DNA of 64,000 nucleotides. Source: Liolophura sinensis. Its lineage: Eukaryota; Mollusca; Polyplacophora; Chitonida; Chitonidae. The DNA lies in NCBI RefSeq assembly GCF_032854445.1, contig NC_088295.1, positions 16,045,385 to 16,109,384 on the forward strand, read 5' to 3'. Numbering within the stretch: position 1 is the stretch's first letter; every line of letters begins with the position of its first letter. The position numbers and the translations under genes are program-made. Below are positions 1 to 64,000 of the stretch, piece by piece. Under the pieces are notes generated by a model. The model was not told the origin of the DNA. It saw nothing but the letters and a program-made list of their open reading frames with translations, and searched no databases.

Positions 1-221
1 ACTCTGGAAATGGTGATTGGGAAGTGATAAACTGATATGTACATTAAGCCACTCAGTCAGACGGTTGAGCAACGGTGCTTTAATCAACTTCCCTTCATTG
101 GCGGAACAGGATACCAGACATCAACTCAGAGATCAAAATAGCTCATATCTTATAAATATACACCTCTTTCCGTCTATCCATTGAGATAGCCGTCCGTGTG
201 TGAAATTGGTTTTGCGCAGAG

Positions 222-228
222 TATAAAA
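222..228 (+). promoter_or_regulatory. Possible TATA box with a following noncoding exon
   Basis: TATAAAA lies at 222-228. About 70 bases downstream, CAG followed by GTGAAA at 294-302 could be a splice donor, so 250-296 could be a short 5' noncoding exon. No partner exon is recognisable, and a tandem repeat begins at about 465. This is a weak suggestion based on motif spacing only. Confidence 0.15.
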
Positions 229-464
229 TACAGTAGCCTCTACACTTCTATCTAAGTGTCTTCTTAATCAAGTTAATATCGACAACACTTCGACAGGTGA
301 AATAGAAGTTGTGGAAATAAAAGCTATCCATTGCATTTGTCTGAAGCTTTCAAGAACATCACGAAAGATGTCAAAATATTACTTTTGAGTCTTGAGTTAT
401 GATGCATACCGCCACCGTGGGCGAAAGAAAAAACATGTATATGATATCGTTACACAATCATGTA

Positions 465-2240
465 AGCCGATACTCATGGCATAAACTGTCATGTACGCTT
501 ATACTCATGGCACAAACAGTCATGTACACTGATACTCCATGGCACAAGATGTTATGTACACCGATACTCATGGCACAAATGTCATATACACCGATACCCA
601 TGGCACAAGCTGTGATGTGCACCAATACTCATGCCACAAGCTGTCATGTACACCGTTACTCATGACACAAGCTGTCATGTACATTGATACTCATGGAACA
701 AACTATCACATATACCGATACTCCTGGCACAATGCTGTCATGTACACGATGCTCATGGCACAAGCTGCCATGTAAGCCAATACTCATGGTACAACCTGTC
801 ATGCACGCTAATACTCATGGAACAAAATTATCACATATACCGATACTCCTGGCACAAGCTGTCATGTACACCGATGCTCATGGCACAAGCTGCCATGTAA
901 GCCAATACTCATGGTACAACCTGTCATGCACGCTAATACTCATGGCACAAACGTCATGTATACCGATACCCATGGCACGAGCTGTCATGTACACTGATAC
1001 TCATGTCACAAGCTGCCATGTACACCGATACCCAGGTCACAAACTGTCATGTTCACTGATACTCATGGCACAAGATGTTATGTACACCGATACTCATGGC
1101 ACAAATGTCATATACATCGATACCCATGGCACAAGCTGTGATGTGCACCAATACTCATGCCACAAGCTGTCATGTACACCGTTACTCATGACACAAGCTG
1201 TCATGTACACCGATACTCATGTCACAAACTGTCATGTACACTGATACTCATGGAACAAACTATCACATAAACCGATACTCCTGGCACAAGCTGTCATGTA
1301 CACCGATGCTCATGGCACAAACTGCCATGTACGCCAATACTCATGGTACAATCTGTCATGCACGCTAATACACATGGCACAAGCTGTCATGTACACCAAT
1401 ACCCATGGAACAAGCTGTCATGTACACTGATACTCATGTCACAAGCTACCATGTACACCGATACCCAGGTCACAAACTGTCATGTTCACTGATACTCATG
1501 GCACAAACTGCCATGTACACCAATACTCATGGCACAAACTGCCATGTACCCAAGGCATAAGCTGTGATGTACACCAATACTCATGGCACAAGCTGTCAGG
1601 TACACTGATACCCAGGGCATAAGCTGTGATGTACAGCGATACCCATGACACAAACCGTCATCTACACAGATACCTATGGCATAAACTGTCATGTACACCG
1701 ATACTCATGGCACAAACTGCCATGTGCACCGATACCCAAGGCATAAGCTGTGATGTACACCGATACCCATGACACAAACCGTCATCTACACAGATACCTA
1801 TGGTACAAACTGTCATGTACACCGATACTCATGGCATGAACTGTCACGTACACCGATACTCATAGCACAAGGTGTCCTGTATGCCGATATTCATGACATA
1901 AGCTGTCATGTACACCGATACTCATGGCACAAACTGTCATTTAAGCTGATACTCATGGCACAAACTGTCATGTACACCGATACTCACGGCACAAACTGTT
2001 ATGTACACCGATACTCATAGCACAAGCTATAATGTACACCGATACTCATGGCAAAAACTGTCATGTACGCTAATAGTCATGGCACAAACTGTCATGTACG
2101 CTGATACTGATGGCACAACTGTCGTGTACACCTATACCCATGGAATAAGCCGTTGTGTACATCGATACTCATGGCACAACTGTCATGTACACCTATACCC
2201 ATGACATAAGCTGTCATGTGTGATGATACACATAGCATAA
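465..2240. repeat. 31-bp minisatellite with ~527-bp higher-order periodicity
   Basis: About 57 diverged tandem copies of a 31-bp unit built around 'catggcacaa' and 'catgtacaccgatac'. For example 'gatac' recurs at 1700 and 1731. A recognisable variant order beginning with 'ggcacaagatgttatg' occurs at 541 and again at 1067, a spacing of 526, about 17 units, so blocks of units were duplicated together. Because 31 is not a multiple of three, the array gives long open frames on both strands that have no other sign of coding. Confidence 0.95.
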
Positions 2241-2730
2241 ACACGAACCATGCACGCTCTTGTGTTTCAAACAATGCAGGCAGAACTTCCCAGATTCCCT
2301 ATTACAAACGGCTCATTTTCCCCCCAAATTCCATAAGCATTCAAAAAACCACATGTGTTGTACGACAACAAACTTGTGTTTTTTCCAACAAAACCATATC
2401 TGAACATCTCTATATTGTGTTGAATTAACACGAGGTCTCTTTGAGTTTTATTTTTTTGTAACACAAACATTTGTATTTAACACGTTTGTGCTGGGGTATT
2501 TCTGTATTGAATGAAAAAACACAAGTTGTGTTAGATTTCAACGCAATTGTTTTTTGTGTGCATCCTTGCATACATTTGTACAAAGTGCGGATTAAGCATT
2601 TACATTGTGGTGTAGATAATATTGAAATTGTACATTGTTCGTATCTGTTCTTTTTGGCTCAAATATACTATATGTGTTTGTAGAGATCCATATATCACAA
2701 ACATATGACCGCAGACAAGAGATTCAATTG

Positions 2731-2753
2731 CCCCCCCCCCACCCCCACCCCCC
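2731..2753. repeat. Poly-C tract
   Basis: A run of 23 bases that is all C except for two A residues. Such tracts can form four-stranded structures and are prone to length error in sequencing. Confidence 0.9.
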
Positions 2754-3949
2754 GGTGATTTAAGATGGTTTTGTGGAGACATTGTTATCAATTCAGTGAA
2801 ACTTCAAGCCGCCCATTACATTTTGCGTATTCTATACAAGTTGTCTTTGTGATTTTTACAGTAAATGTACTTCCAAACAGAACAGTTAGCACCAGGTGCA
2901 CTGTAATATGTGTTGGTTAGAGCGGCTTACTGGTTATAACTCGTACTGAGTTGTATTCACGGCTTACCTGCCCACGTCTCCAGACGAAAAGCGCCCAATG
3001 CCGTCGCGCTAACACATGGCAGGTGCTGTTTTGTTCGTGATTTAAAAAAGAGAATCGCTATAACAACAAAAGCAAATAAACGTCTCTCGAAAGAGTAATG
3101 TTCTCTGTATATCAACGCTTGACATGAAGCTGACATATACCAAGGTAAAGGACTATTGTTAACTTTTACAACTAATTTAGTCGGAAAAATTGCGATGAAA
3201 ACTGTTAATTAGGCGCCTCAGCATGTGCCCGTACAAATGTACATGTTACCATAGTTAGTGTCAGGACTAATAGCAAGAATTCTGCGTTTTTATATCTTGC
3301 ATGGAGAGTGGGGTTTGGTAAGAAGGGGGTGGGGGGTGGAGTGTGCAGGACTAGACATGGGGGCTTTTGCTGTAAGAGGTCCAGATACCAGGCAAGGTAA
3401 TGGTTGTTGTGTGTGATACACTTATTTAAATGTGAATTTGTGAATTCACCGCACATGCAACATACGTTATGTTAAGTACCCGTGCGATGACAAAACGAAC
3501 CAAAAGCGTAGACTTGTTGAGTAATAGTAAACTACAGGGAAATTATCAGGGCATGTCCAGCTTTGAAAATGGGGTTATCTTGCCTTTTGATCTTCGGTGC
3601 TAACTTTTTCACAAGACGCAGGAAAGATTAAGGTCGCCCTAGGCTAGTTTTTCTGACACACGTTACTGTAACAACGCTCTGCTTCCCACAACTTTTGCAT
3701 AAACCAGCTATATACTATGACCACATCCCCCTCCCCTTCCCCTCCCAGATAGGAGGTGTCTTTTTCTGCCACCAGCGGGGAAGCAATTTAACAATGTCAC
3801 ATACTGTGCACACCACTAAAATAAAACTAGAAAAAACTGAGACGAAAAAAAAAACGCCCATATTGTTTACAAATTGGAAGTAAAGACAATAAAGCAATTA
3901 CTATCCACGCGCAGATGACAAGGCAAATGTCGTTAAATTAAGAAACGCT

Positions 3950-4230
3950 GATACATGGAATGCATTGTAGACAGAATAAGTATCAATAATGCCGAAATAT
4001 AATATAAATTGTACGCAGAGTAAATATCAGTGATGTTAAAGTATCGAATACATTGTATGCATGAAGAGTAATTATCAGTTATGATCAGGAAACAGCGAAT
4101 GCATTATAGATGGAATGATTATCAGGAATGCCGACGCATCGAATACATTACATGCATTCAGAGCAATTATCAGTTATGTTATGACAGTTATTTCAGTTAT
4201 AACATCGAACATGGAATACATTATAGGCAA
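3950..4230. repeat. Degenerate ~60-bp tandem repeat
   Basis: About four to five imperfect units share 'cgaatacatt', 'tatgcat' and 'aattatcagttatg' (for example at 4020-4085, 4130-4175 and 4200-4230). The units vary in length and are heavily diverged. Confidence 0.6.
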
Positions 4231-5825
4231 TATTAATTTTGGAACTTGTTCCAGACATACTCACACAGATTAGCTATGAACTCGCACATGTACAAGTCTT
4301 GGTCATCTTGTTTATTTGTGACCTGTTTAAGGACAGGGCCTATACTGAACATTCCAGGATTAATTTTGTGTCCTGTCAATCCAACCAAGCACCTGCTGAA
4401 TACCAACTACTCTGACGTAGTCCGTGTATCCAACCGCTATGAAGTGTCACGGTTACAGTTAAGTAACAAAGTCATGGGTGAGCATCATCTCACTGGTCTT
4501 TGTGCACAAACAGGACACCTGGGGTCAGTGATGAACTTGATAACCCAAAACTTTAAATAAACACTAACTTAAGCTAATTTCTCTAACGCATGAATGTCAA
4601 ATCTAGCCTTTACAAGCGGAAATGTTAACTACAAAAATAACCTGCTAAAACTCGCTAAGGTGTGCTTCGATTATATCGTATAACCTTGAAAAAATAAAAC
4701 ACAGATCACGGAAAAGGGGCGATATATACCACTAAAACGTTCTCGATATCATTAAAAATTCCAGGAACACAGCGTTACTATAAAACGTCAAGGATGCCCC
4801 ATTTCCCACGCTTCCTACTAGCAGAATAGCTCTGAGTTAGATTTTATGTGTACCAGTTTTTATAACGTTAGGCAACCCTGAGTTTACCCGGTTACTCGTG
4901 CCTATATATACATGGCTATATGGGTCAGATTGTGTTATCATCCCAGATACTAGTAAATGATATTATCCTGGGTTAATTAATTGTCATCCTGTAACGTGAC
5001 TGTTTATAATGTACCTGGCGATTTAGCGAATGCACAAGTAAACATTCTGTCGCATTAACTAAACCTGACCAACTAATTTCATTCAAAAACAATGCGGTTT
5101 ATCTGAGTATCAAATCTGTGGAATGAAAGTTGCGTGGAAATTGAATAGCTATTGGCTGATAATTCGGTCACAATAATCGGATAAGTGGGCCACCTTTTTA
5201 TAGACATGGGCTGTAATACAACTGGATCTTGTTTCCATACATGTACGGTTAGGGCTGTTGACTATGACTTGACCCGGTGCTCATGTCACACCGATTGTGT
5301 CATCTTATGAATACCTTACACGCAACATCATCATTTGGTCTCGTGATCTAACTGTGAGTCCTTGTGCACTGGATAAATTGATCCAACTGATTGTTTGTCA
5401 GGTTAGGTTGAATATGACATATGGATTGTATACAATGCTTTTCTAACGATTCTAACAAAGCTCCATTATAATATGACGCTATAATATGAAAGCCGATCTT
5501 TAGAACGTATGCTTGAAACATACGGAAAATTGATAATACTGCTAAAATAAATTCAGAAGAAACCGTTGCAAGCATTTCTTTCTGCACATCGTTTTGTGCT
5601 ATGGGTCGTTTTGGAAACTAGCCTTTGCGATTATTGACATTAAACGTCCATTTTGGTTGACAACTGGCATACAAATGTCTGTTTCGACACATAGATTCAC
5701 TCATCTCCTGTCTTGATATATCAAAATGTTATATGCGCCCGGGATTTTTGCAGATACTATATATGACCGAAAACCGAAAGAAGAGCACGAATGGACCCAC
5801 AACTTATAACAAACCTCGTACGTTT

Positions 5826-6765
5826 ATTCCACCAGTTCAATAACTGCCGCCTGTGCTCAGGTAACATTACTGAGAATAATTCCTTGTGACCCAATGGACT
5901 GCCGTCTGTGCTCAAGTAACATCACTGAGAACAATTCCTTGTGACCCAATGGGCTACCGTCTGTGCTCCAGTAACATTATTGAGAACAATTCCCTGTGAC
6001 CCAATGGACTGTCGTCTGTGCTCCAGTAACATTATTGAGAACAATTCCCTGTGACCCAATGGACCGCCGTCTGTGCTCCAGTAACATTATTGAGAACAAT
6101 TCCTTGTGACCCAATGGACTGCCGTCTGTGCTCCAGTAACATTATTGAGAACAATTCCTTGTGAGCAAGTGGACTGTCATCTGTGCTCCAGTAACATTAT
6201 TGAGAATAATTCCTTGTGACCCAATGGACTGCCGTCTGTTCTCCAGTAACATTACTGACAACAATTCCTTGTGTGTCTTATGGGCTGTGGTGTGTGCTCC
6301 TTTAGCATTACTGAGGACAAGTTCCTTGTGATCCAATGGACTATCGTCTGTGCTTCAGTAACATTATTGAGGACAATTCCTTGTGTGTCTTATGGGCTGT
6401 GGTGTGTGCTCCTTTAGCATTACTGAGGACAAGTTCCTCGTGAGCCAATGGACTGTCATCTGTGCCTCAGTAACATTACTGAGGACAATTCCTTGTGAGT
6501 CTTATGGGCTGTGGTGTGTGCTCCTGTAACATTACTGAGGACAAGTTCCTGGTGATCCAATGGACTATCGTCTGTGCTTCAGTAACATTATTGAGGACAA
6601 TTCCTTGTGTGTCTTATGGGCTGTGGTGTGTGCTCCTTTAGCATTACTGAGGACAAGTTCCTCGTGAGCCAATGGACTGTCGTCTGTGCTTCAGTAACAT
6701 TACTGAGGACAATTCCTTGTGAGTCTTATGGGCTGTCGTGTGTGCTCCTGTAACATTACTGAGGA
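5826..6765. repeat. 55-bp tandem repeat passing into 112-bp dimers
   Basis: The motif 'tccttgtgac' or 'tccctgtgac' recurs every 55 bp at 5881, 5936, 5991 and 6046. From about 6266 two monomer types alternate: one with 'gtcttatgggctgtggtgtg', one with 'ccaatggact'. Dimers then start at 6266, 6378, 6490, 6602 and 6714, exactly 112 bp apart. This is a higher-order repeat grown from one edge of the simpler array. Confidence 0.95.
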
Positions 6766-7949
6766 TTTTACTGTTATTGTTTCGCTTTAAATATATTAAC
6801 AGTAGTGGATAATTCGCACATCGAACATACCTCTTCAGAAGATCAGTTCGATGGTTATATTATCGTCGTATATAAAGACTATAACACAGATTACAATTAA
6901 AGTGCGTATATATAGTAGCAACCTACATGTACATGCCATCTAACACAATGGCATAATCAGAATTATGTCAAAATATACAGTGGTGTTAATGGCGAACTCA
7001 TTTGCTTTATCCTCATCAAATATAATCAACATTGTCATAAAACAATAGAGACTAGGTTTCTTGGATGTTTAATCTAGCAGTGGAATCCTAGTTTATGAAG
7101 ACATACATTTTAAAGCACTACAGCCCAGAAAGTAAAGCCAGAGGAGCGACGACAGTGTGATCGTTGGCAAATGGTCACACGTAATATTATGCCCTATCGC
7201 AAACCGGTTAGGCGGAGTCAATGTATAAATATATTTATTCAGCTTCATAAACATAAATGCTGTTAGAAATTTTATCCTAAATTAGAAAATCATTGGCTAT
7301 AATCCATTTTCCTGAATTTTCACAGGCCTCATTTTTAAGGCTAATAAATGTGCCGGTGACATTCACCAACACGTCGACAATCCACCCACGCTTTCTGAAA
7401 ATAGTATTTGGAGAAGTGATTACTTAACACCAAGCCCCTCCCTGTCATCCATTATACACGCCTTTTCTTGGAGTATTCGCAATTTTAACACTTTCTTTAT
7501 CTAATGAAATGTTTGGTGTTATATATGAACGGTTCCAAGTTACTGATATAGAAGGGTCATGTGCTTGGCAGTTTAGTGAGAAATTTGTAGTGTTAAGCCA
7601 GCGATCTATATTTGGCCGATCTTATAATGACAGGCGGTTCTGGCTGGTGGGTAGGAAGTAAAGAGAGCGTGTCAGTATGTAGCTCGTTGGGGATCACCTC
7701 CACACCATTCTCACAATATCTCACAAAATTAGCGTCTTTCACGAAAATTCTACGTATAAACATTGAGATTAGCACCCAGGCTATATTGTATGTGTATATT
7801 GTATTAGCACCGTGAATGAGTATTCCTCTAAGAATAAGCCGCCCACGTTATTATTGTGATGCACGTACACACAGAACAAAAAACATATTCCACACATATC
7901 TCACTCTAAATCACATCACACGTCATATCATTCACGTATGTACCTTGAA
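6766..7949. other. No gene seen
   Basis: AT-rich sequence without a supported gene or clear repeat. The two opposed short open frames around 7593-7815 are mutual shadows and show no domain. Confidence 0.55.
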
Positions 7950-8770
7950 AATCGCCTTGTAGGCCATCTCACACAAGCGCCTGGATGCTCTCCCTGTAGA
8001 TCATGTCACATATGCGTATGGAAGATCTTCTATCTCACTTTAGATCATGTCACACATGCCCTGAAGGATAACCTGTCTGACTCTAGATCATGTCAGACAT
8101 CTCCCTGAAACATCCCTTATCCCGCTTTAGACCATGTCATACATATGCCTAGATGATCCCCTATCTCACTCTTGATCATGTCATGCTTGTACTTGCAGGA
8201 TCCCCTATATCACTCCACATCATGTCACACTAGAGTATCTCCTATCTGACTCTTGTACATCTTAAGCATGTGCTTACATGATTCCCTATCTCTCTCTAGA
8301 TCATATCACACACGCGTATGGATGATTCCCTATCTCATTTTGAGCATGTGTACTAGCGGGATCCCCTACCTCACTCTGGATCATATCACACATGCGTATG
8401 GAAGATCCCCTATCTCGCTGTAGATCATGTTACACATGCACCTGGAGAATCCCCTATCTCATTCTAGATGATGTCACACCTTTAGCTGATACTAGTCTAG
8501 ATAATGTCACACATGCTCCTGGAGGATGTCTTATCTCACTCTAGATGATGTCACATTTGTACCTGCAGGATTCCCTATCTCACTCTAGATGAGTTCACAC
8601 ATGTACATAGAGGATCCCCTACCCCACTCTAGATCATGTCACACATGCGTCTGGAGGATCTCCTATACCTCACTCTAGATCATGTCACACATGCGTCTGG
8701 AGAATCCCCTATACCTCACACTAGATCTTGTCAAATATGCGCATGGAGACTCCTCTTTCACATTCTTGAT
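7950..8770. repeat. ~44-bp diverged tandem repeat
   Basis: About 18 imperfect units carry 'gatcatgtcacacatg', then a 'tggaggat' motif and 'cccctatctcactcta'. 'atcatgtcac' recurs at about 44-bp steps (for example 8000 and 8044). Units differ by substitutions and small indels, so the array is old. Confidence 0.9.
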
Positions 8771-8865
8771 CAGGTGAACAGATGGAAGGTAGCTCCGAAG
8801 CGCTAAGAGGACACAATATTGCGGCTCTCATGCAAGCTTATTAAAGGAAGGGCCTTCTAAAAATC

Positions 8866-9320
8866 GAAATATTCATCATTATATAGACCACTTAAAACAA
8901 CGCATAAATATTCTTTCATTTGTTTTCTTTAGATTTTTGTCAGAACTTTTCCTTTAAACATTTGAACTATAAGGTGAGCTTTATGGACAATACTATCAGA
9001 GGTTAGGAACGCTGACGTCACAGGAAGTGTTTCCAACTGTAATGACGACACTGAAGGTTGGAATAACCATGAGTAAAAGATGGCTGAAATAACGTTCTCA
9101 AAAATTCCATTCTTCTCGTGAACATCAGGGAAAGAATAAGGAGATGTGACGTCAGAGTTCCTAGATACCGTCAGTATGGCACATAAAGTCCACTATAGTA
9201 TTCAAATATTTGAATGCCTATTTTTAAAAAAAATCGGAAAAAAAATAATGAAAGCATTTTTACGCATAGTTTTCATTTGTCTGTATGATGAGCCTTACTT
9301 CATATCACTGCAAAGCTACT
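8866..9320. mobile_element. Foldback (hairpin) MITE-like element
   Basis: The two halves are imperfect reverse complements. On the left: 'acgcataaatattctttcatt', 'aaacatttgaactat', 'gctttatgga' and 'aggaacgctgacgtcaca'. The matching complements lie on the right between 9147 and 9290. The centre is near 9085. There is no coding capacity, which fits a nonautonomous foldback element. The ends are approximate. Confidence 0.7.
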
Positions 9321-9582
9321 TCTTCTTGTAACCATTTTGATGTAGATCTGCATGGGAGAATTTGTACTTGATTTCCTTCTAACTAGTAATATGTCCTACT
9401 GGGAATAGATAGACACCGTCACCAAAGCCCTCAGATGGACAATGGACAGAGTTCACTCAGAACACCTCAACTATGCATGCTACATGTACCAAATCAATCT
9501 GGTATGTCAGTTCTTTTGGACTCAGTTTAGTTTCCCATGCTCATTCTTGCCTGTAGTCGTATAAATAACATATTACTCCTAT

Positions 9583-9645
9583 ATATTTATTTATTTATTT
9601 ATTTATTTGGTGTTTTACGCCGTACTCAAGAATATTCTCCTATAT
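9583..9645 (-). mobile_element. SINE 3'-end fragment (family 1)
   Basis: A TTTA microsatellite is followed by 'ggtgttttacgccgtactc' and 'aagaatatt', which is the reverse-complemented 3' end of the family-1 SINE seen complete at 10057-10330. Only the tail remains. Confidence 0.8.
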
Positions 9646-10056
9646 ATTAACGCCCTGTATATTAACGCATTGGCCCTTATACAAAACAAACCTATCCTAT
9701 TTCTTATTTAAGAAACACGCCCGGAAAGATGCAAGGAACTGGGACAGTGTACACGATTATTGTTGCGTATTGGAGTCTGTGAAGATAATGATCCCGCTAT
9801 TAGCCTGAAGAACGTAAGCTCTTATCAGCAGGGGTTTCCCCACAGAAAAAGGTCCCAGAAAACTGTCTGTAAAGTTACTGTACATGCATATAATTAAGAT
9901 GGCGTTATATTGTCTTGTGCGACACATTTTTATTTGCATGAATGTTAGACATTATAGCCTACCGTACGTTTGTGGCAGTGCCAGTCTATATCCGAATTCG
10001 AGTAAGAGCTAAATTTTTGGTGTCAGAGTTACTTCCCTTGTTAATGCTTTCCTGCC

Positions 10057-10330
10057 GAAATTTATTTATTTATTTATTTCATTGATGTTTTACGCCGTGC
10101 TCAAGAATATTTCACTTATACTTCGGCGGCCATCATTATGGTGGGTGGAAACCGGGCAGAGCCCCGGGCAAACCCACAACCATCCGCAGGTTGCTGCAGA
10201 CCTTCCCATGTACTGCTGGAGGGGAGGCCAGCATGAGCTGGACTTGAACTCACAGCGACCGCATTGGTGAGAGGCTACTGGGTCATTACGCCACGCTATC
10301 GCGCTAACCAACCGAGCCACAGAGGCACCT
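10057..10330 (-). mobile_element. Full-length tRNA-derived SINE (family 1)
   Basis: Read on the minus strand: a tRNA-like head with an A-box-like 'gtggctcggttggttag' and a B-box-like 'gtgagttcaagtcc', a conserved core with 'ggatggttgtgggt', and an AAAT-type tail at 10060-10080. TCCTGCC at 10050-10056 and 10330-10336 is probably the target-site duplication. Confidence 0.9.
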
Positions 10331-10846
10331 CCTGCCCTAATGGATTCAGAGCTAAAAAAAAAAAGTCTTAGATAGCGATCGGTACCACAGATCTAAACTT
10401 TATGCATACATTTAAACACTAAACAACAATTTTTGCAAAGAATTAAGTATAAATGGGAGGCCAAAAATATTTGGACTTTAAGGAATAAGTATATGTAGAC
10501 CTATAGCCTACACAAGCTATAGAATTAAGACATAAAAAGAAGATTTACCAATTAAGAGCTAAAGAGAATTTATCATTTGATGCATTTCACAAATTCATTA
10601 TGAATATATAGTAATTGTTTATTAAGATTTAGTGTGATTTATCAGAAACAAAAAAAAAAACAAAGAAACAAAAAGTACCATTTAAATTAAATGAAAGATT
10701 CAAGATATCATATCTATGTTTATGGTGAATCAATGAAATCAGATAAACAGGTTTAAGTACATGTACATAGGATACCCATACAGTCTGATTTCTGTAGGAG
10801 ACATTTTTTTTTAGTTGTGGTCAATTATGGAACTTCAAGTCAGAAA

Positions 10847-11118
10847 CGGCCTCTGTGGCTCAGTTGGTTAGCACGCAAGCACAGTGTAATTACCCAGGAG
10901 CCTCTCACCAGAGCGGTCGCTGTGAGTTCAAGTCCAGCTCATGCTAGCTTCCTCTACAGCCGTACGTGGGAAGGTCTTGCAGCAACCTACGGATGGCTGT
11001 GGGTTTCCCCCAGGCTCTGCCCACTTTCCTCCCACTATAATGCTGGCCGCGGTCGAATAAATGAAATATTCTTGAGTACGGCGTAAAACACCAATCAAAT
11101 AAATAAAAAATAAATCGG
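10847..11118 (+). mobile_element. Full-length tRNA-derived SINE (family 1)
   Basis: Head 'gcctctgtggctcagttgg' (A-box region), B-box-like 'gtgagttcaagtcc', core 'ggatggctgtgggtttcccc', and an AAATAAA-type tail. GTCAGAAA at 10839-10846 and again at 11119-11126 is a candidate 8-bp target-site duplication. It is opposite in orientation to the copy about 500 bp upstream. Confidence 0.9.
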
Positions 11119-11126
11119 GTCAGAAA

Positions 11127-12580
11127 AGCAGACTGAGTTGTGGGCTGTTAACTGGTTGGGTGCTACTGCTATTATGGGTAAGTAACACTGTGTAAATCGA
11201 AACAATTAAACTCTAATAAAATTCATCAACCAAATCAGAAGATGCTTTTATCAGGGCCTACAGATACATCTGATCGTTTTAATAAAATACAGATATACTA
11301 GTCAAAATACTTTGCTACTCTAACTTTAAAAATATTTTGACACGGAAACAAATTCTGAGGTGCGACATTAAACGACATGTCCCCACCCCACTTCTTCCCC
11401 CAACATACCCTTTAGGAGTTTATGCATTTACCGTATAGGCAGGTGCCTGAGCATTATTGGTGTCATTAGACCTATAGGAGACCCTTTGATGCCCAGTATA
11501 TCGCTCTGTCTCTCCCTCTCTCTCTTTCCCCCCACTGGATTCTGAGCTCTTTAACATCTGAGGGAAAGGTATAAGACACTTTTACAAGTTGTATTAATTT
11601 AAATCAGCAGGTGAGAGATTAGCCCTTCTGAAAAATGATGGAAAAGAAAATAAGAAAAGCATTGTTTATAATATAAAAAAAGGGACTGTGAACTGTTTTT
11701 TTGTGTTTAGTTGTTTAGGTGTACAAAATGCCGACCTGTTTGATAGTGTACATACTTAACAATCATTCAGGATACTCATCTGCATTTCATAATACTCTGC
11801 TAAAGTTTTTCAAACTTTTACTTGTTGGCAAACATGGAAATTGATTAGTCTAATCTGGTTACATTGAAATTTTATATAAATTATTGTTTAAACTGGATGT
11901 TTAGAAAGTAAATACCGGTATATATACCGGTTGGTTAATTTATACTTTAATCCAAATAATGACTTGATTTTCAATAAAGAGACCTTTCTTCGGGACTGAT
12001 ACAAATAGTTTGTGAAAGGTTATCAACCTTTGTAACTTTAGTAAAGAGGGATTTACTTCTTGTTTACCGTACATGCGCAATTTGCACAGACTGATGTCAT
12101 CATCCATATAGTTGGTCACTGTGCAGGGACCTTTGCTCAGAGATTTTCACTGCGGTGAGACAGGTCTCCATAGTTAACCTATAAGGAGATTAGATTTCTC
12201 CTTGGACTTTGAGGAAATTTTTATTGCTGAGGTACATTAGCCTCACGCAGTCAATTGTTAGTGCACCAAATCAGCTGTTGTCACGTCATCATTCAAGATG
12301 GCAGTACCCACAAATGTTAACACTGTTGCATGCAGATAGAGTAGAACTACTTTCAACTAGTTAATTGTAGTTATTATTTATAAATAAATACAACAGAAAG
12401 AAATAAAATACACAGGCTACTTCTATCTTGAAAACTAGTTCCTATAATAAACTACATATAGTTGTAAATGTGACTTAATTACAATCAATCCCATCATACC
12501 ATTTTATTCACATACGAGTTTGACTTAGGCTACATAGGCCTACTGTAATCACATTTATGAAATATGTGCTACCGGCACCC
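11127..12580. other. No gene seen
   Basis: AT-rich sequence without a recognised gene. A short CT-rich stretch is at 11507-11533. No exon-like open stretch with flanking AG and GT sites could be tied to a neighbour. Confidence 0.5.
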
Positions 12581-12584
12581 GTCT

Positions 12585-12715
12585 GGCCCGCCGTGACAAG
12601 CTAGCCTTATATAGGCATATATTCTCAGATTTTACAGGAGGCACATTACATACCGCTATGGATTCCTTCGTCGTCACATGACTGAAAACTACGACGTCAA
12701 GTACGACGTTAAAAG
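12585..12715 (+). mobile_element. SINE family 2, 3' part
   Basis: Shares 'gcacattacat' and 'cgtcgtcacatgactgaaaa' followed by 'tacgacgttaaaa' with the copies at 48630, 51346 and 52914. The head is not recognisable here. The open frame across this copy is not evidence of a gene. Confidence 0.65.
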
Positions 12716-13721
12716 TTGTGTAGACATATGTCCTGACGTGCAATTCTTTTGTATGAAAAAATCTTATAGTGTAGCTTGTCATAGGCCAAGGTACAAATTC
12801 TTTTGTAAGTTTAAAATGTATGTATATAGGCCTAAGCTATTAAAGAATAAATTCCGGGGCAGCATTGCATAGTCTTTAAGAGTAGCTTACGTTAAAGAGG
12901 TCGAACTGTTCTGTATTTGCTTGACCATAGTACAATTAAGAACAGCCTACTACAATCACTTTGAAGAACTGTGGCCCAACGGTCACATTACTCCCGCATC
13001 CCCGGCCCGGCCTTAGCCACGTGTATGTGATCTCTGGAAACGACGCCCTGACGTGCCAAGCAGTACTGACTGGAGCGGTACGGCAGGACCATGTAGGCTA
13101 ATTGTGTTAAATCTGTCAGCTTCTTTCGTGGAACGTAAACCACGTAAAAATTGAGATGTGCCCCCCACCCCCCATCTCGTGCGAAAAAGCGTGTTTAATT
13201 GAAGATTTAATTCAGTTTGAGATCACAGGAAAGACTTATATGCAGGTGCTGTGAGCAGTGGAACAGTCATCACATATAGGAACAAACACCGGGACACGCG
13301 ATTCAGTACCAGTAGCGTAGTCACATTTCGCGCGGCCATGGCTGATAACGCGCACTGTCAATATGTAGTCCCCTGCATAGATACCACTTGAGATCCAGCC
13401 ATAATGTACTCATGCGCACAACAACTTTTCTCACGTACAAAGCTCAATAATTCCATTTTTTATTTAAAATGAAGTATCAATTTGAAATTCAGATCTAAAT
13501 GTTCATTATAAACTTTGACAATTTTGTGACTGTCATGAAATGCCTTGGCACTATTTTGTCTTTAGCGTCAGCGGAGGAATTCATTGTATATGTGGTAGCG
13601 ATGCGGTCGCAACAAGAAAGCAAACGTGGATCATGGATGTGAGAACAGGAAAGGTGACCGCGTATCGTATTAACTAAAGGATTACCTCCATTTGATTCGA
13701 CGGAGATAACGGGTTATAATA

Positions 13722-16700
13722 ATGTCATCAGACGCCGTCGTTAAATCTGTTGGCAAGAAATTGTAAGTATAACGTAACGGAAGTATTTAGCGTTCTCATA
13801 GCATTGTGGCAAATAACCTGCATTTACAACAACAACATGCATGATATGTGCTCTGTTGTTTCCCAGTTAATATACTTGAACAACCAATTTCCTTTGAAGA
13901 TTCATTAAAACGGAATTGAAGCTGTCTTTGTTCAGCTCGGTTGTCAAATGTATTGAACTTAAACTGTTAAATAGGTCAACGTAGTACTACTAGTACCATA
14001 ATGGTTAGAAAGACTCCAACTGATGTTATTGTACTGGCCACGCGTCGTTGGAGTCTCGATGCATACAGTGTTAATTTCATACTCAACGAAGGTCGCTGCC
14101 GATAATCTTTGTTATCAAAGAATTCTCGCACAAATGAAAGACACCAACCTGACGACCTGCTTCAGGTACATCGCCACAATACGTCCTTACTCGATTTAGA
14201 ATAACTTTATTATAGCCGTGAAGGTATCCATGGTATATGCTCCTTGACGAATGCCGCCTTCTTTTCACTGCTCCACTATGAAGCGGGGTATGCATTTAGG
14301 AGCATTTTCATTAGAAGCTTTGATGGCTATAATAAATCTGTTCTAAATCGAGTAGGGATGCATGGTGGTGGTATGGTGGGATTGGAAAGCAGTTCTTTAG
14401 GTTGGTGTCTTATTTGCGCGAGACTTATTCGATAACAGACAATCAGCCTGGACTTAGGTTGAGTACGAAATTAACATTGTAAGCGCCAAGACTCCAATGA
14501 AACTAGTATGAGAAAAGGAGTTGGAGTTACGTAATGATAGGAATATGTCTTTTGAGCTTTAAGTATTTACCACAGGCCTTATTCCGAATATTTGCAAATA
14601 TTGTGATAGACTTGCTACAAAATTAGATTCAGAAGTCCTTTCATGTGAAAAAAAAAACAAACAACGTTGCTGATGCTAAATTACTCACCTTATCCTCTTG
14701 TTTTAACTGCATTCGAGCTAATGCAGTCCTCCTCTCCTCGACTACAGTGTTGTTTCTCGTATTTGTCTATGGTCAGCGATATTGGATGAACAGTCTCCCA
14801 CACCTCTTCGCTGTTCGCGCTTTGACTCTTACCAGGATGGCTGCCAATGTATAGGCTCAAAGTGCTTACGTCACGTGTCATGGACATTGCCCCAAAAACT
14901 TCTGGACAGACAAGAGCACTGCCGACAAAAAAACACTGAAGGACAGAGATCACCAGGCTAGCCAGACACCCGTCCACCCGTCCAACTGGACGGGCAATCC
15001 GGTCAAAAGGGGTATTTTGGACGGGCAAAATTTTGAATCAACATTTTTTGGGGGGTCACAAACAAAATAAATATATTCAACATCGTTCCATCGAAACATA
15101 CGTGAGGTTGTGTTGTTGTTGTTGTCTGCATTAGCGCTCGTAATCAGTGAGAGGGACGGCGATGAAGAAATTGTAGGCGACCCACGAGACAGGAGTCCCA
15201 TTAAGCGTGCGGCAGGCACGGCTAGTCCCAGCCCACAGACCAGTACACTGTTTCAAAGTGTATTAACATTATATGTATGTATACTAGATTGTGAATATTT
15301 TTCTAATATGTAAGTTTTCAAAGTGTATTCATATATGTATTCAGGTGACAGAAATGATGTTTGACATGCACTACTGTGTCACTGTGCCAAAAGTTAATTT
15401 CTTGACATAGATATGTGACTGATAGAACATGTATTTGAATTGTTTCTTGTTTTGTTTTTTGTATTTTACAAAGTTTATTTCTACCTACTGTGACTTAGCT
15501 GCTCAAATCGTATGGTGATTGGTGCCACTACTCTTTTTAGTGAGTGACAGTCACAGATTCAGTGGTGATAATTCTGCCTGTTCTCAGTCTCAGTTGTAAG
15601 AGCTATGTATACTGTATTCTGATTTGGTTCCGTTGCATTTTAATGTGAAGTAGTGTAACTGTGAGTGACATGCGCCTGCTGTGCCAAATTACCATGCATT
15701 TTGATTGTTTTCCTTTTATATGTATTTTTGTGTATTTTATTGTTCACAGTTTATTTATTTCTACCTCCTGATTCACAGCATTCACACTTGAACTGTCAGA
15801 ACTGCTGCGCCAAATTGCCATTGTTTTCCTTGCATCTGTATTGAATTGTGTATTTTACAGTTCAATTTGTTTTTCTACCTCCTGTTTCACACTTGGTTGT
15901 CCAAAGCATAACAGATTGTAACCTTACATAGTTTAATATAAAATTTATGTACTCTTTTTAGTGATTCGCACTCAGTGTCAGTCATTGGTGGGAAAAGTGT
16001 GATATATTGGGTGCCCCTAAAAACAGTCAATTTCTGGGGTCCAATAGTAATACATTATTTCCAGTGATATAATGGCAATTAAAGCTATTAAAAGGTCTTG
16101 ATTTTCAAAGATACAGTGGCGATAAAATGTCTCCGGCGGCAGACCCCCTGCTTATTTACGGCGGTCCCCAAACCCCCTGCCTTTTTGGACGCCCTATTGT
16201 CAGATCCTGGCTAATGCCCTGACAGAGATAAACTATTGAAGGGTAACAAATCACCAACAACTCTAAGAAAGATAAAGTGGGGAAGGCTCATATCTGTTCG
16301 GATGTTGGTGAGGCAGTGTCTATGATGTACTTATTGGCGGCCATACCTGAAAGAGTGAAAGTGTGAACAGAGAAGAGCTGTGGGAGATTCCGTTTGTCAA
16401 AATATCATTGACAATGGACAAACAAGGGGGAAATAAGACTGTAGACGAGGAGAAAAGGACTACAGGTGCTCGAATGTAGCTAAAACAAGAGGATAAGTTG
16501 GATAATTTAGCATCAACATCATTGTTTGGAAAGTCTTAATTTTTTCACATTGAAGGACTTCTGACTCTAACTTTGCAGCATGCTGTTAGGCCTATCACAA
16601 TATCTGCTGCAAGTTTTAGTCCGAATATTTGGACTACACAGGCCTTTGTATCATGTTAGAAGATTGTTTGTTTATACCATGCTATGCCCAGTCTACCTAT

Positions 16701-19700
16701 CTACTTTAATTTTAGGGTACACATGTAAGTAGTCCATCCACTTGAACTAGGGTATATAGCATGATGTAAAGACAATGGGTGTAGTAATTTGGTACAGCTT
16801 AAAGGGCTTGTGGCTGTGGCCAGTAATGACCATAGGACGTATTGCTTTATCCCATTCAAATAGTTTATAGGTATAACCCACATCAGCGTTCAATGAGCGT
16901 AGGATTTAAGCATTTATCCAGTCTGCACATATTGTACAGTATCATGTACAGTGTGATCAGTCGATTGAGCACATTTAATCAAGTGCAATATGTTACGGTG
17001 GACGATTGCTGCAGTAGAGAAAGAGAAACCACAGATATTGTATTAAATGTATTTGGAAACAAAAATAGTATGGTTTTGAAAGAAAAAACTGAAGCCTGGG
17101 AGAAAATGACCTTACTACTCGGAGCAGCTGGGTTTTGGCAACCTTTGGTTGCTGGTTTTTGTTAATCTTCACAGGCTTGCGACTATTTACAACTGCTGAC
17201 TCAGCAGGTGCTTGCAGTTGAAAATGCTCTACTTTTATCCGACCTGAAGTATGTAGTTGTACCCAGATCTGTCAGTTTTCGCATGCGGTCAAAGTATAGC
17301 TATTACATTGTTAACCACAGTGATGCTTAAATGTGCAAACAAAATGAATCTGGTCAGACACCAACAGATGCTCACAATCACAAAGTTTTAGCAGACTTTT
17401 TGATGTAATCGGTACCTAGAGGTTAGTTTTGGTAAGGATACAGATGCTTAGGATCGCAAGTCAGTGTACACGTGTGCCTGGCTTTACTGGTTCAAACATT
17501 TAAAGCAGCTGGCTTGTTGTGAAACTTGATGACTAATGGGGTTGTCTGACAGCCATTGTGTAAGTGATTGGTTTTGATTAGCCTCACAATGAATTACAGT
17601 ATTGCTACATGGAATGGTGAATTTCCATTTTACATTCAGCCTTGAACACAGTTGCAACAGTTTTGTGTAACTTTTGTCTAACATCCATTTACCTGCATTC
17701 CTGTCAATGAGCCTATTGGTTTTTCTTCCTTTGAAAAACTATTACCCAGCACTCATTTATTCATAATTTCAGGCGATATTATTTTGAGGTGAAAAGACTG
17801 GAAGACGGATTTGACCTGTCAGGAGTTAATCGGCCAATATTGGATCATCCCAGGCTTAAACCGGTGAGCTTTAATTTTTTATTCAGGCCCTAATGAAGGC
17901 GTAAAAGGGCAGATATCCTTTTTTCACTCCAAAGGGTTGAGTTTTTTTTTTTTTGATCAGTTGTTTACTGCAAAGGGTACTTTTAGTCAATATCTGGAAG
18001 GTAGCCCATGGGCGTCTGATTTTGAATTAACCTACATGTACCATTGGCCCTGCAGCATATGTTTATCAAAAGCTAGAAGTGTGCAACTCACTAATCAAGG
18101 GTGGAGTGGGCTGGTAACATGGAGCAAGGTGTTAGGTAGTTTAGCTCATATTTGGGAGGATAATTTTCATTATCTGCCATGTTAGAAGGCAGTGTTTTGC
18201 CCTACTTTGCAGGAAAAACGATGTCACATCACAGAGGGATGTCACCAAAAAAGAAAGAGAATGCGATGTCAAAATTATGCCAAGTGCTTTGTGTATATTC
18301 AGTTCATTTATGTACTTATATTTTACATGTTTATCGTGTGGTTTGCTTTTTCTATATATAATAATGAATAATTCAAAGTAATGTTTTATACTGGATTAGT
18401 GGGTATAAGTGTACCTTAAAGAGAAACACAGAGTTACATGCACATATACTTATCCTCTGAAATGGGACCAAAAGGGCAATATCATTTTTGGCTGCATGAA
18501 AAGGTTTTCAGTATTGTTTTTACTTTGGCTATTTATGGTCAGCAGTTGTATACTTGTCATGTTTATTTGAAATTATAGTAATTTTCCTGTTTTTTTTTTA
18601 ACAGAGGAGAACTTTGCAGTGTAGCCTGTTGAAGGATGTCCCACTGAAGCATCACTTCAGGTCCCCCAGCATTAGAGTTAGGCTAACACAGTTCCCAGGG
18701 GTATGCCCATCTTATACATGTACCCCATTAAGGAGAGTATTTTGATGCCAAAAATTACTCTGCTCTTTTCTAAGTACAGGCGTTACATTAACAGTAAGAG
18801 TTATATTGGGTTTTCCCAGATGTGAGAAAAATATACACGTACTGTGATGAAGCTTTTTGTGTGCTGCAGCTTTCTAGTGTCAAATGGTTTGAGGTTAAAA
18901 TGTTCAGGAATACCTGAAGTTAAAGTTGAAGTGCTACACCCGATTAACATAATCAATAATGTACATTTAATTCAAAGGTGCATTGAGACTGCTCTGATAT
19001 ATTGGTATACTGTATGGTTGGGGCAAAAATCAATAGTTGAGACAGAGCATGTATGCATGGGCTGGTTTTGTGAATAATGGCCTTCTAACAAACACATAGC
19101 ATACAGCCCTTAAAAAATGAATGTTATCCTGAAATGTTTTACTCAGCAAAACAATTTATTCGCTGGGGGAGGAAAACTGGACAGAATTTATGTAGTAACA
19201 TGTTATCAGTTTGGTTGTGATTTCTGATGTGCTGTGGATATTTACAGCTCTGTGTATCTACTGTTAACTACTGACAAAGAATCCTCAATACATGTGATAA
19301 CTTAACAATTAAAATTCTGCATTCAATTTTTAAACATGTGTACAAAACTGAGGTGGATGGATGTGCTGATTGTAATGTATACATCCTCCAGAACAGTGAG
19401 CATTAAAGTGACAGCGGCTGTGGTAGGCTTATTGAGTGAGCTCCCAAGTGTGTGTTTGCTTGGGGGACAATATTGCAGCTAAAGTACAAAGGCTTTCGGC
19501 TTGGTGGTGATTGACAGGCTGGGAGCATATATTTATTTGCTACATGAGACACTGGTAGACATTAAATTATTTCATACAAATCTCCTTAAAGACGGAGTAG
19601 AATGTATTAACTTTTGTCGATAATGTATGTATATTACAAAGGAAGACAGCATATGGATACTTTGAGATTCTTAAAAGTATCTTGTCTTACATTTTATGTT

Positions 19701-22700
19701 TCTGTTCTATCAGGTTAATGCCCCAGGGTCACCCAGAGAAAAACAAGTCAAAAGGGCATTAGAAAGTTACATCACTAGGTCAGACTTTGTGGTAAGTCCA
19801 TGGAATCAGTTGGATGCTATATGTATAAGGTTTACATTCTGTTAACATTTACTGTATATTTATTAAGGACACTGGTATGCTATTTCTGGCGTTAAGTTCA
19901 AAATAACTTCTACACTAACAAGTGTACTTGTTTGATAATGAATGCTTTGCATTTATTCTTACTTACAAAATGTGAGCTTCAGACCAAAGTCTTTACAGTT
20001 GAATAATATTCATTGAATTTTTGGTATTTTGATCAGTTAATTTGAAGTACTTATAAGTACTGGGATTTTGCATCCTGAAATTTTGACATTAATTAAAGGG
20101 GCAACATAGAATGTTATTTACTGTCAGATGGAGATAATGTTGTTTGGATTGCTCATTTTCAGGGCTTTTCTGATGTATTTTTTTGTGTGTCTAAATAATA
20201 ATGTCATAATATATTTACTTGAAATAAATACCATCTGGACATGCATAAATATTGATGAATTACTGTAGATAGATAAAGAAATGTTTGAAAATAATATCTT
20301 CTTAATAAAAATATGAAACCTTTACAGTGTGTGACAATCCCAAGAACTAGAAATGGAAAGGTAAAATAATGACGTGGCCATAGACTATATTGGTGTTCAG
20401 ATGTTATCTACATGCTTACGTGTAGTTAATAACCCATTCTCATGATAATATCCTTTTATTAACTGCAACAGCATCTGGTGGGATGCTTCATTTTCTGTCT
20501 CTTACTGTATTATGTATTAATAAGAGAAAGCTTTCTTAATCATGTACGTGTACATATAGTTAATTATTGATTTGACATGCCCTATATGCATCGGTCAGAC
20601 TGCCCTGACACTCCTGATAAACACACAAATATGAAGACAAGAAGTATATATTTCAATAGCCATTCTTGTTCAATAGGATTTTATGAGAAAATCGCTCAAA
20701 TCAGTGATACTCGAGATTTGTATAGCAAAGTTTCAGTAATTAAGAAATTGTAGATATCCCTGTGTAAATGTGTATGTAACTCAGTGAGGAAGCCAGACAA
20801 ATTTTTTGGAAGTGTTTCTGATTATGAATAGAGCTGTGAGCTTGTATGTTTCAGCTTGAGACATCAGACCTAGACACGATGGTTTGTGTTTAAATCTATT
20901 CTCTGCCAATATACTTTTTGTGCGATCACACCAGATGCAAATGGCTGAGTGTCATTAAAGTATTTATGAGCACATGAAATGAAATCTGGCTGAATGAAAT
21001 CACTTTACATCACAAAGATTTTTGCACTCGCTGGTACGTGTAACTGGCACCCGTCAATGTCCTAGGCACCATGGTAACATTTTCACATTTGGTATCCCAA
21101 TTGATCAGGCTTCATTAATTAAAGGAATTCACTTGAAAATGTACATGTGTATATTGGGTTATTGAGGGTTAAGTGGATTGATTCCATGCAAATGAGCATT
21201 TTCAAGGCTTATAGTAAGTTCAAAATGTAGTGTATGTGTTGGAGCATGTATTACCTACAAAGGCATCAATAGGCCTACAGAGTATCTAGGGACATCATTT
21301 TATAGTTATTTGAAAAAAAAAACATGACAGATGTATATAAGTAATAAATTGAGGGAAGATTAAGAAGCACAAACTTCCAGTGTACTTCTACTAATTGCAC
21401 TAGATGTTTGCGAAATAGATCTGATTGTTTATATACAGTATATGTGAGAACATATACAGCAGTAATGTGCATATTCACTGGATTAATAATATGTTTTACA
21501 TAGACAATGAAAGTTTTATTCAAATCTACAATCATTATTAATTTTCATTAATTGTTTACAATTTTTTTGGTGATGTCTTATATCAAAGACCTTAGAACAG
21601 TTACAGGGAAATGCTCTGACTTATCCACAGCGCCCAGTCAAACCATGGCATCCAACTCGGCAGGTACCTGATGTGTAACTGTGTGCTGTTATTACATGTA
21701 TACCTTGTGACATACATGTATACCCTGTGACATACATGTATACTTACATGTGCTTCAAGTCTGTTTTTATGTATACCCAACATGTGTTAATGTAGTTTAT
21801 GAAAATGCTGCAGTCCTGTTTTTATGGATATTTTTGTGAGTTGACAGCAAATTTCAAAGTTAAAAAAAACCAGGGATTTGACATTGGTTACAGAATTTGA
21901 CAATTGACAGCTCATTGTGATGGCTGTAGTGACTTGATCTTCTGATCTAATCTGCATGCAGCTGTTGAATCTTTTCTATATCTTTTATAGAATAAAGCAT
22001 ACCTCAGTCTGAAAAAAAGAAAAAAATGCCACAATACTTCGCTGACAATTTTGTCTTGTCTATTCACTCTACTTGCCTTATGTACATGTAGTAGCAGTTC
22101 TCTGGCTCTCTTTTCCTTATCTCTCCCTCTTCATTCCTTAGTTAGATGTAGATGGAGTCTATGGGTGTATGCTCATAGATTATATGAGCAGCAGTAATTT
22201 ATCCTTCTTGTGTCTGACTTCAGCCATATTGTAAATTTAATAGCAAAAATAATTGACAGGGTGGTCTTTATCCACATTCTTTATTCTCATGTAAACAAGA
22301 AACAAAAACAAAGGGGATTAAGCTGTTGTTTTGGAGTGTACATGTAAGTAGGCATGTTCATTATGCTAAAAGGCAAGTTCTTTTCATTAGTTTTCCATAC
22401 ATGTTTGACATGTTCATAGATTTCATTAGTGACTTTATTTGCTAATAAAATAGACTGGTGTACTCACAACTGTCTTTCCACAGTCTAGTCTCATTAAGGT
22501 CTTCTGATTAGCCCTGTGTGTGTGAAACTTCAATAATGGTGCCTGGAGTGGGAAATTGAATTCACACAGGTTTTGACACGTGAAGCAGCAGTATCCATGT
22601 GATATTAAAGCCACTATCTTGAAGTAAAGAGATCACCTTTTGAGACCTCTCGCACTAAGTGGCAAGAAAGAAAACTTCAAGTGTATGATGTGATTATTTT

Positions 22701-25700
22701 CTATGTGTGAAAAGTCACTGAAATTTAGGATTTATTCTAGATAGTCAAAATGGCATTATTCAGTGTTTACATTATTCATACTTTGTGTCTTCCCCACAGC
22801 ATCCATACCTGTCCAGTTACTCGTACATACACACGTCCAAGGGCAGGAAACTGCGACCAGAGTCGTCCTCAGCACTTCACACTGGTACAAGGTCAAGTAA
22901 GAAAAGGTAGGAGCTCTTATTGCTTAAAATCTACAAAAGTTTTGTTCATTTAATGAACATGTTGGCACTTTTTGCAGTTTAATTTTTCTCTCAGACTGCA
23001 TGCTTTACCTGCTATGCTATAACTAGCAGTTGTAGAATTATGTACACATAGGGGCCTTCTTTGACCTTGTCATTAACTAGATTGTCCTGAAAGATGACCA
23101 GCTTCACCAGTGAGGGTGAATGTTTTAATGCATCTCCTCTTACTGGTAGGCTTTGACTTGGGTTAAAGCAGAAATTTGTCGCCTACTCACACGTAGGTGT
23201 TTGTCCCTTATGGTCTGGGTGGAGCCCTTGTAACAGTGTATAGGTGAGTACAGGATAAACATGAATCAAATAGATGAATAAATACTGTTCAATATATACA
23301 TTTGCCATGACTACCTGTCCTGCCTTGAAAATTTTACTGTGGTAAGTTTTCATGACATTTTTATGCCTGTTGAAGTGTCATTGGCAGTCTGTCTTATATG
23401 CATCAAAAAGTACCCAGCAAAATGAACCCTGAGTCAATATGAAATGTGTACAGTAAATTCTTTGCAAATAAGAGACTTGGAATTTTGTTGATTCAGTCTC
23501 ACCTGTGAGCCTGTGACCATGGGTACGGTAACATTTTAATATAAAGGTTACTTACATATTACTTATTGATGTGTGGATCACTTAAATAGTGAATGTTATT
23601 GATATGGAGTAGATAGATGATCATTAGTAGATTATACAATGTAGTATTCAGACAGATATGGTTATGCTCTGTAGATAGTTAAGTATAAAGTATAATTCAC
23701 TTGTAACTTTTCATTTTCTTTTTTTTAAGGTTTTTATGTGCATGATGAATTCAGAATTTATTGCCTCTGGACAATACCTATATTGTTTAAATGAAAATTA
23801 TATATGATGTCCATTTCTTAAATGTTGTGATATTTTATCTGAAATATTCCTTAATAATTAAAGATACATGTACTTACTATTGTATACATTACAGAAGTAT
23901 AAAAGGCGGTTGTCCCGTGATACGAAGTGCACCACCTCATTATGTCACGAAGAAACAAGCAGACAGATTGGTGACTGTAGCATCTAAAATTTTAGTGGCA
24001 AATGTGAGTATCGGTGTTATATTTTTCTTTTTTTCTTATGTTGACGAAGCATTCAGTTGTGTAAAAGTTACTTGCATACAGATATAGTGTGTTCAAATAT
24101 CGATGTACATCACTGAAGGTACAATGTATGTTTCTGGGGAGCTTAATACCATTCTGTGTGCCTCTGTGTTGATTAACTCAGTTAGAAAAATGCATAGAAA
24201 CAGATGTTTGGAATGAGAAATATGCTGATATCATTAAGCCACAAATATTGTAGGGGACATTCTATCAGCTTGGTATGTTGGTGGAGTACATTTATACACA
24301 TGCATTAAGACCCTTATTTGCATACTTACGTACTTGTAAGTAGTTACATGTGCATACCAGTGAAAACAAGATGCTGCATTGAGTAACAAGTTTATAATTA
24401 TTCTTATCGGAACAGGAAACAATTGACTTGAAAGACCACAAACCCAGACCCCCTAATGGACCTAAAATCCAGTCAGCACCAGCGCCTTTTGAGGTATATA
24501 TACATGTATTATGACATTTTCAAATCACCCTAATTCTTCAACCTTTTCAACTACCACTGCAACCAATATTGTCAAACATTCTGTGAGAACTATGCGGTGT
24601 AGAGAAATAATCTGCACACTGTTATGAAGCTCGCATCTTGGATGACACAAACAAATTTTTGATGTAATTTTCATAATAATTGTTTGTATAAATTCCACTC
24701 AAAAAAGTGCTTTAGAGGTCGAAAAGATTGAAGATTTACAGTAATCTTTTTTTGTTTACATTAACTACTACTTACATGAAATTGGATTTATGTAAAATGT
24801 GTTGTATGACTATAAAATTGAGACATGATCTGGTTTAAAATGGAGTTGAAATGTATAAACTATACAGTCAACAAAAAATGTGTTGTCAGAAAAGTGCCCA
24901 TGTCCCTTTTGAGCTTTTGTTCCTTAATGTTGATTATCAGAATAAAAAAAAAAAACATTTAATAGAATTTCAGATGATTTCTCTAGTGCAATTTGTTGTA
25001 ATTTTAGACTAACAAACCATTGCCTACCATTGAAACAGAGACACGACCTAAGGTAAGAGATGAATATACATCTACCTTAAACTTGAGACAAATGCCTGTA
25101 TGTAAATTGAAATCTTCAAGATAAAAGTACACGTAACTGGGGCTATCTGCATTTTATTCAGAAGACCCTTTGTAGTATGGAAAGTACAGAAGGCATGCAT
25201 GTATATCAAATACATACATCTTCTAAGTTAAACACATGCTGTTGAACAGGTGCTCCGAGTTTAAACCAAAGTGTGGGTGTACTCAAATGAAGGCAATCAG
25301 TGAATAAGCATTAGAAGGATGTGGCTGGATGCCCTATTTATAACAGATTTGTGTATACCTTTTGCATCAAATTTCAACATCTGACTTCAGATTATTTATT
25401 TGTTACGGTTTAAACATCAGCTTTGCCTTAGTGTGGGTATCTAGTATTGCTTAAGCCTAATCGTATAATCTCTTTCATGTTTTCAGACATCAAGAGGTTT
25501 TCATCGCAAGAACCGAGTAAGTGCGTGTTTTTTGTAATGCAGATGATAAAAGTCTATGTCTGCGGAAATATCTATCTTTGTATTGAAGAAAATATTTGTA
25601 TTAAGTGCTAAATATGAGTTTAAGGTACAGTAAAGACTGAAATTGTTGAGTTGTTTGCATGCTTGATTATAGATGGAAAGTTAAATGCTTTTATGTTTGG

Positions 25701-27329
25701 TGACAGAACACAGATGAGGGACGCGACAGTGCTTACACTACAGACAGGACTTCACCAGGATCTGATGAGTACCTGGGGTAAGAACAATGCCCTGCTTCTC
25801 TCTTGCTGCCAAGTTTGTGACATTGGCTTCAAGGTTGTCAAACATTGGCAGATGTTAGAATTGTTTCTGTGTGTAAATACTATATGCTTCAAATTCAGTG
25901 AAAGAGTGTGCATACTGACATGTGTTTATAATTTAATATTAGCTGGAAAGTATTAGGCAGCAGTTTTATTAAAAAATTTGATTTTACGTACTGTAAATCT
26001 TCAGTCTTTTCAACCACTAAAGCATTTTTTTCAGTGGAATTTATGCAAACAGTAATTATGAAAATGACGCTAAAAATAATTTGTTTGTCTTATTAAAGAT
26101 GAAAGCTTCGTAAAACATAAATTATTTCTTTACACTAAATAGTTCTCTCAGAACATTTCAATATATCAGTCTCAGAGGTAGTTGAAAGGGTTGAAGAATT
26201 AGGGTATATCAGTATGTATGTGTAATGTATTTGGGGTCTCTGTGGCCGAGGGGGTTAGCATGCCAGCATTTCTCAGTGAGTTCAAGCCCACCTCATGCTG
26301 GCTCCCTCTCCGGCCAAACATGGGAAGGTGTGTCAGCAACCTGTGGATGGTCGTGGGTTTCATCCTGGCTCTGCCTGATTTCCTTCCACCATAATTTTAG
26401 CCCCCGTCGTAGAAGTGAAATGTTCTTGAGTACAGTATGAAACACCAATTAAATAAACAAGTAAATGTAATGTATTCAAAGTACAGATGATTCTGCATTG
26501 TGATATATGTTGTATTGTGTTTACCAGTAGAAAGGATGGGCATGGCAGTGCCGAATCAGGATCTACGAAATCCTCTGACTCTGATACAGAGCGCTCCCCA
26601 AGGCCACCTGCTGGTGGACGACCTGCAACACGGCGCAGTAGGCCGGTATCTGCACGCACTTTACATCAAAACCAGATCATGGACATAGCCCATCCTCTCA
26701 GTGGAGAAGTGGGCATAGAGCTGGGTGTTCAGACCCGTGGCACAGTGGCAATACAGACTGACAGCAGAGGAGACATGGTGAGCAGATCAAACCATTGTTG
26801 TGTAGCCCTTCAGTTTTAATAGATCGCCTAACATTGACAAAGGGACAAAAATCTTTCCATAAAGTAAAATTTTATCCACGAAAGATTAAAAATTCCTACT
26901 TGAGCTTGCAAAGGTAGAGAAAAGTGTTGCTGCTTTTTCTTCATTCTCAACATATTTTGCATTTTACATTGTGGCACATGTCAAATGATACAGAAAAGTA
27001 ATATTTAAATACACTTTTGTGTATATGGGGAGGTGTATAACAAGAGGGTAAAACATGAAAATGCAGCTGAGATACTTTGTTTTATACTGGTTCCCAGCAC
27101 TGAATAACATGGATACTAAGACCAGGGGGGACAACTCTTTCCCCTGACACCTGTATGTACATCATCATATTCCTAGCTTATGGGCATGGTTGAATTCAGA
27201 ACTTTAAAGATCATGGTGGCTGATTTAACACCTCTTCATACACTGGCACTTCAATTCCTGAGAACCTGTGCTTGTTAGGTTATAAACTGTTAACATGCTT
27301 TATTTCAGACTGAGAAAGATTTGGATGAG
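13722..27329 (+). CDS. Exons 1-15 of the PLAT/ankyrin gene (N-terminal region)
   Basis: Exons: 13722-13762, 17773-17863, 18605-18700, 19714-19791, 20328-20360, 20855-20881, 21601-21663, 22800-22906, 23895-24003, 24416-24493, 25008-25052, 25487-25516, 25707-25777, 26528-26777, 27309-27329. They encode residues 1-380, which match no domain I know. Seen: a YYFEVKRLEDGFDL segment right after exon 1, many Pro, Ser, Arg and Lys residues, and an Arg-rich low-complexity part in exon 14. Exons 5 (33 nt), 6 (27 nt), 12 (30 nt) and 15 (21 nt) are microexons divisible by three, so each could be skipped without a frameshift. Exon 7 could start at 21601 or after the AG at 21605-21606. Confidence 0.78.
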
Positions 27330-30300
27330 GTAAACCTTGAACTTGCAGTGTTGTTTACATCTTGGTGCTGGAGTGTGATCAAGTTGTTGGCTAACAAATC
27401 ATCTATATTTGCACTTAAAGGCTATGTGGGTTAATACAAATATTGAAGAATTAATAGCTGACAATTAATTAATTTTTCGTGGTTTGTACATTTTCGTCTT
27501 TTTTATTTGTGGATGTGTTTGCAAAGTTTGATAAATAATGTACTGAAGTAAAAGTTGATATTTTTTAAAAAATAATATACATGTACCTCAGAATTGTTAG
27601 AGCTTAAACATATGGGTCATAGTCTGATAATCTAATAAACAAATCTTTGTGAATACTATCTGAGACAGTGTTAGAATACAAACATATTTGTTTTTATTGG
27701 TGTAAGTTGTATGATCCAGTATAGGGTTGCCTTTGTGAATGCAGTTCTTCTCATATTCTCAAGTTTGAGATGAAAGGCTTTGAAGTACAGTGTATTATCT
27801 TAGGCATTGTTCATGTAGTTTTACATTCTACGTATTAATAGGGCATGTTTGTTTTCCTCCAAAAAGATGCAGTAATTATGTCTGTGCATTGCTCAAGACA
27901 GTGTTTGTTCATCATCATCCTATATATTTGCTTTGTATGATGTTACATCATTGTTGCTTTGCCAGGGAGATCACATTGTGAGGGCTGGTCCCCCGGCACA
28001 GTACCACATCTATGTGAGAACTGGCAAGAGGATAGGTGCCAGCACCAAGGCCCATGTGAAGATCACGCTGTATGGAGAGCATGGCCGCTCACAGGAGTTC
28101 CTACTGGCAGAATCTCAGAGGCACAAGATCAAGTTCCAGAAGGGACATGTATGTGCATAGATTGTTAAATTTTTCAAATCTTGTAGTACCAAATTTCTTC
28201 TTTGAATCACTGCTGTACACTATTAATTTACAACCTGCTGTATTGTTTTCAGGAGGATTTATTTACAGTTTACACCCCTCATGTTGGCAGACTGAAGTGT
28301 GTGAAGATAGGACATGACAGACCTGAGTTAAGTATGTCCATTGTCTTATTGCTTTTTTAATACTGTTATGATTAGCTCAAGCTCTTTGTGTTAAATTGGG
28401 TGTATGTTATCTTAAGTGAGTTCAAAAACTATAATCACGGTGTTGTGACATGCCATACTGTAATAGCTACTGCTGATTTGTATGTTGAATGCAAGAATCC
28501 TGAATATCAGCTTTGTATTGGCCAGTGTACGCATGGTTCCTGGAAGGTGTGACGGTTGAGGACACTGTGGACAAGCGAGTGTACGAGTGTCCGTGTGAGC
28601 GATGGTTGTCGGGTCAGGACGGGGACAAGAAGACATATAGAGTACTACCTGTGGACAGAGACCGTGCCCTTATTAAAGGTAACAGGATTCACCAAAACTA
28701 GCGAGTGCTCATGTAGGCCCTGTGTGTATATACATTTCCTGACCAGCGTTGAAAATGTACACTAGCTGGGAAGTCATTTCATATTTCTCAGGCTATGTTC
28801 TGTTGTATAAATGGCTGTTGTGGTAATTATGACACATTCCAGACTGTTTAGGTAGAGAATATATATCTTGTATGTAATTAAACCTTCTGTTCAAAAATAT
28901 GATCGTGGATGTGTGTGTCCTAAAGTTGGTATTAAAGAATTAAATTTTTCCTTTCAATTTCAGATTCTGATGATGATTCTGGTAGTGATGTGTCTTACAT
29001 AAAAAAGTATGGAGAGGACACGGAGTCTGAAAGAGATGATAGCCCTCGTCGTTCTCCTGACAGTGTGAAGGCTCGGCGAAGTGCTGGGTCGTCAAAATCT
29101 AGCTCCTCAGATAGTGAAACAGATAGTGATACAGAGACGGACACCTCAAGCAGTGAGAGCACACAGAGGGAAATCATCATCCCTGTTAAACCTCCTTCAA
29201 CAGATGTCAAGGTAACGCAAACAACCCAGTCAAAGCCTACCCGAGGGGAGCACCATTACGAAGAATCAAAGATACTAGTGTCACCTGGTAGAAAAATGAA
29301 AGATGACTTCTTTGATCAGAGACCTGCTGGACCAGTGTACACTTTTAGGACAGGTACATCGGTGGACAGTCGTGAGGATGCAAACACAGAGAAACCTGAA
29401 CTGTCCATCACAGAAACTGATTCTGAGACGTCCAAGACAACCACCTCTGACTACAGCGAAACCAACAAAGCGGCTGTTATTATGCCTATATCACGATTCC
29501 CTGTAATAGCTGAGGAGGATCCAAAACAACGTGCCACTCCTGACACCTCTGAGGAGAGGAATGTGAGCCCAGGTATGGCTGCTGCTCCTCAGAGAGTTGT
29601 GCCTCGTATAGCAGTGGACCGTGTAGAAGAGCCTATTATAGAACAGACTGGAGGATTTTCCGGGGCTCGTGTATTGAAGGAGGAGTCTGGGACAGAATCA
29701 GGAACAGCCAGGACTACATCAGACTCTGTGACAAGTGAGAAAAAGGGTGCTGTTGATGAACGGCTTAACCAGCCGCTCACAGTGAAGAAATCCACAAGCA
29801 GTGAAGCGACTGAGGGAACTACAACTGAAACCGGCTCCAACACTGACAGAACAGCACATAGTGGCTCGGCCACTGACAGAACCACACAGAGTGGCTCAGC
29901 CACTGACAGAACCACACAGAGTGGCTCTGGGATTGAACGATCCTCAACGACTAGTGGCTCCAGCACAGACAGGACAGCAACAGAGGTAGAGCAGTCAACA
30001 AACACAAAGAAAGTGGACGAAAGTAGTGGAAAGACTTGGCCAGTACAGGCGGTAAATGGTTATGGAGCCCCATCAGCATCAGCAACATCCAACACAGAGA
30101 AACCTGAACAGGCAGCAGACTCAGGCACTGAAGACTCTGACTCAGACTCCAGTAGCAGTAACGGTTCTGAGTCAGAGTCTGATTCAGACTCTGAAAGTGA
30201 TGGTGAAACACCAAGACCTGAACAAGTACAGCCAAAGAAGGAAGATGACAAGGTGAGTTCTTCTCTCTGCTGTATGGTAGATGTATATTTAGATTGGTAG

Positions 30301-33300
30301 TTGTGGTATATGATGTCTCTAAATGACAATGTCTGCACCAGGATGTTGAATAAATACTCAGTGTGTACAGTATCATGCAGATTGCCATCATGTATCACAT
30401 GTGAATCAATTAAATTTACACAAGATTAATTTACCACATAAACTTAATGTGAAGATGAAATGCCAAAAAAACAAACATCTCAGGAAATTTTCCACAAATC
30501 AATATGATTCTACTCATTGTTACAAAATGGCTTGCATTCCTGATTAACACCTTCACAATAGAGTTGACATGTGCCCTTGATTGTTTGAATTTACTAAGTC
30601 ATGTCAATTTATTATGAAGAGACTACAGCTGATAATGAGATGTTAATTTTACAGATTGGTTACAGTCAGAAGGAGAGTATGCCATCTCCTCAAGTGTCCC
30701 AGACTGTCACCACAGTGTCAGGGGAAACCCTGCACGAAGCAGCCAAGGCAGGCAAACTGACAATTGTGACGGAAATCATCCAGAGCCACCCAGACAAGAT
30801 AAAGTAGGTCTATATTCGAACGTATACGCTGACTGCATTTACATGTAGATATTTTAGTAGAATTTTAATATTGTCTTCCATCATGACCTTATGTACTTAA
30901 AATAGGTACATGTTCATTCAGATAGGTGTAAATTACTTACGCAAGAAGTGAAAATTACAAGCAACTCTTGAGCCGATGATCCATATGCATTCTATATAAT
31001 CATAATTAATGTTCTGTAAAACTAAAGAAACTTAGTTTCAGAATGTATAAGATTTTAGATTTCAGCTTTTTTTTTATTAAGAATGTGTTTTGGAATACTG
31101 ATGTCTGTAATTCACACATACATTTTAACTTCTTGCAACAGGGTTTAACTTTATTTGTGTGTGTACTGTGTTACAGCGAGTTAAATGAGGTGGGTTGGAC
31201 AGCTCTCCATGTGGCTGCGTCAGAGGGTCAACTTGAAGTTGCTCAGTGGCTGGGGCAGAATGGAGCGGAATTGAACAAAGAGACGCCCACAGGTTACAGT
31301 GCTATTCACTTGGCGGCTCTTCATGGGCATGCTACCACCCTCAAGGTAACATCATAGAACCGTATTGGGTAATAACATAATAAGTGATGTGCCCTGCATT
31401 TAGTATTCATCATATAAAATCTGTTAGTGTTACAATAATTATCCATTGAGTTGCTTTTTTAATTGATGTAACACCATACTCAGGAATGATTCACCTACAG
31501 GAAGCCAAGAATGCCGTTGGTTTTGTTGGTGAAAGAAACCACTGCACTTCTTCGCATGAGACAAACTTCCTTAAAGAAGTTTCTTCTAATTGAATGTAAG
31601 ATGTACATGTATTAAATAGATTTAATTAAAAAATATACATGTATTTGTACAATGTGTCAGTAATTTGCCATAAGTTGGTGGTTTACATTTGGCACTCCAC
31701 TCATGAGACCAAATCATGAGAACGGCATTAAACAGCAATTAAACAAAGAAATTATCAGATACATGTACTGAGTACTGTGATTTATGGATGCCAGCACATT
31801 GTATATTACCCAGTATTCGACATCTTCTTCTGAATGTACTGTAATGTACTGTTTTCGCATGTTTGCAAGATGCTTATTCAAGCATATTCTGAAGGCATTG
31901 TTCTGTGGTCACTGATAAAGTTATGCTTTTTCTGAAACCCTGAAACTGGCCAACCCAGTTAATGTAGTTTTGTATCCAAAATTAAAATAAAAAGGTGCAC
32001 AAATTACACTGAAAGTTGATATTTCCTATATTAACGGATTGAGGAATTAGGGTACATGAATGTTCATGTGTACATTATGTCTGATCTGTGGTTGTATGTG
32101 CTCTTTGTAGCTGTTGGCATCCCTGGGAGGGACTGTGAACTGCCTGACCACAGACCAGCAAACACCATTACATTTGGCTGCCCTCAGGTAAGCTTAACTC
32201 TACTGCAGGATGGTCAGCCTGGCGCTAGTATGCATAGATGAACCTTCAACCAGTCATCATCAAACCTCTCTATGAAAATACCCGTAGCAGAAATTGGTGG
32301 GTCCAATGGCGGGGACTCAACAATAGTAGAATTACTGCGTCCCTATGGATTTTTTTGCGTCAGAGAGGCCTGACCTGTACTATTAACACGACTGGTATAT
32401 GCTGTCTTTGTTCTAAGTAAAGTAGATTCACACCCTTAAAAGTGAAGTTAGCCGTCTTTCAGTGTTGGATGTGCAGGAAACACTATGTGAATTTGCTGTC
32501 ACAGCAATCATACAACAGTATATACATTGTAAATGCTACACACACCAATATTTTTCAGACATCTTCTCCATGTACTTCATGATATACATGTATAGCCTCA
32601 ATTTTGGTTTGTTGAAATGGTACACGCTTTTAATATTGGTACATTCAACTCAAAGCACCAATACCTGACATTCTTTTTTACATATATAGAGAGAGAATTT
32701 TGTCTTTAGTTGATTTTGAATGGTGCAAACACCACTCGTATAAGTATCAAGGAGATAAATGCACTGCGTTGTTTTGTCAGTGGCCATGTGGAGATTGCTA
32801 AGTGGCTGATAACTAATGGTGTGGACATAGGAGCTAGAGATGAATCTGACCGCACAGCCTTGGATTTGGCAGTTAGAAACGAACAGGATGAAGTCACAGA
32901 GTATCTTAGGTCATTTGCAGGGAAGGACGCATCTGACAGCGGGTAAGCCGTTCTAGTATACATATTTGATAAAAGGTGTATAAGATAAGTCATTCTGACG
33001 TAGAGGGTAAGCCACTCTAATGTGAAGGCTACCTACACTGGCCTATAGCGGGTAAGCTAGTGTGGTATAGCGGGTAAGCCAGTGTGGTATAGCGGGTAAG
33101 CCAGTGTGGTGTGGCGAGTAAGCCAGTGTGGTATGGCGGGTAAGCCAGTGTGGTATAGCGGGTAAGCCAGTGTGGTATGGCGGGTAAGCCAGTGTGGTAT
33201 AGCGGGTAAGCGACTGTGGTATAACGGGTACCCCACTGTGGTGTGGCGAGTAACCCAGTGTGGTATAGTGGGTAAGCCAGTGTGGTATAGCGGGTAAGCC

Positions 33301-36300
33301 AGTGTGGTATAGTGGGTAAGCCAGTGTGGTATAGCGGGTAAGCCAGTGAGGTATAGCAGGTACCCCACTGTGGTGTGGCGAGTAAGCGACTGTGGTATAG
33401 AGGGTAAGCGACTGTGGTATAGCGGGTAAGCCAGTGTGGTATAGTGGGTAAGCCAGTGTGGTGTGGCGGGTAAGCCAGTGTGGTATAGCAGGTAAGCCAC
33501 TGTGGTGTAGTGAGTAAGCCAGTGTGGTATAGCGGGTAAGCCAGTGTGGTGTGGCGAGTAAGCCAGTGTGGTATAGTGGGTAATCCAGTGAGGTATAGCG
33601 GGTACCCCACTGTGGTGTGGCGGGTAAGCGACTGTGGTGTAGTGAGTAAGCCAGTGTCGTATAACGGGTACCCCACTGTGGTGTGGCGAGTAACCCAGTG
33701 TGGTATAGTGGGTAAGCCAGTGTGGTATAGCGGGTAAGCCACTGTGGTATAGCGGGTAAGCCAGTGAGGTATAGCAGGTACCCCACTGTGGTGTGGCGAG
33801 TAAGCGACTGTGGTATAGAGGGTAAGCGACTGTGGTATAGCGGGTAAGCCAGTGTGGTATAGTGGGTAAGCCAGTGTGGTGTGGCGGGTAAGCCAGTGTG
33901 GTATAGCAGGTAAGCCACTGTGGTGTAGTGAGTAAGCCAGTGTGGTATAGCGGGTAAGCCAGTGTGGTGTGGCGAGTAAGCCAGTGTGGTATAGTGGGTA
34001 ATCCAGTGAGGTATAGCGGGTACCCCACTGTGGTGTGGCGGGTAAGCGACTGTGGTATAGAGGGTAAGCGACTGTGGTATAGCGGGTAAGCCAGTGTGGT
34101 ATAGTGGGTAAGCCAGTGTGGTGTGGCGGGTAAGCCAGTGTGGTATGGCGGGTAAGCCACTGTGGTGTAGCGGGTAAGCCAGTGTGGTGTGGCGAGTAAG
34201 CCAGTGTGGTGTGGCGGGTAAGCCAGTGTGGTCTAGTGGGTAAGCCAGTGTGGTATAGCGGGTAAGCCAGTGTGGTGTGGTGGGTAAGCCAGTGTGGTCT
34301 AGCAGGTAAGCCACTGTGGTATAGCGGGTAAGCCAATGTGGTATAGCAGGTAAGCCACTGTGGTGTAGCGAGTAAGCCACCATGGTTATGTGGGTATGTG
34401 GGTATTTTACTCTTTCATGGAGAGTAAGCCATAATTAAGATAGTGTTCAGTGGGATCTTTGTGGTGTATGGGGTAAGTCAAGTTGACATTGTATTTGTCA
34501 GTTGTTTAGTATGTTTCCTATTTTTTCAGAAAACCTGTTGAATTTTCAGTAGAGAATGGCACCCACAATAACTCTGTTACAGACCATGTTGAGGTGAGTG
34601 TAAATACATTTACTTTACTTCAGACTCTATTATGTCATTTCAAAGACAGAAATGACAGCCATGTATTCTATCATGGTGTTGCCAAAGTACATACAGTTGA
34701 GGTACAAGGCCGTGGGGTGCACCAAGCACATACACTTAGATGCAAACAAGGTTCAAATTCAAACAAGGCTCGGGTGACCTGAGCAAAACCTCTCACCTAA
34801 TATGTTATAATTGATAACTTGCGGTTTGCTCTCGCTTTCCTCAATATGCTGCCATTTTCTGACTTTTCTAAATGGTGAACTTCCCTGAGTTATGTTGATC
34901 ACATATCACAAATTTTTATTTGCAGATTAATTGTTTTTTCACATGTTCAGTACTCAAGAGTGTGTAATTTGAGATGGAAAAAGATGACAAACATTTTTTG
35001 TTCATTTTTAGAGGCAAATCTACTTAGTCTTGTTCAACTTTCGTGAAGTATCAGTTTATAGTTAGTAAATGATATCATAACTTTGTTCATTGTACAGTAT
35101 GTTTACTGTCTTTCTACATTTGTTGTAAATTTCTGTGTTAAATGGTACATGTTAGAAGATTACTTCAAATTTTTACCAGAGAAGTCATTACTATAATGAA
35201 TATTTGGTTCAACATCTGTTTACAGAAGTTCAGTGCACAGACAAGCCAGCCTAGCTCCCCTCACACACAGGAAGAAGACTTGAAGGTATGATCTGGCTGA
35301 CTTATTGACTTTATAGTGGGTCAGTGGGTGCAGTAATATGAGCACAACAACTAATATGTCAGCGTGATGTGAGCAGAACTGCAGTACCATTCTCATGTGG
35401 CCTGCTGTCATGTCCTTGTGATGTGAGCAGAACTGCAGGACCATTCTCACGTGTCCTTCTGTCATGTCAGCGGGATGTGAGCAGAACTGCAGTATCATTC
35501 TCACCTGTCCTTCTGTTATGCCCGCGTGATGTGAGCAGAACTGCATTACCATTCTCACTTGTAGTTCTGTCATGTCAGTGTGATGTGAACAAAACTGTGG
35601 CACACCTCTATTCTCCCCATTCTCACATCCTTAAGTGATGCAAGCAAAACCATCTGCAGTACTTCTCACCAGTCTCCTGTCCTTCAGTGATGCAACCAAG
35701 CTACAATACTTGTCACCACTCATCACATGTCGTCAGGGATGCGACCAAAATTGCAGTACTCTCATCATTCTCACATGTTCTATTAAAATTCCTAAAAAAT
35801 CATTATCATGAACCTCTCTTTGACTGGCTCAAATCAGTGCACAATTGAGGGTGAAGGCCTGCAGACAAAATCTTACATGGTATTGGATTCTAATTGTGAA
35901 ATATTGGTAGCATATCAGATGGTATGAATAATAGTTTTTGTTGTATAAACTTGTTAATTCCATATCATTATATTAAATTATGTAAAATATTAATGCGCTG
36001 TAATATGGTTAGATTTTACACTTTCACAGCTTCCGGGGTGACAAAAGCAGTAGATGATCCATGAGGCTATTTGTGCAGCCTGATGTTCACTGAAGACCGC
36101 TAGTCTATGAGCAATATACATGGAATATGGTTAATTTTACAACTTTCACAGCTTCCGGGGTGACAAAAGCAGTAGATGATCCATGAGGCTATTTGTGCAG
36201 CCTGATGTTCACTGAAGATCGCTAGTCCTATGAGCAATATACATGGAATATGGTAGATTTTACCACTTTCACAGCTTCCGGGGTGACAAAAGCAGTAGAT

Positions 36301-37267
36301 GATCCATGAGGCTATTTGTGCAGCCTGATGTTCACTGAAGATCGCTAGTCTATGAGCAATATACATGGAATATGGTTAGATTTTACCACTTTCACAGCTT
36401 CCGGGGTGACAAAAGCAGTAGATGATCCATGAGGCTATTTGTGCAGCCTGATGTTCACTGAAGACCGCTAGTCTATGAGCAATATATATGGAATATGGTT
36501 AGATTTTACCACTTTCACAGCTTCCGGGGTGACAAAAGCAGTAGATGATCCATGAGGCTATTTGTGCAGCCTGATGTTCACTGAAGACCGCTAGTCTATG
36601 AGCAATATACATGGAATATGGTTAGATTTTACCACTTTCACAGCTTCCGGGGTGACAAAAGCAGTAGATGATCCATGAGGCTATTTGTGCAGCCTGATGT
36701 TCACTGAAGATCGCTAGTCTATGAGCAATATACATGGAATATGGTTAGATTTTACCACTTTCACAGCTTCCGGGGTGACAAAAGCAGTAGATGATCCATG
36801 AGGCTATTTGTGCAGCCTGATGTTCACTGAAGACCGCTAGTCTATGAGCAATATACATGGAATATGTATATCTGTACATCACATGAGGAAAAGTCTGGTT
36901 TTCGTCAAGCACTCCTGTTCCCTCCACCCATGAAACTTGCATTATGGTGAACTATTGGATTTTCTCGGCCAGACACACCATGTGACTCGTAAATTCCTGT
37001 TGACGGCAATGCTCCACTATTACAAATCTCACGTGATAATGCATTAAAAGCAGACAGTGCACCTATCCTGAAACTTGCTGCGACCATATAAATGAAAAAT
37101 TCTTCAGTATGGCCTTATAAATCAACAATTTAATAAATGAATAAATAATGCAATCTGCTTATATGTTTTAGGAAAAGCGACATTTATATGAGGAGCAAAA
37201 GAGTAAAATGGACGAGTCAGGACTGAGTTTCTTGGACAGCATTCGCCAAGAACTTGAGCAAGACTAG
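13722..37267 (+). CDS. PLAT/LH2-domain and ankyrin-repeat protein (26 coding exons)
   Basis: I reconstructed 26 exons, each with AG before and GT after; their lengths sum to 3,621 nt and keep one frame, giving 1,206 residues. The ATG at 13722 has an in-frame TAA at 13707-13709 and A at -3. Layout: basic, Pro/Ser-rich N-terminus (1-380), PLAT/LH2 beta-sandwich (about 392-507), Ser/Thr/Asp/Glu-rich linker (about 510-948), five ankyrin repeats (about 972-1125), charged tail. There is no signal peptide or membrane segment, so it is probably an intracellular scaffold. PLAT domains commonly bind lipid or protein partners and ankyrin repeats bind proteins; a role here is inference. I do not recognise a named orthologue. 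The least certain parts are microexons 5, 6 and 15 and the exon 7 acceptor. Confidence 0.88.
14048..14498. mobile_element. Inverted-repeat (foldback) element in intron 1
   Basis: The left arm has 'ttggagtctc', 'gtgttaatttcatactcaac', 'gacaccaacct' and 'ctcgatttagaa...tttattatagcc'. The right arm holds the reverse complements in mirrored order, ending at 'agactccaa' (14490-14498). The arms are about 170-200 bp, around a centre near 14270. There is no gene inside; the short open frames in the arms are strand shadows. It resembles a foldback or long-TIR nonautonomous transposon. The outer limits are approximate. Confidence 0.75.
14664..16520. mobile_element. Large inverted repeat with 1.2-kb interior in intron 1
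   Basis: Left arm 14664-14930 and right arm about 16205-16520 are diverged reverse complements. Shared landmarks are 'gatgctaaatta', 'cttatcctcttgtttta' and 'tctcctcg'. Read outward from the interior, each arm could encode a similar short peptide containing LKQEDK, so a gene-like fragment exists in two opposed copies. The interior (about 14960-16200) has TIR-like ends around 'ggctagcc' and 'tggctaatgcc', and three imperfect direct repeats around 'tttatttctacctcctg' (15470, 15745, 15860). I do not recognise the element. Confidence 0.6.
26232..26465 (+). mobile_element. tRNA-derived SINE (family 1) in intron 13
   Basis: Starts 'ggggtctctgtggccgaggg' and carries 'cagtgagttcaagccc' and a core with 'tggatggtcgtgggtttc', ending in an AAATAAA-like tail. 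The 11-bp TGTAATGTATT flanks both sides (26221-26231 and 26466-26476) as a target-site duplication. Its sequence is more diverged than the copies at 50.9 and 56.5 kb. Confidence 0.9.
27966..28678 (+). CDS. Exons 16-18: PLAT/LH2 domain
   Basis: Exons 27966-28148, 28253-28331 and 28526-28678 encode residues 381-518. The domain opens with YHIYVRTGKRIGASTKAHV and ITLYGEHGRS, the usual first strands of a PLAT/LH2 fold (aromatic-x-hydrophobic start, then a Gly/Ser/Thr turn, then V-x-I-x-L-x-G). It continues with LAESQRHKIKFQKG, LFTVYTPHVGRLKCVKIGHD and YAWFLEGVTVED, and ends near ERWLSGQDGD and TYRVLPV. The region around 442-475 contains the basic and aromatic positions expected for partner or membrane contact. 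The length of about 115 residues is normal for the family. Confidence 0.92.
28964..30252 (+). CDS. Exon 19: long Ser/Thr/Asp/Glu-rich disordered linker
   Basis: This 1,289-nt exon encodes residues 519-948 and is much larger than its neighbours. It opens with an acidic DSDDDSGSD stretch and has several runs of Ser, Asp and Glu. At about residues 805-861 there is a short repeat based on GSATDRTTQ (DNA about 29820-29990). It closes with a Ser/Asp/Glu-rich segment at about 904-931. There is no folded domain; it is probably a disordered, phosphorylation-prone linker between the PLAT and ankyrin modules. Open frames on the opposite strand are by-products of the biased codons. Confidence 0.9.
30655..32942 (+). 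CDS. Exons 20-23: five ankyrin repeats
   Basis: Exons 30655-30803, 31177-31345, 32111-32187 and 32781-32942 encode residues 949-1133. Five ankyrin repeats are visible from their cores: LHEAAKAGKL, TALHVAASEGQLEVAQWL, SAIHLAALHGH, TPLHLAALSGHVEIAKWL and TALDLAVRNEQDEV. The first and last are the less typical caps. Exon 23 ends at GCGG followed by GTAAGC at 32943, and the repeat array just downstream copies this donor. Confidence 0.93.
33047..34383. repeat. 22-bp tandem array carrying a splice-donor motif, intron 23
   Basis: About 60 units of 22 bp, each with the core 'agcgggtaagcc' and 'gtgtggt'. The unit core matches the exon 23 donor context (agcgg/gtaagcc at 32938-32949). Diverged copies already appear at about 32980-33030. 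Unit variants recur in the same order 418 bp apart (19 x 22 bp; landmark 'ccagtgaggtatagcagg' at 33343 and 33761), which shows a higher-order duplication. 22 is not a multiple of three, and every frame on the minus strand stays open for over 360 codons purely as a result. Confidence 0.97.
34530..37267 (+). CDS. Exons 24-26: C-terminal tail and stop
   Basis: Exons 34530-34593, 35226-35285 and 37172-37267 encode residues 1134-1206. Exon 26 encodes a charged, helix-prone end (EKRHLYEEQKSKMDE then SFLDSIRQELEQD) and stops at TAG 37265-37267. A short coiled coil is possible. Intron 25 contains the 55-bp and 123-bp tandem repeats. Confidence 0.88.
35364..35600. repeat. ~55-bp tandem repeat in intron 25
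   Basis: 'gatgtgagcagaactgcag' recurs at about 35365, 35420, 35474 and 35529, with a diverged fifth copy near 35583. The spacing is 54-55 bp. Traces of 'gatgcaaccaa' continue to about 35760. Confidence 0.9.
36003..36865. repeat. Seven copies of a 123-bp tandem repeat in intron 25
   Basis: The landmark 'ttccggggtgacaaaagc' occurs at 36031, 36153, 36276, 36399, 36522, 36645 and 36768, so the period is 122-123 bp. Copies are almost identical, which implies recent expansion or ongoing homogenisation. No coding function is apparent. Confidence 0.97.
36890..37150 (+). mobile_element. Decayed SINE-like sequence
   Basis: 'cctccacc', 'cattatgg', 'attcttcagtatggc' and a terminal 'aataaatgaataaat' resemble the 3' half of a SINE but are strongly diverged. 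It lies just before the acceptor of exon 26. Confidence 0.3.
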
Positions 37268-37834
37268 TACTGTACTGAACACTTAGTATATCTCTGAATT
37301 TGTGCTTGTCATTAATATGCTGTAGTGAAACAATACTGAATTGAAAAAAATATACTTGTTCCAGTTTAATAAATTTTGACCCTAAATTTTTTGTGTAAGG
37401 GTAAAAAAATAGTATTATCTGCTGAAAAATGCAGATATACGTGCTGGATATGTTTTATTAAAACATGTTCTGAAATTATATATGTCTAATCTGTGATAAG
37501 CCATCATAATATTGCCACTTGCCAAGGCATTGTTGGGAGAGTATCTCTGATTCACATATCTGTACAATAGAATTCATTCTGTACATGTAGTGCCCTCGGA
37601 AGATAGATTCTGTTTCAGGTTGGGCAGATTGTGGGTAATGAACCATTATGGTTCAACTGTTGGATGTGTTCTGCTGCAGGTCATTAATCTCAAGGCAATA
37701 CAAAAGGTGTAACATCCCACAAATCTAGGCCCTTGTTCCAGCAGCAAGTGTTTATTGTAAAATAACCTTGGTACCAGTTTTTTGTAAGAGAAATTATGTT
37801 ACTGTATAAAAATGAATGTTATTATCTGTGATCA

Positions 37835-37840
37835 AATAAA
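37835..37840 (+). promoter_or_regulatory. Likely poly(A) signal of the PLAT/ankyrin gene
   Basis: AATAAA lies 568 bases beyond the TAG stop at 37265-37267, followed by a T-rich stretch. An earlier AATAAA at about 37368 is an alternative. Confidence 0.55.
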
Positions 37841-38469
37841 AAATTGTCTCAATTTACATATTGTTAACACCTGTTTTACTGACATGTATATGTATATGTC
37901 AATTATATGAAACAAAAAGATATTTAAAATTAACTCTCAAAAAGTGCACTTGATAACATACTCTTCAGAAAATGGCATTCCTTGGAGAGATATATAAAGT
38001 TTTAGGAGAGTGTTGGTTGGAATTGTTAAGTGTTATTGATTGTTTTAAAATTTCTGTATGGATTATATAATGTTAATTATATTTGTAGTTTGTCTTGTTG
38101 TATACCAGTGATGTGGTTATTTTAACAGGAAGAAAATCCAATTAAGAAGACACAAATTTCATTTGACAGGCTGCGAAACTGAAAATGTCTTTTCTTGTAA
38201 ATATGGTCTTTAGTACATGTATGAATCGCATGCATCACATACTCATTTAGAGCATATTTATTCATAAATGTGTCAAGAGTTCCAATATAGAAGGAGATGA
38301 TCCTAATAGCCATCATGCAAAAATTATTTACAGATAATACACCACATTTACAGATAACTTTTTCTAGCCTTTCGTATGAAGTGTGAATCTTTGAAGGTTT
38401 ACTTGTGTTAGGAGGTGAGCTAGTTTGCTACATACTGTACTGTTTGTTTCTGAGTCTTTCTTATCATGT

Positions 38470-38720
38470 TACTCGGTTTGTTACCATGTAGGGTAGTGTA
38501 CGCACATGTCCTTTGGTTTGTTACCATGTAGGGTAGTGTACTACACATGTCCTTTGGTTTATTACCATGTAGGGTAGTGTGGTACACTTGTCATTTGCTT
38601 TGTTACCATGTAGGGTAGTGTGTTGCATATGTTATCTGCTGTGTTACCATGTTAAGGATGTCTGTTACATGTCATCTGGTTAATTACCATGTATTTGTCT
38701 ATTAATGTGATATCTGGTTT
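38470..38720. repeat. Degenerate ~53-bp tandem repeat
   Basis: 'ttgttaccatgtagggtagtgt' in whole or part recurs about five times, with 'catgtcctttgg' or 'catgtcatctgg' between copies. It decays towards the right end. Confidence 0.75.
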
Positions 38721-41640
38721 GTTACAATGTAATGTAGTGTATTTGTGTTAGTCTTCACTTGCCTTGTGTCAGATGGTGCATTTGTCTGATCCCAAACCTT
38801 AAGCAAGACCTTTATTGGTAATAAACATGGGGAAACGGACATATCTTGATATTTAGTCTGTCTGTTTTCTAGTTTGGCTTTATTTAATTTTGGATATGGG
38901 GTATATCATTAAAATTGTCAGGTTTACCCATTCAGATATCTGAATTTATCTTTATTTTGTCTTTACAGATATACACAACATGTGGTAATCAAGCTTTCCG
39001 TCCAAAAAATATTGATATTATTTTTTCCATTTTTAACCAAGATATGCTATTATAATATAATAACATTATTATATTATATAAAAAAGTATAATATATATAT
39101 AATATGTACCCACTCCACCATTGTCTCTGTTCAATTGACATTGTTTTAAGAGAATTTTTATGACGTGTCCTGAATAACCATTATATACAGATAAACGGTT
39201 TTGCTCAATGCTTACATAACTTTATGGAATTTAAGCTTCCTTCTCACACTCCGTAAGTATATGCCACTTAATGCTTCTTCCCAAAACTTGGTAATTTGTG
39301 AACCCATATTTGCTTTTAACTTGTAATAGGACACAAATAATAGGTATATTTAATAATTTATCTTTGAGTTCTGAATAATGCTGTTTTTGTCTGATATGCA
39401 TTTAATGTTGCATAGGAGCATTATCGCAGATTTTTTAGGCGTTAGTTGATTGGAATACATGATCCTTTTGTTTTATGTATAGCTACACAGTTAGATATGC
39501 CTCTTTTTACCCTTTGTAGGATGTATACTGAGTTTATAGGGTACAATTATGAGAGTTTAACTCATAGGCTACGATTGTGAGAGTTTTAAGTACAGTCAGT
39601 GATATACTTTTTCTTTGATGTCTTATTTAGTTAAATTTTATATATGGTACCACAACTATTAGGAACCATTCTTGACCATTATACTGCTTTCATGGGTGTA
39701 CTAAATGATGCAAATAAGGCAATGTTACATGCCGTAAGGGTTTAAACGTAATTTGTGTTCCTAATTGTGTATACATTTATTGAATAAACCTATCTATTGA
39801 TTCATAACCCAAAGGCATGTGTGTAAACGTTACTGAAATTCTGAACGTGAAGCGTTGAGCTGATCCGTCTAAAATATCATCCTCTCTTCGTTAGTCCACT
39901 ATCGGTTTTTGAGGGATATATGCACCCTGACCCCCACACCCCAAATCAGGCAGTTGTAAAACACTTCACCGTTTAGAAATGAAATCTTGTACATAATTTC
40001 AGCTTGGTGAGTCATAAACAATGTTCCAGTTTTCGCTGTTAGGTTCATCTTCAAGGTCATTTTGTATGATCGTTTAGTCTTGTGAACAGTCTTCCTGATT
40101 TTTTTTAGTAAATGATATGTCATTATAAACCTTCATCGAGACATGTTACATTTTGGACCATTTCTTCCATTTGTGACGACATTATTGCCGATCTAGCTCT
40201 GATGTAGACAACGGCGTACAGGTATTTGTTATTCCGACTGCTATCACTGGTAAGCGATATGGCATACTTTCAGCTGCACAATGCCAGTTGTGAAAGAGAT
40301 AATCAAAAAATACTCGGACAAGTCACTGTAGATGATTACATCTTTAAAGGTCACATCGATTATGTTCTTTGGTCCATATATAACAACATGCATGGCTTCT
40401 GTGTTTAGTTTTTAAATAACCCCTATCATTCCAGCAACCTTATCCGGATGCTTTATCGACAACGCCTTGATGGATTCGGTGCTTGTGCGCGAATGTGGAG
40501 CGCACCTTTACCACGTTGGCTGAAAATCTGAACGATTTGTAAATTGGGGCATATTACTATCTCTCTCAGTCGTGGTAAAAGTGAAATTCGATGTATCGAA
40601 ATTTTGTAACTTATTTTGGCATCCTACAAAGCTGAAATAAGAGACGGGAACCGATTAACAGGCATGCATGAATGTGTGTAGTAGCCTAATTCAAATCAAA
40701 TGCGAAGAGGGCTTTTCCGGTTGATGTGTGTGTACTCCTAGTTTTGCGCTGTCAGTACGTTATGTCCGCACGCAGTTGTGATGTTGACCAAGTTAACCCC
40801 TGCAATAGGTTCACGAACATGTGTAGTATTACACATCACCACAGTCTGCATGAGGCTTTTTTGTGTTTCAATACAGGGTTGCTGGTAATCAGGGTGAACA
40901 TATGTAAACCTTATGTAAACGGCGTGACGATTTGAGTTACGAATGCATGAAATACCATCGAATATTGGTTACTTTATTATATACTTTTAAATGGATTAGA
41001 ATTTATACTTAACATCGTGCCGAAACGACTAAGCAGAGGCAATCAAGGACCCAAAGTCACCACCTGGTTGTACTGATGCAAACAATCCCATTGTTCTAAA
41101 ACATTGGACAGCGTAATCATTGATGGATGACTTTCTTACAATCATAATGACATTGTGAAATCATGCAAAAGTTGTCAGACGGACTATCATGCCGTCAAGT
41201 AGTCCAAGCGTTTGCATGCCCTATAAACTAAAAATGTTTAGTATGGCGTTTAATAGCAACCAAATCATTTTATCCTGAGCGAGGGACTATATAGTGCTCA
41301 GTACCAAGTGAGGCCATTTCGGTGACAGAATACACTGGCTTCGCGGATCAACATGCAGAAATGCGCCTCAAAGAGACTTTACTAGGTTTGGAACCAGTCT
41401 GTTGCCACTCAAGTGATGCCACTGTTGCCTGACGAAAATACTTTTAATAGCCACTACAAGGCAGCGAAGAAAAAGCAAAGGATGGCACCATCATACGAGT
41501 TGTAATAGCTGTAACTATTATTTTCTTGTCGTCATTTCTCCTTCATAGACTGTCTGGTGGTGGGGGCATTATGCCCACCTTAATGAGATACCTGCGGATT
41601 TACGCTGGCAACAAGTGGCTTTGCGGTGTCACGCATCTTT
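38721..41640. other. No gene seen
   Basis: AT-rich sequence including an AT microsatellite-like patch at 39045-39110. Small open frames (39899-40123 minus; 40726-40935 plus) have no recognisable domain or convincing splice context. Confidence 0.5.
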
Positions 41641-41647
41641 TGTTGTG

Positions 41648-41965
41648 TGACGTCAAGCATCTAGCTGGCTGCGGTTTCATGTATGATGTATATGCATGGT
41701 TTACTCATTATGACGTCACGCTGCTGACGCTGCAATAGAACGTATAGTAAAAATAAAAAGACGTACCGTAATATATCTCCAGTGTGAGTTAGTAGAGGGA
41801 GTAATTTTGTTAACTGTTTCATTTGTAGAATTAACTGAAAGCTTTCAACCAACAGTCAAACAGAATGGCTTTGGAAACCCAGCCCTCAAGTAGACAGTAG
41901 GGAAACAGACCAGACACTGACGACGTCATAATAGAAGGCACGTTATAGACAATCTGAAGACGTCA
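41648..41965. promoter_or_regulatory. Cluster of CRE-like TGACGTCA sites upstream of the pseudokinase
   Basis: Perfect TGACGTCA palindromes at 41648-41655 and 41711-41718, and one-mismatch versions at 41922-41929 and 41958-41965. TGACGTCA is the classical CREB/ATF site. Four in 320 bp, 0.7-1.0 kb before the start codon, could be a promoter. The motif also occurs inside repeats elsewhere in this window, so it may be coincidental. Confidence 0.35.
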
Positions 41966-42621
41966 CGAAATTACATCACAATCGTTGACTGAACTTTAGT
42001 TGCCGTGTAGAAGAGAAAAGACGGAACGTTGATCGGCCTTTCTTCGGGTTGCTCAGGTAATCCTCGTTTTAACACTTCCTAAGAAAGACGCATAACGGTT
42101 TAGCCGTTGTATGCCCATAGGATTCTGATCCATATGTGTTATAAGCTTATCTTTGCGCCTATACACCACTTCCCAGCTTCCAATTCCGCGCTTGATACAA
42201 CGGTCCACGGTAGATATATATGTATGCCTATACCTCAGATTTCATGCGACAACCCCTTGGAACAAGTCGAGGAAAATTCATTAGTTGTACTTCATTGGCG
42301 CCGAAGCAGATCAAGATTTTCTTGTCTTCTTTTATTTTGCATATCTAAGCTAAATGTAGTAAAGCTGCATTCTGGTCCAAGTCCAACTGGAACTGAACGA
42401 TCGATGCAGGTTGATCATGCTGAATAGATGTTACTTTGTGATGGACACAATGTGTTTATATTCCTAGTCAGGCCATGACTTGCATCTTTACCTTTTTGAC
42501 ACCACCGTGTTTGATTAACGTCTGTCATGTCTCATTTTGTTCAGCTTTCATAACGATGAGTGATGGAAGAGAATGGCGAGGGGGTACATTCTGACCAGAG
42601 GATACGTCTCGTTAGCGTAAG

Positions 42622-43740
42622 ATGAGCAATTCCGGTCGGAAAGCCCAAAGCTTGGAGACGCTTGTATCACGCTTCTCGGCCAAGAAAAAGCGCGAGCAAG
42701 ACATCACGTTCTGGAGTGGCGAGTCGGAGGGTTTCCTGAGTACGGACCGGACCTATTCTCTCACACCCAGGCAAGTGTCCAATGAGCTGGGGGAGAGCCA
42801 GGTGCCTCGTGTTCCCGCTAGAGAGAAAGACGTGCTCTCTGCACACGGCTACTTCTTTCAAAGCATTATTAGCGAGTCAAAGTGTAGTAAATTGTACAAT
42901 GTTACTGACAGAAGAAACGGTAAACTAAAAGCGGTAAGGGTTTACACCATCGAGAATGCAGCTTTAGCCTCTCCACATTTTGTGAACTTCATCAAGAACG
43001 AGATTACTACTTTATCCCAAATTCAACATGAAAACATCATCAGGTTGTACTACAACTTTCAGTACTACTCCAGACATTACGTTATCATGGACTACATGGA
43101 AAACGGTTCTCTGGAAAACTACATGAAAGCACACAGGCTCTTTCCCTCGCCAAAAGAGCGCAAATCTATCTTCCAGCAGATGTTGTCAGCCTGTAAGTAT
43201 TGTCACGATATCAATATCGTTCACCATGACCTCAAGCTGACAAATATACTATTGGATAAGAACAATGACATTAAGTTATATGGTTTTGGGTGGTGTGTGC
43301 CGTGGGCTAGCGAACAAGGGGAGGTTGAGCTGTGTACCGACTATTGCGGAAACCTGGACTATGCCGCCCCGGAAGTGCTAACCCACACGCCATACGACCC
43401 CCGACCCGTAGATATTTGGGCGCTAGGAGTGATTTTGTATACACTTCTTTGTTTTGAGTTACCGTTTGGATCCGTCAGCTCAAGCACCCGCCGACTTTTC
43501 AAGTACCAGAAATCTCGGAAACTACGCAAAAGGATCGTTAAGAAGGCCCCACCGGAAGAGCAGTCGTGTATTCACCTTATCTTGGACATGCTAGAGCCCG
43601 ATGTGACGCAAAGAATCTCACTTAATTCTATATTTTCCTGCAAGTGGCTTTCCGAAGAACGCAAAAGTAAGGCTGAGAACGCTAAATCCACACCCTTTGA
43701 ATCCTCGCCATCTTCCCTGAGTGGCATATTTACAGAGTAA
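42622..43740 (+). CDS. Probable pseudokinase, CAMK/SNF1-like fold
   Basis: A single open coding exon of 372 codons; the in-frame TAG at 42613-42615 fixes ATG 42622 as the first start. The kinase domain covers about 78-343. The Ser/Thr kinase layout is clear: alpha-C Glu (E127 in KNEITTL), HHDLKLTN at 201-208 in place of HRDxKxxN, AAPEVL (249-252 region), DIWALGVILYTLL (264-276) and an Arg near 331. Key catalytic positions are missing. The Gly-rich loop has no GxGxxG, the VAIK lysine is R106 (AVRV) and DFG reads GFG at 221-223, so metal-binding Asp is lost. Only the HRD Asp (D203) remains. Phosphotransfer is therefore unlikely; it is more likely a scaffold or allosteric regulator. A 5' UTR intron (42057-42544) is possible from gctcag/gtaa and ttcag. 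Confidence 0.9.
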   Translation: MSNSGRKAQSLETLVSRFSAKKKREQDITFWSGESEGFLSTDRTYSLTPRQVSNELGESQVPRVPAREKDVLSAHGYFFQSIISESKCSKLYNVTDRRNGKLKAVRVYTIENAALASPHFVNFIKNEITTLSQIQHENIIRLYYNFQYYSRHYVIMDYMENGSLENYMKAHRLFPSPKERKSIFQQMLSACKYCHDINIVHHDLKLTNILLDKNNDIKLYGFGWCVPWASEQGEVELCTDYCGNLDYAAPEVLTHTPYDPRPVDIWALGVILYTLLCFELPFGSVSSSTRRLFKYQKSRKLRKRIVKKAPPEEQSCIHLILDMLEPDVTQRISLNSIFSCKWLSEERKSKAENAKSTPFESSPSSLSGIFTE

Positions 43741-43858
43741 TCGAGGACAAATTTATATCTGTATGACTGCGGTGACCAGTTTTTATACTGCACTAAACAA
43801 TGGCAACTGTGAATGGAAGATTCATCACAAAGACTCGAGTGCCAAGGAAATGGTCGAT

Positions 43859-43864
43859 TTTATT
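43859..43864 (-). promoter_or_regulatory. Candidate poly(A) signal of the cysteine/EF-hand gene
   Basis: AATAAA on the minus strand, 124 bases beyond the TGA (43990-43988). The pseudokinase's nearest plus-strand AATAAA is at 44035-44040, so the two convergent transcripts probably overlap. Confidence 0.5.
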
Positions 43865-43987
43865 ACAAATGACGATTCAGTCAAATCGTAGTATCACAGT
43901 TAGTCAAAAGAAATCTCGTGTTTCTTGGAATGTATAAAATATATGATGAAGGGACAGAGGGCGTGGTCGGACAACTGCTTATACTGC

Positions 43988-45476
43988 TCATGCGCTGTCA
44001 ACGGCTTCAACATCTTCGTCATCTGTTAGACAAAAATAAACACTATGTTATATATATAAGCGAATTATATATATAAACGAATAATAGTATTATATGTTCT
44101 CTGTAACTCCCTTTTACTTACTCAAGTAAGTACAGTTCACAGACATTAAACAGTTACTCTGCACGGGTGTTTTGGTGATTTTGATGATTTCAAAGAGATT
44201 ACATCTTGGTGATGAACGTTAGTCCTGGTGAAATATTAATGGTCGTGGGATTATATTTTAGTGGTAATGTGGAACACACTTACCGGTTTCGAACACCCAG
44301 GGTGCTTCCAGAAACTCGGACTGGCTGATAAGGGAATCTCCTGTAAAACAATGGCATATTAATTAACATTAAGAAACTGTACTGTTTCACACAAGATTTT
44401 TTTAGTGTGATTTATACATGTCAACAACATGAGTAATTTTTATGTACAGATTCTCACTCTCCATAATAATTGTTATGATAATATATGAGCAAAATAATCA
44501 TAACATCTGTATGGAGAGTGAGAAGAGGATTCTAAGTGGACCTTAAGATATTTTTGCTGCTGACATTAAGACATAATAACATATGTGCAAATATTATGTC
44601 TTAATTTCAGCTGTAAAAATACCTTTAGGCCCACTTAGATTTTTATTGAAAGCACTTAACATTCCTAAACCAATTGTCATTGAGAAAAAGTAAACATTTT
44701 AAGCAGTGAAAAATGTATCATGTAATAGAGTGCAGAAGACACCTACCGTTGGCATCGGCGTATTCGAACGTCTTAATTACGCCTGGGTGAGAAGGACTCA
44801 GATCGAGAACATCTGCCAACTCATCAATACTGATGAAATCATCCATGTTTGAGTCGTACACGGCGAAGTTCTTTGGGTATGGGATTGTAAATGTGTTATC
44901 CTGGCCCTGTGATAATACATATTTAATCATTTAAAGATATTGTTGAAGATAACCATGTAAGATTTTTCACGCGCATCTCTGATATCAAGACGTACATGTA
45001 TCAATGGAAGAGTCGCTGATCGATGCAAACTGATTTTGATGTTCGTTCATTTTCTCGTTTCACTCAAATCACTTCTAATGTACAACTGATATTTATATGT
45101 AATGATCTGTCCACGAGGCTTGGTATGTACGCTAGTAACGCATTTCATTATTAACATTGTACCGATATGACCGTTTAGCCAAGAACAAATACACGTGTGT
45201 ATACTGTAAATTTCACCGAGGAACACATGCAATTCCTATAGTTACCTCTCCAGATCGCCTGACTCTTCTGCAGATGTTGTGACAGACGGGTGTGCAGACT
45301 GGAGCCCCACTCCCTGACGTAACCGCTGTACACGTGTAGGAACAAGCAACATTACACAGCGGCTTCTTGATCTGTCTAAGAATTTTTCTGCCCCGGAATC
45401 GAAAGCGCAGGGCGTCAGTCTCCGACAACATGACGACAATCAAGACGGCGAATACGGCAACTAATTTACAGTTCAT
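43988..45476 (-). CDS. Secreted six-cysteine plus EF-hand protein (copy 1, intact)
   Basis: Minus-strand exons 45476-45246, 44906-44747, 44340-44284 and 44022-43988 join in frame to 160 residues, all with GT-AG introns. Residues 1-22 are a signal peptide (MNCK then a hydrophobic core AVFAVLIVVML). A basic stretch with FRFRGRK follows, then cysteines 41, 45, 49, 61, 65 and 69 in the pattern CX3CX3C-X11-CX3CX3C. RRVRR (70s) sits directly before the exon 1/2 boundary and looks like a convertase site. Exons 2-3 encode two canonical EF-hand loops: 95-106 (D95, N97, D99, E106) and 128-139 (D128, N130, D132, E139). The C-terminus is acidic. It is probably a secreted calcium-binding precursor. Function of the cysteine module unknown; I recognise no named family. 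Confidence 0.88.
44451..44639. mobile_element. Two adjacent hairpins (MITE-like) in intron 2 of copy 1
   Basis: Hairpin 1, 44451-44524: 'ttctcactctccat' pairs with 'atggagagtgagaa', with inner pairing of 'tgttatgat' and 'ataatcataaca'. Hairpin 2, 44531-44639: 'tctaagtgg' pairs with 'ccacttaga', and 'taagacataata' with 'tattatgtctta'. The second is a nearly continuous ~109-base palindrome. They are probably small foldback elements. Confidence 0.8.
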
Positions 45477-46098
45477 GGTTGCTGCAATAGTGAAATCAAA
45501 AGTATAGTAAATAAATGGCTGCATGATAACTATTTCCTTTGAACAGATGCATACACTTCTGTATAGCATACGATATCTACATAGCTGACCTCATGTTTTT
45601 TTTTGTGTGTATGCACGTTCCTGGAAGTCCATCTACTACGAACTTGTCATAACCATGGTCACTCACCAGGCTCCTATATACCTTAACTGTCCGGAGAAAT
45701 GCCAACTGACCGTGCTTTGTTTAACTTAGGTCAACATTGCAAATTAATAATTTCCCCGTAATTATTTAATTATATTTTTTAGAAATCCTTTTTCTGCATA
45801 AGTTTACTCTGTAATTGTATTGTTCCATGATTTCTCGTATGATTTATATTGTGGGACAAATTTTCGAATTTTCACTTTCCCTTATTATCGTAATGTTCTA
45901 ATGAATTTCTTCGTCTTTGGCGCAGGATTTTTGTACATATTAGTCAGTAAGTCCTGTAGCTTTAATTTAGTCCCCTATATTCTTTTCCTTAGTTGTTTGA
46001 TCTTTTGAACAATGGTGCATTTTATTCACTGCTCTGAAACTTCGGGCAAAAACTTGCTAAATAATAAATCAAACATCTGTATGTAAGCTCATACTTAC

Positions 46099-46204
46099 CA
46101 AATAAAGCTGAAGATTTCTTGAAAGAGTTGTCGAGAGGCTGTTATCTGCGCACTACAGTCTGTCTGAAGCGTGAGGATATTGTAGGAAGACATCCAGTTT
46201 TATA
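46099..46204 (-). promoter_or_regulatory. Promoter and noncoding first exon of copy 1
   Basis: On the minus strand, TATAAAA lies at 46204-46198. A noncoding exon from about 46172 ends at 46099 before a strong GTAAGTAT donor. The matching acceptor (ttgcag) precedes the coding exon, whose transcribed part begins at 45481, five bases before the ATG at 45476-45474. The resulting 5' UTR intron is about 617 nt. The start of transcription is inferred from TATA spacing. Confidence 0.6.
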
Positions 46205-46209
46205 TTATT

Positions 46210-47400
46210 CATTCAGGATGTGATGACAACTTCATCACTAGGCTGAATCCGCTTCAGTGTAGATACATCACTGCTGACGCATTGACAGGAGAGTTCTCAT
46301 TGGGACGCTGCCCACGGTGGCCTCACCTCTCCACAGCCTGACCTTCCGTGCACTTAAATGAGACACATTCATTTGTGTACACAGGGTTATGGTGGGCATG
46401 ATCACAGAACTGCACAACTGTCGTTTAATTCCGCAAGTCTCTGCTGTGCCCTTTTGAAACAGAAAACAAAGAAACTAACAAATAAAAAAAAAATGACCTG
46501 GGATCCTTATTCCGGGATAAGGTGTTGATGTTATTTGGAACTGTGATTATTGGGTTCGTGATGGGTCCGTTCGTAGGTTGTTTTCTTGATGCTCATAGGG
46601 TTTATAGGGAATCAAATCAGTCATTCTGTCATACCATAGGTTAAATTAATATTAAGTGTGTCATTTGGATGCATATTGTGAGTATCCGTACGCCATATAA
46701 TCTCTATTTCTTGCATTTTTCATAAATTTTGCACACTGTACTGCGTAGTGCTGTAATTTCCATTGGTGAAAATAAATGTTTCGACTAAGCTGTATTGGGT
46801 AGTTTTATGTGGCTGGTCTGGCGAGACCAGAACATGTATAATATCTCGTATAGGGACATTTGTATGCATCAAGTTTGATTTCTTTTACGGAGTTGCAAGA
46901 ATGGTCTATGATTTGTTTATCATTAACACCTTTTAACCATATTCTTGTCTGTAATTCAGAGTCTTTTTTGTTGTTTTCAACTACAGTCATTGACTATACA
47001 CTTATAAATTTATAGGATTATGTTACCTTCAACATCAGACACTTTGACAAGGAAAGGTGATGGAGTACAGAAACCCATGTGATTGATCTGCAATTAAAAC
47101 TGTTGTGCATAGCAGAATGACATTTGAAGTGTTTCAAAAAATATTTTTGAACACATATAGTATTTTATCTTTTAGAATTATATATTAAAGTTGAATCAAA
47201 CCATGAAACTGCTATTTTAATGAAGACAATATAGTGGTACAAATATGAGATTGGTGCTGTGTTACGCATGCTCGCAACATATCCGGCTTCTGTCAATGCA
47301 TTACTTCAGGCGTAGGAGACAGTTAGTTAGATTTTTGATTGTAGCCATGAGCAGTTTCTCATAAATAACTCTTCTAGTTTTAGTTTCAAAATATGAATAC
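46210..47400. other. No gene seen
   Basis: Upstream flank of copy 1. No gene or clear repeat is visible; short open frames lack domains. Confidence 0.45.
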
Positions 47401-47402
47401 AG

Positions 47403-47478
47403 AAACACATCTTTGTCTGCAGCTCAACACACCTTTGTCTCCAGGCCAACACCCCTTTGTCTGCAGCTCAATACTCCT
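47403..47478. repeat. Short tandem repeat, ~3-4 units of 23 bp
   Basis: 'ctttgtctgcagctcaacac' and variants ('ctttgtctccaggccaacac', 'ctttgtctgcagctcaatac') repeat about three times. Confidence 0.7.
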
Positions 47479-48629
47479 TTCGCATATGCTGCTCTCTACT
47501 CTAGCTTTCCATCGCTGCCACCAAGACAAGCTTGTTAGGAGGCTAAACCTCACCCCTGATGGCCTCGGGCCTTTATCAGCATTCATTAATAAAATTGTTT
47601 CAGTTGTTCGTTAGAATCATGTTGTCTACACCTGGACGGAAGATTGCATGTGTATAAAGTACTAATAGAAACAAAGACTGAGCCGGAGTTTTTTGTTTTC
47701 TCCATGAAATCACATCCTGTCTCATCCCCGTGACCCCAGTGACCTTGGCGTTGTTCAAGATTTCCGTACAAAATTTGGTAATGGTGGCAGTGGCGTAAAG
47801 CGAGCAAGGGTACAATGGGAGTTGACTTCAGTCATCATAGGCTTCAAATAATTACCTTGCTTCATTTTACCATGTTTAAAGTAACCGCGTGACGATTTAC
47901 TATATATATATTATTCTACATCATCATTAAAATGTGCTTGCGTTCAAAAATATAAATAATTATATTATTGAACGTATAAAAGATGTTATACTATTTCTTA
48001 AATTTATTGCAGAATCTCTTGATTTAAGTAATCTGTCAAACCCATTAGTTTTCAGAACAAGCCCATTGATAGTTAGTTAATTAAATGAATAAATCAATGA
48101 AAATTATATTTTGCAGACGAACAAAACAAATTGTTACTTTGCAATGGGATTCTCTAGTCAAATCCCGAAGGACATAAATTCTGTCTTACTTTTAGTTTCA
48201 GCGCAGTTTTACATCTTTTATTTATAACGAATAAAGAATGTGTCTGGTTAAAATCCTGGGTTAGATCCGTACATTAATGTAGAGGCCGATGGCTAACCAG
48301 AGAATTATATCACACGCCACACAATGTGCTTAACAGGAAGTGGTTCGGCCAGCCATCACCTAAAACTGTACACATAAACTGAACATAACGCAGGTGCATG
48401 CATGCGTGGTCTGTTTTCAATTAAGGTTTGGCGCATTTGGATGAAATAAGCCCCAAATAAGCCCCAGGCATTAACAGATAACGGCATGTTTCATTTCCAC
48501 CCTTAATGAAAACTGGCTGGGAAGTTCACGTATTTTGGAATGAGGAAAAGTATCATGTAGGACAAATTTTAAAATATTAACTGCAGATTTACTATAATTG
48601 ACCTTAGGTTGTATGTCAAACAATCTTTC

Positions 48630-48885
48630 TTCCTCGCTTGGCGTTCCGCATGGAGGGGATAGTGCAACGACTGGTTCACCCGTATCAGTATAATGGCTCG
48701 GGCAGGACGGCTTACTTGCCTTCGGTAAGGCGTCTCAGTGAAGCAGCGCTAGATAAAAGAGCCGTGGAAATCCGTCCTGCAACAAGGATGCACATTACAT
48801 GTGCTCTAAGGATCCTTTCGTTGTCATATGACTGAAAAATTGTTAACTACACAGTTAAACCCCAAGCACTCACTCGCTCAGACAA
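48630..48885 (+). mobile_element. SINE family 2, near full length
   Basis: Contains 'gcacattacatg', 'gttgtcatatgactgaaaaa' and an end reading 'cagttaaaccccaagcactc'. The same tail appears reverse-complemented at 51346-51780 and 52914-53265. The open frame at 48638-48835 lies wholly inside it and is not a gene. Confidence 0.7.
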
Positions 48886-49359
48886 TCTTTGAGTAAATTG
48901 TGTCCGGGATCCACCAAATCTGTTTTCGCGTCTTTTTCACTTGGTAAAGACCCTAACATATATAAAGGTACAGAAATAAAAATGATATTAATTTGAAGTA
49001 TAAAAGCAGACTGTGAAATGAAGAACTGTTATACTAGTCATTTTTAGTGCGCGCATGCGTCATATTACAGGCTGGGAATTTCGTCTGCACTTAACAAAAA
49101 GGTGATTTGATTTTGTTCTTATATTCTATATGTGAAGTCGTTATTGACCGGTGTCATCAATCCCTGAATAGGTGCAACATCTGCAAAACGCCCAAACTCA
49201 TTTTTTGAACACATTGCAATATTTACATTGACTATGGGTTCAATCCCGTCCTTGTACTGGAAATTGCTTATTATTCGTTTAGCCTTACAGACAAAATGTG
49301 ATTATGGGCGTTCGCGCATGGGTAGGTCTATCTTACATTCGTTGGAAGTTTTGCTTTAT

Positions 49360-50120
49360 GTTCAGGGGAGGTTTGTCTTACTTTCGTGGGAAGGGAAATG
49401 TATCTAACCCTGGGGAATAGGTTTGTCTTCCATTCACGGGAAACTTTGTCTTACGTTCAAGAGGAGGTTTATCTTAAAATCACGGGGAGATTTGTCTTAG
49501 GTTCGTGGGGAGGTTTGTCTTACGTTGATGGGGAGGTTTGTTCCACCTTCGTGGGAAGGGAAGTTTATCTAACCTTTGTGGAGAGGTTTGTCTTACGTTC
49601 ACGGGGAGGTTTGTCTTACATTCACGGGGAGGTTTGTCTTACATTCACGGGGAGGGTTGTCTTACATTCACGGGGAGGGTTGTCTTGCGTTCATTACGAG
49701 GGTTGTCTTATGTTCGTGGGAAGGGTTGTCTTACTTTCATGGGGAGGGAAGGTTGTCTAACCTTTATGGAGAAGTTTGTCGTGCGTTTACGTAAAAGTTT
49801 GTCTTACGTTCTGGGGAGGTTTGTCTTAACTTCTTCACTCGTGGGGTGGTTTGTCTTATGTTCACGGGTAGGTTTGTCTTACGTTCGTGGAAAAGGAAGA
49901 TTCTTTAACCTTTGTGGAGAGGTTTATCTTAGGTTGACGGGGAGGTTTATCTTACGTTCATGTAGATATTTCTTTTACGTTCGTGGGGAGGTTTGTCTTA
50001 TCTTCGTGGAGAGGCTTGTTTTACGATCATGGGGAGGTTTGTCTTATGTTCGTGGAGAGGTTTGTTTTACGTTCATGGGGAGGTTGTGTTATCTTCGTGG
50101 AGGGGTTTATCTAACGTTTG
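49360..50120. repeat. 23-bp minisatellite
   Basis: Over 30 diverged units based on 'ggggaggtttgtcttac' plus 'gttcac' or 'gttcgt'. For example 'cgggga' falls at 49625 and 49648. Long open plus-strand frames here come from the repeat and read as a repeated LSYVHGEV-type peptide with no other coding sign. Confidence 0.92.
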
Positions 50121-50123
50121 AAT

Positions 50124-50690
50124 TGTATTTGTCTGGTTCGGTGATTATCATGACACATTACGAACGGCTGATTGGTATTTGTCTGTTTCGGTGATTATCA
50201 TGACACATCGCGAACGGCTGATTGGTATTTGTCTGTTTCGGTGATTATCATGACACATCGCGAACGGCTGAATGGTATTTGTCTGTTTCGGCGATTATCA
50301 TGACACATTACGAACGGCTGAATGGTATTTGTCTGTTTCGGCGATTATCATGACACATTACGAACGGCTGATTGGTATTTGTCTGTTTCGGTGATTGTCA
50401 TGACACATCGCGAACGGCTGATTGGTAATTGTCTGTTTCTGTGATTATCATGACACATCGCGAACGGCTGATTGGTAATTGTCTGTTTCTGTGATCATCA
50501 TGACACATCGCGAACGACTGATTGGTATTTGTCTGTTTCTGTGATTATCATGACACATCGCGAACGGCTGAATGGTATTTGTCTGTTTCTGTGATTATCA
50601 TGACACATCGCGAACGACTGATTGGTATTTGTCTGTTTCTATGATTATCATGGCACATTGCAAAACCTTGTGTGGTATTTATGTATTTAT
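50124..50690. repeat. 50-bp tandem repeat, about 11 units
   Basis: 'cgaacggctg' or 'cgaacgactg' recurs at 50161, 50211, 50261, 50311, 50361, 50411, 50461, 50511, 50561 and 50611, exactly 50 bp apart. The units include 'tttgtctgtttc' and 'gattatcatgacacat'. It abuts the 23-bp array directly. Confidence 0.97.
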
Positions 50691-50871
50691 TAGCCAAACT
50701 ATTTTCTTTATTCTTTCACATTTATACACACATATTTTTGGAACTGGAATACTCTCCAACTTCTTGTATAATCAGTATGCAACGCTGGCGATATATTCGG
50801 TACTCCGTTTGCCTTGTCACGAATATCATAAATATATTTTCATGTGTTTGTTTCTGTAAAATCCTCATTGA

Positions 50872-51139
50872 TTTTTTTTTTTTTTTTTTTTTTTTTTGAT
50901 TGGTGTTTTACGCCGTACTCAAGAATATTTCACTTATACGACGGCGGCCAGCATTATGGTGGGTGGAAACCGGGCAGAGCCCGGGGGAAACCCACGACCA
51001 TCCGCAGGTTGCTGGCAGACCTTCTCACGTACGGCCGCCAGCATGAGCTGGACTTGAACTCACAGCGACCGCATTGGTGAGAGACTCCTGGGTCATTACG
51101 CTGCGCTAGCGCTTTAACCGACTGAGCCACGGAGGCCCC
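50872..51139 (-). mobile_element. Young full-length SINE (family 1) with 14-bp duplication
   Basis: On the minus strand it runs from a tRNA-like 'ggggcctccgtggctcagtc' through the B-box 'gtgagttcaagtcc' to a long poly-A (the T run at 50872-50897). AAAATCCTCATTGA is repeated exactly at 50858-50871 and 51140-51153. It is the best-preserved copy along with the one at 56454. Confidence 0.95.
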
Positions 51140-51345
51140 AAAATCCTCATTGAAAATATACTGACGTAGTAATGTTTTCGCTTAGCACTTACATGAGTGT
51201 CAGATTGATGTAATGCATCTATTTCTTAGTGGTCTGCTTTAAGTAGAACATTTGTGTTTGTTTATCACTGAATACCTGGACGATAATAATAATTATTTCA
51301 GTGATTTCTTCGTTTATGTCGCTCACATCATTCAGCAAATTATCA

Positions 51346-51780
51346 TGGAGTAGGGGAGACAACTCCTCGTTTTGACACTTAGCTTGTTACGGTGTTGGCC
51401 TATTTCGAGTTAGACTCCAGCGCTTTTAACTATATCAAGCCGTTTCAGTACATATACCCGGTATGTGAGCATACTTAGGGTGTAAATCGTACCTAACATT
51501 TTTTCAGTCACATGTCGACAAGGAGTCACGAGGTGTGTGCACATATAGATACCAGAAATGACGCCCCACCGAGTGACTTTATATACTGACACCGGGCCAG
51601 TCAATCATGTTTCCTTGTTCTAACCTCTCAGTAGGGCCTACTCAGCTCGAAGCGAAACAGCAGCAAGTACCATTTTAAAAGTCTTTGGTATGACCCTACC
51701 CGGATTAATGCCACACAGGCCTCCCGACCTCGCGGAGGACGTCCTAACAATTTGGCCAGCGAAGCAGCTATTTCCGTAGA
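51346..51780 (-). mobile_element. SINE family 2 copy
   Basis: The reverse complement shares with 52914-53265 the order: tRNA-like head near 51770, 'actgacaaaa...' internal region, 'cagtcacatg' (complement of the catatgactg motif) and the end 'aggggagacaactcctcg'. It is diverged and has no coding content. Confidence 0.6.
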
Positions 51781-52019
51781 GGCCTATGTACATGTATAAA
51801 TAAACCGAAATATTTGTATAAATGTATAGGAACCAAATGGATATTTAATCGTGAATTATCGATATGACTAAACCAATATATATGTCGATAAATAGCATTT
51901 ACTCTAGCTTTGCCGAATTAGCATTGTCATTCAAAGAGGAAGGTATTAGTAAGCAGGATCAGGAGCGTCTCACGGAGGTCGAAGCTTGAGTGCTAATTAC
52001 AGACAGTGTAGTGCTTTAC

Positions 52020-52135
52020 AGTACTAGCCTATATACTATATCCATATATCGATATCGATAACTGGTTTATGGATATTATAATTAATTTATCGATATCGAT
52101 TATATTTTCATGTCGATAGTTCATTTATCGATACC
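52020..52135. repeat. AT-rich stretch dense in ATCGAT palindromes
   Basis: TATCGATA or ATCGATATCGAT-type palindromes occur at about 52046-52060, 52090-52102 and 52126-52134, with related 'ttatcgat' and 'gtcgataa' forms at 51858-51892. TATCGATA is a known insect DREF site, but a regulatory role here is speculative. Confidence 0.5.
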
Positions 52136-52154
52136 TCGACCTGCCAAGAGAAGA

Positions 52155-52225
52155 CAGTGTATAAGTACACACATCTGAGGACTCGTCGTCGTCATATGTT
52201 AAGCACGACGTAAAACCCCTAACAT
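52155..52225 (+). mobile_element. SINE family 2 tail fragment
   Basis: 'gaagacagtgtataagtaca', 'cgtcgtcatatgttaagcac' and 'gacgtaaaaccc' match the end of family 2. The head is missing. Confidence 0.5.
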
Positions 52226-52324
52226 ATATACATGCATACATTTATCAATATGAGTTGTTCCCGATTAACTTTTATATAAGTAATATAAGTGGAATTAAGC
52301 CATAATCATTCATTCATATGTCTG

Positions 52325-52570
52325 TTCACTACAGTCTGTTTCTTTTAACCAGCTATCTGTAAAATCAGTCATACTCGCTACCATAATTACCTGTAGTCAG
52401 CTACACATAACATCACAAGCTCTACACATTACTATGTTGGACGTCCACATTATTGCAAAGGAATGCAGATAGAATTCTTTTTCTAATTAATAATGTTAAA
52501 CGCTGTAAGCTTGGTTTCAACACCAAGAACTCATTGCCTTAGGTGACGTCATGATTATTAAAAAGCAAGT
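52325..52570 (+). repeat. Unnamed dispersed repeat, copy A
   Basis: Shares with copy B (56275-56800) the order 'ctatctgtaaaatcagtcatact', 'ctacaca', 'atgttg-acgtc', 'tttctaatt' and 'cttcaacaccaagaactc...attgcc', then 'gacgtcat'. Copy C (57065-57290) holds the same order on the other strand. No terminal repeats or coding region were recognised. Confidence 0.75.
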
Positions 52571-52616
52571 CTAATCAGACCCGCCTCACCGTATAAAACT
52601 AGTAGGTGGTTGACCA

Positions 52617-52757
52617 GTAGGCCTTACGTTGGAAGGTCCTCCAGCAACCTGCAAATGGTCGTGGGTTTCCATCGGCCTTTGTCTACTCTCTTCCCATCAC
52701 AATGCTGGCCGCCGTAGAATCAGTGAAATATTCTGGATTGCGGCGTAAAACAAAAAT
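52617..52757 (+). mobile_element. SINE family 1, 3' fragment
   Basis: Begins near 'ggccttacgttggaaggtcc' and ends 'attgcggcgtaaaac'. It lacks the tRNA-like head and has decayed. Confidence 0.75.
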
Positions 52758-52913
52758 GCGCAGATTTTAGAGCTACGTAAAATTTGCCTGAGGCCACTCA
52801 GAATGGGTTTCGAACCAGCGACCTTAAAGCCAGGTATACAATCACAAGCAATGTCAGTCAGTGATATCTTTATTTAGACCTTTGTTTTCAACGTCATCAA
52901 GCAACGCAGCGTA

Positions 52914-53265
52914 GAATAGGGGAGATAACTCCTCGTGACACGTTTTCTTAAGTCCTGTCATATGTATGTGTGTATGGTCAGGGTTTTACGTTGCAGCTAA
53001 CATTTTTTTAGTCATATGACCATGGGGAGTCGTCAGGTGTGCGTACATATACTGTGTCTTCTTGTGGCAGGGCGAGTTCGTCGAAGTACTGTCGAAAACA
53101 TCCGACATGACATACTATCTAGTCACATTATTCCATACTGAAAGTACAGGACCAATTATGTTCCTACCTCTCAGTGCTTAGTGCCAAGCGAGTGAGCAAC
53201 AAGTAACATCGTCTGCCGAGTTCGAGGTGGACGCTCTAACCATTAGGCCACCGAAGCCGTCAGTA
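52914..53265 (-). mobile_element. SINE family 2 copy with tRNA-like head
   Basis: On the minus strand the head reads 'ggtggcctaatggttagagc' (A-box-like), followed by 'cctcgaact' (B-box-like). The body then passes through 'ggtcatatgactaaaaaaat' to 'gaggagttatctcccctatt'. This copy shows that family 2 is tRNA-derived. Confidence 0.7.
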
Positions 53266-53323
53266 TATCATATTGTAACGTACATCTATTTGTGTAAAGC
53301 ATAGCTTTAGCTCTGCTCCTCTG

Positions 53324-53584
53324 CACCGAGAGAAAAGATTGGGTCAACGGATTCAAAAATCTGCGTAATTCAATGAAGCTAATTTGACTCAGAAAAAGTC
53401 ACATGATCATATTAACTGAGTCATGGACGACTCATGTGAGTTTTCCGACCAACCAAATGAGTCAAAATATAATCAGATTAGTTGACTCAGCTGATCAGGT
53501 GATATGTCTTTGTTTTTGAGTGGAATTAGCTCCACTAAATTACTCAGCTTTTTGAGTCACTTGACCCAAACTTTTCTCTCAGTG
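53324..53584. mobile_element. MITE with long inverted ends
   Basis: The left end 'caccgagagaaaagattggg' and the right end 'cccaaacttttctctcagtg' are near-perfect reverse complements. Pairing continues inward through 'aaatctgcgtaatt' and 'gagctaatt' for about 75 bp. It is about 261 bp long with no coding region. It lies just downstream of copy 2 of the cysteine/EF-hand gene. Confidence 0.85.
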
Positions 53585-53932
53585 TGGTGTAGTCTCTAAT
53601 AATGGGTTAACGTTATATGGATGCAATTATAATTTCATAAACGGCCTGTGGTCCAACTGCTTGTGGCCAAAGGGGTCATATGTGTAAATCAACAATTTCA
53701 GTGGATTGTATAACACCAGACACATATCAAAAAAAAAAAAAATGAAAAGTATACATCGTTAACATCTGTATTCCTAAAATGTCTTCTGCTTTGGGTTTAG
53801 AGACTTCATTATATCAAAAACATGTAAATGAAATGTAAATATAGGAAGAAGTGTACTAATAGACATCTTCAGACATTAAGACACACAAGACTATCTTCAC
53901 CGCGTTCCGGACTCAAATTCAAACCTTCTTAC

Positions 53933-54587
53933 CATCAAAATCGGCCAGAGAGAAGCCTTGATGACGTCATCTCGAGTGGGTTCCAGCGAAAGCAACTCAG
54001 CCAATTCCGTCACCTCGATGAGGCCATTTTTGTTTGTGTCGTACAGGTCGAAGTCTCGGGGTAAAGGAATGACGACTTGGTCTTTGATCTCGAGGAAAAG
54101 CTAAGCAAAAAAGAAGTAACCATATATATGATTGTAATCCAGTGTAGTAAGCTGGAAATTGTTGAAAGAAAATCTTGAGCAGTGTTTTTTTTGTGGAAAT
54201 CGAAGATAAATTTATGATTGGTTGTTGTATAATTATTCTGTGCCAAAAAGTAAGACAAAACGAAAATAGCTCTCGTAAAATCGCATTTTCAACCATTTTT
54301 TAATTGTGTTAAAAATCAATCGAGAAAATTCTAATAAAGCAGATCTTTATCATCATGATTACATATACGGCAGTTCCTTGCGTTAAGTAAAAACATACCT
54401 CAGTTTCTGATTGCTTCCTCCTGTTGCAGGCTTCCCGACACCCTAGACCACAAACGAGGGCCGCTGAGCCTGACGTCTCCGCTGTACACGTGTAGGTGCA
54501 GGCTGCCCGACACACAGGCTCCTGGATCCTCTTCCAAATACGTCTGCCGCAGAACACGATGGGCAGGGACACCAACTTGCAGTTCAT
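53933..54587 (-). pseudogene. Cysteine/EF-hand paralogue, copy 2 (frameshifted)
   Basis: Exon 1 (54587-54399) starts with the same MNCKLV as copy 1, keeps all six module cysteines (C26, C30, C34, C46, C50, C54) with identical CX3CX3C-X11-CX3CX3C spacing, and ends at a GTATGT donor. Its signal region is about 14 residues shorter and lacks most of the hydrophobic core. Exon 2 (54100-53933) encodes an intact first EF-hand (loop DTNKNGLIEVTE). It is 168 nt, where the family requires 3n+1; copy 3 has 169. One base is missing in the run before the second EF-hand, so the frame is lost. No exon 3 or 4 was found in the following 2 kb. It is probably a pseudogene; a sequencing error is possible. Confidence 0.75.
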
Positions 54588-54596
54588 GGTTAATGG

Positions 54597-54925
54597 TACT
54601 GTGAAAGTAAAGATTTGCATTGTAAATACTGAATCATACCGATTTCCCTTATAAATAAAACTTTTATAGTTTATTTAATTATTGATTACGATCTTAATAA
54701 CAAATAATAATAAATTAAATAGGGCATGGACAACTTGTGTTTGGATTGCGGGAAATAATATAAGTGATAAGGAATGAAGAATGTGCTAAGATATATTTAA
54801 AGGCGAATATATGCAATTTTCTAAAACTCTACAGATTTCAGATACCGTTATTAATAAACTGAAATGTATGTCATTTAGAATTAGAGCCTCAGAATCTCGA
54901 CGAAAAATACTTACTTATCTTAGAT
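54597..54925 (-). promoter_or_regulatory. Possible 5' UTR intron of copy 2
   Basis: An acceptor (ctttcacag) ends at 54599, just above the coding exon. A GTAAGTAT donor on the minus strand lies at 54914, so a noncoding exon from 54915 upward is likely, as in copy 1. A TATA-like ATATATAG lies at about 55005-55012, touching the end of the transposon at 55011. Confidence 0.35.
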
Positions 54926-55010
54926 GTTCGAAGATGCGATGAAATTATTTCCAGATTAGACTTTCCCTTACAAAAGTGATGATAGATCTTGAAAGGACTC
55001 ACACTATATA

Positions 55011-55623
55011 TCGGGTGGGTATAAAACATGGGCCGTACTTTGATGCTGCATTGTTCCATTATCTTTTGTTCAAACCCTTTCACTCTTTAGACATTCAGAT
55101 GGCATGATTTTGTTAATATACTGACCGATTTTCAAGGTCATAGCTTGAGTAGTCTGTACAAAGGGTTAAAGTGAAAACATAGCCTTAAAAACGCACGTTC
55201 CGGTGACCCACATTTCATCACCTGTCAGGTGTCATGAGGGTCGCACGGAAAAATTCACTGAGGATGAACTAAAAGCACGCATCAAGGACTGCTGGAAAAA
55301 AATTACTCTTCAGGAGATTCGGGACTCAATCATTTCATGGAAGAAACGTTTGCGCGCCGTTTACCGAGAAGATGGAGGACCAATTGATCACCTTTTCAAG
55401 TAAAACAAGGTAAAACATCATTTTGAAATATCCGGAACGTGCGTTTTTGACTCTTTTTTCATTTTGGTCCCATGAACAGAAATCTTATAGGATGAAATTG
55501 AAATTTGGTCTGTATACTAAGGACATAAGGGCCTTTGAGTGTGTACATTTTTAGAAACTGACGTAAGAGAGTTTCGGAGATATTGAGTGTCAGGGTATGG
55601 CCCATTTTTTATGCCCACCCGAT
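55011..55623 (+). mobile_element. Nonautonomous TIR element carrying a transposase C-terminus
   Basis: The outer inverted ends are 'atcgggtgggtataaaacat' (from 55011) and its near-complement ending at 55623, about 25 bp. An inner perfect 17-bp inverted pair, aaaaacgcacgttccgg, lies at 55187-55203 and 55432-55448. Between the inner repeats, an open frame to 55403 encodes about 50 residues: ELKARIKDCWKKITLQEIRD, SWKKRLRAV and a closing GGPIDHLFK. This resembles the end of DDE (Tc1/mariner-like) transposases. The catalytic part is absent, so it is an internally deleted derivative. Confidence 0.75.
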
Positions 55624-56274
55624 GTACTGCTCGAGGCCGCCTGATAAGGGGATTTTCCATCGCTACACGTCACCGAGTGGGCGTGGCTAAGGTCGACATA
55701 TCAGCCGTATAAATCTGCCACTGGTTGACCTCTTTCCACAGTCCCTTGAAAGGCAAACTTGGAAATAAGATATCCGAGTGTTTGTTTCTTCCACAGTTAG
55801 GTTTATGTTTGTCAACTTAGTGGTAACGGATTAGCATCCTGGATGCTGATGATAGAGACCCCTCACTGACCATATTTGGCTGCAGCATTAACTCAGGATG
55901 CTTACCAGTCATCTGGAGAAAGGAATTGGTTTTCCTTGAACATGATGAATATGACTATGACGTTTTACTAGTACACATTGTTTGAGTCCGCCTTAAACGT
56001 TATTATTTACTTTACCCAAATAAATAAATAAAAACATGTGATCCTCGTGGAAAATAATTTTTGTTTGTCTCTTACACGGTGTTTTACACAACAGTGGCCA
56101 GATCCAAATTCGGACTTAATCCCTGGAGAAAACAGTTCACCTGGCTTTGTATTTAATTCCCCAAAATCATGCAGCAACTCATTCGTCGTTAACGACATTC
56201 GAATACATTAAAATACGCCCCTTGCTTTGGTTTTGAATACATTCTGCCATGGGTGTCTTTTGCATGGTGTTGTT

Positions 56275-56800
56275 ATAATCTGCTTCTTTCAGACAGTCAC
56301 CTATCTGTAAAATCAATCATACTCTCTACTAAAGTTGGCTTTCTTTAGTGACACGTACCACTATGTCACAATTTCTACACACTGAGATGTTGTACGTCTA
56401 TATTATCACCAGGCGAGTGCAGTTTGAACATTTTTTCTAATTCATAAACCTGGGCCTCCGTGGCTTAGTTGGTTAGCGCGCTAGCGCAGCGTAATGGCCC
56501 AGGAGCCTCTCACTAATGCGGTCGCTGTGAGTTCAAGTCCAGCTCATGCTGGCCCCCTCTCTGGCCTTACGATCTTCCAGGACCTGCAGATGGTCGTGGG
56601 TTTCCCCCGGCCTCTGTCCGATTTCTTCTCATCATAATGCTGGCCCCCGTCGTAGCAGTGAAATATTCTTGAGTGCGGCGTAAAACACAAATCAAATCAA
56701 ATAAATAAATAAATAAATAAGTAAATTCATAAACCTGGCTTCAACACCAAGAACTCATTGCCTCGGTAGACGTCATACTTATTAAAAACAAGTGGCATGC
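56275..56800 (+). repeat. Unnamed dispersed repeat, copy B, split by a SINE
   Basis: Homologous to copy A (52325-52570) on both sides of the SINE at 56454-56723. Left part: 'cctatctgtaaaatcaatca' to 'tttctaattcataaacctgg'. Right part: 'cttcaacaccaagaactcat' to 'gacgtcat'. This fixes the insertion order. Confidence 0.8.
56454..56723 (+). mobile_element. Young SINE (family 1) with 15-bp duplication
   Basis: Full length: 'gcctccgtggcttagttgg' head, B-box 'gtgagttcaagtcc', core 'gatggtcgtgggtttccccc', (AAAT)n tail. The exact 15-bp aattcataaacctgg is present at 56439-56453 and 56724-56738. It is inserted into repeat copy B. Confidence 0.97.
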
Positions 56801-57064
56801 TGGACAATGTGCGAGGAGAGTAATTTCTTTTACAATATCTCCATCAACATGCGGTAAAAGCACAGCCTAAACTACGGCTCAGCGAATCAGATCAAATACC
56901 ACTGGAGATAAAAATAAAATTCATTTATGAGGTTATATTATACTAAACGTGTGAACAGTCTCAAATATGACAATATCAGAAACAGGGTTCAGATTGGCAG
57001 TCGATAGCAGTTTAGATAACTGACATCATCCTTCGTCAAAGCATGTTGAATTCCGCCAAATATT

Positions 57065-57290
57065 CAGAATACCACTGGTTTTTTCTTTAAATAATTATGA
57101 CGTCACCCGAAGCAATGAGCTCTTAATTGTCTTCGAAACCGAGATTATGCAGTTTAACATTATGAGTTAGGCAAATTGTTCTACCCTCATTTTCTCTGCA
57201 AGAATATGGACTTCCAACATATCCATGTGTAGAGATTGTCTTTTGCAGACCAACAAACGTAACAAATACATGCACAGGAGAACTATAATA
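57065..57290 (-). repeat. Unnamed dispersed repeat, copy C (inverted)
   Basis: The reverse complement contains 'ctacacatggatatgttgga', 'gtttcgaagac', 'gagctcattgc' and 'ggtgacgtcata' in the order of copies A and B. With copy B it forms an inverted pair about 270 bp apart. Confidence 0.7.
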
Positions 57291-57299
57291 TTATCCATG

Positions 57300-58140
57300 T
57301 CATTTATACTTGATATCCAGAATCTATTTTAAAGAACGCTTAAAAAATTTACTTTCTGGCGCTTCTACAATTTAAATTGATTTGTGCATTATCAAACTGA
57401 TATACCCTGTAACTGTTTCGGTATATCCTTATGTTTTGTAAAATCTTACAACCTTACTCATATTATGTGAAGGTATGTATTATTTCATTTAGTTTTATTA
57501 GAGGAGTCACGTTGCTGCAGGTTCTGTTTGAAACCCAGAATTAAGCACGTGAGTTTTACTGGAAAAGATTATTAGTGTTTTTTACTGGAGAGTTTATGTC
57601 TTTTGTCTTTTTATTCATTATCAGAAATCATATTGGTGTCTACACAAATGCTTATTTCCCATAACCAAGTAACCAAGTCATGTAAATTCTATTATAATTT
57701 GAAGCCTATAAAGATCTTGGTCAGTCTGTGCAGTCTTTCTTTGGTACAGTAGGTCATTCTGTCCACATGGTATTGTTGTGAGACCTGTCAACACAATATA
57801 GTAGTAACATGACACCTACAGCCGACAATGGCAAACAACATCATAGTCACCGTTGTCCACCAGGCTCTACATGAGAACATTAACCAACCAATGATCGCCG
57901 ATGTTCGCGGTGGGATGAGGGAACCAAATTTGTGAAGTTCCGCGCTTCCTGATTCCCTTAGAGATCTTTAGTGAATTACAGTTAGTTTCAAGCACGTAAA
58001 ACTCCCCCCGCCCCCTCCTTCACTGCCTGACATCCCGGTTGTAAGCCCTGTATATTTCTAGACAAACGAGCAGTAGATCACAAGAACTTGCGCTGAAGGA
58101 ACAACTACAATCATCTGACCATTTTGCTCCGAATTCTCTA
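57300..58140. other. No gene seen
   Basis: AT-rich flank between repeat C and the SINEs upstream of copy 3. If copy 3 was once transcribed, its noncoding first exon should lie here; no convincing TATA/donor pair was found. Confidence 0.4.
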
Positions 58141-58149
58141 TGTAATTAT

Positions 58150-58465
58150 CATTTTTATTTATCTATTTACATATTTATATGTTTATTTTTTTATTCATTT
58201 TATTTTTTTTCATTACCATACTCAAGAATAAGTCACAAATACAGTGGTTGTTAGTTGTATATGGGGAATCAAAAAACACCTGAGGAAAGATCCAAACTTT
58301 AGCAAGATACTGGCGACGAACTTTCCCACATGTGACGAATATGCAGATATGGACATCACATTGATATAAGACTAGTGGTCTTCAAAGAACGCTTTTTTTT
58401 ATACAACACAAATCCCCTGTCCATAGTCGGGTTTGAACCCGTACCTCGCGTGCCATAGGGACTAA
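58150..58465 (-). mobile_element. SINE of a third family
   Basis: On the minus strand a perfect B-box-like 'gggttcaaacccg' sits at about 58429-58441, preceded by 'tggcacgcgaggta'. The body ends in a TTTA-rich tail (58150-58210), with 'attcttgagtatggtaatg' near the tail. The A-box region is missing or beyond recognition. Confidence 0.65.
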
Positions 58466-58524
58466 AATACAAGCACCCCTAAATTGGGCTTGGAATAAGT
58501 ACACTTTTTCTTTTCCAGCAGTCG

Positions 58525-58724
58525 CTTTGATTTCAAGTCCAGCTCATGCTGTCTTCCTCTCCGGCCGTAAGTGGGACGGTCTATGAGCAACCCCCCGATG
58601 GTCGTGGGTTTCCCCCGGGCTCTGCCCGGTTTCCTCCCACCATCATGCTGGCCGCCGTCGCATAAGTGAAATATTCTTGAGTACGGCGTAAAACACCGAT
58701 CAAATAAAATAAATAAATAAATCT
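58525..58724 (+). mobile_element. 5'-truncated SINE (family 1) next to copy 3 exon 1
   Basis: Starts at 'gatttcaagtccagctcatg' (B-box onward) and runs to an (AAAT)n tail that ends only about 12 bases before the ATG of copy 3. It sits where the 5' UTR intron of the family should be, right at the acceptor 'cttttgcag'. Confidence 0.85.
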
Positions 58725-58736
58725 TTTGCAGCAATC

Positions 58737-60106
58737 ATGAACTGCAAATTGGTTCTGTGCCGTCCTGCGGAGGCACACTGACGCTCTCAGACTCCGTACT
58801 CGAGGAAGACGCATTTGGAGCAGGACCTATACGTGTACGGCGGTGACGTCAGGCTCGGCGGTCCCCGCCTGTGGAGTAGGGTGTCGCGAAGAGTGCGACA
58901 GGAGGAAGAGATCAGAAACTGAGGTATTTTTGAAACCTTTTTTTTTCTAAGCGCAAGAAACCATAACATGCCATAAGATTTATACTGGTCTGCTTTATTC
59001 AGAATTTAAATTCAACAACCGCCCATAACGTTCAAGCTATACATTTAAAGAACATACATTTACATTTTTCGACTGTTTCTTCTTGTGGAAATTGTCGCTT
59101 TTTTGTCACCATTTTATAAAAATGCCTTGTCAATGCCTTTTACTTTAAATACTGTTACAGCTTTTTCATGAAACCAAAGACAAAGTAGTAATTCCTTTAC
59201 CCCGAGACTTCGACCTGTACGACACAAAGCAAGATGGCGTCAGCGAAGTGACGGAACTGGCAGAGCGGCATTCGCTGGAACCTTCCCATGACGACGTCAT
59301 CAAGGCTTTTTCTCTGGCCGATTTTGACGGCAAGTTTCTGTCGATAGAGTATAGGTTAATATTATATTCTACCATGAAACACTGCCGAACAAAACTTTCA
59401 CCGATGCTAATTAATTCTATATTTTCGAAACTTTTTTATACTACGTTGAAGATAATTATGCACAGCGTGCTATTCGTTACGATAAGCTTGTTGAGCAAAA
59501 AACTGCCATCTCATAATTCATACACAAGAAGCATACATATTGTTACATACGTATTTGTTATAAAAGTATTATGATTTTCCCCACAGTTAAATATACAGAC
59601 AGTGCATAGTAAGGACATGTATACAAGTGTACCTCCCGCAGAAGTCAAGCTCCAGCCTGGTAGCTCTGTCTATGACTGTACACGTATATTCCGAATAGGG
59701 ATCCCCGTGGCCTATATAGTCCTAGTGCAGTATAACGACCAAGGGCACACCCACCAATGCGATCATATCCAGCTCATGGGGAACGTCTGGCAGTAACCTG
59801 CGGATGATCGTGGTCGTTTCCTCCCACCATAATGCTGGCCGCCGTCATATCAGGGAAATATTCTTGAGTATGACGTAAAACACCAATCAAGTAAATAAAT
59901 AGAACATGATGCAACTCATCTCAAGGTTTGAACTATCGCATCAAATATTTATTAGTCTGTTACAGTGTATATCAGTGTAGGGTAATGAATATAAATGTTT
60001 CTGACGCACTTTGGAAATCTTCACAAAACTGTCCACGTTTTGTTTACAGATAATAAGAAACTGAGCGAGGTGGAGTTTTTGGAAACACCATGGCTGTTTG
60101 AACAAG
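58737..60106 (+). pseudogene. Cysteine/EF-hand paralogue, copy 3 (exon 1 broken)
   Basis: Exon 1 (58737-58923) starts MNCKLV like the others but reaches TGA at 58779-58781. The region of the first two cysteines is deleted, leaving TYTC then CX3CX3C in another frame. The basic RRKRS before the exon end is kept. Exon 2 (59161-59329, 169 nt) and exon 3 (60050-60106, 57 nt, the same as copy 1) stay fully open and encode two EF-hand loops. Loop 1 is DTKQDGVSEVTE (Lys at position 3 weakens it). Loop 2 is DFDDNKKLSEVE, which is intact. The exon 2 donor is GC (G/GCAAGT) instead of GT. No clear exon 4. As a copy 1-like secreted protein it is dead, but the clean EF-hand exons leave another start possible. 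Confidence 0.75.
59760..59905 (+). mobile_element. SINE family 1, 3' fragment in copy 3 intron 2
   Basis: Runs from 'gatcatatccagctcatg' through 'cctgcggatgatcgtgg' and 'ccaccataatgctggccgcc' to an AAATAAATA tail. The head is decayed. Confidence 0.8.
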
Positions 60107-60808
60107 GTATATATTTCAAAATATTTTTTTCTAGAAGTAATTTGATGTGAATAGATATAATTTTTAATGTTCTACACGAAAATGTTAACGAGAGCAAAAA
60201 ATTGGCGGAGGACTAGAGGAGTCGTCTCTGTGTTGAGATACATGTAGATATCCTCTATCTCGACGACAGCCCAGATCAAACCGGGGTATACAGCACACCA
60301 TCGATGAGAGCAGCGGCAATCTGATATATTCTGTAATCCATAAGTTAATTCTTCATAAATTTTAAATTATTCCTATTTTGAAGACAGATATATCAAATGC
60401 TTATTTATACTGTATTTTCAGATAATTTATGGGGGTCATTTTTATGGCCTACTTTTATCATAAAAATATATCATATAATTCCACTCTTTTCTTTTTCATT
60501 TCTGATGGGCACACATTCTACAATCGCCCCATGGGTTGTTATCTTAAACCATTCATCGATACTTTTTCACGGTTTATTTTATATTTTATATTTGGGTACA
60601 AACAGCCTCATAGTTCGAGTTCACCGTGTAAATTCTCGAACAATTTTTTTATAGAAGAACTTTGTGCACAAACATTGGTTCACTTAAGTTTTTAATCTGC
60701 AGAGTTATTTGTTGGCTTAGAAGTCACCAGGAGAAGATACTGAAGTCCCACCATTGTTAGTAGCTACAGTATTCTCTCTGGTCTAGGGACATCGGACGAA
60801 TCATCGAC

Positions 60809-62825
60809 TATTGATTGATTGATTGATTGATTTTTATGAGCCATGCAATAATAAATATATACATTGGATTTTAAGACATCAACAAAATACAGACACAACG
60901 TTATAACAATAAAGTCTAGAAAAATATATTACATGGTGGGAATAAAGCTAAGGATGAGCTTGTTCTATTCCGTGTATAATTAATAACGGCATTGGAGGGT
61001 GAGGCTGACATTTAATTTGTGACTTAATAATGTTTTTTTCTTTCTAAATATATTATGAATTTATTTTACCTCAGCCTTAATTGTGTAATGTTAGACCGAA
61101 GATTGCAGCTTAGAGAGTAGAACAGATTTTAATAAAGATTGAAAATGCGATTTAGAAGAAACTGATCTTAGTGTTAATGGAAGCTTGTTCCAATCCCAAG
61201 GACCGGAACTTCTGAATAATAATATAGATTTGTATTGTACAATGGTTTGTGGAAGGCTAGATGTCTATTTCGAGTTTGATACGGATTTAAAATTCTTGTT
61301 TGATTAAAAGAGGGCTTCAAACTTACAGGAATATTGTCTGTGGAATAAAAGTAAATATGAGTTTGTAACAGAGTAGAAAATAGAGATAGTTTGGCAAGGG
61401 GTAAGATTTTCAGTTCGCAAAAAAGCGGTTGGGTGCGGCAGAGGCGGCCTGATAAAGTAATTGTTCTAATTGCCCTTTTTTGAACTATGTACAAGGGCTT
61501 GAGATGTGTCTGATATGCGTCTCCCCATAATATATTGCCGTGTAATAGATATGTATAAATAAGTGAGTAATAAAGGATTAGGAGGTTCTTTTTATTTACA
61601 GAGTGTTTAATGTGTGAAATAAGTCCTTTATTTCTTGACAGTTTGGAACATACGTAGCTTATATGAACAGCACAGATCAGTTTCTCGTGGAAAAATACAC
61701 CAAGAAATTTTAATTTATCAACTTTTTCATTTTCCTTACCAGAGATAATCAAACTGGGAACTGCAGTTATTTTCGTGTTATTGGGTTTTATTAACATATA
61801 TTTGGTTTTGGAGGAATTCAGAGATAAGCGATTTGCCAGAAGCCACGTATAAAGTTTTTCCAACTCGACATTTATGACAGAAATCACTTGAGTTGCGTCA
61901 TCGTTGAAGTAAATGCAGCTTGTGTCATCTGCAAATAGAGTAAGATCCAGGAGGTTTGATGCTCTAATGATGTCATTAATGTAGAGTTGAAATAAAGTCG
62001 TGCCGAGAATAGATCCCTGTAGAACACAAATAATGGTAGCTGGGTTAGATTGGGCGTTATTACACTTTACATATTGTTGCCTGTCAGACAGATATTTTTC
62101 CAACCATTTATTTGGACAGTTGTGAATACCATAATGAGAAAGTTTAAGAAGAAGGGTATCATGGTCAGGGTATCAGTGTCAAATGAATTTGACAGGTCCA
62201 AGAATGTTACCGCACTGTACTGTTTATTCTCTTTCGCATTTACTAGTTTTTCGTAGACTATAGGCAGCGTGAATGGTAGAATGATTGGCCCTAAAACCAA
62301 ACTGATTTGGATTAACTATAGATTCCTCTTCTAGATATTCGAGCAATATTATTGATACAGTTTTCTCAAGGATTTTGCTGAAACAAGGTAGGACAGAAAT
62401 AGGTCTATAATTTTCAATGTGATTAGTCTGACCAGATTTATATATAGGCAAGGCTTTAGCGATTTTTAGACTTTTCGGAGAAGTAAGAGATAAATTGATA
62501 ATGTGTGCTAGAGGTGTAGATATTACACCTGACACTAACTTCACGAGGGATGAACCTATTCCATCTAATCCAGGCGAGGAATTACCTTTCAGCTTACCTG
62601 TCACAGATTGAATAAAATTTGGAAAGACGAGCGAACACCTGAACTCTGTAAATTGTTGAAAATCTGTAAATTGTTCTTTTGCGGAGTCCATGTTGCTCCC
62701 TAGTTTGCCTGCTATTGTACTAAAGTACTCATTAAAGTTGGTAACAATCACGGTCTCATCACAAATGTCACTACCATTTATACTGTATGATTGAAACTGT
62801 CCATTAACACAACTCAGCATTGTTA
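60809..62825 (-). mobile_element. 5'-truncated non-LTR retrotransposon (Jockey/CR1-like)
   Basis: Minus-strand reverse transcriptase pieces lie in three frames, 62820-62224, about 62300-62067 and 62103-61174, so at least two frameshifts separate them. Landmarks in order are SSPGLDGI, a KALPIYKSG and ENYRPISVLP block, NQFGFRANHST, QGSILGTTLF, and the catalytic FADD box at about 61935-61924, then a C-terminal ILWGD-type region. The apurinic endonuclease expected before the reverse transcriptase is absent, so the copy is 5' truncated near 62825. The 3' end is an (AATC)n tail on the minus strand (60809-60830). It is inactive. Confidence 0.9.
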
Positions 62826-64000
62826 TTCAACATAATACAGCGGCTATAGCCCCGGATTAAGGGGGATGTTACTATCCAAGAAAGGATAGTTTACAATGTC
62901 AAAATTGAAACCATTTCTAAAAAGATACCACTTTGATTCCAGCTTTGTGGTCTTAGTTTCATTTAAATGTGGTGATGGTGGATATTTTTTTCATGCAGCC
63001 TTTGTTATTTACACAACAATTAAAGCTAGCAGATCATCAATATACCGTCTAGTGAATAAGAAGATTCGATGGATTAGTTTTTCGAACGAGAACAGGAGCA
63101 CATTTGGCAAAAGCGGCGAGAAACTTTGCACCCATTTGTACACATATACATATACACTGTTCATAAATGGCTTCCATGACTTTCATATAGGCTAAGTTGA
63201 AACATGTTTATTACCACATATTTGAAAGGATCTGACGAAAGAAACGGAAAAAAAAATCATTTCAGTCATCTGCAATGATATCATCTGTTGTGTTAATTTG
63301 ATTGTCGGACAATCGTAATCTCACCAGTTAGGACACTCTTTGGCTCGGCCCCTGACCAGTGACGTCACTGTCTCGAAGCCAGCTCTCGTTAGTTCGAATT
63401 GAGTTTAACATCCTGAGTAGTGTTATGTATAATTATGTACCTTGCAAATGGCATGGTGGTTTACTGCGGCCACTCTGCCTCCCTCCACCCGTAACCCTGA
63501 ATACAGTCATATTATAGTGGCAAATTCTTGTTATGGTCGTTTGGTTACCAATCAAATAAATAGATATGTAAATTACAAAAATTAATCACTCCCCTCATAC
63601 TAAGATTTTAACCGTAAGTAGAATCATCTGCGAACGTAGTTTTATATCACATTCTCAATGGAGCAGTTAACAACGAAAACATGACTGAATCATTTTTTTA
63701 TGATTTCATGCCTTTATTTATGAAACCCAATACTGTTTTTACATCTTGGCACATAACATTTCTGCTGCACAATGTATACACCTATGTTGCTAATATCACA
63801 TCACGCACCTATACGGCAAGGTCAAATATCACTTGACCTCCAGTTAATCTTACGACTCTGTCTTATATAAACAATATGTCTCTCAATAACAACGCAATAC
63901 AAAACACCATAAATTATTACATATTTACAAGTAGATAACTGTTAACAAAGACTCCAGATTAACTTGTACAAGTTGTTGAGTATTTACAGCAGTTGATTCA
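62826..64000. other. No gene seen
   Basis: AT-rich. A decayed SINE-like tail is visible at about 63400-63575 ('ctccctccacccg', 'accaatcaaataaat'). The 99-residue open frame at 62896-63195 has no domain or splice context. Confidence 0.45.

Follow-up and report, generated by a model that had tools for sequence, protein, structure and literature searches.

At positions 33044–34385 of the window, the whole 64-kb stretch of Liolophura DNA that was analysed, a tandem array of a 22-bp unit lies on the + strand within an intron of a gene encoding ankyrin repeats. The gene is represented by a 13-exon model (26528–37267) that contains no internal stop, terminates in a stop codon and comprises 916 modelled residues, the start being undefined. 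Pfam searches assigned the spliced exons 30655–37267 to ankyrin, with the repeats located around 31.2–32.9 kb, and recognized a PLAT domain in the exons near 28.0–28.6 kb, a second piece of which fell under the curated cut-off. The exon directly upstream of the array (Table 1) ends in phase 2 at GG/GTAAGCC. Its start was placed at 32781 because, with an acceptor that ends at 32780, the frame stays open and an ankyrin repeat is recovered, while a start at the open frame 32710 was ruled out by the upstream phase 2 and by this acceptor. The exon and the flank beside the array are single copy in the genome, the whole locus is present as one copy in the assembly, and a search for paralogues of the exon in the genome at E 1e-5 returned none besides the exon itself. 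About ten minisatellites were observed in the window.

Table 1. Features of the array locus, and sampled arrays elsewhere in the genome whose unit contains an exon end and its donor
Feature	Position	Strand	Details
Coding exon, ankyrin repeat	32781..32942	+	162 nt; ends ...DASDSG; 3' end and donor match the array unit
Authentic donor region	32935..32956	+	gacagcgg/gtaagccgttctag; 5'-most unit-like copy, 16/22 to consensus
In-frame TAA	32944..32946	+	Reached by every extended exon; first stop after residue 844 of 916
Diverged transitional units and junction stretch	32977..33043	+	Flank scan and wraparound score; GT-equivalent at 32985, 13/22 to consensus with AT in place of GT; GT-equivalent at 33007, 15/22 to consensus
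Homogeneous array	33044..34385	+	61 x 22 bp; consensus TATAGCGGGTAAGCCAGTGTGG; 19-unit block duplication
Diverged 3' units	34386..34486	+	GT at 34394, 34424 and 34473, respectively 11/22, 13/22 and 14/22 to consensus
Downstream exon	34530..34593	+	Acceptor ttcctattttttcag, ending at 34529
L046, DUF4457 exon			Pfam 3.3e-15; 19 exon bases in unit; about 20 copies
L055, GH31 exon			Pfam 2.7e-13; 28 exon bases in unit; 19 copies
L059, EGF exon			Pfam 1.1e-8; 27 exon bases in unit; 143 copies
L064, open frame			No Pfam or PDB match; 28 of 29 exon bases; 7 copies
L062, open frame			No Pfam or PDB match; 9 exon bases; at least 22 copies, array reaching the end of the stretch

Architecture of the array and its match to the donor

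The array is composed of 61 head-to-tail units, each of exactly 22 bp and without indels, and it occupies 85 % of its 1,587-nt intron; the TRF call (33044–34379) comprises 60.7 copies with 84 % matches and 0 % indels. Although 27 distinct unit types occur among the 61 units, GT is kept in all of them, and eight positions of the unit are invariant, four of them located away from the donor core and the other four being the GTA of that core and the C at +6. At a higher level of organization, a 314-nt exact repeat recurs at an offset of 418 nt, which corresponds to 19 units, and 105-nt exact runs are found at offsets of 242 and 660. The interior bears the marks of concerted evolution and of block duplication, and the boundary units are diverged. 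The 5' flank (32930–33043, 114 bp) reaches a wraparound score of 40 against the cyclic unit, compared with maxima of 29 in 2,182 other tile–strand pairs and 23 in 300 shuffles; with the exon side and intron positions +1 to +6 left out (start at 32949), the score is still 32, above every tile. The score of the 3' flank (34386–34500) is 26, which is equalled by one of the 2,182 tile–strand pairs and by one of the 300 shuffles. The first-pass annotation had described about 60 copies of a 22-bp unit, a 418-bp higher-order period and transitional, diverged units between the donor and the array (here those at 32985 and 33007), and each of these elements was recovered, with 33044 as the start of the array.

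The GT of the authentic donor lies at 32943–32944, following the exon end agcgg at 32942. The 12-mer AGCGGGTAAGCC at this donor (32938) is the sole exact copy outside the array on either strand of the window, and inside the array it is present in 15 exact copies, in 36 at no more than one mismatch and in 53 at no more than two. The 9-mer covering donor positions −3 to +6 (CGGGTAAGC) is found in 26 of the 61 units. The unit spans the exon–intron boundary and carries both the exon end and the donor, and the earlier claim that its core, agcgg/gtaagcc, is that of the authentic donor is upheld by an exact identity of 12 bp; the exon bases common to both number only about five to seven. When the 119 GTAAG sites found outside the array were ordered by how closely they resemble the cyclic unit, with the nine-base splice consensus excluded, the donor came third, and the two sites above it (33007 and 34473) are both located in the array's own intron. 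When the comparison is broadened to 240 GTRAG sites, the donor is fifth, with the unrelated sites at 38415 and 48873 placed above it.

Occurrence of the unit and of parallel arrays in the genome

The genome (609 Mb, 632 contigs) was searched with a 19-mer unit core at up to two mismatches, the counts being lower bounds. At least 49 matches were obtained, 42 in the array and seven, each with two mismatches, on three other contigs; the reversed 19-mer used as a control gave none, and by arithmetic about seven matches of the unit core would be expected by chance. Five of the off-locus matches fall on a single contig (C7), and since the reversed pattern found none and four of these five are identical to each other, a small unrelated family of look-alikes may exist there. 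The pattern recovers only 42 of the 61 array units, and more diverged relatives would therefore escape it. Dispersal of the unit as an ordinary satellite, which the first-pass annotation had named as an argument against a local origin, was not seen at up to two mismatches, the unit being essentially confined to the locus. A search of the viral collection returned no matches. In the public collections, the 19-mer had one match, on a planctomycete contig, about two being expected by chance (by arithmetic), and this match is not an array because GGGTAAGCC occurs there once.

Minisatellites are numerous in the genome. A search for three GGTAAGT motifs at short spacing gave 1,057 matches, as opposed to 1,524 for the reversed motif, these being counts of matches and not of arrays. 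Because GGTAAGT arrays give fewer matches than the control, donors appear to be no special source of arrays, and the proposal that they are hot spots for array birth was not supported. From the listed places, 20 stretches holding 21 arrays were sampled, all on one contig (C1), with one array taken per stretch (L054 has two). In five of the 20 sampled arrays, the unit contains an open-frame exon end together with its donor (Table 1), and three of these five exons were confirmed by Pfam. Eight peptides submitted to Pfam yielded four matches, which correspond to the exons of L046, L055 and L059 and to a transposase at L061; the exon of L062 presumably resembles deoxyribose-phosphate aldolase. The length of an exon match taken alone was dropped as proof of a donor-derived array, because a donor that lies within an array will always match the unit of that array; an exon whose open frame and Pfam match extend up to the donor was relied on instead. 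At L046, L055 and L059, the Pfam match stops no more than one residue short of the exon end. The direction at these three loci is, judging from the domain content, from exon to array, because the shared segment codes for part of a conserved domain. A stop precedes the next GGTRAG donor in four of the five exon-derived arrays, and at L055 the frame stays open for 92 codons.

The other 15 sampled arrays lack the exon-derived pattern. Four of them (L049, L050, L054 and L058, the last with a GMC oxidoreductase match) have an exon-like frame upstream, with the exon end absent from the unit; at L061 the array follows the transposase frame, and the remaining ten show, by eye, no clear exon at their edge. 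Tentatively, the joint duplication of exon ends and donors may be a recurring, genome-wide route of intron growth, and dozens of exact-GGTAAGT arrays might have arisen in this way if the three to five in 20 are extrapolated; occasional decoy use at loci such as the GH31 gene of L055, where the open frame runs through several units, would then add in-frame peptide repeats. With parallel arrays in other genes, cases in which introns have grown through duplication of exon ends can be counted within one species, and their recurrence in this genome is the part most worth following. If true, genome-wide exon-end duplication would be a source of new coding repeats and of new introns.

Origin of the array and its predicted effect on splicing

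Downstream of the ankyrin exon stand 61 repeats of a 22-bp segment that matches the final few bases of this exon together with the opening bases of the intron. The array is very probably a donor-derived intronic minisatellite of the kind known from amphioxus as mirages. There is good support for its local origin from the donor, since the exact donor core, the diverged intermediates, the confinement of the unit to the locus and the parallel loci all point in this direction, in agreement with the first-pass proposal that it grew from the authentic donor region. One or a few short tandem duplications over the exon–intron junction would have left spare copies in the intron, and these would have been tolerated there, given that an intact exon end with its donor was still provided by the first copy. 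The inner units would then have been amplified by slippage or unequal exchange, with the ends left to decay. Normal splicing, as assumed from amphioxus, would take the 5'-most donor at 32943 and remove the whole array, while the occasional use of a decoy would shorten the reading frame, with the product probably being degraded.

Amphioxus mirages are described as minisatellite-like tandem duplications of an exon–intron boundary, present in the globin genes BflGb6 and BflGb9, Adh3, troponin C and PGBD5 (PMC3087553, PMC3902484). Their units are given there as 10–72 bp long in Adh3 and 150–160 bp in the globins, with 3–6 copies in BflGb6 (PMC3087553), and they are reported to leave regular splicing intact (PMC3087553; PMC3902484). 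The Liolophura array shares with them the boundary duplication, the presence of splice signals in many units, the homogenized centre and the unhomogenized edges. It differs in having as many as 61 short units with only a few shared exon bases. For the amphioxus mirages, splicing and instability have been tested.

The resemblance of the units to functional donors was quantified by U1 pairing. The authentic donor 9-mer forms a U1 duplex of −10.3 kcal/mol; among the array units, all of which were scored, 41 of 61 reach −8.5 kcal/mol or better, which bears out the claim that most units offer a U1-type 5' splice site, and 30 of 61 pair as strongly as the true donor or more so. Sites at least as strong as the true donor occur at 22 per kb in the array and at 0.11 per kb per strand outside it. 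As in mirages, a large share of the units, though not every one, has splice signals, GT being universal and strong U1 pairing restricted to the 41. When 11 array regions of the window were scored, U1-like units were present throughout only in the 33044–34385 array, the others containing 0–2 sites at −8.5 kcal/mol or better per strand, and a donor-derived origin of these other arrays was not supported by the U1 scores.

The decoy sites lie at +64 and then at +109+22k from the donor, and not at the multiples of 22 bp by which the exon had been suggested to be extended. For all 62 decoys (33007 and the 61 units), use is predicted to lead to the in-frame TAA at the normal exon end and to the loss of the last 72 of the 916 residues, and this immediate stop rules out a useful exon extension. 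There is no sign in the unit sequences that donor function of the copies has been kept by selection, because the units vary at donor positions −3, −2, −1, +4 and +5, the G at +5 being lost in 10 of 61. The functional roles envisaged in the first-pass annotation did not find support, given the stop reached from every decoy, units without donor-specific conservation and the normal splicing reported for mirages. Since the amphioxus papers report that mirages leave splicing undisturbed, the array is taken to be tolerated and is probably neutral, with splicing presumably at the authentic donor. Most likely, it is neutral or at most a mild aid to intron recognition through U1 and G-run binding.

That the array, while remaining uncut, would bind U1 and G-run factors and thereby strengthen the authentic donor and intron definition as its function is unlikely. 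GGG runs reach 3.02 per 100 nt in the array intron versus 0–0.94 in the model's remaining 11 introns, and in the case of PAH the use of a natural donor can be raised by U1 bound downstream of it (PMC5933811). However, the G-richness comes automatically with the unit sequence, and help from the array is not obviously needed because the donor already pairs well with U1. With regard to origin, it is quite unlikely that an older minisatellite of the intron, with no connection to splicing, spread or was converted over the donor, which would then derive from the array. The few exon bases in common mean that an older array reaching the donor would look alike, and the divergence at both edges makes the polarity ambiguous at this locus alone; nevertheless, the exon side is protein-coding in an open 916-residue model, and the segments shared at L046, L055 and L059 lie inside conserved domains.

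A role for the array as a decoy or rheostat, which would capture U1, divert some splicing and, depending on array length, set how much full-length protein is made by way of truncation or decay, is distinctly improbable, even though about half of the units match or exceed the true donor in U1 pairing and every decoy leads to a stop. A precedent is offered by human IFI6 (6-16, G1P3), in which a minisatellite supplies multiple splice donors and two downstream units are reported to be used (PMC4526556, citing Turri, Cuin and Porter 1995, which is also cited in PMC2572611 and PMC3618361). The Liolophura array is similar in that repeat units beside an exon act as, or resemble, splice donors, but every decoy in it is predicted to truncate the protein, whereas downstream units are reported to be used in IFI6. 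Against such a role also stand the undisturbed splicing of mirages reported from amphioxus, the lack of donor-specific conservation (half of the invariant positions lie outside the core, and +5G is lost in some units) and the counter-selection that a standing cost would face. That the array is just another dispersed satellite, or that it resembles a splice donor by chance, is extremely improbable: minisatellites are many in this genome and in the window, and there are seven remote two-mismatch look-alikes, but 42 of the 49 genome matches lie within the array and its likeness to the donor reaches past the splice consensus.

As a probable donor-derived minisatellite, the array joins the known mirage and IFI6 kind, with many short units. 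Among the open-licence PMC texts retrieved by the literature search, in the parts covered, lancelets and human IFI6 were the only cases for which donor-type arrays were described. A related process is the gain of introns when segments containing AGGT are duplicated in tandem, as outlined in PMC4974935 and modelled in PMC3087553; it likewise involves tandem duplication over a splice site, but in Liolophura an existing intron has been enlarged by the array. In abalone, an intronic 27-bp minisatellite of varying repeat number is reported from a TSSK1-like gene, with no mention of donors in the text covered (PMC6905558). In the Liolophura array, an intron has gained length from copies of the splice site that belongs to it, and the locus offers a natural setting in which to examine how the spliceosome settles on a single donor when dozens of near-identical ones follow downstream.

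Several further features of the window were considered. Recursive splicing from array acceptors was rejected, as a content of at least 60 % pyrimidine before YAG was found in the intron only at 34509 and 34529 and nowhere within the array. A special RNA structure was likewise set aside, the signals being weak (z −2.2 for 32930–33300 and z −1.2 for 33600–33900). Near 51 kb, the window contains a SINE-like tail, which we take to be molluscan in look.

Arrays at other exon ends

At L055, an array elsewhere in the same genome, the open frame of the GH31 exon continues into the repeats for 92 codons, so that the use of decoy donors (donor-like copies inside the units) would be predicted to lengthen the product by in-frame repeats of 13 residues. 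The highest copy number among the 20 arrays examined was found at L059, which is derived from an EGF exon.

Positions of the features (plain numbers, window; G000:C1, elsewhere in the genome)
Feature	Position	Strand	Description
Stretch with L055 array	G000:C1:26350300-26355000		39-bp unit; source, GH31 exon end
Stretch with L059 array	G000:C1:31595500-31602700		32-bp unit, 143 copies; unit holds EGF exon end and its donor
GTAAGCC sites	2900-2970	minus	n = 2, ~37 bp apart; caggtaagccgtg and ccagtaagccgctctaa
Long open frames	33029-34434	minus	three, overlapping, 391-463 codons; over the 22-bp array
Protein kinase domain	42877-43653		unbroken; downstream of the PLAT/ankyrin gene
Neighbouring minisatellites	49320-50658		two, dissimilar; 23-bp and 50-bp units

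Donor-like motifs in the window

The second GTAAGCC site, ccagtaagccgctctaa, is similar to the diverged unit at 33007, and the pair may represent a young donor duplication or else chance. The reverse complement of the first (23-bp) minisatellite contains GTAAGACAAA, although that strand scores weakly against U1.

Open frames and the kinase domain

The long frames antisense to the 22-bp array arise because its stop-free unit is read in all three frames, and they give no support for a gene there. The protein kinase domain apparently lacks introns.
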